Source of the DNA: Spizellomyces punctatus DAOM BR117
Lineage: Eukaryota > Chytridiomycota > Chytridiomycetes > Spizellomycetales > Spizellomycetaceae
Assembly: GCF_000182565.1 (NCBI RefSeq)
Contig: NW_015971543.1
Span: 1,263,378-1,327,377, forward strand
Reading direction: 5' to 3'
DNA: 64,000 bases
Part shown: piece after piece, positions 1 to 64,000 of the stretch
How positions within the stretch are numbered: the stretch's first letter is position 1
Layout of the letters: each line of letters begins with the position of its first letter
Notes under the pieces: generated by a model
The model's database searches: none
Told to the model about the DNA's origin: nothing
The model's input: the letters and a program-made list of their open reading frames with translations, nothing else
Made by a program: the position numbers and the translations under genes

Positions 1-635
1 AGGAAAGGATTTTGTTTGAACGAAATAGATCCGCTGTCGCATGGATGGTTGTTTAAGTTGTCTGCAGCGTGTTGGTCAGTGTTTGTCTCAGTGGCTTTTG
101 AGGTGGAGTCCGATGGGGCGAGAGAATGTCCTTGCTCGGGAGGGACCACTGGTTGCGTTGGTTGTACGATTTGCCCTGTGGAGGTGTCCCGGTTTACATG
201 AGGTTCGGCTGCAGCTTCGGCGGGAGAGGTAGAGCAGCCTGTCGATGAACCATTGGTTAGATTTTCATTTTCCTCGGCGGGCAATGAGCGGTGTTGACCG
301 GACATTGATCCGCTGTTTGGCGAAATATTCAGATTCGCGGTGTGATCACGATTCCTATCCTTTCCCTCCTGTCTTTTGGCCAAATTGACACTTGTTGGAC
401 CATGAGGAGTGTCATTCACAGCTGGCCCCCTTCCCACGAGTCCCTCCTTGTTCTTCATCATTGCTAAAAAGGGGCTGTTGCTCACGGCACCTCGTGTTCG
501 AAGGGAGGATATGTCCATTTCCCGGGTCTCCTCCTCTGCTGACTGCTCGAATTCAGCCGCTAGAGCGAACATCGGTTCTGTATTGGTGCCAGATGCAGCT
601 GCAGTCCGCTCGCCGGATATAGACGGATCTGCCAT
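1..635 (-). CDS. Partial hydrophilic protein, N-terminal part only
   Basis: An open frame runs on the minus strand from an ATG at 635-633 off the left edge of the window with no stop in over 210 codons. The protein begins MADPSISGERTAAASG. It is rich in Ser, Thr, Asn, Pro, Glu and Gln, with no signal peptide, membrane segment or recognisable domain, so it looks like a disordered N-terminal region. Uninterrupted reading over 635 bases, with no splice site needed, supports a real exon. The next gene downstream of its promoter (1001-1659) is on the same strand. Function unknown; it could be the disordered start of a regulatory or RNA-binding protein. Confidence 0.6.
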   Translation of the reverse strand, partial: MADPSISGERTAAASGTNTEPMFALAAEFEQSAEEETREMDISSLRTRGAVSNSPFLAMMKNKEGLVGRGPAVNDTPHGPTSVNLAKRQEGKDRNRDHTANLNISPNSGSMSGQHRSLPAEENENLTNGSSTGCSTSPAEAAAEPHVNRDTSTGQIVQPTQPVVPPEQGHSLAPSDSTSKATETNTDQHAADNLNNHPCDSGSISFKQNPF

Positions 636-1000
636 ACCGTATTCTGGGCACTGTGGGGAAAATATCTCCAGGGAGGTATCAGGGTCGGTGTCCTACCGCT
701 GTATTTCCGACCTTAAGGTTGCTGACAGCGCCAGCACCAACTGCGTTCACAAAGTCCGAGCACTGCTATATACAAACAGGCCAGATATATCATGGGTGAT
801 CAGATTCGCTCAGCCCTTGTTTGTGGTGCTGCAGCAAGCCCTCGAAGGGCCATCCTTGAAAGGATGTGTAGGGATACTAGGCGCGTTCTTTGCCTGGCAG
901 CTGACAACAATGTCTCTTCCTGCAGATCCTTATGAGGCTCGATATCATTTTACTAGTACAGGAATCGTCATCTATCTGGTACATAGACTACCATCTAGTT
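636..1000. other. Intergenic spacer between two minus-strand genes
   Basis: 365 bases between the start of the edge gene and the stop of the GPI-type protein. A plus-strand open frame crosses it, but it overlaps both neighbours antisense and has no family features. No RNA gene or repeat is seen. Confidence 0.5.
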
Positions 1001-1659
1001 TTACAATAACACAGCGGCACCCATAATAGCCGCTCCACCAATGATGCTCAGGGTGCTTCTAACTGTGTCACCAGAGTTTGTCTTTGAGTCTGCGGGCTTC
1101 ACGGTAGAGGGATTGGCGAAAGGGTTTGATGTAGGCGATGGTGGGAGAGGATTGGTAGTGTTACGGGCTGCAGGTGATTCCGCTGAGATAACTTTTTGTG
1201 TCATCTGCACGCAGGTCGTAGCGGGGAGAGCAGCGGCACCAGCAATCTACAGATTAAATTGACAATCAGTACATTCTCGTTTCTACTGACCCAACAACCA
1301 CCATGGACAGTAACCTGTGTAGCTTCCAGTTCACATCCGGGAATCTGTCTCAAGCAGTTTGCGACTGTTGTCAGCTGTGTCTTTTGCGCGCACAAGCTGT
1401 CGGCGGTTGCTCCATTGAAGCAAGTTGTTCGACGCTGAAAATCGCAATTACCAGCTGCAGGAATGGTCACATTTCCCGCTGGAGGCGCCGTTCCGTTGAC
1501 ATTTGTGGGTCTAGGGAGAATCGACGTTGTGGTTGACGGAGACGGTAAGACGGATGAAGACGTATTGGGTGCCGCAGAGCTAGGAGAGGGTGACGGCTGG
1601 GCAATGGACAATGGAGCAGCAAGAAAGCCAAAGAAAAGTGCGGCTGTAAACAACTTCAT
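1001..1659 (-). CDS. Secreted, probably GPI-anchored Cys-rich surface protein
   Basis: Two exons (1659-1291 and 1246-1001) with a 44-nt intron that opens GTCAGT and closes CTGTAG; both junctions are phase 0. The 204-residue product starts with a clear signal peptide (MKLFTAALFFGFLAAPLSIA). A Pro/Ser/Thr-rich stretch follows, then a central domain with seven cysteines (about residues 68-130, the last just after the splice junction), another Ser/Thr/Pro/Asn-rich stretch and a hydrophobic C-terminus ending GGAAIMGAAVLL. That is the layout of a GPI-anchored fungal wall protein. The ATG at 1659 was chosen because the signal peptide begins there; about 65 upstream in-frame codons look like 5' UTR. 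A TTTATATA box on this strand lies about 100 bases upstream. The Cys spacing is not clearly that of CFEM or any other family I know. Confidence 0.7.
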
Positions 1660-2504
1660 AGCGTTCGCAATACTTGTAAATAAACGGTAAAAATCAGCCC
1701 GACGACTAAAGGCCAAAGTCAGCTTGCGGGGGCCTTTTTGATGGAATAGCTTGCCTATATAAAGCCCACCGGCAATGTGTAGCCTATTTAACGTAAATTG
1801 GACAAATTGGCAATCAACAAGAATGGAATTTTCGCTAATTTGGACCAGTTGCAAATGTCACCAACCGATTGGAAAAGCGTTCAAATGCCGAGAGATGTCT
1901 TTGCAAAAATGTGTAAGAAACGTAACGTTCCAAACAGTAAGTCGTCGTCGTCGTCGTTGTCTTTCAACGTTCTCCCCCCCCCGCCGTGGTCAAAAAGCTT
2001 TTGCTCGTCGTCGTCGTTTCGTTGTGTTGTTTTTTGCATTTGGAACGCGACGCTTTTTTACTCGAAATTTTCCATTCCGCTTCGTGTTGCCAAAAAGCAA
2101 GGTCGGCTGTTTTTCTTTTTCGTCTTCTTCTTTTTGGCTGTTCGTTTGGTCGAAACGGTTTTTTTTCCTTTACTTTACTTGTAAGCTTACGGCTGTCGTT
2201 CAACTTTTGGGTTGTTTACCCGCTCGTTGGTTTGACGACGAGAAGCAACGCTTTCAGTTCAACCCCGCCAACGTGTGTGTTTCTTTTGACTCTTTTGCCC
2301 ATCCGCATTTCGTTGTGTGCAGCAAACAGAGTTGACTTATTCGCACTTTTAAGCATTTCCGCGTTCCTTCTCCGCCTTGGTTGACCAAAACTCGAGGCCC
2401 TCCAGGTTCAAACCTGTGCCGCTAAACCTCCCAAAAACCCCCCACCAAAAAGCGCGCACCTTTGGGTCTTTTTCAACCATTTTCCAAAGGCCCAACCCAT
2501 AGAC
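1660..2504. promoter_or_regulatory. Divergent promoter region with CGT microsatellites
   Basis: 845 bases separate the start of the minus-strand surface protein from the start of ceramide synthase. A TATATAAA box lies at about 1757. Runs of CGT/TCG trinucleotides occur at about 1939-1957 and 2006-2019, along with a C9 run at about 1973 and long pyrimidine-rich stretches. Open frames here are low-complexity Phe/Ser/Arg readings of the pyrimidine tracts, so no gene is called. Confidence 0.5.
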
Positions 2505-4038
2505 ATGCAATCGACCACAGCCACTACATCGCTTCCACTTCCCTTCTCTCTTCCCTTTTCCTTTTATCCTATCACAAACTACCTTCCTACCATACCCCTA
2601 CCAAAGTTCTTGATCAAGGCAGAAAACCCTGATATACGATTGCCGGAAGATCTGCTCGATTTCCTATGGTTCGCAATTGGTTGGGCGATACTACATGCCG
2701 TGCTGCTGAAATATGTCTTTGAGGTACGTATTCCTGAGCTTGAAAGCAGGGAAGATTTTGCCAAAAAGTTGGAGATGCCGTGATTTTTACTGGCGAACAA
2801 ACGGCAAAGGGACTTCCCGCTTGGCCCTATCATGGCCACAGGAGAGAGAGAGAGAGAACGAGTGGCAGATATTCCTGTTCTGTCCTTTTGCTCACGGTCA
2901 TGTCTCTTGTGTGGTGTTCAGCCTCTAGCTCGTTACCTTGTTCCTCCACCCAATGCTCCTACGAAAGCTGACCCAAAAGTTGCCGATGCAATCGAGGGCT
3001 GTTCGTCTTCAACTACCAGCAAATCTGCTCCAAAGATTCGAGCTAGGAAAGGGGCAAACGGTATCAGTGCGACCCATCCTCACAAAAAGGCTCCACGAGA
3101 GCTCGCGCGTCTGCCTCCCGTAGACGATCGAACGAAATTCTCTCTGTCTGCTTGGAAGCTAGTTACTTATGGTGCGAGTACAGTGACAGGGCTCTACATT
3201 CTGTTTTCGGAAGACTGGATGTTGACCCCAGACATGTATTGGGAGCAAGTAGGGCAACCCGGACGGATGAGGTAAAAGAATGACCTCCAGTCCAATGCCA
3301 AAGATGGAGCTGATACTAATCTACCAAATTGTGGGCATGTGTAGCGATCTCGTCAAATTCTATTATAAGCTGGGGTTCAGCAGCTATCTCTATCATTCCG
3401 TTACCATCTTCTTCGAACCAAAGCAGAAAGATTTCCCGGTGATGGTGACCCATCATCTTGTCACTCTCATCCTCATGTTTTTGAGTTATGTGTGGCCGTA
3501 TTACCGAGTTGGATGCGCAATCTTATTGCTGCATGATTGCAGCGACCCGATTATGGAGGCGGCCAAGATGGCACTGTATTCTGGCAAAACACGGGTGAGT
3601 GCACGCAGAGTCAGCCGAAGCAGAAATGTTACTTATGGATTACGATCCTTAGGCTGCCGATGCACTTTTCGCGGCCTTTGCGGCCGTGTTTATCTGGACG
3701 CGCAACTGGATTTTCCCAGTCTACGTTATCCGGAGTTGCTAGTAGGCATTCAGTCCCTTTTGGCAGTTGCATTTTTACCAAGATGTTAATTGTTGCCGAT
3801 TTTCAGCGATTGGTCATTCAAGGATAATACGTCACTGATCACCCCGGCAACCGCAGCGACAGCATTTTTGATATTGTTGGAAGCCTTCCATTTGTATTGG
3901 GCGTCTCTGGTGAGCTGCTCTTTTATTCAGTCATTTGATGTGGTTTGAATTGCTGACACTCTGGTACTTTAGATATTGAAAATGGCCAAAAAGGCCATCC
4001 TAGATAAAGGTGTCAGTGACGATACACGAAACCATTAA
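2505..4038 (+). CDS. LAG1: Ceramide synthase (LAG1/TLC family)
   Basis: Acyl-CoA-dependent sphingoid-base N-acyltransferase of the ER membrane. Proposed exons: 2505-2723, 2922-3248, 3304-3594, 3653-3741, 3807-3909, 3973-4038 (about 364 residues). The protein is multi-span. The TLC/Lag1p signature is present: KFSLSAWKL in exon 2, then KDFPVMVTHHLVTLILMFLS with the paired His of the active site, RVGCAILLLHDCSD with the conserved Asp pair, WTRNWIFPVY and HLYWASLILKMAKK. The 3' part of the exon set joins in frame with good GT..AG ends, including a phase-2 junction giving Tyr before DWSF. The acceptor of intron 2 is uncertain: AAG at 3303 keeps the frame, while the better-looking CCAG at 3290 needs a different donor. 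The short C-terminus ends in RNH, with no dilysine-type signal. Confidence 0.85.
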
Positions 4039-4490
4039 GGACTTTTTCTCTAAGCACGCGCGGTTAGATGTGGTATCAAAGAATGGCCTTGGTTATGAAC
4101 CTTATAAAGATTATTATGAGGGATACATAGGCTGACATTCGCTCGAATGTTGGTCAACCTTTTGCAGACTGTTTTTAGAGAAGGGTTGACCTTGAAATGA
4201 AATCATTGCATATATCACAAGGCGCTCGATTGTGACAGTTGGCAAAGAACGCATTGAACAAACGTGACCTGTACGCGACCGTCATGAACATCATCTTGTC
4301 CGACTTCCTTCATTCTACTTCAGATAGAACCATTTATCGCCCTTCCCTTGGCAAATAAAATACCGCCCATTTCCCCCACTGTATGAAACCCATCCAAATA
4401 GATAAGCGCTACCAAAATACATTAGCTATTTCTCAAATAACAAAAAAAGAAAACTGGGAAGACGCAAACTATTAATGGTAAATAACATCA
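4039..4490. other. Convergent 3' region
   Basis: AT-rich spacer between the stop of ceramide synthase (plus strand) and the stop of the AMPK beta gene (minus strand). It contains A-rich runs and AATAAA-like motifs (for example AAATAAAATA near 4355). No gene, repeat or RNA is seen. Confidence 0.4.
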
Positions 4491-6023
4491 TTATTGAAAG
4501 ACGGGTTTGTACAAAACAGTCGTAATGTACTAATGACAGGAGTGTTCATCAGTTAAAAAGACTTTAAGAGAGAATAGTCACCACACACAGCGAGTGCACT
4601 CACCTTCATTCGATACCTGGTGGTACACCCAACCGCCATGACGCCGTCTCTGATCGAACAAGCATACATATGGTTTAACGTGACATGGTTCGGAACCGGC
4701 AGTATACTTCGATCATCGCGTGACACCGCATGAGAATTGAGTAGCACTTTCTCGAGGTGAGGCGGGAGCTGTGGAGGTGGATCCGTTGGAGGGGGCGCGG
4801 GAGGGCCGGTCGACGATGATGGAATTAAATGATGGGAATTGAAGTGCGAATGAGAATGGGAAAGAAGATAAGAGGGTATTTCGGAGGTATAAGCTTCCGG
4901 CGGAGTTGAAGAGAGAGGTGGTGGCGTTACTGGTGAAGGGAAAAGTACAGATTTAGATAGACCATACAAAGATCAATAGAATTTTCAACATACGTCGGCC
5001 GTCTGATAGCTTCGACAAGCCATCCAGTCCGTCTCCCTGTCCCTCCCCAGTTTCATCTGTCACTTCCAAGTAGTTGACGAGATTTCCGTCAGCATCTGAT
5101 GCGATGGGCAAATCTTCGGAGCACTTCCATTCGTCGTCAACTATAAATTTGAAGCGATGGGTGCCTGGCGGCATGTCAATCACAGTGGTAAAATCGGCAT
5201 TGCTAGAAGAGCAGGGACGAATTAATAAGTTGCATCATTTGGTTGGTAGCCGCAGTGGCTTACCTTCTTGTCATCCGAATCTTTTGCTTCCAATTATTAA
5301 AGGTGCCAGTAACATACACGGCACCACCGCCCTGCGCCCAGCTTATCATTATTGGTATCACGCCATTCGTCTTTTCCACTTCTAGCAGGGGATAATAGTA
5401 ATTACATTAGCTAAAGTCCCTTACGAGTAGAGATTCTTTGTCAAGATTGTACCTCTCCGATTCATTCCATATCCATGTGATATACGAGAGGTATTTCGAT
5501 AACTTCTTTCATTAGGTGGCTGTACATAGGACTGAGAAGGTGCGGGAATGGGTATAGATGTTGGCCCATCTCCCTTGCCCAGTGAAGCGCCAGCGCTGGT
5601 GTTGAGCTCTGCGGAAGGTCCAGTGTCAAACTCCATGCCTCCTATCCCGGCAACCAAATCATCTTCTGATGGACCACTGAGCCTGTGGGGTCCAGGATTT
5701 CTCATAGTGGCGGCAGCCCACTCCTCTTCTCCAAGTGACGAGTTACGTGAAGGCAGTCGTTGATGTCCGAGTGGACGTAGTGAACTGCGAGGTGCAGGGG
5801 CGTGTGCTAGTGATTGACCAAAGTTGTCGGACACCATAAGAGGTGACCCGACGAATGGCGAGTCGTGTACAAGAGCTGCTGCAGGTCGATTAGGTATACT
5901 TGTGGGTGAAGTTGTCGATTGTGATGGAGCACTGTTGTTTGACTGTTGATTCTGGCCGGAAGCAGAAGAAAAACTCAAACGTGGTTTTCGGCTGTTGGGA
6001 TTCGTAGAGTTTGCGTTGCCCAT
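4491..6023 (-). CDS. GAL83: AMPK/Snf1 kinase beta subunit (Gal83/Sip2 type)
   Basis: Scaffold subunit of the AMPK/Snf1 energy-sensing kinase. It binds glycogen and tethers the alpha and gamma subunits. Exons 6023-5453, 5381-5264, 5202-4994, 4929-4604, 4529-4491 join in frame to 420 residues. The N-terminus MGNANS fits N-myristoylation. A long disordered Ser/Pro/Asn region fills exon 1. Exons 2-3 encode the CBM48 glycogen-binding domain (GAVYVTGTFNNWKQ ... PPGTHRFKFIVDDEWK). Exons 4-5 encode the AMPKBI domain (LPPHLEKVLLNS, LPVPNHVTLNHMYA, IRDGVMAVGCTTRYRMK). The final exon is only 39 nt and supplies the conserved end YITTVLYKPVFQ; it is easily missed because the open frame reads on into the intron. 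Divergent from the RS-domain gene. Confidence 0.93.
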
Positions 6024-6170
6024 TTTCGTTCCTAAATACTATGACATGGAGAAAATGGATCTCAAGACTCAAGATCCTGCACGATCTTTGGGCAGCCGCA
6101 TGCACTGCGCAAACAAGCAAAGCTTGGAGTCAGCAAAGGGAAAGGAAGGTCTCCAAGTCGCTGCAGCAAA

Positions 6171-7473
6171 ATGGGGAACGTTCAGGCCACCAGACAACTT
6201 GAGGTCTCACAATCTACACCTCAAAACAATCGATGCCGAGAAGTGCCAGAAGGTCCCGACGGGCGAACTCAAAATGCGTCCGTCGTCGTCCAGGCCAAGG
6301 CACTGGCCACCAGCCACATTCAACATCATCAGACCCAAAAAAGGGAACATGATGTGGCACGTGTTGTGGCGTGTGCTGATGACCAACAATGCCTCGATCA
6401 TGCCAAGGTTTCGCCAGGTTGCCCTTCCGCATCGCCTTACCATCACGCCCAAACAACTCTGCAACCTTATCTCTGTGTTCAACGTATGCGGGATAAGAGG
6501 TATTCCAGGTCGCGCACTCGCTCTCGATCTCCAGCTCGAACTCGCCGATACTCGTCGAGGTCTGAGCACGACGCCACTTCACTGCACCATGGCCACCGTC
6601 GATCCCGTTCAAAATCTGGTAGCCCAGACAGGAGACGTAGTTCCTCTCACGGGGCACAACCTAGTAAGGACAGACATAGGAGGAAAGCTCATAAGCGCCC
6701 CACTTCCGTGTCTGGTAGCAGCTCTTCCGAGAGTTCCTCGTCTGACACGGACACGGAAAAGCGTAGAAGAAAGGAAAGGAAACATAAAAAGCATAAACAT
6801 GGTAAAGACAAAAAGAGCAAGAAAAAGTCCAAAAGGAGAAGCAGTGCACTCGATGGGCTCGGAACTGGGATCCTAAGTTTAGTTGAGAGCGAATTGGTCA
6901 ATTCTGCGCCAAAACCAAGCGAGAACAGCTTGATCAATGGTAGTGCTCACAGCCATGTTTACGTCATAGAACGTATGTTCAGATATCGGCTTTTTATGTA
7001 TAGCCCATCGCTATTCAACAGAACCTGTCAAGCCGCCTTCCACTATCACGCTGAGTAGCAAGGGCTCAGTACCATTGGCGTCCAGCCATCCTGCTGGACA
7101 CGGTAGACGTCATGTGGGTGCCCCACAAACTCGGGAGGAGTATGAAAAAGAACAGAGTGTGGTAAAGGAAGTGTTTGATCCTTTTTCGGGAAGAATGAGG
7201 TATGTATGTGCGTCTCTATACTTTTTCTTTTTGCACTCGGTACATGGCTACTTTGAGCATGAGATATGGAGGATTTTTTAAAATCTTGTCTTTGTGCACT
7301 CTTCTCTCCCTGTCATATTGCTTTACGTCGAGAGACTGGTCAAAGGATCCGGTGAGATCATTGAGCGCATTGTTACCCAAAATCAGCATCGAGAAATTAA
7401 CAAGATCGCGACGCTGGGCGACGGGAACATGTATGCGAGCACATTGGATAAGGTTGCCAAAGGCGGTCGATAG
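6171..7473 (+). CDS. ARL6IP4: ARL6IP4/SRp25-like RS-domain splicing protein
   Basis: Nuclear RS-rich protein resembling ARL6IP4 (SRp25), a splicing-associated factor. Exons 6171-6939, 7022-7199, 7335-7473 join in frame (361 residues from 6171; 256 from the alternative ATG at 6486, [15 protein letters not shown]). The central part has RS repeats, a Ser run ([14 protein letters not shown]) and a Lys/His-rich block. The C-terminus is the family signature: [18 protein letters not shown], then [20 protein letters not shown] and [19 protein letters not shown] prefer the 6486 start because residues before it are not RS-like and overlap the divergent promoter. The last intron ends GAGAG, a weak acceptor, but it is the only one that restores the conserved frame. 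Confidence 0.8.
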
Positions 7474-8343
7474 AGCTCTAGTATTTGAATAGTGATTCCT
7501 GCTGCTCATTCTCACAAATGTCTATGAATGTCGTCTGTCCATCGCTTGAAATCAAAGAATGCGATACATGGCGTGTCCTGATGCAGCGATTCCAATTGTA
7601 AATGCGTGCATGTGTTCCATGGGCCTGCGTTAAAATGGATTCTGCATGTGCAGCAATAAATCAATAAAAGGATGAGACATGCAGCAAGGAATTCACTGAA
7701 AGCTATGGAAGGATATCGAATAAAGAACAATTTGGAAGCTCATAGAAATTGGATGTGATGGTCCAAAATGGATTTCCGTTTTGCTTTCCGCGCGACGCTC
7801 TTTTTCTTTTTACTTGTCTTCTTTCAACAAACCCCCCCTTCTTCTACTTTCTCGTTGAAAACGATACAAGGAAGAAAGCGAGAGTTCAAAAGGTAATAAA
7901 AGCCCTTGCTTTTGCAGTTTGCTTTTACGTAGAGTTTGTTCGCGTCATCAGCCAGAGCGCCCTTTTACCTGGCAACGCGACGCTTTCAATTTATTTCTCG
8001 CTGTGTGAAATACTTTTCATGCTGACTATCCCTTGTCCATCCCCATTCCTTCCGTCATTTGCTTGCTAGCTCGCTCGCGAAGATTCCCTCTCAATCCTTC
8101 TCCCTATTTGGCACCCTCCTCCCGACACCGGGCACTAACCTCGCCGCAGATATTCTCATCGGCGTCGTCGCTATTGGAGTTGTAGGCCTACTTGCAAACT
8201 TCCTCTTTCGCAGAACATCAAGCAGCACCAAGCGTCGGCGTAATAAAAAACGCACGAAGCAAGAAGCTACTCATCGTCAACAGGAGCCGCTTTTAGACGA
8301 GCGACATAAAGACACTACCAGTAACGGACCAAAGATCAGCACA
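7474..8343. promoter_or_regulatory. Intergenic and 5' region of the Hsp110 gene
   Basis: 870 bases between the RS gene stop and the Hsp110 ATG. Pyrimidine-rich tracts and the decamer-like CGCGACGCT occur at about 7791 and 7976. From about 8059 the sequence is open in frame with the Hsp110 ATG but has no ATG of its own, and it would encode a hydrophobic segment (see findings). No convincing heat-shock element array was seen by eye. Confidence 0.45.
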
Positions 8344-11150
8344 ATGTCTGTCGTTGGTATCGATTTTGGAAACTTGAACACGGTTGTGGCTGTTGCAAGG
8401 AACAGGGGCATCGATGTTATCGTCAACGAAGTATCCAACCGTGCTACCCCGTAAGTGTTATACTTGCTTTCTACGGCGCGACGCGGGAGCGGTGTGAGAT
8501 CTTTGGTGGCAACGCGAATCATTGTCATGATCTAACTTTGATATCTTCATCTTGCAAGATCCCTAGTATCTTTTGGCGAAAAACAGCGATATCTGGGAGA
8601 ATCTGCAAAGACACAGGTAATGATGGAGATTTTGCTTCTACATTGCTCAGACATTGAATTTTACTCATAAAAATGATCTCCTTCACCCCACAGGAAATTT
8701 CAAACTTTAAGAATACCGTCGCGGGATTGAAGCGTCTAGCAGGGCGACCGTTCAGTGATCCTGATATCCAAATTGAGAAGAAATTCATCAATGCAAACTT
8801 GGTCGAAGGCGAACGCGGCGAAGTCGCAGCGTCGGTCTTTTACCAGGGCGATCAGCGCTCTTTCACTTTCACTCAACTTTGTGCAATGTTCCTTGGTAAG
8901 GTGAAGGAGTTCACCGGAAAAGAGATCAAGACGCCTGTTACGGACGTTGTTATTTCATGCCCTGGTTGGTTCACCGATCGCCAGCGGAGAGCGATCTTGG
9001 ACGCAGCCGATGTCGTTGGGTTGACTGTTTTAAGGTTGATGAACGACTCCACCGCCGCTGCTCTTGGATACGGTATCACAAAGTTGGATCTTCCTGATCC
9101 ATCTGATGCGAACGCAAAGCCACGTAATGTCGTCTTTTTCGATCTTGGGCATTCGTCGTGCCAGGTGGCCGTTGTATCATTCGTCAAGGGCAAGCTGGTC
9201 GTGAAAGGTACTGCCTACGATCGCAACTTGGGTGGTAGGGATTTCGATGAGGTGCTTGTCGAACACTACGCCAAGGAGTTCAGCACCAAGTACAAGATCG
9301 ATATCAACAGCAATGCCAAAGCTAAATTCCGGTTGAGACAAGCAGCTGAAAAGGTTAAGAAGATCCTCAGTGCAAACGCTGTCACCATGCTGAACGTCGA
9401 GTGCATCATGGACGATAAGGATGTATCAGCCCAAGTGCAGCGATCCGATTTTGAGGAATGGGCGGCACCTCTTGTTGAACGCTTGTCTGTGCCGATTAAA
9501 GAGGCACTGGCAGCGGCCGGTATCACCCCTGAGGAAGTGGAGTTTGTGGAACTCGTTGGTGGCAGCACCCGTATTCCCGCCGTCAAGCAAACTCTTTCCG
9601 ACTTGTTCGGGGCAAACAAGTTGTCCACGACCTTGAACCAGGATGAGGCTGTTGCCCGTGGGTGCGCTCTCCAGTGCGCCATGATCTCTCCTGTCTTCAA
9701 AGTCCGTGACTTTGCTGTCCAGGATTGGAACAGCTATCCCATTGAGCTTGCGTGGAGCTCTCCTGAGAAGGGCGACACAACTATGGAAGCCTTCCCAATT
9801 GGAAATGCTATTCCTAGTAACAAAGTATGTAGCATGACTATGTCAGAAATTTGTTCCATACATGTCGTTTTAACATTTGGGGTTTCTGCAGGTTTTGTCC
9901 ATCTACCGTGCCCTCAACGATGACGAGCTGAGTGCTCAAGGAGGCTCTGTTGCCGTTGATATTGAAGCTAACTACGGAGAGAAGAGGGCTGAGCGCCACT
10001 TCCCTGAGGGTACTGGACGTTGGATTGGCAAGTGGACCGTCAAGGGTATCAAAAAGGTTGGCACACCCGAGAGTCAGACCAACGGAGCGTCCGCACCGAA
10101 AGCATCTATCAAAGTGAAGACCAAACTGGACGGAAACGGCCTTGTAGCGTAAGTTGATGTGAAATGCTTGCAAGATGATAATCGCAGTGTCCTAAAAGTT
10201 GTCATTGCAGCGTGGATAGCGCCACCCAAATCGAGGAAACGGTTGTTCCCGTGGAACCGACAAAACTGGAGGCAGAGAAGAAGGAAGAAGGAGCGGCCAG
10301 CATGGATGTTGACAACTCGGCAGAAAGCCCAGCTGCGGAGTCGCCAGCGGCGGACGCGCCTAAAACCAAGCGTGTGACCATAAAGCACAACCTTACTGTT
10401 GTTGCACAGACTACTGCTGCCCCAGCTGAAATACTCAACAAGTGGAAAGATGAAGAAGGCCAGATGTCCGCGGCCGACCGTCTTGTGATTGACACAGCTG
10501 AAGCCCGTAATGCCCTCGAGGAGTACGTTTATGACACACGGTCCAAACTCGAGATGGCGTGGAGTGAATATACCACAGAGGATGACAGGTCCACGTTCAT
10601 GAAGAAGCTGAACGATATGGAGGAGTGGCTGTACAGTGATGAAGGAGAAAACGCAGGCAAAGGCGTGTACCTAGAGAAGCTGAAGGAACTGAAGAAGCTC
10701 GGGGATCCTATCCGCCGCCGTTTCCTAGAGCACGAGGAACGACCGCGTACTGAGAAGCACCTTCGGGACTACATTAACTCCGTACTTGTCAACGTAAGCG
10801 CTGGGGATGATCGCTACGCGCATATTCCCAAAGAAGACCTAGACAAGGTTGCAAAGGAAGCCCAGACCAAGTTGAACTGGCTCAATGACTCGATTGCCAA
10901 GATCAATGAACAACCAAAGCATCAAGATCCTGCTATCACCGTGGATCAAATCAACAAGGAGCGTGAATCGTTGCATATCTTTGCCACTCCCATCTTGAAC
11001 AAACCCAAGCCTGCACCAAAGGTGGAAAAGAAGGAGGAGAAGAAGGAAGCAAAAAAGGGAGAGGCGAAGGAAGACAAGATGGAAACGGATGAGAAGGAGG
11101 GCTCAGACGAGGGAGCCAAGGATGAAGGCAACCGGATGGATGTCGACTAA
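8344..11150 (+). CDS. SSE1: Hsp110-family chaperone / Hsp70 nucleotide exchange factor (Sse1 type)
   Basis: Cytosolic Hsp110 acts as nucleotide exchange factor for Hsp70 and as a holdase. Exons 8344-8450, 8559-8616, 8694-9824, 9892-10148, 10211-11150 join in frame to 830 residues. The N-terminal ATPase domain (about 1-385) has the phosphate loop [20 protein letters not shown], the Hsp110 hallmark [25 protein letters not shown] and [15 protein letters not shown] beta substrate domain follows (about 395-510), then an acidic linker and a helical domain ([32 protein letters not shown]). The tail is rich in Lys and Glu and ends NRMDVD, like other fungal Hsp110s. The ATG in ACAATG at 8344 fits the family start. 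Convergent with NIC96. Confidence 0.95.
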
Positions 11151-11701
11151 GGATCAGCGGGAAGAGTACTTACATAGACGGTCAACTGCGGGAGGCGACG
11201 TGCTTTCCGTTTCGACTGGACAGTGGCGGATTTCTGGGGGGTGGGGGGTTACTGGCTTTTTCATTGTATTTGAATACTGTGCTTCATTTGGAAGGAGCTT
11301 TGTGCCTTAGACTGGAATCTTCATATTTTTCCTCGTATGTATTGAACATGACATGGATGCTGAGATATGACATTTCGCTTTGAAAATGATTTCATTTGAA
11401 CAATTCATAATAATTCTTGCAGTTATGCTGGGAGTCCAAATCTACCTGTTACACCTCTGCGTACTCACTTCTGGATACCCTCTCCATGGAAATGATGATG
11501 GCGGTGAAAGGGGCAAAAACGAACAAAGGGAGCGGAAGGTCAAGCACTTAGTTTCTGACAGCAGCTGATTTCAAATTTACATGTATTCATTGAAACGCCG
11601 CCCCCTCATATACAAGATTTCCCTCCACATATTCTCATTAATTTGGCACCACTATCCCAAAGCGAGAAGCCAGTTGCATTCAGCACAACTGCCAGAACAA
11701 A
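11151..11701. other. Convergent 3' region of Hsp110 and NIC96
   Basis: 551 bases between two stops. A G-run (about 11237-11247) and T-rich sequence are present. The short open frames are not gene-like and no RNA gene is seen. Confidence 0.4.
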
Positions 11702-14658
11702 CTACATGTTCACAAATAACTTGTTCATAATGCTCAACGTCTCGCTCGGAATTCTATACTGCAGCTGTCCCGCATACATGGTCAAAGCAGCCGCTAGCTC
11801 CTTGAGCTCCGCTAGGTGTCGGTCCCGTCCTGGTGCTTGTCCAGCCGTCACCCGCTGCATCGTGAGTGTTTGGTGGATATGGCTAATGGCTGTACAAGCT
11901 GCAATCAAAACATCGGACATGGTCTTGCTCACTAAATCCGAAACCAGTCTGAACGCGTTGGCCTTGGCATGAACCTCATTCACATTGGTTGGCACCAGCC
12001 CCGTCTGCAGTAGAAGGGGTAATGCGGCATCGTAAGCTGTTCTGTCGCACAGCTGCATGAATCGCATTAATCTGGTGAGCAATTCACATGTTTGACGAGC
12101 TTCAATGGTAATTCTCCCCAGCATTTGTGGATTACTCTTGTAAAAGTCCAACAGCTGTTGTGCCAGCTCCACAGGATCGCCAACGCGCACAAACACGTCC
12201 GTTATCTGTCCCGAATGGTCATCACGCGATATCGAATCCACATCATCGCGGTATCGGTGAGCAATGAGCCTGTCGCTAAGTTGCCGACTCAAAAGCTCAA
12301 TAACGCGACCGTGCTCTCCAGCAAGATAGTAGAGCCGTAGGGCGTCCTGGAATCGACCAGCCCGCTCTGCTTGCTCTGCCGATGGTATTGTGATATATAG
12401 CTTGAACTCTTCCGCATTGCGTATGTGGAGGAGGGATCGATACCGTTCAGCTTCACCAGGCACGTGGGTTCCAGTAGGCCCAGCCTCTCCAAGAAGCTTC
12501 TCAAAGTCCTTTGACGCCAAAGCCACATCACGAATCAGTCGATGCGCAAAGGTGGTATATTGCGGGCCCCCTTGCGAAGAAACCGATTGCGCCCGTTGTC
12601 CCCATGCAAGTTGCATATCTTGATGTGTGAGCGGCTCACCCAAAAGACCGAGGAAGAACACGTATTGTAGGGCAGCGATTGGATCACTTCGTCCAAGATC
12701 CCCTACAAACGCTCCAATCAATTGCGCGACGTTGAAGTTGTACACTGTGTAGGTTGTTTTGGAAGGAAGAGAGACCTGTTCCGCCACAATTAGCATATTC
12801 CCATCTTGAAGTTCATTCGGATTCTTTGGCACCCGTAAAACGCCATAATAAACCATTGCGATCGCAAAGTGAAGTGCGTCCACCGAGAAAGCTTCCTGCT
12901 TCAACAATTCAGATATCGCCAATTCGAAATCACCGCAGAGCAGAAGCATCTGAAACCATATCACTGGGTTTTTGAAGTGGTCAAGACCAAAGTGCCGGAC
13001 TTTGAGAGAGACGTCACGTAATGTGTACCGTTCTTGTAGCGCATCAGTTTCGAGCACTTGCTCCTTTGCAAGCATAAACTGCAGCCACATGTAGTCCTCG
13101 GCTGACCCGATTACGTTAGAGTTGCGTATTGTTTTAATGGATACATCGCAACGTCCAATGATTTTGTACAGCGCGAGTTGGAAGGGATCGACTTCGGGAT
13201 CATTATCGTGATCTCGCAAATGGGCGTTCCATTCCTGGAGCAATCGATTACGCAGTTCCCGCGCGAGTCTACCGGAAGGATCTTGTGCCCAAGCTTTAAA
13301 GTATGCCGCAAAATAGGGGGCGGCCGTTTTCAAAAAGTCTGCGTGCTGATCGATATGTTGACTTGCCTCTTGGATCAATCCGCATCGCACCAAAGTGAAG
13401 ACATGTGCCCAAAATGGATGACCGTGGACGAGTCTTAATCCCCTCATCCAGCCAGTATTCCTACAGAACCGCATTTCCAACATGGCCTTCACTTCGCTGT
13501 GCACAGTCGGATTGCCTCCAACAGCTGCATGCTGTCTGCGAACAAAATCCGAAACCCAACTACGATAGTTATCCTCCAGCCAAGCGCGCGCGCCTTTGGC
13601 GATTTTCTGTCGAAATTCACCCGCTGTAGCAGGGTTTGCGAGGACACCGGCGAATTGACGTGGCTCCAAAAGCGGTCGGCTGGGATCTCTTGCGTAATCG
13701 AGATCTCCTCCAAGCATTCGGTACAAAAGGGTCCAGCATCGTGCCAGCATGCGCTGGGACGTGTCGTTGGTCGCAAGTGTCTGAGCGGCTTCGAAAAATG
13801 CAATAATGACATCAACGTTTTGTCCTGCCAGTCGCCTCTGATTGATCTCTCGCACCACTTTGAAGTACGCTCCGAGTCGCGGATGCATGCCCATACCGCC
13901 TAAGAGATATGGATTAGGGAGGTTTGATCCATATAGTTCTGCCATCAACAATGCCTTACTCTCGGTCCTAGAAGTATCGGTACCAGCTCCAGGGCCCGCA
14001 CCAAGGCCACCTATTCCTGCTCTTCTGGGGCCAATAGCTGGAATTGTAGGATGTGAGCTTGGCATTCTAAACCAGCGCCATCATGATATATAGTATGCCA
14101 CTCACATTGGTCCATACGAAAACTTCCAACCTGAGCACCACTGTGATCCGGAGTACCCCATGGAGCACTGTGCGCCCCTAATTCCTGGAAGACCTTCTTC
14201 CTAGCTCGTTCCCAGTCTCGATACAGCAACTTTTCGAATGCATTGTCAAATGCCTTATCCGTTTCTCTCTTTGTCTCATGAATGGCAACCGTCACAATGT
14301 TTTCATACTCATTGTTTAGATATCCCTCAATGTCGGTATCCCGTACAGCGTGCAGGGGCTCAAAGCTTTGTGCCAAATCAATCTGATCGAGGTTTTGGCG
14401 GACTTTATCTGGATCGAAACCTTTGTTGGCGAGTAGAATAGCAGTTCGTGGATCCATCCCAGCTGGACCACTAGGTCCAGTACTCGTCGTTCCTGGTTCT
14501 GCTACACGGGTCGTCCGCTTGTAGAGGCGCTTTGACTCGGCCTTGATCTGATCAAGACCACGTTCCAATTGTGGCACATCAGACGGATTAATGTGAACTG
14601 TGAGCTGTCTTGACCGCTCAAGCAGTTGTCTGAGATCGGTTGCTCCACCTTGCAACAT
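11702..14658 (-). CDS. NIC96: Nucleoporin Nic96/Nup93
   Basis: Scaffold nucleoporin of the nuclear pore inner ring. Two exons, 14658-14106 and 14037-11702, give 962 residues. The 68-nt intron starts GTGAGT and ends TTCCAG; using a nearer TTTAG acceptor would break the frame. The N-terminal 180 residues are helical or coiled coil (LRQLLERSRQLT, DIEGYLNNEYENIV), followed by a Gly/Pro/Ala linker. The long alpha-solenoid includes the family-typical blocks WTLLYRMLGGDLDYA, SEVKAMLEMRFCRNTGWMRG and PFWAHVFTLVRCGLI, and near the end QYVFFLGLLGEP and RAGRFQDALRLYYLAGEHG. Length and order match the family. An extra small upstream exon cannot be excluded. Confidence 0.93.
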
Positions 14659-15219
14659 TCTGGCTTGGTTCTAAGTTTGGCAAATAGAACAGAACGTTAG
14701 CAACCAGATGTGGACAACTGGCGATCCCGTTGTTTTGTAGTACCTGCATTCGGGTCCAGGAATTAAGCGGCTGTCATGAAACTGCGTAGACAGATGCACC
14801 AGACAATATACTGTGACTCTTTCAAGGAGAAGGACTCTCCAAATGCTCCAAGGTTGGAAACTATCTGTCCTTGGAGAAAGATCTCGTCGCTTGCGATCTG
14901 CGCGTCAACGAGACTCGCACATGGTTCGAATGTCTAGTCGCCAGGCGCGGTTGTTATGCCGAGGAGTGTAAGCCTTTCCGCCATGACATTTTCCAGGGCG
15001 ATGTAAATTTGGTCCTCAGATCTAGCTTTGCGGAGTGTAATTGAAACAATCGGGATTCAGAGACGCTCAGCTCTTTGGCCCACTTGTGGGATTTAGGTAG
15101 CCGAAATGGCCGGTCTGAGAGATCTACGAAATCGGGCAGTTGATTTACGTAGGAATCCGTCTTGTGCATTTTTTAAGCGCTTCCATGTATACTGACCGAC
15201 CATATCTTTTGGGGTATGA
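14659..15219. other. NIC96/SCAP intergenic region; probably holds the first SCAP exon
   Basis: The spacing between NIC96 and the first recognisable SCAP codons is about 560 bases. The SCAP reading frame is closed by TGA at 15217-15219 with no in-frame ATG before the first transmembrane segment, so an unidentified first exon probably lies here. It would need to end in phase 1 and join to one of the two possible acceptors at 15223 or 15232. A 71-codon minus-strand frame (15169-14954) is not family-like. Confidence 0.4.
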
Positions 15220-18200
15220 AAAGGCCGCAAAGCCCACGATCTATTTTCTGGACTCTTTTATCGTCACGGCCTTTTCTGTGCTTCTCACCCATATGTAGTC
15301 CTTTTCTTTTCCTTCTCTCTCATGTTCTTCCTGTCGTATCCTATCGTTACCCAATTACACACTAATCTACGTGAACGTGAACCTTCAGAACCCATCCAGT
15401 TCTGGGAGACGACATCCTCACGTACTCCTGTGGATCAAGAGAGCTTTTCGGAGAAATATGGGAGCGAGCCGTTCTTGCACCTGGAACAGATTGTTATCAA
15501 TGTCAATCTAAGTGATTTCAAGGAGGGAGGCGACCGGGGGGTGCTCGATAGACGACTGCTGAAATACGCACTGGACATACAAGAAAGGATGTCCCAAGCA
15601 GTGGCGATGTTCACAGAGGAAGGTTACATTGGAACGACAGCTTACGCCAGACGATATGCTTTAGACGATATATGCTACAAACCTTATGGACGGAATAATT
15701 GCTTGATTCATTCCCCACTAGAGTACTGGGGTTCAGATCCTACCCGATTCTTGAACGACGACGATTATTTTAGTACCCTTTCCAACGCCAGTGTAGTTTC
15801 GTCGCTTGGTATACCCATTCCCCTTCATTCGGTCTTTGGCGGGATAATGTTGGACAGCACGACCGGTACTTTGAAGAGTGCCCAGTCAATGGTTATCACC
15901 TACTTTCTCACTGAAAGGAACCATACGTCTCCGATTCGGGAGACCGTCTCGGACGTTTGGGATAAGCTCTGGGAAAGTGTCTTTCCCCCGTCGTCGCAAA
16001 TGGACGCAAGTAATATAGTTGATGGCCTACCCAATCCACTATCTTGGAGGGCAAATGGAGAGGTCAAACATATATTTTACGAGGTACCTCCGTTCCCATC
16101 AAGTACGCCGATGACGGTCTAACCCTCTTTGAATGTAGTTTGCAAGATCCACAACGTTATTGAACGGCGAATCGCTGGTCTTAAGCGTGATGTACCTGAT
16201 TGTATTCCTATACATATCTTTGGTGCTCGGAAAAGTGGACCTTGTAAAGTCCAAATTTGCGCTAGGATTCGGTGCTGTCGTCACGGTGTTCTCGGGTTTA
16301 ATTATGTCAGTAGGACTCTGCTCCATGTTGGGGGTGAAGACATCCTTGGTTCCTTGGTACGTCTTCCAGGCACAGGTGGACACCCTTGGTTGCGTCTAGT
16401 AACGTTTCGGTTTATTAGGGAAGTGCTACCATTTCTGATTATTATGGTTGGCGTGGAGAACATCTTTGTCCTTACAAACGCGGTCGTAACAACTTCTATG
16501 GATTTGCCCGTCAAGGAACGGGTTGGATTGGGTCTTGGGAAGGTAGGAGTGTCAATGTCGCTCTCCCTTGGGGGCGAGATGTGCCTCCTACTTATTTCCT
16601 CGACAATGAGCATTCCCGCTCTACAGGTAGAATGCAGTCAATACTTTCTGGCAAAATTATCTGCTCTAATGCTTCCCCATGCGTCTAGGATTTTTGTCTT
16701 TTTGGTGCTGTCTCAATCGTAATGGACTATCTCATGCAGATAACGTTTTTCATTACAATCTTGTCCATCGATATTCGCCGTTTGGAGGTATGGGCTACAC
16801 TTTCAAGCGACCGTCGTAGTAACGATATTCTGATATGCATGACATTCCTCTGGAACGTTTCCTAGCTATCAGAACTGCACAAGCTTCGCACAATACAAAA
16901 CGGCTTGAATGGCCGCCGATCATCTATCTCAGCTGCAGCGACTGCAAACATGGATGACGGATCAACGCAAACAGAAAATGATGGCAGTGTGAGATCTAGA
17001 CCACATTGGGGCGGTTACTTGATGGTAATGTCCAACGTGAGCAACCATGGATGCAAAGCTTTTTTGTACACTTAGCACACCAATAATTTAACGTGATTCT
17101 GTAGATTTTGGTGACCATATGCTTTCTCGGCTTTGGTCTTTTTGGTTCCTCCCCATCAGCAGTATTGGGGAACTCGGAAGCCCCTATCGGTTCATTCGCA
17201 TCGTCACGACTATCGTCCCTGACTCCTGCCGCCAATGGCACTTTCTGCCAGAACTCCATGTGTGCGACTGCCGACGCATTCTGGCACGTGATTGATCCAG
17301 ACCGTTCGGCCAAGTACGTCGAGATCCGGCCTCCGACGTACGTAGGATTTGGGGTCACTAACGGTGAGACCGGAGCGCCATCCAGCGGCGGTGTCGATGC
17401 CAAAACCATCCGCTTTCGCGACAGGCGAACTGCGACCTTGCCGTCCTCTTTGCCGCGCCGTTTTATGGAAGGTGCTCATCCAGCCGTGTTCACCTGCACG
17501 GTTGTGTTTCTACTTTTATTTGGTACCTTATTATGTGTCATGTGCACCAGTCTCGCCTTATGGTTCTCGAGGCTTGATGTTCGCGTTCGCGAGATGTACG
17601 CCAATGTGCGCTCTTCTGCACCCAAAGCGGCACAAGAAGTAAGTACATGGAACCCGAAAATCCCAGACAAAATCACTTCACTGTGGAGTGGTAGCAGTGA
17701 GGATGTACAATCTGTCATGTTTGCACGTGGAATGGTTACATGGCTTGGAGGTGATGAAAAGACGAGATGTTGGACAAATGCAGAAAGAGTACTGCCTAGA
17801 CGGCGCCGTGGCAGACGAAAATATGGTCGCGATACTTGCTACGCGGTTTATAAGGGTTATAATGACGAAGAAGCAATCGCATGTGGGACGGACACGGGTC
17901 TTATTTACGTGTGGAGCCCACGATCGGATGATGTGCTGTTCCATCATACTAGTCCCTGTTGCGATACGGGTGTCTCAGTTACGCGCATTCTATGGAGGTC
18001 GATTTGGAAAATACCTATCCTTTGTGCTGGAATGAGTGATGGGTGCATCGTGGTGTTAACTTGGGACTCAGGCTCATCCTTGCACACAGAGCGGCCTTCT
18101 GAGCCTGTATGCTGTCGGCTGAAAGGGCACACTGGACGAATTAATGACATGCAGCTGGACATGCATGGAAGTCTGTTGACAACTTCGGATGATGGAACCG

Positions 18201-19912
18201 CTCGTTGCTGGACGATGCAGAGTACACATGGACCATGCTTGGAATGGTGCTTAACGGCCGTATTCAACGGACACCGCGGTGCCATCTCGAGCCTCGCCTT
18301 CGATTCTGAAACCGGGATTTTAGCCACGGGCGGAACCCACGGGGAAATTTTTCTGTGGAATGTAGAAGCTAAAAAGCCGTTGGGAAGCATCCTGGCGGGC
18401 AGTGCTGACGCTCCCATAAAGAAGAACGACCCAGGATATGGGGTGACTCTCAACGCCGTTTTCCTGCATCGCACCCAATGGGCAGAAAACACCGGCAAAT
18501 ATATGCTCTGCAGCGCAGGGAATGACCAATGCGTCCGAATATGGGAAGTTACTCTGACCTTAAAGTCGGAAGAAGGACCTCTAACCCCGAGTATTACCCG
18601 TAATCGAAGTCTGAGTGCACCTACCACGGCAATACCGACTCCTCGGGATCTTACCGTGCGGAGAGAAAGTTTCGTGTGTCGAGATGCAGGCATCTTGAAC
18701 GTGAATCATGCCCCAGTTGGGAATGTGAGTTCGGATGTCAAGGCAACTCGATGTGCTTCCGATGTGTCAAGCATCAATGTACGGTACATGGGCGTGATAC
18801 AGCAGCCCGGCTGTGTCACCGCCGTAATGGAGGGGTCTATGCTGATCGGAGCACGAACTGTATCACATTCTGGCGAACCCCAAAGCCACAGAACGGTGCT
18901 AGATAAACGATTACCCTTCGGCGGTGTTATAAAGCGGTTTTTCGGAAGTTCCGGAGGAAATGGAGCGGCCGCTGAGAGACGGTCAAGAGTAGGCTGTGAG
19001 GGAAACGCGAGCGATTGGTGGTGGGAGCTGTGGATAGTCAATCTGGCTGACCCGAAGGACCCCACACGTATTTTTCGGACCGTAAAGCTGGGAAAGGATG
19101 AGCTCCGTGGGTTGGGATGTAGGCCCAGACATCCTATCCAAGAGTCAGAAATATCAACAGAGCGATGTTCTTCGCAACTGATGATGGGGCAAGGAGTCTA
19201 CAGGCCTTCAGCGGCGGGTCTGCTTCAGCGCAGTCGCCGTCCAAAAGCATCACGACGCTCCACCCACGAAGATCTCAACCGGGTGCACGATCTTTCATTG
19301 CAGAGACCAGACAGGGAAATTACAAAGCGATATCGAGCAGATTCAAAATTGGACTGCCAATCAAGGAGTGGCGAGGACCAAGAACTCTCATTGTCGCAGG
19401 ACGTGAATGGATGTCGTAGGCCTTCACAAATCCAAACTCCATTTGCATCGGCAACACCGCCCGCAGCGGTTCAGATAGAGAAAACCGCGATATACACATC
19501 GGAAGCTGGCAGAAGCCCTTGTAATGGGCCAGTACAGTCGAACTTGCCACAGTGCTCCGATAGCGAAGATCTTTCTCTTGAGTCCTCTGACGATGACAGA
19601 GCAGAGTCGGCAAGCGCAATTTCAGATAGCACTTTAGAATCGGAAGAGAGTACCTGCTCATCATCAGGACCTAGCCCATCATACACCGACTCTTCATCAG
19701 ATGGAGAGCAGCTGGGCGAAGAACAACTGCCCGTTCTACAAATTCGTTCTCTTGCAGCTTGTGAGGAGGGTATTACCGTTGGGTTTGGCAACTATGTCAA
19801 GGTCATTACGTTTGATGGTAGAGCTGAAGAGAAAGCTGGAGAAGGGCATCGATTCCGAAATGGATGGCTCAATCACTCTGGCTCAGCGCCGGGAAAAGTT
19901 CATGTTGCGTAG
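15220..19912 (+). CDS. SCAP: SREBP cleavage-activating protein (SCAP), 5' exon not identified
   Basis: ER/Golgi escort of SREBP transcription factors; its sterol-sensing domain gates export. Exons 15220-16083, 16139-16356, 16419-16626, 16689-16787, 16866-17024, 17105-19912 read in frame (about 1450 residues). The first segment reads FYRHGLFCASHPYVVLFFSF and is transmembrane helix 1, so the ATG at 15322 inside it is not the start. A large luminal loop follows. The sterol-sensing domain comprises VMYLIVFLYISLVLGKVDLV, KSKFALGFGAVVTVFSGL, WEVLPFLIIMVGVENIFVLT, TSMDLPVKERV and QITFFITILSIDIRRLE. Further membrane helices come near 17105 and 17490. The C-terminal cytosolic part has WD40 repeats (RLKGHTGRINDMQLD, FNGHRGAISSLAFD, AGNDQCVRIWEV). 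A Ser/Asp/Glu-rich insert sits before the end. Confidence 0.92.
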
Positions 19913-21306
19913 CTTTTACTACCGTTTGCACTGAGACACTATTCTTTTTACTGTAAATATGTGACGAATGCATATTGTTTTTTTTCGCTTCTTGCACTAC
20001 TGTGATCCGTGTACCGATGACATTTCCACTTGGAGAAGTCTTTCCAATCTTCCGCTAAACATACTTAGTTCCTATAACTTTGGCAGTAATACCTCTAGCG
20101 TGTTTTATATGGGATGGTATGGCAGCCCGACGCATTTATTCGGGTGGACTGGCAGGTATGTCGGACAAGAGTTTGTTGCCGTATAGTTCGGGTTTGACCG
20201 CTCACTGTGAATCATCGACGGGGTCAATCTCACTCATCGATCCCTGCAGGTCAAATAAGCGTGATATATTGTAACACATGTTTGGCAGGTCACTCTACTG
20301 GTATTTAAGCGAATTCACTGAGATGATCAGTTTGGCTTCATCTGTGACCAAAGATGCTGAATAACCTTTGCGTGCAACAGCAGCAGCCAAGCCGACACGA
20401 GAGCGACGACCTCCCGGGAGGCGAGTGAATCAGGAGCGAAGTCAAATACGGCGGTGAAGCTCTGCCATCTCAAACATGACCCAAGACAGGCCTTCCTGAT
20501 GGATGAATTCATTTGATAACCCATGCAGGAATGCTGAGAGTTCAAAGTTACTCATACTAGTAAGAATAATGAGACTAAACAGACTCGCGGGCTTCTTTCG
20601 AGTTTTTGTTAAGATCTACACAAGATATATCGATGATGGTAATCCCTGCTATTCCCTGTTCCGTGCAATGCCAAGACCACGACTGTTTCTTCCTTTGTGT
20701 AGTGCATATTTCCAACATACTTTGCATGCAAAGCATTTGGAACACGTTCCAAAAATTGGGCCGACCAAAGTAGGGTCGACCACATAGATAGTTTATGAAC
20801 TGGGTGTCGGCTCACTTCATCTCAGCCGGAACTTCACTGATGGAGCGCTTCCACCACGGAGAGAGACGGATGGGGACAAACACCGTGCGCAGCAAGCGGC
20901 CTCTTTTATAGCTTTTGTTTGCATCACGTGGTATGGCGCAGACATGATTACGTACGTCCTCGTTCACCGGCTTGATCTACATCGTTCCCCAAACTCTCCT
21001 ATTTGAATCTAAGAAAGCTCTCGTGAATCAATCGGAACCTATAAGTCTAGATTGAGTTGAACCTTTGGAGATTTTAACAAGTCTCTGGGATCATCTGAAA
21101 TCTGTGGAAGCAGCTATCCTAAATCGACTGGATAACAACTCAAAGCAGATAGGGTGTGGTTGTCGCTAATTCTAGGATCTAGGCTTTCTACTTTAGATAT
21201 AGCGTGCTTAATACTTTGTTAGCCAAAGAGGGGCGAGTTCTCGTTTTAGAGAATGCTGACATAGGAACATGAAATGTGGTCCAAAGGGAGGTATATTAAG
21301 TGTGAA
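19913..21306. other. Gene-poor region after SCAP
   Basis: 1.4 kb with only short, unrelated open frames in all six frames. No family motif, RNA gene or clear repeat was found. It marks the left edge of the repeat island. Confidence 0.4.
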
Positions 21307-21325
21307 CCCCCCCCCCCCCCCCCCC
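21307..21325 (+). repeat. Poly-C tract, 19 C
   Basis: An uninterrupted run of about 19 cytosines flanked by GTGAA and TGTGGGG. Not associated with any gene. Confidence 0.9.
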
Positions 21326-22409
21326 TGTGGGGTGCAACGCACGTCCAGAAGAACCAAAAATGGCAAAAAAGATGCAGTTCATGATTATTTGTATCTTCCG
21401 CATTGAAAGAATAAGTAATAAAAAACTAAATAAGTGGAGTTAATCCAGTGTCAGAAATGAGTAGGCCATAATTTCAGATCAAGTTTTTCCTTAAAATGCG
21501 ACATGCCGCCTCGCAAACCAGAGGAACCGCGGGCAAAGTCTGCTCGGACGATCTATCACGTTGGTTGGTCTCCGTTTATACTTTGATTTTCGAGATGCTG
21601 AACACGAATGCTCTTTAATTCTAGAGCCAACATTTGGAACAGTTGGCCTTGAAGATATCCAGGACTCACAAATCTGCATTCGATCAACCAAGAGCGCAAT
21701 TTGGAGAACACAATGACAATTGCGCTAGGCAACTGATTTTGACAACAAGAATTGAGTTCTGATGCCGTGAACGACTGAACAATTGATTTACTATGAGCTT
21801 TGGAGTACTTTTTTGCGCTCAAAGACTCATTTCTCGTATCAGCCCAGTGAGCATCAAGGTATCTCGTTTAAACATTTTGGATCACAGAAGCGGCAGGAGA
21901 AGGAGCAATTATTAGGAAAGGAGGGATCAGCTCGGGCCTCGTACATGTTCCCTCAAAATAAAACCAAACAAAAACTCGAATATCTAGTAAAAAGGTTCTT
22001 AGTAGTAGATGGGGGGCAGACAAGGGGGGGTTTATATAGAAAAAAGAGCAGATACATTGAGTCATGGCGCATCATGCAGGTGGCAACTGCAGAATATTCC
22101 TCTCATAGATAGCTGCAAAGGGATAGTAATTGCAATCCGTTCTTGGCTGCAGGTATTGGACCCCTTTTCATAGTATGGCCGCCCATATTGGACCTGTTTT
22201 TCATGATGGAGCATCTTTTGTGCATCGAACCATACTTCATTTGCTTAAATCGAAGGAGGCATCTTGCATTTCATCTCGTGGCTGCATATATCTGCAGACT
22301 GAGTCTTTATTTTGCCCACACACAAATTATATGGAACATCAGGAGGAATTATTCCTCCTTATTTTATATCGAGTACAAAAGGGTTGAGGTTGACGTTCGG
22401 GTTTTAGGG
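21326..22409. other. Gene-poor spacer
   Basis: About 1.1 kb with no gene-like reading. Short frames show no codon bias or motif. A G-rich stretch (GGGGGGCAGACAAGGGGGGG) lies at about 22011. Confidence 0.35.
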
Positions 22410-22620
22410 TTCGGGTTAGTGTTCGGATTCGCGGTAGGGCCATGGCTCGCTAACGATCGTCATGGGGTTATAGTGGAGAGCGACATTGGCGAGTGGATAG
22501 CGTTCCTGTTAGCGTTCAGGTTAAGATTCGGGTTAGTGTTCGGATTCGGGGCAGGGCCATGGCTCGCTAGCGCTCGTTTTGGAGTTATAGTGGAGAGTGA
22601 TATTGGCGAGTGGATAGCTC
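22410..22620 (+). repeat. Imperfect direct duplication with telomere-like lead-in
   Basis: Two copies of a 92-nt unit (about 22410-22501 and 22527-22619) lie about 117 nt apart. Each starts TTCGGGTTAGTGTTCGGATTC and ends GAGTGGATAGC, with roughly 10% difference. The lead-in at 22395-22420 reads GTTCGGGTTTTAGGGTTCGG, a variant of TTAGGG arrays. A long open frame over the pair comes from the repeat and has no ATG. Confidence 0.75.
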
Positions 22621-23013
22621 TCATCTCCGTGCCAGTGTCCACATGCTAATTACACTGTTATTCGGGTTAAGCAACAACTGAGCTTTGGGAGAGGGGGATT
22701 GGAAGACGAGCATTTGGGTCAAGCAATGGGACAGGAAATGGGAATATGGCAACTTGTGCGCTGGTTGACATTTCGCACCAACGGCTTCTTTCTCGGTCGT
22801 CGCTGCTTCAGCTGCAGTGGCTATTTCCTGGGATGCTATCTCTGGAGAGTGGCCCCGCCAGACTCGCTTAAACGCATTGACAACCCGTCCAGTGACGATA
22901 TTGAAGGCATCTACCGCGCGACGACATTGGCCAGCATCTAATGGTGTCGGCTCTGTGGGCTCATTTTATGCGCGGGTTTGGTTTGTTCGGCTTGTTGGAT
23001 GTTTGGCATGGTC

Positions 23014-23117
23014 GAAAGAACATTAACTGTAGGAATGAAGAAAGAACGGTAACCGTAGGGATGAAGAACGGACGTTAACGGTGGAAATGAAGGAAGAACG
23101 TTAACCGTAGGGACGAG
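23014..23117 (+). repeat. 26-nt minisatellite, four copies
   Basis: Four diverged tandem units of about 26 nt with the consensus AGAACGTTAACCGTAGGGAT. The region between 22621 and 23570 otherwise holds no recognisable gene. Confidence 0.7.
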
Positions 23118-23569
23118 GAAACAATATAGACACAAAGAAAGGAGGAAATTGGGCAATGGAAACCAATAGTGCGAGTGAAGCCTCTTTCACCCATTACAAT
23201 GGTGGTGGGACATTCTATTGCTCAATCGCAGCCCTGTCGAATCGAGTTGCATCTGTATGCGGTGGGTAAGCCCTGTGGAATCAGTCGCTAATCCAAAGAT
23301 ATTGTATATGCAAATTGCTCCAATTGGTTTTCTTTTGCGATTTAAAGTGCCAGCCATGTAGAAATATGTGTTTCCCACGACTTTTACTAATATATATTGT
23401 AGTAAAAGAATTCTGTGAACCGAGTTTTCCTAGTAGCATCTGATATACATCAAGGACGTACCCAAGTGCCTACCCACCGCGAGCCTTGTCCTCGATCAGG
23501 CTTCTTTTGTTTTAGTTGTTCGATCAACACACTAATGATATTTTCAGTTGTAATGCTAATCGCCTTTTC

Positions 23570-24958
23570 AAGTTCCTGCGTATTTTACGTGGAATATCAG
23601 GCCTAGCGGTACGACTTGTCTGGAATATATATGGAATAAAGGGTTAGGGTAGAAAAACTTGTATCGAAAGAGACATAAAGAGAAGTCGCGGCAGCTAGCC
23701 AACAGCGACATTGCAAGCCAAGAACTAGCCTTCTGAACACTAACTTTAGGTTTACTGCCGCACCCACCACTGACCCACACGTTCGCCTGCAAATCCTGCT
23801 CGGTTCACCCATAAGCGATCTCTTTGCCTCTTGGCCCCAAACTATCAGCAGAGACCCTCTTTTAGGATTCTTAGATGTACTCTTGCGTGCACGCACGGGA
23901 CTGTTGGGACCTGCAAGATAAATCTGTGCGTAGTTATATCCATATCTTTGGTCGAGAGGCCTGATTCGTGGGTAGTTTATATGCAAATACCAAGGGAATC
24001 GCTGATTGACTACGCTTGTCAACGCAATCACTTTCAATACCAGGGGATATCGGTGATGAAGAAGAAAATCGAAAAGCCCAGAAAATAGCCCGTTCCGTTA
24101 ACACCTAACGTCTTTGCTACGGACGCTGCGGTTGACTATAGTTGTAAACGGGATAGTTGCAGTAGTGGAAACGACGGGTGCTACAGTGACGAATATGTTT
24201 CCGGCGTAATTTATATGGAATACCAGGTGTTAGTGGTAATTGCTGGATCCAGCATATACACGCACCGGACCGTTAGGACCTGCCTAGAACACGGCCGTTT
24301 AATGAAGGTATGATATCTGCAGATTTTATATGCAACACCAGGGAGATTGCTGCTTGACTACACACTGTCAATGCAACAGCTTCTAGCCCTTAACCAAATA
24401 GCGATATGAATGAAGGGTAATTCATATGGAAAAATAGAACTCCCCTTAACCCATGCCTCTCGCCCCCAAACCACCAACCCTCTTTAGGATTCTGAGACCT
24501 TTTCCAATGCGCAGGACTGTTAGGACCTGCTAAAAGCTTGTTACAAGTCCATCACATGAAGGTATGATTCCTGCGTAGCTTATATCCAATATACAGAACC
24601 CCCTTTAACCGATACCTTTTGCCTCTCGCCCCCAAACTAGGAACCCTCTTTTAGGATTTAAGACCTTTCCGCCATGCACGGAATTGTTGGAACTTGTTGT
24701 AAGTCCGTTACATAGAGATATGATTCCTCCATGATATATTTGGAATACCACGGGAATTACCATTTGATAACACTTGTCAATGCAACAACTTGTACCATTC
24801 AACCAAATCGTGGCGGTAGGCATGATTCCTGCGCTATTTATATGGAATGTACGGTCTAGCGGTATGATTTCTGCGTAGTTTATGTGAAATGCCCGGCCTG
24901 GAGGTATGATTCTTGCATGATTTATATGCAATTCAACAATATATGTATGGTATACTTT
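23570..24958 (+). repeat. Decayed members of the tRNA-half repeat family and associated longer repeats
   Basis: Scattered degenerate copies of a motif like GGTATGATTCCTGCGTAGTT followed by TATATGGAATACCA occur near 23575, 23945, 24310, 24565, 24720, 24821, 24863 and 24905. The copy at 23945-23995 still reads TCTTTGGTCGAGAGGCCTGA. Interleaved is a second repeat (GCCCCCAAACTA...CCCTCTTTTAGGATT...GGACTGTTGGGACCTG), present at about 23834, 24467 and 24617. Divergence is much higher than in the array downstream. Confidence 0.65.
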
Positions 24959-25435
24959 CTATCATTGACCTAGCAGCATGATTCCTGCGCAGGTTACATG
25001 CAAATCAAGATGGTTCTTTGGTCGAAAGGCATGATTCCTGCGTGATTTGGTATGGAATTCATAAGGTTCTTTGGTCTAGCGGCATGATTCCTGCGCAGGT
25101 TACATGCAAATCAAGACGGTTCTTTGGTCGAGAGGCATGATTCCTGTGTGATTTGGTATGGAATTCATAAGGTTCTTTGGTCTAGCGGCATGATTCCTGC
25201 GCAGGTTACATGCAAATCAAGACGGTTCTTTGGTCGAAAGGCATGATTCCTGCGTGATTTGGTATGGAATTCATAAGGTTCTTTGGTCTAGCGGCATGAT
25301 TCCTGTGTAGGTTACATGCAAATCAAGACGGTTCTTTGGTCGAAAGGCATGATTCCTGCGTGATTTGGTATGGAATTCATAAGGTTCTTTGGTCTAGCGG
25401 CATGATTCCTGTGTAGGTTACATGCAAATCAAGAC
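24959..25435 (+). repeat. Tandem array of 53-nt tRNA-Pro 5'-half monomers in a 106-nt higher-order pattern
   Basis: Nine monomers lie end to end. Eight exact 53-nt units start at 25012, 25065, 25118, 25171, 25224, 25277, 25330 and 25383, with a partly decayed one before them. They alternate between type A (GGTTCTTTGGTCGAAAGGCA...) and type B (GGTTCTTTGGTCTAGCGGCA...), giving four near-identical 106-nt dimers. In both types nucleotides 1-30 match the 5' half of the tRNA-Pro gene at 25436, up to the anticodon stem CCTGC; type B differs from the tRNA at a single base. The remaining 23 nt are unrelated to the tRNA: type A carries GGTATGGAATTCATAA, type B carries TTACATGCAAATCAAGAC. Box A of the Pol III promoter is kept, box B is absent. 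Confidence 0.95.
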
Positions 25436-25507
25436 GGTTCTTTGGTCTAGTGGCATGATTCCTGCTTCGGGTGCAGGAGGTCCCGGGTTCGATCCCCGGA
25501 AGAACCC
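25436..25507 (+). tRNA. tRNA-Pro (anticodon CGG)
   Basis: 72-nt intronless tRNA gene. The acceptor stem is GGTTCTT/AAGAACC (7 pairs), the D arm GTC/GAT with loop TAGTGGCAT, the anticodon stem CCTGC/GCAGG with loop TTCGGGT, and the T arm CCGGG/CCCGG with loop TTCGATC. The discriminator is C and no CCA is encoded, as expected for a nuclear gene. The anticodon CGG reads the proline codon CCG. Boxes A (TGGTCTAGTGG) and B (GGTTCGATCCC) are intact. A T7 run at about 25530 could terminate Pol III. The tandem 5'-half array abuts it directly in register. Confidence 0.93.
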
Positions 25508-25604
25508 CTTCCACAGGACCCTCCCAGACTTTTTTTATCTTTGGGAGCTGCTGGGTTTTGTAAAGTGCGTAGTAGGAGCATTCCTCGCAAACACCAAATC
25601 GCAA

Positions 25605-25627
25605 TTTTTTTTTTTTTTTTTTTTTTT
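25605..25627 (+). repeat. Poly-T tract, 23 T
   Basis: An uninterrupted run of about 23 thymines 100 nt downstream of tRNA-Pro. It could be a Pol III terminator or the poly(A) of an old retroposed sequence on the minus strand. Confidence 0.85.
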
Positions 25628-25909
25628 CATTTTGACAACTCGTATCGACCTATTCCCCGGAATAACCCCTACTGGAGTTGGTCAGATCTATTTTTTTGGT
25701 CATGTCAACCTCATGCGTAAGATGACGCCGAGTTCATCGCCCTACTGGAGCAAAACCGCACATTGTTTCATCTATGCGTTATGAATAGAATGGATATTAA
25801 CTTTACTTTGAGTTAACCATAGTAACTTTCTTTAACTGTGCAATTTATACAGAAGAATAGTTTGTAAATTATTAAAAAGTTGCGGTGGCCAGATTCATTT
25901 CAACCTCAG

Positions 25910-26480
25910 GCTTGAATTTAATGCCCAACTCGTTCCATTTCCTCAAGGCCCATGGTCTAAACATCTTGTGAACGACATTAAAACGAAGCCAAGTTCTAAA
26001 CTACACACCCTAACCCTGAACCCTAACGCCGAAACTCGAACCTTAACCCCAAACGACTAACCCGAACACTAACCCAACCCGAATCCCCGAATCCAACGCA
26101 TACCCAAACCCCGAATCATCATTCCCTCGTAATCTGTCCAGCTGCTTTGACCGAGGTAAGACCTAGCCGAGTTCATCCCCCTGCTGAAGTTCGCCAGTCA
26201 ATTCATTCATGATTTTTTGGTTCTGTCATCCTCGGGCTTCAACATACAAACTTACCCCCGAACCTGTTCCATATTCTCAAGAAATTGCCTCTCGACAAAC
26301 TTCTTTTGGACGACGTAAAACGAAGCCGAGTTCTATACCACAAACCCCAACCCTGAACCCTAATGCCGAAACCCGAATCCTAACCCAACCCGAATCCCGA
26401 ATCCAAGACCTAACCCAAACCACGAACCGTCATCCCCATCATAATCTGTTGCGATAGTTTGACCGAGGTAAGATAAAGCC
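25910..26480 (+). repeat. Two ~280-nt imperfect direct copies with CCCTAA/CCGAA variant repeats
   Basis: The first copy (about 25910-26165) and the second (about 26219-26475) share an ordered set of blocks: CCTCAAG/TCTCAAG, AAAACGAAGCC(A/G)AGTTCTA, CCCTGAACCCTAA(C/T)GCCGAAAC, AACCCAACCCGAATCC, and GTAATCTGT...TTGACCGAGGTAAGA. The inner part resembles degenerate telomere arrays (CCCTAA with CCGAA and CCCGAA variants). A partial third copy of the flank lies at 25655-25750 (GCCGAGTTCATCGCCCTACTGGAG). Confidence 0.7.
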
Positions 26481-27281
26481 AAGGGTATCAGCAGCGTAAT
26501 CTGTCAAGTCGTCACATCATGACCCAATTGAGGTAACTGAAAAGATGAAATCGAGACTATCACAAACAGTGCGCCACGACACAATTCGGATATGGTCCTG
26601 CAGTACATATTACATCTTTGCAGCAATAGGATATGTGCAAAGCATTCAGGTATTGGGTCTGACGGATTCGGAGGATAGTGTAAATATACGCGGTTAAGAT
26701 ACCATGGTGGGATCGGGCTAGGAGAAACCAAGTACCGATTCTCATTGATCCGGGTGGTATAAGGTGCTGTTTTGAGGTTGCGGGGGGTCAAAACGCTGCT
26801 CGTCCTACGCTTGGTGCTGTCGTAAGTAGTGTTCATCGGACGTCGGGCAAACAAACGGAATCATAACAACCTTGCGATCGCCTTTACCTACACAGCAGTG
26901 TTACAAACCAGCAGACAAATGGTCTATTCGATGTGAAATGGTGGTTGTACTCGTGATTTAGAAGAACGTTGCCGAGAGACATCGTCTAACAAGGGGTTAG
27001 CTATGTAGCTAGCTGAACCGATACCAATACTTCGCTCAAAGAGCATTATACCCTACGAGCATTAATTCCAAAGCGGGTCGGGTCGGGTTAGTTAAAAACA
27101 TCATCGGGATTCCGTCATGGCTGCTATAGCGGCTTTGGAAGAGGAAAATGCAACCGTTTGCAAAGTGTACTCTGATACCATTGGACCATTTTGAGCTGAT
27201 GGGCGCCCCTACACTATTAGATATGGTAATGTCTATTTGCGAGATCATTTATGCTCACGTAGATGTCTTACCACGGATGCA

Positions 27282-27460
27282 TGGAAGTTTACGAATGGGG
27301 TCCTTGAACCGTCGACAGAACCATACTCAAATCGGTGGTTTATAGTACCCAAAAGAGAAGGAAACGTTCAAGGTTCATTCTATCGCACCTCAGAATCTCC
27401 AAAAGATACCTTCAAATCACCAACGCCAATAGATGTGTTCACCGGACAAGCCGAGCAACC
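27282..27460 (+). pseudogene. Remnant of a Ty3/Gypsy-like reverse transcriptase
   Basis: One frame reads KFTNGVLEPSTEPYSN then RWFIVPKREG, like the start of Gypsy-type reverse transcriptase domains (pattern: G-hydrophobic-EPS-SPY-PWF-V-KK-G). After GGAAACG the continuing similarity (RFI...LNK-like) seems to move to another frame, so a frameshift is likely. No LTR, protease, integrase or polyprotein frame was found nearby. This is a short decayed fragment; the family call rests on one motif. Confidence 0.45.
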
Positions 27461-28367
27461 AGCATCGGTGTTTCTATCGGACAAAAAAGTGCTTGGAATT
27501 GAATTACCATGTGTACATGGTGGCATGTAAAGTAACTAGCGGAGTATGCATAATCCAAGTCAAAGCACTCATGTGTGTGTCTCCGTCAATACGTCGATAC
27601 GAGTTGCGCTTACATAGGATAAAGATAATAACCAAACTGCAACTTTTGTATTTTTCAGGCCTCACGCGCATGTTTAGCCAGTATTTAGTCTACGACATGC
27701 AATTATATTTCCATTCGAACTACTTGGTCGGTGATTACATCGGTACGAGTTGTAGTTAGACATACAGTAGTCTGCGATCCACTTGTACTTTCATACCCAT
27801 TGGAATCGCTTGGCCGGTGATTACATCGATATGAATAGTATTCTGCTGGCTGGGGCACAGGTCATATGTGGGACTGCTGGCGGAATGCCAAAGTTACCTG
27901 CGATCGACATTGACATTGAAAGGATGGGGTATTTCAGTACGACAAGGAGCTGCTAGTCAGTCGTTTTTACAAGGCTAAAAGAAGAATCCGCATGTCTACA
28001 TAAGCGCCTTGTAATCGAAGCGTGAACACAGTGGATGTTCTTCTCAATACAAAGTGCTTGGCCATTGTCCTGTAGATATGGACTTCTTTTGGTAGCCAGT
28101 CCAAAGTCCCGGGATAGCTTCAGGGCATTCGATTAAAGGCATTTACATATTGCCTTGGTAGATATTGGCCATTGAGGTATGGATTGGCAAATTGCGGGGT
28201 GCAATCGCCTATTCTTGTATTGCTTTGCTAATGGGCAGTCCATTTCATCAGATGCTGTAAACCCGTCGAACCTGGCAGGGATAACCACACCGGATATTTG
28301 ACTTAAATATTGTTGAATTTCTGGCATAGTATAACACCGCTGGGCGGCCGATCCTTGCCAGAAATGC
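27461..28367. other. Right part of the repeat island
   Basis: No gene is recognised. Two short related stretches occur at about 27712-27745 and 27795-27832 (CATTCGAACTACTTGGTCGG and CATTGGAATCGCTTGGCCGG, both followed by TGATTACATCG). The minus-strand frame at 28133-28435 overlaps the neighbouring gene and is not supported. Confidence 0.4.
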
Positions 28368-29285
28368 CTATAGACTGCCCAACGCGATTCTGAGCTGACG
28401 TTCAATCGTTGTGCTGCCAATAATAGGCTTGCCATGGCTACGCGTCAAGATCTCCACGTTCCTCTTTCGTACAACGTCTTCCATCAACGTAGAGAACCAA
28501 TCTCGGACAGCTTTTACGCGATCCACCATCAAGACGAGACCGATTGTCTGAAACTTCAAGGTATCCCCGCCGCCGGATTGCAGCAGATCATTAAGAAGTA
28601 GCGCGTGGCGGGGAGCTGTCTTTGTCGAATTTGGCAGTGTGATCAGTAATTCGACTTCATCAAATTCAGAGGACACTCCTTGGGGAGCCACGAGTCGAAC
28701 ACATTGCTCCATAGTACCATGTCCAACGGGAGTGACATCGTCACTGTGTGTCCACGCCGGGAAAAGGTCTTCAGCAGCTTGAACCTCAGCCTTCACTTTG
28801 TCCTTGATTCGTGGGAGGGAAGCACGCGGGGCAATCAGCTTGGCGTTCGGGTAGCGCGTCTTGTACGCTGCCGCGTCGATTGTGTGCCAGGAACATGGTA
28901 TGTAGATATGGGTAACTGTACCGAGTGCGTCAATCTCGGCCATTGTTGATTCATCCGCACAGAGGACAGAGTACAGCAGGAGGGAAGTAGAGTTTGGCGG
29001 CCTGTACACTGGCATTATTCTGGGCATGTTTGAACCAGGAACAATTCCGGTAACAATCCATAAACCATCTGTCACTTTTTCCAGCGGGCCGTGTGGTTGA
29101 ACACGCTGGGGAAATGGTGTGTCGGGTTTGATTTGGTCTGGCAGGCTGTAAAGAATGTAAAGGAGTCCAGCGCGGCTGACCCGACGACCATGTCTTGTGC
29201 GAGTAAGGAGGTAATAACCGCTGAGGCAGGTCAGGGCAGCGACTCCGACGCCTTTCAGTATTTGGACCGCTGTAGAGTTCAGCAT
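28368..29285 (-). CDS. Membrane-anchored metallo-beta-lactamase-fold-like protein
   Basis: Single-exon gene, 305 residues. The N-terminus has one hydrophobic segment (ILKGVGVAALTCLSGYYLL) followed by TRTRHGRR, a likely membrane anchor. The rest resembles the DUF4336 type of beta-lactamase-like fold: LEKVTDGLWIVTGIVPG, SLLLYSVLCAD, EIDALGTVTHIYIPCSWHTI, YKTRYPNAKLIAPRASLPRI and, late, ALLLNDLLQ. The classical metal motif HxHxDH is absent and only isolated His are seen, so hydrolase activity cannot be assumed. I assign the fold from the order of these blocks only. It starts 638 bases from the divergent Gag1-clamp gene. Confidence 0.7.
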   Translation of the reverse strand: MLNSTAVQILKGVGVAALTCLSGYYLLTRTRHGRRVSRAGLLYILYSLPDQIKPDTPFPQRVQPHGPLEKVTDGLWIVTGIVPGSNMPRIMPVYRPPNSTSLLLYSVLCADESTMAEIDALGTVTHIYIPCSWHTIDAAAYKTRYPNAKLIAPRASLPRIKDKVKAEVQAAEDLFPAWTHSDDVTPVGHGTMEQCVRLVAPQGVSSEFDEVELLITLPNSTKTAPRHALLLNDLLQSGGGDTLKFQTIGLVLMVDRVKAVRDWFSTLMEDVVRKRNVEILTRSHGKPIIGSTTIERQLRIALGSL

Positions 29286-29923
29286 GGCAGAAAGTAACAG
29301 TGGTCGTCGTCTGACAGTGCCAAAAGCCCTTTAAAAAGCAGTTTGGGACGTGCAAAGCTGTATGACTCATCACGCCACGTTTGCCTTTAACTTCGCCAAG
29401 CAGAGGATGGACAGGACAACCAACCTGCGCATTGAGAATAGATGATGATCCGAAAGTTGACCTCCCCATAATGTTGCGCAGATGGGTTGTGAGAGACGAG
29501 ATTGGCCCACAGTTTAGCTGGATACGAGCTCCCTCAAATGCTCCCTTACGAAAATGCGACTACAAACGGGATCTGCGTAACGACTATAATATTGTCGCAG
29601 GCACGTTTACCACAAAGAACACAGAGCAGGTGCCGATATTCAAGAGTTGCAATCTTTAACAAGGATTGTACGGCTGTTCGTTATTGCAGCAAAAGCTAGG
29701 AAAGGTTTACTCTCCGTGACGATCTTTAGGGCACGTGACACTGGTTCGCCGCCAAACGGTGAATGATGGCTCGCCCGACTTGCGGCCTGTGATCAGCGTT
29801 AGTGGCTGCAGTTTTTAAAAGAAAGCATCGAGCCCGCAAGACATTGACGTAGAATAAAACTGCATAACCCGCTTATAATTCACTCCGCCTTTATTATCTT
29901 GAACGATATCCACCCTCCCCACC
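29286..29923. promoter_or_regulatory. Divergent promoter region
   Basis: 638 bases between two divergent starts. Short frames have no family features. No TATA box is obvious and no RNA gene is seen. Confidence 0.4.
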
Positions 29924-30446
29924 ATGAACGGCACAGATAACTCACCAAATTCGCAACCAGCAACAGCAGAGCAACGTCCAGCAGAACCATCCCAGCTTAC
30001 CGCCCTCAACGAACCCTCTACAACTTCTCACCCCGCCTCCTCCTCCGCTTCCTCTTCGACCACAGGGCTATCACAGTGGGAACAAACAAGAGCACAATGG
30101 ACACGCGGGCACAGACCTTACAGCCCAAATCCCCCACCAGCACCTGACTGGTACAAAAGTAATCCAGCACTGGCAGACGTTGATGTGACCCATTTCGATG
30201 CTATTTATAAGAGTTTGGTGGAGGGAAGACGATTTGCCAAGCCCGTACCATTGCCTTTTGTAGTGGCAGTTTTGGTAGGTCCGCTTCAATTTGTCCTACG
30301 TGCCTTTGATTGTTGTACTAACTCTTTGTATGTTACCCAAGATACATGGGTGGAAAGTGGAGGGTTTGTGGAATCCTGCAACTGGAATTGGGGCAGCATA
30401 TCCTGCAGACGAGAGTAATAATAATAATAAGAATAATAATCGATGA
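29924..30446 (+). CDS. Gag1-like clamp domain (DUF4050-like) protein
   Basis: Two exons, 29924-30274 and 30342-30446, give 151 residues; the 67-nt intron has GTAGGT, an ACTAAC branch site and CCAAG. The N-terminal 45 residues are low-complexity (Ser, Thr, Pro, Ala). The conserved part has WEQTRAQWTRG, FDAIYKSLVEGRRFAKPVPL, PFVVAVL and then IHGWKVEGLWNP, which fits the Gag1-like clamp (DUF4050) family, one of whose fission yeast members binds a TORC1-linked partner. The C-terminus is a run of Asn. Family call from motif memory; no function inferred for this fungus. Confidence 0.6.
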
Positions 30447-30784
30447 TATATCAAAGATTTGATCCTGTCCCATACATTTCCAAAGCGCGCTCGAGGATGA
30501 TCCTTTTGTTGTCATCTACTGGATTGTATGTACAATATATTGAATTGTATAGAACCATGACAAAACATCCGTCGTAAAGGGTAACAACAATCCCCCCATT
30601 TCCAAACATATGTAGAGGCTTCGTGCCCAAGCGAAATAACTATATGAAAACACATAATCGAAACCGGAACTTGCATTAGGCCAACTCTACTCTGCCTGAA
30701 AATACGTCAATGTCCTGGATTGGAATAGATAAAAAGAAAGAAAAAGCACCATGAGCCACATATCACAGGCAAAGTGTTCTTCAC
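30447..30784. other. Convergent 3' region
   Basis: 338 AT-rich bases between two stops. A short palindromic ATTGTATGTACAATATATTG lies at about 30523. No gene is seen. Confidence 0.4.
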
Positions 30785-33753
30785 TCACAATCCCACCTCA
30801 GACTCATTCCCATCTTCAACAATTTTCAGTGCTGGCAGCTCCACCAAAGGAGATACCATTTCATCGCTACCACCAGAAACTGAATTCGTCCCGGTGAGCA
30901 AGTCAACTGCACTCCCACTCGCGCTGCTTGTTCTGCTCGTTACAATCCCATCCGCGGAGATTTGAATATCCAGATCCTCATCATCGCTATCCCCCGCTAC
31001 CGGCGTCAAAAGACCCGTAGCGGGCGTCGCCGTAGGATGCTCACTGAAGGAAGACGATGATCGACGACCCACAGAACTAGGCGCAATATCCGAGCTATCC
31101 CTTCTGTCCACCCCCAATGGCACATTCACATGATCTCCTACACTACGGATTGCCCCTCCTATAGTAGCACCAGACCGATGACTCTCTGTGCTGTCTCTTC
31201 TGAGCCCATTGGCCAGAAAACTTCCCATCGTCAAGCTCGCCAAACTTACCCCTCTGTCCGACAGGCTCGCTCTTCTATCTGACAAATTGTCGCCTACGAG
31301 GGTAAGACTATAGCCTGTTCGCATCGACCTTTCAGATGAGGACCCACTCGTGACACCAGTGACCCTGCTGGAGGCATCGTAGAGCGCTCGTGTTGATGCT
31401 GTTTCATCGATATCTTCTTCTTCGCTATCTTCGAGATCGGAAATATGGACAGAGCGGAATGAACGGCCATCGTCTGGTGGGTCAGGGAGCTCTAGTGGCT
31501 CGTCAAGGGAAAAGATTTTATCGTGGTTTAAGAGAAGATCCTATATGGATCGTGGTTAGTTGAAAATCGCGGAACGGTCGAGTAACTCGCATCGGCTGTC
31601 CAAATACCTTCATCATTCGGACCGGATGTTTATCATGTAGAGTGATTTGCGTATGCACCTGTCCATTGGTGTGATCACTGAGTGCGTGGACATCGCTTTA
31701 AGACAGGACGGCCATTTCTTCACTTACCCGAGGCCGCAACACATAATGCCCTAGGTTTTGAGCAAAGTCGCTTATCTTCGGATCCTCCGGATCCAATTGC
31801 GCGATTAACCTTCCCAGTCATTTAGTCAACAATCAATGAATGTGAGGAACGCAACCGATGCTGTGATAGACTCACTTATGCCAATGCTCTGACAAAAGTC
31901 TCAAGGTACAGTAATGAGGTGGAGGCATCGTGGCCAGCAAGCTCCTTAGGGAGGCTATTCTCATTGGACCGAAATCATCCGCTTTGCTCAAATACAGTAG
32001 TTTGAGAGGTTCATAAATTTCGTCGGAGCAGACTGATGTGGGAAGTTCGATTAGGTAAAGTTTCAGAGCACCTATTATCAACGAAGTGGGAAGACGCCGC
32101 AGGTATTTGAGACTGGCTTTGGAGTTGTTGAGATCAGTGCGGAGAGCGTGGAGCGCTGGTATATTGGAATTCGGTTCCAGCCTAGAAGTAGGAGGTTGTT
32201 ACATTTGAGTCCGCGAAAGACGATTTGGCTTAAAGACCTACCAGAGATCGACTTCTGGCCCCTCACCCCGCTCAGTAGCTCCCTGCCGGGTATCTTCGAT
32301 AGCGCGCAGGCACTTCTTGACTAGCAAGGGTACTTTCCGCCCTCTGCTTGCAGCATAATCTTCAAGAGAGACGCCAAATACCTAGGCCATCCGCAAACGA
32401 AACCAGGATAAATGGAAATCCAAGAAGGAGGCAACGGGAGGTCCTTACCGGATCTCGATAAGAGTTTCCATAATAGTTATGATAGACAGCTGGTGGTAGC
32501 CGTACATTTCCAGTTCGCTGAGACTCAATCATGATTTCGATTTCCTTTGCCGGGCTAAGGGTCTCCAAGTAAACTTGATTTCTTTCGCATACATTCCGCG
32601 TGCCGGCGATAATACTCTTCTCAGCATTATTCAACCCCAATAAAGATTCTTTAAATATTTCCATTCTACGGGTTTCAACATGTTGAAGAGAATTCATATA
32701 CTCCCAACAGGCGCTCTCTAAGAATAGTCGCGTCTCTTCAGTGGCTTCGACCGCTTTTCGATATTCAAAATCGGCTCGTTCGGCTTCTCGCCGAGTTTTA
32801 CGATGTAACGGTTCGTTTTCGATGGAGAGACGCTTCCACTGGTAGTGACTTGAGGTACTGAAGCGATGCCCTCGTCCTATATTGCGAATGAATCCTTCAT
32901 TAATCATTTGAGAAAGCATCGATATGGCTCCTTCTTCATCCAGGTGTAGCTTGACACGAAGGTACTGAAGTGCATCATCGCCCGAAAAGCAGTTTTTCGA
33001 AGATCCCCAAAGAGATTTGACGTCCTTGAAAATTGGATAAGCAGCTAGCCCTTCCGGAAACCGATTGTGACATTTATTCACCTGCGTTCTTATCTCTCTC
33101 TGCATTTTCAGTAGCAAAGTATTAAAATCCTCCACCGTGAATGATCTCGGCCCCATACTGATCATCACATCCATACTCGGCAAATCGTGCTCAGATCGAC
33201 TCTGCTCGAACTTTCGTTGCTCTACATCAGCAGCACTGCACTTTGTCTTGTAGTCTTGCACCAGTCCTTCCAGCTCTGAGCGTTGCCCTGACAAGGATTT
33301 CCAGGTTGAGTCGATTTTGTCTTTACGGACAATGGAGAGCTTGCGGTTGTCATCCAAGAATCGTTGAAGGGGATGAATTAGTTGGGAAATTTGATCGGCG
33401 GCTTGTTTGTGACATGTTCCTAGGTTCGCCATTTCTTGTTTGGCATTGCCAAAGATTTGTGCAAGAAGAGACTCGTCCTTTCCAAACCCGTCTGCTCGTG
33501 GCTTTAGCTGACTCAATTCGGTTAGCTTGCTTGCGTACTGTTCTTCTGCTGTTTTTCTTTGAGTCAAAAACGCCAATAATTCCTCAATTTCGGTGACGCC
33601 CTTCAATGAAATGGTTAGTCGCCTTTAAGAATGGAATGCCAAACACATCTACTCCTCTACAGCATAACTAACCATTTGGTAGTGCTCATGGAGCACATGC
33701 ACGCCAGCTGTTGGGTCGGCTAAATTGCGCGAAAATGTCTCAGTAACGGCCAT
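30785..33753 (-). CDS. RGD2: F-BAR/DEP/RhoGAP protein (Rgd2 type)
   Basis: Membrane-curving GTPase-activating protein for Rho/Cdc42-type GTPases. Seven exons: 33753-33673, 33600-32449, 32381-32242, 32181-31876, 31809-31728, 31658-31608, 31540-30785 (855 residues). The F-BAR half 1 opens with TAGVHVLHEHYQM and EELLAFLTQRKTAEEQYA. A DEP domain (about 215-290; FSGDDALQYLRVKLHLDEEG, GFIRNIGRGHRF) is inserted, and F-BAR half 2 continues to about 400. The RhoGAP domain starts VFGVSLEDYAASRGRKVPLL and includes LIIGALKLYLIELP, LLATMPPPHYCTLRLLSEHW and NLGHYVLRP. The catalytic Arg position (GIYRxSG in most RhoGAPs) reads DLWLEPNS. A Ser/Asp-rich tail follows. The DEP inserted in the F-BAR is the Rgd2 architecture. 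Confidence 0.88.
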
Positions 33754-34154
33754 GTCAACCGAGAGAGTTACCACTCTGGTTACCTGGTGTACCCCAAAAC
33801 CAGTCTTCAAAACGTAGCATATCTCAAATTCTTCTTACTCCAGACTGGGGTCGCTTTGCGAGGATTCAGTTGACACGGTCAAGCAATGCGGGATGGCACT
33901 GGAAACGATCTACAATTGAAGCCGCCCGTCAAACTTGGACAAACACTCGCTACTGTAATTCTGCTTCCTCGCGAGCGGCTCCTTTCCCCTCTACTTGGGT
34001 TTCCTAAAAAACAACGGCCGTGAAGAAGCGATCTTGCCGTCCTCCGCACGGTCGTGGGCGCACAGCGAGCGTTTCGATTAATTGTGCATGACTAAGCATG
34101 CCCCCTATCTGAACGGGTTTGGGGGCGAGCTTCCAGCAAATCAGAACAAAAGAC
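33754..34154. promoter_or_regulatory. Divergent promoter between RGD2 and the SZRD1-like gene
   Basis: 401 bases, moderately GC-rich, separating two divergent starts. No repeat or RNA gene is seen. Confidence 0.4.
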
Positions 34155-35006
34155 ATGGCACAGGACTCTTGGGAAGATGAAGTATGTACGCACGCTGCCG
34201 TAACTTGTATCAAGACATACGTTGATTTCTGACTTTTGTCTGCAGTGGGACGAAGTGGAACCAATCCCCGTGCCTACACCGCTAGTGAATAAACCTTTAG
34301 AAACGTGAGTGCGACAATTGCCGAATGTGATCGTAGGGTCATTCCTCATATCTTTCATATCTTGTCTTTGCAAGTGTTCCACGGGGACCTACAGTTATTG
34401 AAACTGGAAGTGGACGAACTGAGTATGTGCCACAGGTAAGTCCAATTTACGCTTCACAGCTGAATTCTTTCCCCTATTTAATTCTTGGCTGCACAGGTGC
34501 GGCTTCTCAAACGCGACACCAAAGTAAAAGGAGGGACGCAAATGGAGCGATCGCCATCAGGAGGGAGTAGCAAATCGCTCGCTGAACGTGAGGCAGAGTA
34601 CGCTGCGGCAAGGGCGAGAATATTTGGAGAGGGGAGTGACTCGCAGACGAGAGCAGAACCAAAGGAGTATCTTGGAGAAACCAAGGGGGGTGCTGACGAA
34701 AAAGGAGAAAAGAATCCCGCGAGAGAGGAGAAATTTGGTGCTCAAGGCCCGCCAGATCTTTCTCGATCCCAGGACTCGTTTCGGAGGTTTCCAAGCGAGA
34801 GTTCAAAAGCCATACCCCGAAATTCTTCCATTAACACTTCAATGCGAACGCCGGCGTCACGATCGCACCAGCAGAAGGAATTCGGCGAATCCTTGACCCC
34901 ACCTTCGGTTTTCACCCCAAATTCCCTAAAATCTGTGAAGACCCCAGCAGGACCACCACCTGATAATGTAAAAGGGTTCATCGGCATTCGCGATACCCAA
35001 AAGTAG
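34155..35006 (+). CDS. SZRD1: SUZ-domain protein (SZRD1-like)
   Basis: Small disordered protein of the SUZ/SUZ-C class, thought to bind RNA. Exons 34155-34181, 34246-34304, 34375-34435, 34497-35006 give 218 residues. The first exon has nine codons (MAQDSWEDE) and the next reads WDEVEP, the acidic start typical of SZRD1. The SUZ core is YVPQVRLLKRDTK followed by LAEREAEYAAARARIFGEG. The far C-terminus GPPPDNVKGFIGIRDTQK resembles the SUZ-C element. All four exons join in frame with GT..AG. The middle is Lys/Glu/Ser-rich and lacks known domains. Confidence 0.82.
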
Positions 35007-35094
35007 AGCGTTCTATCCTGCACCGAGCCACCGCAACATGTACAGATTTAGATTCAATTAGCCATTTATTACATTGCATACCAAACTAGCCCTT

Positions 35095-36451
35095 TCAGCT
35101 TCCTTCCTCATACTTGCTCCTGGCCGCTAACCACTTTGTCAGCGCAGGGTAACGGTCTTCGTTATCGGGATGGCTCAGTCTATCCGAGGGCGGGATCAAC
35201 GGTGAGAGTTTATCCAGCGATATTAGGACATCCGACAACATATTTCCGGTTTTCTCGGCTTGCTTCTTGATGTTAGTAACTTCACATGGCCGTCAGCAAC
35301 CAGTGTTCAAAATAGTCGTTCGAACAGGTAACGAAAGCCTACCAGACATTAGCTTTTCATTCTGACTTTTTGCCTCATAACAACGGTTAGTGACTGTATT
35401 CGCAAGCTTGGCGCAATATTCATCCATGTTCGTCATACTTTTCGCTAACAGTTGCTGTCCAAAAATGAGCACAATATGTCGCTGGGGTACAAGATATCCG
35501 GTACATACTTGATCCCGCGCAACGGCATCCGCACAACGTTGGATATGTGCACGACATTGTTCCCATAGCGCAATCGACGGTGACGGGTCCAGAGCAACTA
35601 CGGGCGTGACTTGTTATAAAATGGGTTGACCTTAATGGTGACTGATAGAGCTCACATGGCAGTTCATTCACTTTAGCGCCGGGGGTCGGTGAAAACAACC
35701 CGCCCCAATTGAAGCCTTGAGGAGCCAGCGAAGACTCAATGAGGGGTTCAAACTACGCTAGAACATGTTGTGAATGAATATATTTTTGCAGTATGGGTTC
35801 CACGGTTCATGTTCCTATTCGATGAAAGCATACCTGTGGGACTTTTCTCAAGGCTGCGAGATCCGGGTCCAGCTCCCTAACCCTGGGACCTCTTATCACT
35901 TCCACAATACCTTCAGCATTTACGGCGCTGTTCCGTTTTCTCGCCATCTCTTCCCTCTCAGTGCCGTCGGACAAGGCGTCGTTTGAAGACGGATGACCAC
36001 CTGTCCCGTTTCCGGAACCGTGTTCGTCAGGCTGCTTTACGTCCTTTTCCCCAGTGTCCTTTCCAAAAAAGCTATCCGATACAGCAGTTGTTATTGCGTC
36101 GGATATTGAAGATACGTAGGGGAAGAAAGATCCTGCTGGGCCAATGGGGGTGGAAGCTGTAATGGGAGAGGTGTCGTCTGAATCTCGCGGCTCTGGTTCA
36201 CCACGAAACGAAAGAAATGCGGGGAAAGAAAATAAACCGCTTGATGGTCCTGATGGTGATGTTGAGTTCGTTAGGTGAGCAGAGGGGGCTGCAGTGTTCG
36301 TGTTTATATCGACGGGTCTTGACGGTCGTATAGGAGAAACGCGCGATGGATCCAGTTCATTTTCCGTAGACGATGCCTGTTGTGTTAAATCCTTATGACT
36401 TTACTTGAACTTCATTCTTTCGGATCATAGAACCTCACGAAAACCTACCAT
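35095..36451 (-). CDS. BORCS5: BORCS5/myrlysin-like BORC subunit
   Basis: Subunit of BORC, which positions lysosomes through Arl8. Exons 36376-35834, 35752-35656, 35597-35509, 35454-35343, 35279-35095 join in frame (342 residues after the start). Conserved parts are GIVEVIRGPRVRELDPD, LRKVPQFEPLIESSL, ALWEQCRAHIQRCADAVARD, QLLAKSMTNMDEYCAKLANT and LISLDKLSPLIPPSDRL. The N-terminal 150 residues are a fungal low-complexity extension. No ATG is in frame upstream of 36376. The best start is an ATG at 36451-36449 followed at once by GTAGGT, making a one-codon first exon with a 72-nt intron. The start therefore remains uncertain, and the human protein's myristoylation signal is not evident. Confidence 0.75.
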
Positions 36452-36623
36452 CCCTCCGCTTGCAGCTACCTGCCATGTCCAAAGTCCAACTCCAACGCGA
36501 AGGACCGTTGGTGAGTCATCGATGCAAACTGCCTTACCTAAGCATGTCTCCGCAGCAATATCCAAATCTCGCAGACAACGGATCCAGCAGTGATCCTGGT
36601 CTTCCTATTTTATCAACCCAAAT

Positions 36624-39600
36624 ATGGTGCGACCTGTTCCGTTGGAGGAAGCATTCGGCGACTCTCCTGCCTTTCATAGCAGGCTGCAGGCCAGTGAAAC
36701 TGCCCTGAACGATGCCGACAGCTCGATTAAGAAGATGGTTGCGATTGCTGAAAAGCTGAGCGATTTGACCAAGGGTAATTCCTATGAATCTCTAAAGTAG
36801 AAAGTCTATAAAGAAATAATAGAACTCTTGCTTTAGAGTACTCGGCTAAATACCAGCAGCTTGCGGAGGAGATCCAAAACCTGGCGGGGAAGGATGATGA
36901 TCCAGCATATGAGGTAAATGAGAAACTAGTGAAATACGTTCAACATCAAACTGCATTTAAGCAAACATTGTCTATCATCTAAAGGCGGTGGGCCAACAGG
37001 CAGGTGGAGGAGTCCAACATGTCGGGTTGCGCTGAGTCTAACAATGCCGTTCGATAGTAGCTCACTAAGTTTGCCCAAGTCATCAAGGTACGTGACTAAT
37101 TGAAGAAGATCAATTGTAGGAATATTATCTATATAATCTGGCTCTCAGGACATTGAACGGAGTAGACTCATTGCGGCTAGCCAATATAAAGGTACCCACA
37201 AACTGCCTGGATCGCGATACAAGCAGCCATTGACTAACATATAAATACATAGACGTCTTTGTCGATCCTCTGAACCAATTCATAGCCAGTGAAGTTCAAC
37301 CTACAAAGGTTTGACGTGCCAACGTTTTGTGGACTTGCGCTAGTTGTTGACCCGTTTAATAGAAAGCTGGGAAAGATTTCCAGCATGCACAAGACCAATA
37401 CCAGAATGCTCTGTCAAGATACATGTCAAAAAAGTCTACGGATAAGGGAATTGAGGAGGTGTGTATATGGTATATATTTATCTTTTACTGTCTCATATTC
37501 ACCAAAGCTTGTTACAGAGCGCTCGAGATGCGGCAGATGGTAACTCTTGATTGGGACATCATTAAATGAAGGATCAAGGGTCTTAATCGGAAGCTTTTAG
37601 CTAGAAAAGCATTTCATACCAAAACGATAGAGTACGCAACAAAGCTGAATGATGTTGACGTGAAGCGGAAGTTTGAAATCGTCGAAAACGTAGGAATTCC
37701 ATGAAGCAGTCTTCTTTGATATCTACTTACACACTGCTCTGATTCAGGTTGTTGCCCTTGTTTATACCAATTTCTCCTTTTTCCATCAAGCATACGACGC
37801 CCTTAAAGATCTTGAGCCCTCTATGCGCGACCTCACAGGTGTGTCATAAGGTTTCTGATATCTCTATTAACATGAGCGCTTACATTTTATTGCAGGAATC
37901 CTCCAAAAGATGCGCGCGGATTACTCCAAGATTGATACAAAAGCATCCGCCGAATTCATTCTTCATCAAGTCAAACCGGAAGACTACGACCCCAGCTCCC
38001 CCACCAGTGTAAAAGCGACGCGGACGGCGTCAACTTTATATAAAGGCGGATATTTGTTCAAGAAGAGTAGCTCGAAAATGAGGACCGTATGGCATCGTCG
38101 GTATTTTGAATTAATGAACAACTTTTTGCACTATTTTTCGTTGGAGGGAAAGGTGGGTGCTGCTGGCTCTCGGTTTCGATTGGAACGGCATCATAAACAT
38201 GCATCGAATATCTGGGGACGACGGATAGGATGAGGCGAAGACTACGATCGATCTACGAATTTGTGCTGTAAAGGAAACTCCAAATCCGGAGAGAAGATTT
38301 TGTTTTGACTTGGTATCGCCAAACAAGTAGGTTATTCTGAAATCTCTTTTTGTCACCCTTTTGTATACTAAAAGGCTCCGTTACTTTCCAGAGCCCTAAC
38401 TCTCCAAGCTCAAAGCGAGGACCAGATGAAAGACTGGATGAGCGTCCTTCAAGCTGCCATATCACGCTCGATATCCGATGAAGGATTTGTTACATCCCCA
38501 GTCGTATGTTATTGGTAGCAGCAATTTATCGCTTTCGAGGCACTCACGCCTGCATTGCTTAGAAACCAACCTTCGGCGAAATGGATCAGGCTGCTATTGC
38601 AAAACGTGAAGGGAACAAAAGCGCGAATGAATTCATGAAACAAGTCCATGCTATCCCAGGTAACTTCGGTCGCACTGTGTTATTATTGTTCACCGATAGC
38701 TTAAATGCCGATTGTTCCCTTAGGCAATAACGTCTGCGCCGACTGTGCATCTCAGGAAGATGTGGAATGGGCAAGCTGCAACCTGGGTATCATTCTGTGC
38801 ATTACGTGCTCTGGGATTCACAGAGGGTTGGGTCGGCATGTTTCCAAGGTATGCTACATCAATACTATATTGACGCTTCTGTATCTCACCGGCGTCCTGC
38901 CTTAGATGAAGTCCTTGGCGCTCGATCGGTGGGACCAGGAGAGCGGCGACATCTTACTGGCACTTGGCAATGAAAAAGTAAATGCCATTTTCGAAGGGAA
39001 ATTAAGGAAGGAAGGGCAACTCGACGCCGTGAAGCCAAAGCCGAATGCTGAACGGTATGACTAAGTTTGAACGGGTCATTAGGGCACAAGCTGGAGAAAA
39101 CTAATGCCAAGCTCCATCCAGGGCGGCAAAGCAAAAGTACTGTGTGGCTAAATATGCAAACAAGGTAAATGACAGCAGGAGGCTCACTGCATTAGATCCT
39201 TCGAGAGGATGTAACACCTCCCACTCGCAGGAATATCTGTTATCTCCAGACACAGATCCGACTCTCCGCAATGAGCCACTTCAATCTGCTTTTGTCAATG
39301 CTGTCAAGAACGGTGACATTCTTACTTCATTGCGGTGTATCGCGTATGGAGCGAATGTCAACGAAGTAGATTTGACTGGGCAGACCATGCTGCACAAGGT
39401 CACCTTGAGGAGCGATGCAATGGTTGCAGAGTTTTTGCTACAGTGGAATGCGGAGATAAATGGATTGGATCAAAGGGGACGAAGTAGGTCCGAATGGCAC
39501 CTTAACATATCCATTATTACTGAACCACGGTGTTCTGCTTCCACTTACTCTAGCCCCACTTCATTGCGCCGCTGAGGCAGGGAATGCAAATACAGTGTTG

Positions 39601-40068
39601 GCGCTTTTGCGACGAAATGCAAAGACAGATATCCGCGACAATGATGGGAAGGTAAGATATGGAAATACCGTTCCTCCATATCCAATCCTTGATAGTTAAT
39701 TAAACGTTCCCTTGCCAATACAGCTCGCAATAGACGTTGCAGTCGAAAACAGTACCAAATCGGAATCTCACGTTCGCATCGTAACCATTCTCCGTCTTAC
39801 TTCGCTCGACAATGAAAATAAGGCGTCTTCGACCTGGCGAGCACAAGACTGGGGCATCCACGAGGCGCTCCAACATTTATCATCGCCCTCGCTGGATGCT
39901 CAGAGTGAGGCAGTTGAAAAAGTGGGTGTTGTCGAGAATATTGGGTGGGGTGGTGGTGGGACCAGCCCTATTACAGTGCCTCCAGCGGATCCAGCTGCGT
40001 GGGGAGCAAAGCCTGCGCTGGCGGCTTCCGATCCATGGGCGGAAGAGCAGAATGCCTGGGCAAAGTAG
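36624..40068 (+). CDS. ArfGAP with BAR, PH and ankyrin repeats (ACAP/ASAP type)
   Basis: GTPase-activating protein for Arf, acting on curved membranes. Exons: 36624-36774, 36837-36913, 37061-37087, 37149-37191, 37253-37308, 37363-37460, 37518-37539, 37579-37689, 37748-37838, 37896-38152, 38229-38326, 38392-38503, 38563-38659, 38724-38848, 38906-39054, 39122-39483, 39554-39651, 39724-40068. [80 protein letters not shown]. ArfGAP zinc finger: CADC...CITC with the Arg finger in [12 protein letters not shown]. Ankyrin repeats follow ([20 protein letters not shown]). The 37461-37578 junctions are weak: a TGA lies in the BAR frame unless a 39-nt intron (37540-37578) is removed. Small exons are as short as 22 nt. 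Confidence 0.85.
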
Positions 40069-40322
40069 TTGTAGTAAATCTCACTTGAATTCAAACATAC
40101 TGCGTGATGTGTGGGAATGGAATTAACCAACGCATTCTCGATTTTACGCCCAAACATTCGCTCTAATCTGTTGATCGGTTGTCGCTCAAATTTATATTAC
40201 CTTCATGATTGGTGTGTGCCTAGGACATTTGCATAGCCCAAAAGACTTTCGATGTTTCCAACAGCACTCGACGAGATGGCCAAAGGCGTAATGGATAGTC
40301 ACAAAACATTCAAGATAATTTA

Positions 40323-40470
40323 ATCAAAACATAACGCAGGCCCCCTTTCACCCGCCGAGGCCCTCTCTATGACTGCCCTCCCCTTAGGAACAATCATAGA
40401 GCTCCAATCCGAAGATGGAGGTAGCTGCTCACACCACGCGCACTACAGTCCCAGCCAACCAATTCACACA
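40323..40470 (-). mobile_element. tRNA-derived SINE, 5'-truncated copy
   Basis: About 148 bases nearly identical to 61102-61254, differing by an A-run length, one C and one substitution. On the minus strand this copy has the SINE body and 3' end (ending GGGGGCCTGCGTTATGTTTT) but lacks the tRNA-like head present in the other copy. It overlaps the 5' region of the C19orf44-like gene; the open frame that begins inside it at 40369 is therefore SINE sequence. Confidence 0.8.
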
Positions 40471-40605
40471 AGGAGACGGCCACCTCCTGCCCACGCGGAA
40501 ATCGCACATGTCGAGACGCGACAACGTGATTGGCTTACTAATCGCTTACGAAACCGATTATTGGACTTGCCAGCAACTCGACATGGTCTTCCGCTCTCTT
40601 GCATA

Positions 40606-42638
40606 ATGTCCTATCGACGTCCTCTGTCGTCACCGACCAAAAGTGGTGCTCAACGTCCTGTATCTGCACTAGAACGCGCACAAGCCTTTTTGCGGGGTGA
40701 GCGACTTCCACCGTCACCTCGAACACCGACAAAATGGACAAAGAATGCGGACGTACGAAGCAGCAGCGACGATGTAGACAGCGATGAAAAGTCAGAGAAT
40801 GATTCCGATCATGAGCTTCAGCAGTTCCTGGATACTCTTGCTAAAAAGAAGCCAGATACACCCACGTCACGGATAAGTACACCTCAGCCTGTTAAACGAC
40901 CTGCATCATCATATCTCAAGCAATCGAGAGCCACTTCTGCCCCTGAAAATGCGCCTTCATCCCCAGCACTTTCGGCAACATCTTCTAGACAGTCGTCTGC
41001 GTCGAATAGGAACAGACCATCGTCGGCATTGATGCGTATGCAGAGTTTCAGGAAAATGGAACCGGCGGGGAATGCGAAAGTGATTCAGAGCGAGAGTGAA
41101 AGCGAGAGTGATAGTGATGTTGGCAGTGACTTTGAGAAATTTATGAAGAAAGGGGCGAGGAGTAGTATGCGTGAGAGCAAGGATCTCGAAGAGGAAGATG
41201 AGGTCGAGAAAATGAGCGAGATCTCTCCTCTGGCAAAGCAGATTGTCCAAGATGCTGGGCCATCTGCTGTACCAACATCTTCCCACAAGCAAATGGACTC
41301 TCTCCCTAAGACACCCGTCCGCTCTAATTCCACCACAAGCTCCACGTCTTTGTCATCTACTACCACCAACTCCTCTTCGCTTCCCAAAACACAAGGGCTC
41401 CAAAGCAACTCCGTTCATCCTCCTTATTCCAAACGCTCCTCAGAAAACAGTAGCAAGGGAGGGAACTTTGAAAGCGACAGTAGCAGTGCTATTGAGAGCG
41501 ATTTTGATACCTTTTTGTTGAGAAAAGAGGACGTGCGGAAGCGGGATGCTGGCGTGAAGGGCGATAATGCGACTCCTAACCTTGCCAATACAAAGGAGAG
41601 GGTCAGCGAGGCGACAGAAGAGAATCGTGGGAAGATGGATGAGACGAAAGTAGAGGATCTGGAAGCCACGAGCATTCACACGCTCGAGGATCAAAGGCCG
41701 TCTGTGTCAGCACCCAGGCCGCAAGCGGAACTAGAAGCACAGGCTGCTGTTGAGAATCAGAGGGTAGCACCACAGTTGCCAGTAACGACTACTACCGCAC
41801 CACCCCCACCATTCCAATACGTACAATCTGCAGTCTCGGGGCCGCATATCCCAGTAGCACCTCCAACACATCCGTACCCAATTCCCCCACAACCTATACT
41901 CCCAACAGCCTATCCACCACCTTTCCCACCGCCTACAGCCTACCCTCAGCCTCCTTACCAGCCACCACTGACAGTGTCCTACCCACCGTTTTACCCTTAC
42001 TACCCACCACCTTACGCCTGGACGTCTGCACCGCAGTGCACAGAACAGCATGCATGTAGATGTTCACATGAGACGAGACATGTCCTTGCTGACGAGAGAG
42101 ATGAACGTGATGAGAGACAGGAGAGGAGAAGAAGACGCCGAAGACGGGGAAAAAGGAGGGCACAGCGGAGGGATGGAAGCGATCAAGAAATCGACACACC
42201 ACCGCGCACAGAGAGATATACATCGTCATCACCACCTGTACATAATAGTGATTCCAGTCTCGCAGAACAATATCGTAAGTTTTCGCCGTTTCTTTGACAG
42301 CTTTGGAATATAAACCCAACTTGTCCCTTCTTGCAGCCTTACCAACTCATCACCCAGCCCTCCAAACTCTCCATGCCCTCATCAAAACCCACCTCACGTA
42401 CATCCAGAACTTCGTAGCAGCAAGTTTCGACATGGCCGCTGCAGAGAGTGCATCATATCGATGTAGAAAGTACACTACTTTGGAGGAAACCAAAAAGGTA
42501 TGTGAGTAATTTCTGCACTTGGTACAAATTTGATGTTGAACAATCGGCGTTTTCGCCCAGTTTTTAAAACAACGAGCCAAAGCCCCGTTAACGATGGACG
42601 AGGCGAGGAAATTGGTGGAAGAAGAGGAACGGTTGTGA
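40606..42638 (+). CDS. C19orf44: C19orf44 homologue (DUF4614)
   Basis: Exons 40606-42274, 42337-42497, 42561-42638 give 635 residues. The start at ATG 40606 (MSYRRPLSSPTKSGAQ) is preferred over an in-frame ATG at 40369, which lies in the SINE. Exon 1 is disordered: Ser/Asp/Glu patches (DVGSDFEKFMKKGARSS, ESDFDTFLLRKEDVRKR) recall the C19orf44 repeats; a Pro/Tyr-rich segment and a run of basic residues (ERRRRRRRRGKRRAQRR) follow. Exons 2-3 carry the conserved end: LQTLHALIKTHLTYIQNFV then SYRCRKYTTLEETKKFLK, matching the DUF4614 core. Function is unknown; the family is associated with ciliated organisms. An adjacent SINE may affect its 5' UTR. Confidence 0.75.
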
Positions 42639-42891
42639 ACTGTGACCTTTGTATATTACCGATGCTTGTATATAGACATGCAATTTACAACTTGCTTGTT
42701 CCCATCGCCGGGTACCCCAACTCTTCATGACGCACATTCCCACCATAATATAAATTGTTCCGCAATAAATCGCTGTAGCCACTTGAGGGACTGGTGGTCT
42801 GCGATAACCTTGTAGGGGTTCCCTCCAAGTAAGGTTTCCAAACTCTGAGGGCATCATGGACGGCAAACAACGCTTGTTCTCTGGCTCTCAA

Positions 42892-43330
42892 TCACTGCCT
42901 CTCGAATTTACTCGCCAAATAATCCTTGAAATAGGAAACCGTTGTCTTTTCTTCCAAGGTATCCTGTGCTTCTTGATCTAGCAGTGTGTATGTCTTCTTT
43001 GGAGGTAGGAAAGCGGGGATGGGACTTGTTTCTGGTATCGGATACTGCCATTTAGAGAGGTTAGACAACTCTTCCACGGGCGAACGTCAACATGAAAAAG
43101 CTAACCTTCTTCTCAATCTCATTATTCAATATCCGCTGCAAGCTAGCTAACTGCTCTTGTCCATATTTTACTCTTTCTGCTAGTGACTCTGTTGGTTGAC
43201 GAAATTCGTTCCGCACTCGGGTTAGAATGTAGGATTGAAGTCGGGCAGGTCGAGAGGGTTGCGGTGGCCAGGAGGCGTGTAGACGGAGGAAGGAGCGGTA
43301 GAGCTGGCGAACCTCTGGGTGAACAGCCAT
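42892..43330 (-). CDS. UQCC2: UQCC2/Cbp6-like complex III assembly factor
   Basis: Two exons, 43330-43106 and 43044-42892, give 125 residues. The protein has the UQCC2 pattern: VRQLYRSFLRLHASWP, LQSYILTRVRNEF, a helical middle with LQRILNNEIEKKYPIPE, and a C-terminal TYTLLDQEAQDTLEEK. UQCC2 binds nascent cytochrome b in mitochondria and helps assemble complex III. The open frame reads upstream of 43330 but the ATG MAVHPEV matches the family start. The gene shares a 142-bp divergent promoter with taspase-1. After its TGA the same frame stays open for 68 codons (see findings). Sequence similarity is modest; other LYR/complex-assembly proteins are possible. Confidence 0.65.
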
Positions 43331-43472
43331 GATAGTTTGAAGTGTAAAGCAAATGGAGGAGAAAGCCCAACGATCCGTGAAGTGACAGGCCGTTGCTGGG
43401 GCAACAGTCATTTTGCCAAATTTGCCTAAATGAGGTTGTCGTGCTTTCACCCTCTGCAGATATCCTCCCTCA

Positions 43473-44627
43473 ATGCCTCCAGACAGATCGCCTGGACCTC
43501 CAGTCTCCTTTATATGCGTCCACGCAGGGGCAGGATACCACCATCCCCGAACCCATACCGCGCTCCTCACCCTTGTTTCCGAAGCATGTCTGAGTGGAAT
43601 GCGCAATTTGTTATCAGGAACGACTTCCTGCTCCGCCGCGACAACAGCGACAAACCACCTTGAATCTTCCCCACTTACCAATGCAGGCCTTGGATCTAAT
43701 CTTACAATTCAAGGCACGGTGGAATGCGACGCGAGCGCTATGTGTGGACGGACAGGCGCCTTTGGAGGGGTTGGAGCCGTCAGCGGGATTCGGCACCCCA
43801 TCTGTGGAGCTGTGGCCGTTATGCGAGGAGACATGCAGGGACCGGGAATTTGCGGGCTTGTTCCACCGGTTCTGCTGGTTGGGGAGGGTGCAAAAACGTT
43901 TTGCGCTGCTCAAGGGGTAGAGATCGTTCAAATGCGATCTCTGATCACAGATGAGAGTCAAACACGATGGGAGAGGCATATGAGAATTCTAAGGGAGGCA
44001 GAGCAACAGGAAGGGGAGCGAGCAAAGAAGAGACAGCGAAAGGAGTGTAGGGATAAAAGTCCAGATCTATCAGAACAATCTTTTCCGGAATCCCACTTGA
44101 ATGACACAGTTGGCTGTGTAGCACAAGACTCAACCGGAAACATAACATCTACTGTCTCTAGCGGCGGAATCTCACTTAAGCATCCAGGCCGAGTGGGTGA
44201 AGCAGCCATCTACGGCGCAGGGACATGGTCCGAATGCACACCCACCGTTAGCATTGGCTGCAGTGTCTCTGGTACTGGGGAGCAAATTATAAAGACTTTA
44301 TTTGCACGAGAATGCGCCAAGAGATGTTTGAAGAGCGATGACGTTGCCGAGAGCTTGAGAGAGGTTATTCGGGAGTTTTTGGACATTGATTTGATCAAGG
44401 GAAAGGAGAGAAACGTCGGAGTTATAATATATAGATGTGAGTTGACTGCAGATGAGAGTATAGGCGACGATGTGGATGGAAAGAAATATATTCGTGAGGT
44501 GTGGTGGGCTCATACGACGAAAAGCTTCTGTGTAGCGTGGATGTCGAGTGCAGACAAGAAACCCCATGCCAGGGTATCGACCTTAGCGCCAGGTCATGTC
44601 ATGGTCATTGATGGACGACCAATTTGA
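43473..44627 (+). CDS. TASP1: Taspase-1 (threonine aspartase)
   Basis: Single-exon gene for a 384-residue N-terminal-nucleophile protease of the asparaginase-2 fold. It starts VSFICVHAGAGYHHP, followed by LESSPLTNAGLGSNLT and GTVECDASAMC...GAVSG, the alpha-subunit blocks. The cleavage site and catalytic Thr are at HLN-D-TVGCVAQD (Thr212). It continues SSGGISLKHPGRVGEAAIYG, CSVSGTGEQIIKTLFAREC and VWWAHTTKSFCVAWMSS, the beta-subunit blocks that form the active site and the C-terminal beta-sheet. A basic insert (AEQQEGERAKKRQRKECR, about 176-193) sits where other members have a loop. The overall layout matches taspase-1 and not plain asparaginases. It is divergent from UQCC2. Confidence 0.9.
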   Translation: MPPDRSPGPPVSFICVHAGAGYHHPRTHTALLTLVSEACLSGMRNLLSGTTSCSAATTATNHLESSPLTNAGLGSNLTIQGTVECDASAMCGRTGAFGGVGAVSGIRHPICGAVAVMRGDMQGPGICGLVPPVLLVGEGAKTFCAAQGVEIVQMRSLITDESQTRWERHMRILREAEQQEGERAKKRQRKECRDKSPDLSEQSFPESHLNDTVGCVAQDSTGNITSTVSSGGISLKHPGRVGEAAIYGAGTWSECTPTVSIGCSVSGTGEQIIKTLFARECAKRCLKSDDVAESLREVIREFLDIDLIKGKERNVGVIIYRCELTADESIGDDVDGKKYIREVWWAHTTKSFCVAWMSSADKKPHARVSTLAPGHVMVIDGRPI

Positions 44628-44729
44628 AAAAGACGTGGTTCGTATATTCCGTGGCCAAACACGATACAGTAATAAGCTTCCCAATAAGCATGAATGAATG
44701 CTGGTCTCGACATGTTATATCCACCGTAG

Positions 44730-45706
44730 CTAATCATACATTTGATTCAAATGCTGCAATAACTGGCTTCGGTTTTTTTCTCTGACTTTATCATCCGTTG
44801 TCTTGTGTACCTAACACATCCAAAAGGTATGAGTGACGTGACGACAGGTAACACTGCAGGCAATGCCGCACCTTCAATTTGATCTTCTTTCCAGTAATCG
44901 CACTGCGTCGCACGTCTTCATCGCTAGATCTGTCGTCGCTGCTGCTAGACTTTCGGTGTTTCTTCTTCTTCTGCATTAGATAGGACGAGAACATTAAGGA
45001 ATATTCTAGGCAGATCAAGTAACTGTCAATGTCCACAACATACATCCTTCTTTTTCTTGTCCTTACTCTTCTTTTTCTTCTCTTTTGATTTCTTTCGCTG
45101 GCCTGAGCAGAGATGTCAAAAACTTGGCGCCATCTTTTAAAACCTCTGCACATGCAAAAAACCAACCTGGATCACTATCACTCCCGCTACTACTCTCTGA
45201 GCTTTCATCTCTCTTCCGACGCTTGTATCCCGACCGAGAGCGCTTACGTTCGTCTACAAGCAATCTCCCATGGAAGTTTGCATCGTATTGGAGAAAGTTT
45301 TACGTGTATCGAGGGTTATGTGTTGTTTGACCATGTGTTCAGTCAGTTTTATGAACATGGAGTATTGTTATTTTATTGAACGTGTATGGTCAGGAAGAAA
45401 CAGACAGGAATACTAACCTTCGGATGAAGAGCGGGAGCGCCGTGGAGATTTAGAACGGGAACGTGAGCTAGATGCACTGGTGCGTTTCTTGTAATATGGT
45501 GACACTGCGGGAAAAAGAAGCGGAGGTTATCAGAGAACAAAACGAAATAAAGCCTGCGATCAGAGCAGACCTTCTCGTCGGCTTTGTCGGCCTTCTCTGG
45601 AGCGATCTCTATATTCACTGCGATGGCGGCGTGATGAGGAACGAGAGTCTGAATCTGTAACAGAAAGCCGACGGCTTCTCTCTCTGCTGCTGCGACGACT
45701 CGTCAT
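44730..45706 (-). CDS. RS-domain nuclear protein
   Basis: Six exons, 45706-45571, 45504-45418, 45253-45167, 45102-45044, 44970-44872, 44810-44730, give 182 residues. The N-terminus is MTSRRSSRERSRRLSVTDSD with further RS repeats (SSSRSRSKSPRRSRSSSE). A Lys-rich block follows (KKSKEKKKKSKDKKKK), then SSDEDVRRSAITGKKIKLK and a conserved-looking end DDKVREKNRSQLLQHLNQMY. This resembles RS proteins of the spliceosome that end in an 'ITGKKIKLK...RNR.LLxFLN' motif, but I cannot name the family with confidence. The last exon was found by this motif. Intron ends are all GT..AG. It likely acts in splicing or nuclear speckles. Confidence 0.7.
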
Positions 45707-45999
45707 GTCTTTCTGATCAAACCTCTCGCTACTGGGACAAAGCTTTGCAAAAGTACTTTTGACGCCCTCTGGACTTGCACACGTGACGCCATTGCCCCAA
45801 ATCAGACTCATTGAAAGGCCCACCATGGCGGAGCACAAAATAACACACACTTGACGGGGGAACGAGATCTGCAAGAAACAAGTCTGGACCGGATGCGACA
45901 AAGCGATAGCCATACATAAAGTAACGAACGCCTACCCCGCCTTCCACGTCAATGCGTTCATTCTAACCCGCATCTTGAGAAAGGGTCTCCGCGAGCTTT

Positions 46000-47496
46000 A
46001 TGTCCAATGTGGAGGCATCGACCAAGAACCAAGCTTCTGCGAGCTTGGAGGCTCGTTCATCTAAACCAACACCGGATGTGGGACTGTCCATACCTGCGAG
46101 GGGAAACTCGCTAAGTCCCTCATCGAAACCTTTGCCTTCGCTTCCACCTGCCATCATTACTAGACCGCCGCTGCTGGATTCTGCCTTTGAGGGGAGTGAT
46201 GGAGCGTCACTACGAGGCCAGCGGCAAGGAAGTGGACGAAACTCACCCCGCGTGTCGATATCGCAGAAAATGGAGGGAGGGGAGAATAAAGGGGATGCAG
46301 CCAGCTCGCTGCAACCGCTCTTAGCCCAGGCGCTGGCGCGGGCTGAGCTAGCGGTGAAATTGGATGGAGAGAGCAAATACGTTGAAGCGTTGCAAGCATA
46401 CTGTGATACGATCCTCATTTTTGAAATGGTTTTAGAAAAAGCTGATGAAGCGGCCTTGGGAATTCATGCGGACAGTGAAGGACGACGAGAGAACACACCT
46501 GTATTGTTGAAGGATGATAGAAAAAGACTCATTGAACTGCGGAACACCTACGTGCAACGTGTCGGGGTTTTGTTATCGACCTTGCCATCGGAATACACGG
46601 CATGGTACAATGGCCGAGCCACAGCACGCCCACCGACATCGCGAGCACCCAGTGCTGCAGATATCCGTTCCGCACGAGGTTCAATGACTCCATTTACCCC
46701 CATGAACCCCTACGAAGCCATGATGATGGCCGATCCCTCAATGGCGGAACCACCCGAACCACCACCAAATAATCCAGAGCTGCGGGTTTTCTGGCTCATG
46801 CGGCTCTTGGCACGGTCAATGACTACGGGCGGCTTCGTGACTAATGGATTATACGTTCCGCGAGAGGTGTGGATACAAAACGGAGCGAAATTCACGGCAA
46901 TGGAGACAAAGGTCGCAGCGTGTAACGAAGTAATTAAAGAACTGGATATTTTGGATGAAAGAGAAATTACGAAAACCGACGAAATGGCACGAAAGCTCAT
47001 GTCTGTCCTCAAGTCTCTGGAACACGCCAAGAAAACCCTCTCAAAAAAACTCCGCTTTATTGAACTCGACTCCAAATCCGGCCCTTCTTCACCTCTTGTC
47101 ACCGAATCCAATGTGTCCCTCGCCAGCACGTCGTCGTCCTCCGCGCCCAGCCTCCTATCTCCCTCCCTCATACCACTTGACCAGAAACAAAGCAGATTTA
47201 CATCATGGGGCTCAAAATTATCCAAAAGTATGGAAAAGTTGACCAAGGAACGACCCGCGGACTCGATTTTGTATATCGAGACGCTCCTGCGGTTCTTTTC
47301 GGCCGCAGGAAGGCTGGAGAAGGTGCTGATTTACTATTCCTCTTTGCCTCCTGTCCGGAATGTACCTGTTGTTTTAGCGAGAGTGCGTGGGTGTGTGAGA
47401 TTGCTTTGGGGTGTCTTTTGTATGTTTGTTGGAAGGGATTTGGAGGCATTATTGGAACGGTTTTTGAAAAAGGGACGGCAGGTAGTGTGTCTGTAG
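46000..47496 (+). CDS. MIT-domain protein
   Basis: Single-exon gene, 498 residues. A Ser/Pro-rich N-terminus is followed by a MIT domain at about 105-200: LAQALARAELAVKLDGESKY, VEALQAYCDTILIFEMVLEK and LIELRNTYVQRVGVLLSTLP. MIT domains bind ESCRT-III tails. A second conserved-looking part (PELRVFWLMRLLARSMTTGG then FVTNGLYVPREVWIQNGAKF) and a helical stretch to about 365 resemble fungal MIT proteins of unknown role. The C-terminus (KLSKSMEKLTKER, YIETLLRFFSAAGRLEKVL) also fits these. The last 50 residues (VRGCVRLLWGVFCMF) look less protein-like, so an unrecognised intron near 47340 is possible. Divergent from the RS-domain gene. Confidence 0.72.
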   Translation: MSNVEASTKNQASASLEARSSKPTPDVGLSIPARGNSLSPSSKPLPSLPPAIITRPPLLDSAFEGSDGASLRGQRQGSGRNSPRVSISQKMEGGENKGDAASSLQPLLAQALARAELAVKLDGESKYVEALQAYCDTILIFEMVLEKADEAALGIHADSEGRRENTPVLLKDDRKRLIELRNTYVQRVGVLLSTLPSEYTAWYNGRATARPPTSRAPSAADIRSARGSMTPFTPMNPYEAMMMADPSMAEPPEPPPNNPELRVFWLMRLLARSMTTGGFVTNGLYVPREVWIQNGAKFTAMETKVAACNEVIKELDILDEREITKTDEMARKLMSVLKSLEHAKKTLSKKLRFIELDSKSGPSSPLVTESNVSLASTSSSSAPSLLSPSLIPLDQKQSRFTSWGSKLSKSMEKLTKERPADSILYIETLLRFFSAAGRLEKVLIYYSSLPPVRNVPVVLARVRGCVRLLWGVFCMFVGRDLEALLERFLKKGRQVVCL

Positions 47497-47904
47497 CTGG
47501 CTTAGGGTTCAGTTTTGGCTGGGATGTCTCAGCTCTAAGGCAGAACACATCGAGAACTCGTTTTTCTTTTCTGCTGCCTGGAGTAGTAGGAGTGGACGGT
47601 GGATTAGGATCCGTGGATTGTTAAGATGGACGCTCGTCATTTTAGATGCAAGGTCCGGTTGCTGCGGTTATATCCGTTTTTTTTTGTTTGTTGCTTCTTT
47701 TTGTTATGTTTGGAAGAACAGAGATATTTATTCTTTAAAGACGACAGATTGACATGTTTGTTACTGGTGAAATGCTTGTTTTTATTCCGTCCATTCCAAC
47801 GGGCCCGCTTTAAACACACGTCAAAAGAATAAAAAAATTCAATATCATGAAAATACAAAAATATCCCATTTTCCTTTCCATCAAAAAATCAAAACTATAA
47901 TCCA
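47497..47904. other. Convergent 3' region
   Basis: 408 bases, T-rich then A-rich, between two stops. No gene is seen. Confidence 0.4.
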
Positions 47905-48720
47905 TCACATTGCAAATCGCCCTCGCACATCCTGCAGTTCCTCTCGCACCACTTCAACTCGATTCAAGAGGGACTCCAATCTATCCAAAGCATGCTTGTT
48001 CTCAATTCTTTGGACGTTAACGGCTGTTTTCACCTTGGAGGCTCGCATTCGGAGACTTGTGTATGTTGTGGGTGGTGGTATTCTGGGAGGATGAGGTATG
48101 GGTGTAGAGGGTTCAGCAGCCAAAGCAACCTCTTCTGAAGGTCTATCCACAACAGTCGAATCGCAATGTTCGGAATGGAGTGACTCGGATACGGAAACTC
48201 CTGGAAGGGACCTCAACGTCCTAACCCAAACACTCAATTCTGCCACACATGCAACCTCAAATACTCTTTGAATGCCATTCACACCATCTCGAAGTACGAA
48301 CCTCCACCGTCCCTTTTCTTTGCTGACTCTGATTAAACCGAATCCAAGATAATCTGTATCGAATTGTGATAAAAGCTTGCCGGTGCTCCCGGAAGATAAG
48401 AGCTCATGTTCAGTTGTTTGGGTTGGGGTAATGGTGAGGCGGACGGGAATTTTGCGGGTGGTTGTTCCAAGAACGTGTTTTTTCGGTGCTAGTTTGTGGA
48501 GAGGGGATAGGGAGGTATAGGAGGACACTGAGAGGAGTGTGCCGGTGAAGATCGGGTTAGACATGAGATGGGATTGTAAGGCGAGAGTAGTCGTTGGCGC
48601 GGAGAGCGAAGATGGGAGGGGTGCGCGGAGCATTGGCACAGATTGAGATACTCCGATGTTAGGCGTAAGTTTGGCGGAGAGGAAGGTGGGTGTCCATCGT
48701 CGTTTCATTTTTAAAGCCAT
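47905..48720 (-). CDS. Uncharacterised PH-like/coiled-coil protein
   Basis: Single exon, 271 residues, start MALKMKRRWTPTFLSAKLT. No firm family. The middle (FTGTLLSVSSYTSLSP then LIRVSKEKGRWRFVLRDG and VACVAELSVWVRTLRSLP) alternates beta-like strands with a final amphipathic helix, the pattern of a pleckstrin-homology fold. The C-terminal 50 residues (IENKHALDRLESLLNRVEVV then REELQDVRGRF) form a short coiled coil. A 67-codon minus-strand frame at 48914-48711 overlaps the start by 10 bases and may be a uORF. PH fold is inferred from pattern only. Confidence 0.55.
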   Translation of the reverse strand: MALKMKRRWTPTFLSAKLTPNIGVSQSVPMLRAPLPSSLSAPTTTLALQSHLMSNPIFTGTLLSVSSYTSLSPLHKLAPKKHVLGTTTRKIPVRLTITPTQTTEHELLSSGSTGKLLSQFDTDYLGFGLIRVSKEKGRWRFVLRDGVNGIQRVFEVACVAELSVWVRTLRSLPGVSVSESLHSEHCDSTVVDRPSEEVALAAEPSTPIPHPPRIPPPTTYTSLRMRASKVKTAVNVQRIENKHALDRLESLLNRVEVVREELQDVRGRFAM

Positions 48721-48966
48721 TCGGAATAGACAAAGGATGGCAATACAAGATTGGCTATGATGATACGTAATTGAGTCGTTAATCGATCATCCACAAAACG
48801 CAACACTGCCAGAGGAGAAAAGCCCGAAACAACTTGTCTCGCGCATGTCGGAGTTGCAATCACGTGAGAGACGCGGTAGGCAGCTGTGATGAGGTTTTGT
48901 ATCTCGTTAAGCACTTTGGAGGTCTACATAACATAGCCATAGGTTAGAGCAAAAAATCAAAGAAAA

Positions 48967-51900
48967 ATGGGCCAAAATCGTCCATATGTTTTAGTTGCAA
49001 AAGAAGTTCCGCCCGATGTTATGGGCGAAGGTTTGTAAAACTTTTGTAGGGATTTAAGAGAGGCAGAAGCGTGCGCTAAGTTTCTTTTTCGTTTGTTTGT
49101 TTTTTGTTACTTGGGTATAGATCTCAAGTATACTCAGCCGGAAAGGAAGCCTGTTCCTGTTTCGTTTGTACGGCATAAAGAGGTGGGCTACGGTCATTTC
49201 CATTTCAATTCATATTGTCCTATACCTAGCGGTCTAATACAAAATCCAAAATCTTCGAAATTACACAGTACGGTCCCCGCCGTGCACCAACCGGTCGCAT
49301 CCTTCCACATACTATCCTAGGTTCTGCCGATGAATTTGAAGAGTTGGAGCGATTGGAGCGTGGAGTGTCGGAAGGGTATGACGGAGGTGAAAGCGAGGAA
49401 GAGCGCGAAGAAGAGCGGGAACGAGAAAGGGAGAGAGAGGAAAAGGAACGTTCTGATAGGGAAGAGAAGCGACGGAGAGTAGAGGAGGAGAGACAGAGAT
49501 GGTTGGGCAAATTGCGAATCTTTCAGAGATATATGTAAGTACCGTGCTAATGTACATGTATTCTGGATGGCGGTTTAACAGATCCAAATGGTATAGAGAA
49601 CTCCGCGAAACCCATGCCCTAAAAACCTGGACCCGCCACTCCCATGTCTGGTCCAAGAACGAATCCCATATTTCCAAAGCCACCCGCCGATCGAAATCAC
49701 ATCTTCTCATGTCGCGGTTAAACACCCATCGACAAAAAGTTGAAAGGTCGCGATTGATTGAGACGGCATTGAGAGTGCTTGAAGAGGAGCATGTGGAGTT
49801 TTGGAGGGTGGGATGTAGAGTTGGCAGTGAGCTTTTGGGACTTGTTATGCCAATTCCCAAAGGCGGTCCTCGACAGTGAGTAACATATCCGCTGATGTTT
49901 GGTTTGAGGTGATGCACAGTATTCACGCGGTGATCTCATGTAGGATTGAGAGGGTCAGAACAATTGATACTGCGTATGTTATTTCTCTTTGCACTCTTCC
50001 GTTCCGCGATATGCTCACAAGGTTTACACAGCCCACCGCCATCGAACGACTATTACGTGCAAAAAGCGCAGGAATTATCACCCATCATCTCTCTTTTTGA
50101 TCCCTTCCATGAGGTATACATCAAAGAGTTCCGAGCATTTTCATTGTTATCCTAAATTTAAATTCAATGTAGCTGGGAGACGGGGGTTACATGGAAGTAC
50201 GAGGACACTCAATCCTATCGAATCGAATGACATCGCTAGTCGAGAAACTTGTTACAAAGCTCGACGACCAGAACCCACCTCCACCAGTCACCGAACCCGA
50301 GCCTCAAACTTCATCACCCCAAGGTCCCATCCTTCATCTCCCCCAAAAACGATTAACCTTCACTACGGACCTCTCGGAAACGACCGCATCGGTACTAACG
50401 ATATATAATACTGGGTCGACGGCTATTAGGTTCGAGATTAGTAAAGTGGAGATGGAGAATGCGGTCGGTGTCAAGGAAGTCAGGGATGGTGTGCAGAGAT
50501 TTTATTTGAAGAATTGTGGTGGGATGATATTACCGGGATTGGCGTGGGATGTGGGAGTGGCGTTCAAGAGCTGTCGGCCTGGTGTAAGGCTCCGTTTTTT
50601 TTTTTTGTCCCAATCTTTTGCAGTAGATGGAAAGACTGATTTGGCGGTTTTTGCTGACAGGTCTATACTGAAAAATGGAAGATTATAACGGTGCCTGACG
50701 TGGGCGACGCTGAAGAGGAACTGGTTGTCACTCTGCAGGTATATCTGACCCAACAGTTGACGTGTGCTCAACAATCCACTGATATCTTGCAATGAACAAA
50801 TTAGGGAATAGCAATTGAACCCGATACGACAGCCTCCAAACGAGTGGCCCTCGAACGCCTTCTCCATCATCGAGAGTGCGTAGATTTGTTCCCGTAGTTT
50901 TGTCTCTTCCGTTTATTTCCTTCCAACTAAACACTGTTGGTCAAACAGAGCAACAACGGCTGCCAAAACTTTCCTCAACTCTCTTTTGACAAGCATTACC
51001 AAACCACCGCGCACCAAACCACCTAAAGCGACCGCAACCCTCTCTGACAAAAATCCAGGATTGGGGTTGGAGTTTTCAGCGAGGATAGTGGAGAGCTTAG
51101 AGTCTCTGGCGCAGGAAGCGTATCGGGTGGTGGGCGTAGGGTTTGGGTGGGATGGATCGGTATTGACATTGTATAATGTGTGTGTGATCGCGATTTTGGG
51201 TACAATCATCTCGAGTACTAATTGTGATTCCGGTTGATGATTACAGGTCATGAATCAGATTTCCGAGGCAGAGCTCCGATCAACGTATCTGCGCCGCTTA
51301 AATGAGTGCATCGATGCGGCATCAAAGAAGGATGTGGGCAATGGAGAGAGTCTGTTAAATGTTGTGGGGTGAGTTTTGTTCCCATTCATAGAATATTGAG
51401 CTGTAGCATTGATGGCTGGGTAGGTATGATATAGTTGCCTCATTAGCAGACCAGATTGCGGAGACTAGTGAAGTGCTGCGAAAACGAATGGGACTTCCTG
51501 TTGTGGTGAGTTTTGTATTTCTGTGACCCAGAAGGTAAACTTCAGCGCAACTCATTGCGTTGCGCACGCAGAGAGCGGCAACCAAATTCTTTGATGACGA
51601 AAAGTTGATTGATTTGGATGGAGGGCTGGAAGGTACATGCACGGTTCCGCTCCAATCAGCCCAACTTGAACAAGAAACCTGGCCTTTAACCAATCTTATT
51701 TCATTCAAAGGACCTCCCAGCGGAGCAGGCACAGCGCCCATCGATGCTGCGCGCAGAGCCACGCCCCCAGTGACCCAGCCCTCCGACGCGGGAGACAAGG
51801 GCAAGAAAGGCGTAAGTTGACAAGAGATCTAATCAGTTCACAAAAGGAACAATTCATGTGGTCTAATCATATTCCATCCATTGTGTGGGCAGTCTGTTGC

Positions 51901-52210
51901 ATCCAAGGAACCAGCAGCCAAAAAGGCATCAACACCGGGGCCAACTGGCAAACCGGGCACCAAGGGCGGACCAAAAAGCAAAACCGTTGAAATCAATCTA
52001 CAAGAACCGGAAGCAGCTACACCCCATCACCCAATCGTGTTAGCCAAGGTATCAGTCAAGCCTCGCAAGCTCGATTCCTCCAAGGGATGGACACGAGAAC
52101 GCAGACAGATGGAAGATGCCTACAAACGGGAATTCAAGCAGGAAGCCTGGCTGGCCGTTGCTTCCGCAATCACCCGATTGTGTGATTTGTTTGCGGACTT
52201 GGATGGATAA
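48967..52210 (+). CDS. MYCBPAP: MYCBP-associated protein homologue
   Basis: A family associated with cilia and sperm flagella. Fourteen exons: 48967-49030, 49121-49182, 49269-49534, 49582-49875, 49944-49973, 50032-50113, 50173-50583, 50661-50738, 50805-50875, 50949-51177, 51247-51368, 51424-51505, 51572-51811, 51893-52210 (782 residues). Recognisable parts are GRILPHTILGSADEF, an Arg/Glu coiled coil (EREREREREEKERSDREE), HALKTWTRHSHVW, LLMSRLNTHRQKVERSRLIE, EEHVEFWRVGCRVGSELLGL, GPILHLPQKRLTFTTDLSET and VYTEKWKIITVPDVG (an Ig/ASH-like section), then a Lys/Pro-rich region and REFKQEAWLAVASAIT. Two 30-82-nt exons depend on phase alone. Its presence argues for a flagellated fungus. Confidence 0.88.
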
Positions 52211-52626
52211 TTGGCGGAGCTTTTTGTGTTATAGATATCAATGTAACCTTTTAAGGGTATTATGACGTTATCATGACTGTGCCATGCAATGTGGGATGTG
52301 ATCATATCAACAAGTGTTCCAAATTGCGAGATATGATGTAAGATACGGGAAATCTTTTCGAGTGTTTCCGTCATGTGTGTGTGTCGATTTGAACTTGGTG
52401 TGATTTGCGGTGATTTGCTGTTTTGTCGGAGCTTTTTTATCCTAGAGTTTTTGGGGGGAGTTTGCAGAGTAAACGGAATAAAATAAAAGGGCAAGGTTCG
52501 CTCCGTCTCCCCCCCGTCGTTTTTCTTTCATCTTGCCGCCGTCGTCTTTCTCCCTTGAGAGTTGCTCTCCTCTTCTCTGTCTCTACCCGAAGCGTTTCTC
52601 TTTTTTTGTATTATTGTACGCAAAAC
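52211..52626. other. Intergenic region
   Basis: 416 bases between two plus-strand genes: 3' end of MYCBPAP and a pyrimidine-rich leader of the Ecl1-like gene. No other gene is seen. Confidence 0.4.
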
Positions 52627-53073
52627 ATGGAAGCATACGGACTCGATCTGGATTGGTGCATGGCCGGTTGCGGTCGACACACGCAGAATGGCGGCCTCTA
52701 CTGCTCCTCCTCTTGCCTAGAACAAGAATCGAGTCCTTCCTCGCATCATCATCATCATCATACCATACATGGATTCGATCGACAGTCCACTTTCCAAAGC
52801 ACACTGTCCCAAGATTCCTCTATAGACTATTACAACTCGCGATCGCACCATTCTTCCGGGCATACAATAACGAGCTTCCCATCCACCTCTCCACCTCGTT
52901 CCCACTCTTCACAATCATTGCTACCATTTCGGAATCGAGGTGGATTGAATTATTCGCTGGCTCGACCGCCATCACCACAGTCCCCTCCTCAACATGTGGG
53001 ACATTGGGGTGTTTGGGATCGGCGGTTGTCATCGTTCTCGTCAACATCATCACAGAGGGATACCGAGTTTTAA
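52627..53073 (+). CDS. Ecl1-like zinc-binding protein
   Basis: Single exon, 148 residues from ATG 52627 (upstream in-frame codons are 5' UTR). The start MEAYGLDLDWCMAGCGRHTQ followed by NGGLYCSSSCLEQE has the Cys pattern (WCxxxC ... LYCSxxC) of Ecl1-family stress and lifespan factors in fungi. The rest is Ser/His/Pro-rich, including a run of six His (SSHHHHHHTIHGF), and is predicted disordered. Function inferred from the short N-terminal motif only. Confidence 0.6.
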   Translation: MEAYGLDLDWCMAGCGRHTQNGGLYCSSSCLEQESSPSSHHHHHHTIHGFDRQSTFQSTLSQDSSIDYYNSRSHHSSGHTITSFPSTSPPRSHSSQSLLPFRNRGGLNYSLARPPSPQSPPQHVGHWGVWDRRLSSFSSTSSQRDTEF

Positions 53074-53784
53074 AATTTTTGTTAGAGTTTCTGTGTCTAT
53101 AGTAATATTATTGTACATAAATGTTTTCGATGCATGCTGAGAAAGTGTGTCATTTGGACAAAACAACTGATCCTGATGAATTGGATGACTCTCTTCCAAT
53201 ATCGTTCGTTACTGACGCACTTTGAGCCCATTGTGGACAACACCTCCTTTACGCTGACCAAAATTCCTCGTCTTACAATATGGCCATGGCCATGGTTGGG
53301 TTCGTCAGCAAATTCATAGTCAACAAAATTAATCCGACACAAGAACCGCCCTCTTCTGTCACCTGCGCTCCCAATGCGGAAAGCCAGGCCAAAGGATCTC
53401 CTTTAATAAACCCCAAGTCTGCAGAGTGTAATTTGGCCGCCAGAACGGAATGACTTATCCGCAGAAATACGGAATTGTTAAATTGCCTCTCTTTTTGATT
53501 TTGCGTTTCGCGCAGCGTTCAACTCGAATTTCAGGGGGGGAAGAGAGATTAGGCCAAATGGATTGTTGGTAAAGGACGCTTCCGATCTCCTTTTGCGTTA
53601 TTTCGTGGTAACTAGACAATAGAAATTGTAGAGAGGCCAATGCACATGGCACATCCTGCTGTCAACCATTCAAAGTTTTGTGAGTTGGTCACGGCGGATA
53701 AAAGATGCTGCCCCACACCTTTGTATAAAAAAGAGACAGCTTGAAGGTTCCCCCGTCGTGACAAGTTCCAAGCACGATTCTATC
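53074..53784. other. Intergenic region
   Basis: 711 bases with no family-like frame. A G8 run lies at about 53534. It holds the 3' end of the Ecl1-like gene and the promoter of the secreted protein, with TATAAAAAA at about 53724. Confidence 0.4.
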
Positions 53785-54366
53785 ATGCCTCGCCTCTCCC
53801 TCCTTGTAGTGTCGGTTCTAGCTGCGCTGGCCAATGGCCAGGAAGCGACCAGCATTGGACACCTTGGCCTTCCACACAACATGACACTGGGTCTCATTTC
53901 CTTTCAAAACGACTTTATCGAGCTGGCTGGGCATGGGCAGCGATTCGACCTGCAGTGTGGCACTCTGTTGGGTTCGACGAATGGCCGGATGTGGGCCGGG
54001 CCCGAAACTCCTTTAGAGATGAGCAAAATTGGAACAGGGTCGGTAGAAGTCGACATTAACGGTAGTCAGTTGTGCTTCCGAACCAACTCTACTCGACCTT
54101 GCGTTATCAAGAGTGTGAACCTTTTCAACGAAACGCACTTTCGGTCACTTGCAGACTTTCCTCGCGGTTCCATCTTTGATGACTGTTACGAGAGGGGCAT
54201 CATTACTGTCAAAGAAGGGCACAAGCCTTGTATCAATCTCCGCTTTCTGAATGTATGTAGTGGGCTAGCGTTAGGGTTCGGCATGCGTTACCCAGGCAGT
54301 GATTGCACTCAGGCTTTCCAGTGCGTGCCGGAGAGCGGGGAATATCTACACAACCAAGAGCTCTAG
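53785..54366 (+). CDS. Small secreted protein of unknown function
   Basis: Single exon, 193 residues. The ATG at 53785 begins a clear signal peptide (MPRLSLLVVSVLAALANGQ). The in-frame upstream ATG at 53680 would bury it, and TATAAAAAA lies 60 bases before 53785. The mature part has about nine cysteines and several N-glycosylation sites (NMT, NGS, NST, NET), with QRFDLQCGTLLGSTNGRMW and CYERGIITVKEGHKPCINLR. I do not recognise the family. Could be a lectin-like or effector-like extracellular protein; no evidence for either. Confidence 0.65.
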   Translation: MPRLSLLVVSVLAALANGQEATSIGHLGLPHNMTLGLISFQNDFIELAGHGQRFDLQCGTLLGSTNGRMWAGPETPLEMSKIGTGSVEVDINGSQLCFRTNSTRPCVIKSVNLFNETHFRSLADFPRGSIFDDCYERGIITVKEGHKPCINLRFLNVCSGLALGFGMRYPGSDCTQAFQCVPESGEYLHNQEL

Positions 54367-56068
54367 TTGTAACGTAGCTGCTCTTTTCGTTGTCTGTAAT
54401 CTATGGTATTTTGTTGCATACTATGGGCTATGATTCGGGGGAGGAAATATGACAAGTCCAGCGCTCTAGTATGTGCATGGGAGGGGTACTGAATCCAAAC
54501 ATTTCCAGTGCCAATATTAAAATTTCTTTTTTGCCCTGCCCAATGATCGGAACCCAAACATGTTTTGTTTATTTTGGAAATGTAAAACCCATCCTCAAAA
54601 ACCTGGCAAGAAGTATGTGGCAACCAGTACGATCATGACAATGCAGAGATGATAAAGTAATGATGATGACAAGCAGAGTAAGACAAAAACGACAACGACG
54701 ACGACGACCTTTAGTTGTTTAACAAGTCAGCAAAAGGTGTGAAATTTCACACTTCCAACCTGCGCGTTTCGTGCGTTTTGTTTGCGTCTTTGAAACAAAA
54801 TCCTTTTGTGTGGAGAGAACCCGGGAAGAAAAAAAAAATGGGGGATGACTCGAACTGGCAAAAAAAAAAAAAAACATTCACAGTAGACCAGGGCGAACCT
54901 CTAATTTCATCATCGGACTCAGATCTTGCTTTCTTAGCTTTCTTGGACACGGGCTTGTTTTCGTTTTTCGTACAGCTCTCACCTACTTTTTCTTCACTGC
55001 TGAACCACAACAACAGGTACATGGTACTTGTTTGTACCAGACTTGTTATACATGTGGATGAGGTTGCTTGTGTGTGATCAGATTCATCATTGAGGTACGG
55101 TTGTGGGTGTTCCTTTGGTTTATCTCATTGAGAGGGCTGGATGGCAAGAGTGGTCGGAGATGAAAAGGAGAAGAAACAAACAATAATGGGCCTGCCCGTT
55201 CGCTTTGGCTGGCTGGGACGGAAGGAGGGAGAAAAGGGGTGACGAAATTTGACTTTTCCTCAAGGGCGTGACCTACCCTTTTTCCGATCAGCTGGGGGGG
55301 GGGGGGGGGGGACTGTGCTGTATGGATAGATGGGATTTTATTGTTCGTCGTTTTGTGGTGTTTTGGACATTGTGTGCGCAAGTTCGTTCGAAACCCAGAA
55401 ACCTTGTCGATCTTGGCCAGCTGGATCTTGTGCGCAGTAGAATCCCCAGTTGAGCAGAAAAAAAAGGACGGGAGGGTGGTCTTTAATTTCGCGCTGCCGC
55501 GTAGTTTGACCAGAGTGACGGCCAAAAGACCAAATAACACTACCGTGGCAAAGTAGGGTTTCTCCTATTGTTATTTTCAAGGTGGTGATTCGTTGCGAGG
55601 GGGAATGGACGGTGGGGAAGGATTGCTGTGTTTTCTTTGACGTGGGGTTTTTGTTTTAATCTTTTGGCCCGACCTGGTTTTTTTTGGGTGGTTGATCAAC
55701 CGTTCTTCTTTTTTTTTTTCTTTTATTAACCTGTACTTTGTACCTTGATTTTCTTATATTCGGTCCGCCCGTTCCCTCCCCATTTATTTGCTCGACTTGC
55801 GCTTCTGTCCGCCTGTTTACTTCTTTGCGTATTCAAATTCCCCTCGATCTTCCCCCCTATTGTTCGCCAAAAACCTTGTTGTTATAAACGGTGACAAACT
55901 TACGAATTGGGATTTTTTTTCTTCTGCTCGTCATCGTTTGCGACTGCGCACGCGTCGGCTTACTTGAACGCGTTTTCCGCTCTTTTTCTCGCTTGCACAC
56001 CTTGGCTATTTTTTGGATATTCTCGCTCCATCTCGCAACACAACGACGGTGCTGACGCCTGCCACCCG
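54367..56068. promoter_or_regulatory. Long intergenic region with poly-G and T-rich tracts
   Basis: 1.7 kb without a supported gene. It contains A15 at 54862-54876 and a GAC/ACG microsatellite at about 54691-54708. An 18-G run follows, then long T-rich and pyrimidine stretches upstream of the zinc-knuckle gene. Reading frames on both strands are low-complexity readings of these tracts. Confidence 0.45.
55294..55311 (+). repeat. Poly-G tract, 18 G
   Basis: An uninterrupted run of about 18 guanines flanked by CAGCT and ACTGTG. Capable of forming G-quadruplex structure; no adjacent gene start within 700 bases. Confidence 0.9.
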
Positions 56069-57353
56069 ATGCAACTCCTTTACCCATTCTCTCACCACAG
56101 CCCCGCAAAGATGATCACTTCGAATTCCGCTCCACTAGCGGATCCATACCTTCCTCTCCCCATGCATCTCCCACCGCCCGGTTTGCACCAAATGCCCGTT
56201 GTTGCTGCGGCAGCGGACTCAACCTACGACGGCGTCCTCCATTCGGAGGATCCCCTCCTCAACCCCTCCAAGCAACAATATCCCCGCTTTTCCAATCAGC
56301 ATCTCGCCACGCACCAACAACCACAGGCGCAGCAGTTGCCCCATTTCTCAGCTGCGGAGAGCGTGCTCAGGTTTTTGGCAGCGACAGAGTCGAGTCAGGC
56401 GGAAAGTATTCTAGCCGGTGGCGAATTGGATTCTTTTTTGGATGAGGAAGCAGTGTACAGAACGAGTGCAGCATTGAGGGATGATGATATGTTGGAGAGC
56501 CGGTTGACGGCCAAGTTTGCGGAATTGGGTTTGGAAAGGGCCGTTTCATTTGGAAGGGATCGGAATGGATTTCAGCAATCAAATGGATTCGGTACGTGAA
56601 CAATGTATTTCTGCCAACCATTTTCGTCCTGTGTCATATCCTCACAATTTTAGTACATACAGGCAACTACTCATCCGACGCACACCTAAATGACACTACC
56701 GCCTCCGTCGTCCGCCCCTTCCTCTACGACGCATTTTCCTCCAAATACGGAGACGATGACTACCGACCTCCCACATCTATGCAACCAAACTACAAGTCCT
56801 TCCGTCCCGGTGGTGCAAACCCGCCCAGGTATAGAGAAGAGGACGACCAGGGATTTAGACCTTACACGGCTGTTCCGCCGCCAGGCTACATTTGCAAATT
56901 ATGGTAATTGGTTCATCACTTTCCCTTATCATTCAATCCCAAACGCTCAAACTGTCCTTCTTTTGCCAAAAACAGCTTTGTAGAAGGCCATTGGCTCAAA
57001 AACTGCACAATGTACCGCGAACGCCGACGTGATAATCTCTTTATGCCCGCACCAACGACCAAACCCCGCACGCAACCCGCTCCTCTCCGCCCACCCCCTA
57101 AAACAACCATCCCACCCGATGGATACGTGTGTCGCAAGTGCCATACACCCGGGCATTGGATTCAACAGTGTTCGGCGCCACATAGACATTCCGTGCCGCC
57201 TGAGGGGTATACGTGCAAGGTATGTTCCTGTTGCTATTCATCAGAACCTATAGTGGAGCTCGTGAATTCATTATGGTTGGGTTTTCCTAGATTTGCTTGG
57301 TGAAAGGTCATTGGATCCATCAATGTCCACAGCGACTCCCGAGAGCTTTCTGA
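56069..57353 (+). CDS. Triple CCHC zinc-knuckle protein
   Basis: Exons 56069-56591, 56663-56903, 56976-57219, 57291-57353 give 356 residues (342 if the ATG at 56111, MITSNSAP, is used). The N-terminal part is disordered, with helical DSFLDEEAVYRTSAAL. Three zinc knuckles of CX2CX4HX4C type end the protein: CKLCFVEGHWLKNC, CRKCHTPGHWIQQC and CKICLVKGHWIHQC, each preceded by a PPxGY motif (PPPGYI, PPDGYV, PPEGYT). Each knuckle's second half begins a new exon. The PPxGYxC link recalls Mpe1/RBBP6 knuckles, but there is no DWNN domain. Probably binds RNA. Confidence 0.72.
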
Positions 57354-57935
57354 TATGGTCCTCTCGTACCGTCGCCTCTGAAAAGCGATTGATTGAACCA
57401 TGATCATCCATTGGATGAGCTCGTTCACTATGGTGTTGGAATGTTTGTACGCTTCTGGGCTATTTTTTTTGTTATGATTTGTATCATTTCTTTTTTTTGT
57501 TTTGTTTTGTTTGGGTTCGTGATTAGTAGTCATGTTGTGCGTGTCTGTGTGTTGGGTTAGAGTGGGGATTCTGTGGTGCGTCTTGGTTGTTTTGAGTTTT
57601 TGTCGGAATGTGGGTATTAGTATTTTTCTTTGTTGTTTTTCTTTTTGTTTTATCGGTGAGGTATGGGTAGGGATGCATGTAGAGCTTTTTTATTGCTTTA
57701 TTTTTTGGGCGATTTCTGTACGTGTGTGGAATGATTGTTTGTTTTCATGCGGGTTTTGGTCTTGTTGGTATAGTTTTTCTTTTTTTTTGGTGCGTTCATC
57801 TTGGTGGGTTTTTATAATGAAATAATAAATTATGAAAAAAACATGAATGACATTACAAATGCTGGTACACATTGATTCACACATGTCCTCCCAGTCATCG
57901 AGAAAAAGCTCTAAATAGCTTCCACTACCCCAATT
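57354..57935. other. Convergent 3' region, T/G-rich
   Basis: 582 bases strongly rich in T and G on the plus strand (TTTTGTTTTGTTTTG, many TTGTTT). Low-complexity readings only; no gene. Confidence 0.45.
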
Positions 57936-60252
57936 TCAAGCCCTCTCAGTCCGCTTATATTCGACAAAAGCCCTCAAATTTACAATAGCCAAATCAGCAG
58001 CCTCACGGACATCTCTGAATCGCCTCTTGTCGACCGTTTTGACTTTTGTTCTCAAAACGGGTATCAGTTCCATGAGGGTTTTCAGAAACCGTCCTTCAAC
58101 AAAGACGGGGAGGTCATAATCGTAGGACGCATCAGCGTAAATATCAAAAAGGGCGTTGAGGATTTCGATGACGACGGTTACAGGGGCTGTGGGGAGGTGG
58201 TTGACGAGTGTGTGACCGATTTTCTGCAAAGTTACGGATGATTTAGTACTGAAAAATCGGATGATCATTCCATAAAGACAAACTTACCCGATTCATCTCG
58301 ACGTTTCCCTGCACTTTAGCCAAAACACCCAATACACCTACACATTTGCTTTGAACGGCTTCATCGCCCTGTTTCGCTCCCTCACACAATCTATCAATCT
58401 GCTCAACGGTCGGGATAATCTTCCCAGTGCCTTCCAAACATCTCGCCAAAGCCCATAGAGCGCCAACACATGCTTCAAGTGTTTCTCCATTCGATTGTTG
58501 GGCGATGGTGAATAGCTCTACCCAAAGCTGCTCGGGGTTGGGGGTAGCCATGAGAGCCTTCTGTCCCGCCGACGTAGAAAGAATGTTTGTCAATGCTGTC
58601 AGTGCTCTATTTTGAAGGTTTTGTAGGCGCGTGAGAGTAGGTGCTTGCTGGGGGATACTGAGACGGAGTAGAGTAGCGAGGAGAGTGGGGTGGGATTGCA
58701 GGATTGGGAGACGGGGATCGTTGGACGGCTCAATATCCATTCCACTGTCATGGACGTCTGTATCGTTTTCCATCATTGTGATCGCTTCGTCTACTTCTTC
58801 TTCATCATCGTTGCTAGTCTGAGAAGCATCTTCCCATGCATCAGAATTGGGCATGTCGTCGGAAAATATATTGGAAAGAATCTCAAGGGAGAGTTGAAGC
58901 GTTTCCAAATTTGATCCAATGGACTGAAGCTTGTGGTTTTCTTTTTCGTTCATTTTACTCACGTCCATTTCCTCCCCGTCCTTCATGTCGGGCATCGAGG
59001 TCTCGCTCATTGCTTTGGCAACATTTGCTGCCGTTTGGATGGCACCCGGGACGTCGTAGTCCAGAGTACTTGTCACCCCCGATACCATTGCAACATACAA
59101 TTGATGTTGCTGTTCTTCGGGAACGGTCGACCGAACATTGTATAGAATACCTGCCGAAAGCGCTCGAAGAAGGATCCGGTTCTCGTCCCAAACTGTGTAC
59201 GCTTGTACAGTGCCAGATGCGATAGATGCAAGGAGGGTGGTGTACTCTGGGTGTGAGGTGAAGTAGTTGTGGCAGGGGATGTTGTCTTCTGTGAGGGTAT
59301 TGAGGCATTGGGCTATGACGAGATGGTTAGGCATTGTATCCCCCGATAAACTGTGTAATGGGCTTACCAGCTACTTGGACTAGGCTCCAGGGAACGTTGT
59401 GAGCGGGGTTAATAATGTCCATAAGGAAGGGGATGATGGGTGATGTGGTAATGGTCTTGACTGCGTCGTCCAGAGTCTCACTGCTCTTTTTCGATTAGCT
59501 CTGGTAAAAGGAAGATCAGAAAGTCAAACCTTACCTCAAACTCCACAAGAGAGCCACAACTTGCTCTGCAAAATCAAACGCGACACGACGCTGTGTTTGC
59601 TCTGTCTTGTCTGTGGTTGGTTCTCCACTAAGGACTTTTGCGATCCACTCGCTTATCTAGATGCAAAAAGGTGTTACATAAAATCTTCATTTGCGAACAG
59701 CCATGAAACGACTCTCATCAAACCTTGGGCGTCAACGCAAGCAACGGCGTCAAAACATTCTTTTTGAACATCTCTTTGCAAACGTCCTCACCACCAACGA
59801 CTGCCAAATTCCTGACAACAATCATCCATCAATCTTTCGTTACACCATAAAAGAAACGTACTGCAATACCCTACCTCAAAGCCCCAGCTCCTTCCAAAGC
59901 CACCTCCACTTGTGGATCACTCAAGAGTCTCAGCAAAGCATCGACTAACCCTCCGCTCAACAGTTTCTTGCGTGTATCTTGGTCAAGAACTAGGTTTGAC
60001 AAGGCGGTAGCGGCCCAGGCGCGGTCTTCTGGAGAGAAAGAAGCAAGCTAAAATAGATTTAGTGAACCAGTTCATATCAAGATAGAAGAGTTAGTTACTA
60101 TGAACCTTCTTGACGATAGGGAGGATTCCTGGGGTTTGTTCCTGCTGTTGCAAGGAAGACGACGAGAGAACGACGGGTGGTCCGCTGAGACCCGTCGGAT
60201 CTGTTCTGTGCTTCCGCGCAGTTTTCTTTGTGCTGTTTGTGCTCTTGCCCAT
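57936..60252 (-). CDS. SYO1: Symportin Syo1/HEATR3
   Basis: Importin adaptor that co-imports ribosomal proteins uL18 and uL5. Exons 60252-60106, 60047-59875, 59811-59724, 59656-59535, 59480-59368, 59312-58288, 58223-57936 join in frame to 651 residues. The start MGKSTNSTKKTARKHRTDPT with GLSGPP is the basic N-terminus of Syo1/HEATR3. The armadillo/HEAT part follows: FSPEDRAWAATALSNLVLDQ, VEVALEGAGALRNLAVVGG, then NVPWSLVQVAAQCLNTL. An acidic loop (EDASQTSNDDEEEVDEA) occurs at about 390. C-terminal repeats read LEACVGALWALARCLEGTGK and QSKCVGVLGVLAKVQGNVEM. All introns are 59-71 nt. Divergent from the small orphan gene. Confidence 0.9.
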
Positions 60253-60425
60253 CTTGTCCAAGTCAAGAATGCGGTTCGCTTGGCCAAAATGCAAAGGTAA
60301 AAGTGCATTGAAAGTCTAAACCAAAAGGACAAAAAGAATTCAGATGGTCATGTGATCTGCAGAGACACGACGCGAATGACTTTTGGAATTGCAACACACT
60401 TGTCTTTTGAGGACGAGCTCATGGA

Positions 60426-60862
60426 ATGGACACTTTATTCCAGTCAATAGCTCTAAGCAACCCGCGAACCCCACTATCATCATCCACTTCTCCAGATTTC
60501 TCTGACCCAATATCAGGTTAGTTTTCACAGTTTGACTTGGTTGGTAATATCATGGTTCAAACTCTCGAACAGAAGATGAGCCCTCCCATGTCGAGGCATG
60601 CACTTCCGACGAGATAGTAAAAGAAACCTACAAAGGTACGTTACATACGATCTACATTATATCATATTCATCATTTACATAACAGTTGTCCAAAGCAACC
60701 CAGAAACAAGCCGTTGAGAGTGTGAAAGCCATTGTAGACAGTTTGGACGATGATGCGTGGATGTTTGTGCGAAATAAAGTTGTGAAACGGCGGGGTTGTG
60801 CAGGGAAACGGAATAAGAGAATTGGAGAGGAGATTGCAGAGTGGTTAAGGGTTAATCCGTAG
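60426..60862 (+). CDS. Small basic protein, unknown family
   Basis: Three exons, 60426-60516, 60573-60635, 60696-60862, give 106 residues. The start MDTLFQSIALSNPRTPLSSS leads to an acidic middle (SEDEPSHVEACTSDEIVKE) and a well-formed C-terminus, AVESVKAIVDSLDDDAWMFV then RNKVVKRRGCAGKRNKRIG and EEIAEWLRVNP. The exon-3 acceptor (CCAAAG) keeps the frame, while the better-looking AACAG gives a stop. The last 60 residues look like a folded helical domain. I do not recognise it. Confidence 0.5.
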
Positions 60863-61101
60863 GGATATTGTCCTCGGCGAGGGGAAAAAGTTTGTAGGGC
60901 ACCGCATGCACTATGCATCTTTTAGGCTCAGCAAGGTTTTTTGGGCCGCCACGAAGAGGCCCACTTTGCTATATGTACCATATAATCATAATAGAACCTT
61001 TGCATAAATTGCCATCCCTTCCCTGTCGTCGGTTCATATGACTGGATCCTCGCATTGAATAAGACAATACTGCACCGAATCATGTACCCCCTTTAGTATT
61101 T
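60863..61101. other. Intergenic region before the SINE
   Basis: 239 bases with no gene. AT-rich. Confidence 0.35.
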
Positions 61102-61322
61102 GATCAAAAAACATAACGCAGGCCCCCTTTCACCCGCCGAGGCCCTCTCTATGACTGCCCTCCCCCTTAGGAACAATCATAGAGCTCCAATCCGAAGATG
61201 GAGGTAGCTGCTCACACCACGCGCACTACAGTCCAAGCCAACCAATTCACACACGGGGAGTCGAACGCCGGTCAGTCGAGTCGCACGTCTGCGCCTTAAC
61301 CAACTGGACTATTCGGCCCCCT
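61102..61322 (-). mobile_element. tRNA-derived SINE, full-length copy
   Basis: On the minus strand the element starts GGGGGCCGAATAGTCCAGTTGG and contains both Pol III promoter boxes: box A (TAGTCCAGTTGG) and box B (GCGTTCGACTCC). This tRNA-like head cannot form a matched acceptor stem, so it is not a working tRNA. A ~150-nt body follows that is nearly identical to 40323-40470, ending GGGGGCCTGCGTTATGTTTTTTGAT. Head with internal promoter, unrelated body and short tail make this a short interspersed element. No flanking target duplication was established by eye. Confidence 0.8.
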
Positions 61323-62243
61323 TAACTCCCATGTGTATATACGGGCATCTAAAGGAGACCGGGTTGGTCCCCCTGGATTCTGTCTTCCTGACGCGCTGAT
61401 CTAATCGGTCACGTGTCGCGTGTCCGAATCTCAGACCGTGGCAGACTTTTCAGAACGAATTTAGCTGTAGCATTGGCCACAAAGGTAATGAGATTGTGGT
61501 ATATCAGACTTAATATTCCGATTTGAGATGAAGAGCATACATGAGCACGCTGTTGCTAGCCATTCATAAGGAAAAGATGGCCCAACGCGGAAGCAATCTT
61601 GGTTAGCTCTATGTGGTAGTAAGCTCCCAACCGCCTAGCAGAAGGAAACTTGTTCCAAAGAAATCAAGTTGACAAGGCGTAGAAAGATATTCTGTGAGCG
61701 TCGTCTGTTTTGGCACAACATTCGCCGGGGTAAGGGTCTGCATTGCACCGGCAGTAACCGATAATTTAAAAAAGGGTGTCCTTGACGTCGCTATTGAACG
61801 CAATAGCACTGTACACTTGATTACATCCCATGAACGGCCCTGACTTCCATAATAATGCTTGTTTTTTGGTATATTGTTGAAGGGTATTCAATGTATCGCG
61901 GGGCATTTGGACTAGATTGTGCATTAATGCGATATACTGCGTAAATCTTTCATGGAAACAGTATAGTGGTCAATCGGTTCAGACACATCAAAATGGCTTG
62001 CGGACCTGGCGGCGTGATGTCGGATACCTCTGCATCTGTCATCGATCACAGTTCATGCAGATAAGACCATTTGAAAAGATAATGCCCAGCACTTTCACAT
62101 AGCGCGATAGGTTGCTTGTATGAAGAGTATAATGCCCAAAGTTGGTACATGAACTCTTATTTTAAATTACACACCACTACAATTACAACATGTGCCTTTA
62201 TCTCTCATGACTCTAAATAACCACCTCTTGTTCAATCATTTGT
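61323..62243. other. Intergenic region
   Basis: 0.9 kb. A weak second tRNA-like stretch occurs at about 61396-61440 (CTGATCTAATCGG ... GTCCGAATCTC) but does not fold as a tRNA by eye. No gene is supported. Confidence 0.35.
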
Positions 62244-63152
62244 TCAATCGTCGTCCTCATCCTCGTCATCATCATCGTCGTCGTCGTCATCGTCGTCATC
62301 GTCGTCGCCCTTCCTAGCAGGCGCAGGTGGGGTGGGTGCAGGAGCCGGAGCTGCAGGAGGAAGAGGGGGTGTAGCCGGAAGAGTGCCATTTCCATTAGGA
62401 GGGGGTACAGTCCCTCCACCCTGAGGCTGGATCGTAACCGCCTGAAGAATCTCCCAAGGCGCTTCCTCACCATCCGTCGCAATGACGAGATTGACTATTC
62501 AAACAAATGTGAATGCAAAGATCTGTGCACACCCGCCAATATACAATATACTTACATGTGATGGGACCCACATTTGCATTGGGTGCCGTCCACTGGAACT
62601 GCAAATTTGTGCCTTTGATAGACGTATCGGCGTGCGTCACGGTGCTTTCGGGTGAGTCTTGGGTGATACCCGCTAAAAAAGAGGATCAAATAGAAATAAG
62701 CATTGTATGTGTTTGGCATTAAGATATCCACTACCGACCCGCCTGACAAATAGAAGTTGTCTGAGGTCTAAAGCCTTTAGGTATTGCAAAGACTCCGACA
62801 TGCTGTTTTAAGTTGTTTGGCGCGAGTGCAGCGTCTTGCTGAGTTCCGGGTGTTGCGTACATGAGGAGTCCTTTCCAGGATCTTTGACCGGTAATGGATA
62901 GGGTCATTTGTTGGCCGGGGGTCTGTGCAAACACCAATTAGTCAAAGTTGCAGACCGAAAGTTAAAGTACAAGATGCTTACATAGGTGTTGGCCGATGGC
63001 TGCGCACCAAAGTTGAGCTGGGTATTTTTAACTTCGTGACCATTGGCGATAACGGTTGGGTTGATGGCGCATTTTGGGGCACCCCTTGGGAGAGCCGTGA
63101 TGCTTGCTGTTCCCCATAAGATGGTCAAAAGGAAGGTTAAGACTGTTTTCAT
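62244..63152 (-). CDS. Secreted Reeler-domain protein with an acidic Asp/Glu tail
   Basis: Exons 63152-62982, 62922-62739, 62672-62556, 62494-62244 give 240 residues. A signal peptide (MKTVLTFLLTILWGTASITA) is followed by a Reeler-like beta-sandwich: GAPKCAINPTVIANGHEVK, YTPGQQMTLSITGQRSWKG, LLMYATPGTQ, VGVFAIPKGFRP, CQ, DSPESTVTHADTS, LQFQWTAPNANVGPITFNLV. Such domains occur in secreted and surface proteins such as reelin and insect defence proteins. A Pro/Ala-rich linker leads to the C-terminus, a run of 13 Asp followed by a short Asp/Glu stretch. The encoding GAC/GAT tract is a trinucleotide repeat. Confidence 0.82.
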
Positions 63153-64000
63153 GTCGAGTTTGAATTCTTGTTTAAGTACACTGCAATCTGAGCGGACTGG
63201 GTCGTTATGCTCACCTTTTATATCTGATACATTGCCGTCGAGACACTCATCAAAAAACTCTTGACCGCACTAGCCAAGAATGTAATGCACGCAAAGCTTG
63301 ATTATCGAAAATGTGTTCAAAGAAAGACGGTGACCAGGTTGCTTCCGTCTATTCCATCCAGGTGTGGCTCATCTTGTCATGAAGCATATCCCGAAAACTG
63401 TGCCTCCTGCGCGTTCTTACCGAGGATCTAATACCAGTGGCATAGTCATGTTCTGCTCTCCATTAAGGTTTTCCAAAAGAAAACGCCAAGAGAAAAAGCA
63501 ACGAATGGCCATGTGGTGTTTTGCCACCCGCCTGTGTGGAATGCATGGCAAGTGTCCTCGAGGGGTGGATGACTGTAGTAAGTAGGTCATGTCCAGGTTG
63601 CCAAGATTTGGTTTAGATTACAAGAATGCCGAAAGAAGGTTAATAATGATTCTTATCCTTGGCCAACGTGAATTGCGGTTTAGTCACGTCTTTGCCAGCG
63701 AGGATGATTACAATAGGTGACAATGAGCGAATACGGGTACGATCTATCCGTAGTGTGCTGAACGTCGTGGGATTCATCTTGCGAGAAAGTTCATCTAGGT
63801 TTTCCAAAGGAGGGTATGTATGGCATCCAAACCCTAAGCATGTACTTGTAATCAACAGAATGAGACTCTTCACAACCCTTGAGATTGTTCATCAACGGCT
63901 TTTAAATGTGCTCCGTTCTTCCGAGTGGTACTAGTACATGGTCTGAGATATTTCTCAAATGGAGAATATGAAATGCTAATAATGTATTAACGTAGATGGG
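63153..64000. other. Right edge, no gene supported
   Basis: 848 bases. Antiparallel open frames at about 63640-63934 lack an ATG (minus) or family features (plus). A gene reaching in from beyond 64000 cannot be excluded. Confidence 0.35.

Follow-up and report, generated by a model that had tools for sequence, protein, structure and literature searches.

Arrays of tRNA gene start regions adjoin intact tRNA genes of five families in the chytrid Spizellomyces punctatus

We identified in the genome of Spizellomyces punctatus a class of gene-linked tandem partial duplications, in which the repeated unit is a contiguous piece of an adjoining tRNA gene together with its flank, and the intact gene stands at one end. 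Loci of this class were found for tRNA-Pro, tRNA-Cys, tRNA-Trp, tRNA-Thr and tRNA-Ser. We describe the architecture of the arrays, their restriction to tRNA genes in the searches made, their recurrence across families, and the pattern of alleles and phase at an apparent hybrid gene. It appears probable that these repeats arise from the tRNA start region by duplication and unequal exchange, with trouble at transcription initiation and a role of box A as conjectural parts of that account.

Results and discussion

The proline array and its gene

The first array lies in the window, the 64,000-nt stretch of contig 7 (C7) analysed here. Tandem Repeats Finder reports a 106-nt period at 24970-25465 (4.7 copies, 97% matches), and a script listing of units divides 25012-25435 into eight 53-nt units of types A and B in strict alternation; both agree with the initial annotation, which had described eight 53-nt monomers in a 106-nt dimer pattern and correctly recognised their proline-tRNA identity. 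The units, all on the forward strand, are B1 (25012-25064), A1 (25065-25117), B2 (25118-25170), A2 (25171-25223), B3 (25224-25276), A3 (25277-25329), B4 (25330-25382) and A4 (25383-25435). Each comprises nt 1 to ~30 of a proline tRNA (to ~nt 32 at the paralogous locus described below), followed by a type-specific tail of ~22 nt. The distal end is formed by a decayed A-type unit, A0 (24959-25011, forward strand), with tRNA nt 1-18 degraded, box A at 9/11 and the tail intact; the paralogue has a decayed unit of this type too.

Without change of register, the array leads into its terminal member, an intact tRNA-Pro(CGG) gene on the forward strand (25436-25507 by Rfam RF00005, 55 bits; 25436-25508 by ARAGORN). 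A run of seven T at 25530-25536 (forward strand), about +22, is a probable Pol III terminator. The tail of A4 directly precedes the gene as its 5′ flank. What is repeated is therefore the start region of the gene itself, with ~22 nt from the 5′ side and tRNA nt 1 to ~31, spanning the Pol III start and box A. There is one intact tRNA gene per proline array.

Older copies of the 5′ tRNA piece lie further upstream; like the in-register gene, they go beyond the initial annotation. Decayed copies with a period of ~42 occupy 24818-24932 on the forward strand (Tandem Repeats Finder and BLAST), with BLAST matches at 24819 (E 0.012), 24853 (E 0.001) and 24895 (E 0.11). The region before them, 24080-24817 (forward strand), contains a weak copy at 24561 (E 0.11) and local duplications (self-matches of ~70%), and another decayed copy lies at 23946; the weak upstream copies together span E values from 4e-4 to 0.11. 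These copies suggest that the array has existed at this site for a long time.

A second proline locus and an apparent exchange between array and gene

A search of the whole genome (24.0 Mb, 29 contigs) identified the same A-B array on contig 14 (C14:400954-401593, reverse strand), again ending in a tRNA-Pro(CGG) gene and 94% identical to the C7 array over 545 nt. Nine proline units precede the C7 gene and ten the C14 gene, with no other locus in the searches made, and an exact pattern for the junction of tRNA part and tail gave 10 hits genome-wide, all at these two loci; such searches score best candidates or exact patterns, so that decayed copies elsewhere could escape them. These searches thus returned the units only directly upstream of two tRNA-Pro(CGG) genes, and the term "satellite", used in the initial annotation, does not suit a repeat confined in this way.

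Each of the two arrays has its own diagnostic variants, common to most of its units, which indicates homogenisation within loci, as had been proposed earlier. These locus-specific variants also make it unlikely that the window array is an assembly artefact, as does the occurrence of the same design in other tRNA families. Sanger reads underlie the published S. punctatus assembly (24.13 Mb, 47.6% GC; PMC4991717).

The C14 gene itself appears to be a hybrid, part array unit and part gene. At linear positions 16 and 31 it carries C and G, the states of the A units (one C14 A unit has T16), whereas the C7 gene, tRNA-Pro(AGG) and tRNA-Pro(TGG) all have T at the corresponding places. Moreover, the unit directly before the gene is of type B at C14 and of type A at C7. 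The A-like states of the C14 gene and its B neighbour would both follow from one exchange, of the last A unit with the 5′ half of the gene. From the T state common to the other proline genes, we infer that the exchange probably ran from array into gene. With permissive Rfam filters the C14 gene scores 48.6 bits, against 55 for the C7 gene; with default filters no tRNA was reported at the C14 locus.

The same design in other tRNA families

We surveyed 92 tRNA calls made by ARAGORN, a large sample rather than a proven full set (one genome search scored 63 of 1032 candidates), for copies of each gene's own nt 1-18 with at least 14/18 matches within 450 nt upstream. Eleven of the 92 calls passed; one, an intron-tRNA call beside another Lys gene, was set aside, leaving 10. 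Among the genes examined, upstream 5′-fragment copies precede 2/2 Pro(CGG), 3/3 Trp(CCA), 2/3 Cys(GCA), 2/3 Thr(TGT) and 1/2 Ser(GCT) genes, and the third Cys gene has a single decayed upstream unit, which brings the array genes to 11. In a control with swapped genes and upstream regions, which still contained same-family draws, 8 of 920 pairs reached 14/18; four of these were same-isoacceptor draws and one paired Pro(AGG) with a Pro(CGG) array.

The copies lie on one side of the gene. None of the 92 calls has a copy of its own nt 1-18 within 250 nt downstream (for 20 of them, less than 250 nt of downstream sequence was available). When 37 genes were searched over 1200 nt on each side with a 27-nt query, downstream 5′ matches appeared only at a Lys gene (L033) and a Met gene (L036), each of which neighbours another gene of its kind.

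Unit sizes are 53+53 nt for Pro, 69+49 for Trp (69 only at one locus) and 25+51 for Cys; the Thr units are mostly 20 nt long (18 to 34), and in Ser a single duplication of 101 nt seems to represent an early stage. Within the units, the tRNA sequence ends at ~nt 30-32 in Pro, 22 in Trp, 20 or 27 in Cys, 18 in Thr and 30 in Ser, and the copy number of units differs between paralogous loci. A 251-base piece of the Trp array, tried as a candidate dispersed element, occurs at three loci, all of them tRNA-Trp.

Direct searches found three Trp and three Cys genes, all of the array class (one Cys gene with its single decayed unit), so that most or all of the tRNA-Trp and tRNA-Cys probably comes from array-bearing genes, although a diverged further copy could be missed. 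Low gene copy number does not explain which families carry arrays, because other families with two or three sampled genes have none.

Several other tRNA-like sequences were encountered. A box-B pattern used to widen the tRNA sample matched 84 places, and none of the eight short stretches taken from them is a tRNA according to ARAGORN; nor did ARAGORN call a tRNA in five box A/B pattern stretches (L092, L095-L098), which stand outside the 92. Two of these, L097 and L098, are the examined copies of a repetitive tRNA-like element that contains motifs of both box A and box B, found at 19 + 1 places in pattern searches and called a tRNA by neither ARAGORN nor Rfam. Another tRNA-like family with box A/B spacing comprises 61257-61311 of the window (reverse strand), L092 and L095; the last two have flanks in common and received no call from ARAGORN or Rfam, and the family is possibly a short Pol III element. 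A tRNA-Ile(TAT) gene (L102) has, 116 nt upstream, a 15/18 match to the reverse complement of its own nt 1-18. An assembly contig contains a tRNA-Leu(TAA) (L101, C1:807104-807169) of organelle- or bacteria-like appearance. The window has a GC content of 0.477 and encodes a Nic96-like protein that shares 96% identity with one from Spizellomyces sp. 'palustris'.

Flanking sequences

The array genes differ from the other sampled genes upstream of the start. Mean AT content at -45 to -22 is 0.46 in the 11 array genes against 0.71 in the 80 others (p 5e-7), and five consecutive A/T between -45 and -19 are present in 1/11 array genes against 65/80 others; the word TATA at -45 to -19 is about equally common in both (3/11 and 26/80). 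The low AT content could be a mere by-product of the duplications, which would displace the original sequence. Downstream, the first run of at least four T falls between +17 and +22 in each of the 11 array genes and at +17 to +27 in 76 of the 80 others, most commonly at +20 to +22. tRNA trailers are shorter in most eukaryotes.

At the three Cys loci (L014, L015 and L016), copies of the 3′ part of tRNA-Cys with a box-B-like core lie downstream of the gene, several of them followed by T-runs, at ~+150 in each locus, at +485 or +553 in two, and also further out. In arrangement they mirror the 5′ copies found upstream. Clear downstream 3′ copies are restricted to these loci, besides one 14/18 match at the C7 Pro locus; the contrast between 5′ copies in five families and 3′ copies in one is suggestive but not significant.

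Hairpin-like inverted repeats, recognised by eye, are located at the upstream ends of the Trp and Cys arrays. Relative to the tRNA they start at -244 (L041), -273 (L059) and -391 (L088) in the Trp loci and at -239 (L014), -246 (L015) and -94 (L016) in the Cys loci. In Trp, the hairpin repeats tRNA nt 3-22 in inverted orientation.

A model of array formation

We consider it quite likely that the arrays formed by duplication and exchange; slippage at the tRNA gene, one of two origins suggested in the initial annotation, is the best fit. A tandem duplication across the Pol III start and box A would leave the downstream gene whole and would therefore survive, making such events tolerable and repeatable; a duplication across the box B end would likewise leave a whole gene. 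Once two units exist, unequal exchange would expand and homogenise them and change their number, sometimes involving the gene as the terminal repeat, while old units decay. On this account, the same process has operated at all five tRNA families.

The duplications might be seeded by trouble at the 5′ Pol III pause. In yeast, Pol III density peaks where box A begins (PMC4937561), and active tRNA genes are mentioned in an Entamoeba paper as apparent recombination hot spots (PMC2652664); together these suggest that pausing or breaks could initiate duplication.

By-product or selected sequence?

The arrays may be functionless, a neutral by-product of tRNA starts prone to slippage and unequal exchange. 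We rate this as a substantial possibility that falls a little short of probable. It agrees with the absence of arrays from 80 of the 92 calls, with the accumulation of decayed copies upstream and with the variation in copy number between paralogues. Decay is not always distal, since a gene-proximal Thr unit (L013) is degenerate and a gene-proximal Cys unit (L015) has a box-A change.

The composition of the units fits neutrality less well. Within dimers, the tRNA parts of A and B match at 28/31 (Pro), 21/22 (Trp) and 19/20 (Cys) positions, that is, they are 90-95% alike, while the tails are unalignable (no better than shuffles, p 0.08-0.56). Box A is intact in 48/56 units, close to the earlier remark that every unit keeps it. 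Among the distinct box-A changes, 16/24 conform to the consensus (p 0.002 to 0.06, depending on transition bias), or 16/21 without three truncated Trp stubs that were counted as failures. Relatedness among the genes and among the units, together with the choice of units by their likeness to the gene, makes these and the other p values given here optimistic. This leaning towards allowed changes, and the fact that all Trp and Cys genes found keep the array class, also speak against a purely neutral origin. However, the A/B likeness extends to nt 1-7 and 20-29, so that selection on box A is insufficient to explain it. Gene conversion from the gene could account for part of the likeness, but in the Trp locus L059 the three full-length units have a change at nt 12 that the gene lacks.

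Other signs of function were not specific. Transcription through the arrays had been considered from the absence of T-runs, but the arrays lack AAAA as well as TTTT, with similar rarity, and this want of specific avoidance agrees with neutrality. Folding of the tails back on the tRNA part found no clear support either, since unit folding energies do not clearly exceed those of tail-shuffled controls (best fraction 0.07, for Pro B). Own-acceptor pairing of units gave low values even with no upstream unit.

A possible promoter role

A promoter role for the arrays is plausible, and we present it as a candidate, albeit a doubtful one, on the basis of sequence patterns. The tRNA part might be kept because a box A close to the start assists the usual AT-rich upstream element or takes its place. 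In yeast, TFIIIC positions TFIIIB upstream with a roughly fixed spacing to box A, and the A-box subcomplex of TFIIIC binds with low affinity on its own (PMC7528018). Extra A boxes near the start may aid capture or substitute for the AT block; the Thr units, at ~20 nt, are too short for separate start complexes. More specifically, the arrays could constitute a second promoter design, in which a self-copied array of box-A start regions replaces the AT-rich element and captures the A-box arm of TFIIIC or positions TFIIIB. This stronger proposal we hold to be unlikely.

It is improbable, too, that the array acts as an extra-TFIIIC element or, as the initial annotation suggested, as a set of TFIIIC-binding sites or a boundary. 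The intact box A in most units and the T-arm or box-B-like copies downstream at the Cys loci are in its favour. Nevertheless, the upstream units end at ~nt 18-32 and lack a box B throughout the five families, and binding through the A box alone is weak in yeast (PMC7528018). The arrays, furthermore, were found only beside tRNA genes, which are already bound by TFIIIC.

Unlikely alternatives: mobile or retroposed origins

It is very improbable that a small mobile element repeatedly inserts in the 5′ part of tRNA genes and rebuilds each gene from a copy of nt 1-k that the element carries, so that the former ends remain upstream. Such an element would explain why A and B tails cannot be aligned, why paralogous Trp and Pro loci share the array and the gene but nothing just past the tRNA 3′ end, and why the Trp and Cys arrays have hairpins at their upstream ends. 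Against it, no coding or dispersed element was found in the searches made, the tails are family-specific and range from 2 to ~71 nt, in Ser, flank and tRNA start have simply been duplicated locally, and two Cys loci, L014 and L015, have the downstream flank in common.

Retroposition of 5′ tRNA halves with later amplification, the other origin suggested in the initial annotation, is scarcely credible: the proline identity does end near the anticodon stem, where that annotation saw a cleavage point, but ends at ~nt 18, 20, 22 and 27 in other families mean that the end is not in general the tRNA-half cleavage site, and the units carry the 5′ flank, are continuous with it and in register with the gene, and had no dispersed copies in the genome searches made.

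Relation to known repeat systems

Each of the closest known systems differs from the arrays in a defining way, and we found no account, in the open-licence literature, of a nuclear tRNA gene class with arrays of 5′ self-fragments. As in a satellite, the repeats are head to tail and homogenised, but long arrays untied to one gene were not observed in the searches made. tRNA-derived SINEs contain a tRNA 5′ region with box A, and also box B, and are dispersed by retroposition. The chytrid units share the box-A tRNA start with them, yet are local, in register with a gene and end before box B; no head with both boxes was found, and the loci found number two for Pro and three for Trp. Extra-TFIIIC sites consist of Pol III promoter boxes without a tRNA product and are based on box B. 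In both cases a promoter box occurs without a tRNA product, but here it is box A only, and the array units lack the box B that marks sites bound without Pol III. Nor do the units resemble retroposed halves, with ends at the cleavage site and positions away from the gene. Animal mitochondrial genomes have partial tRNA duplications, with truncated copies near tandem repeats and tRNA genes; unlike the genes described here, those are not Pol III genes with internal promoters.

The tRNA arrays of Entamoeba come close in that number-variable tandem repeats adjoin nuclear tRNA genes (PMC2652664). There, however, whole tRNA units are arrayed, and the repeats are generally of 7-12 bp and are not described as tRNA pieces in the relevant portion of that paper (PMC2652664). 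No tandem series of whole tRNA gene units was seen at the proline arrays of the chytrid, where the 5′ part alone is repeated upstream of a single intact gene.

Implications

The arrays represent a recurrent structural change at tRNA genes, some of them very likely essential, in five families of one eukaryotic genome, and they look like a recurrent route by which tRNA genes gain extra pieces of their own start region. One array seems to have swapped sequence with a working tRNA gene. If the second-promoter reading were true, box B would be supplied by the gene only, and the array would be a renewable promoter of adjustable copy number, as well as a donor able to rewrite the 5′ half of the gene, as at C14. 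The loci lend themselves to a natural test of two questions: whether Pol III benefits from additional A boxes, and whether its 5′ pausing causes local duplication.
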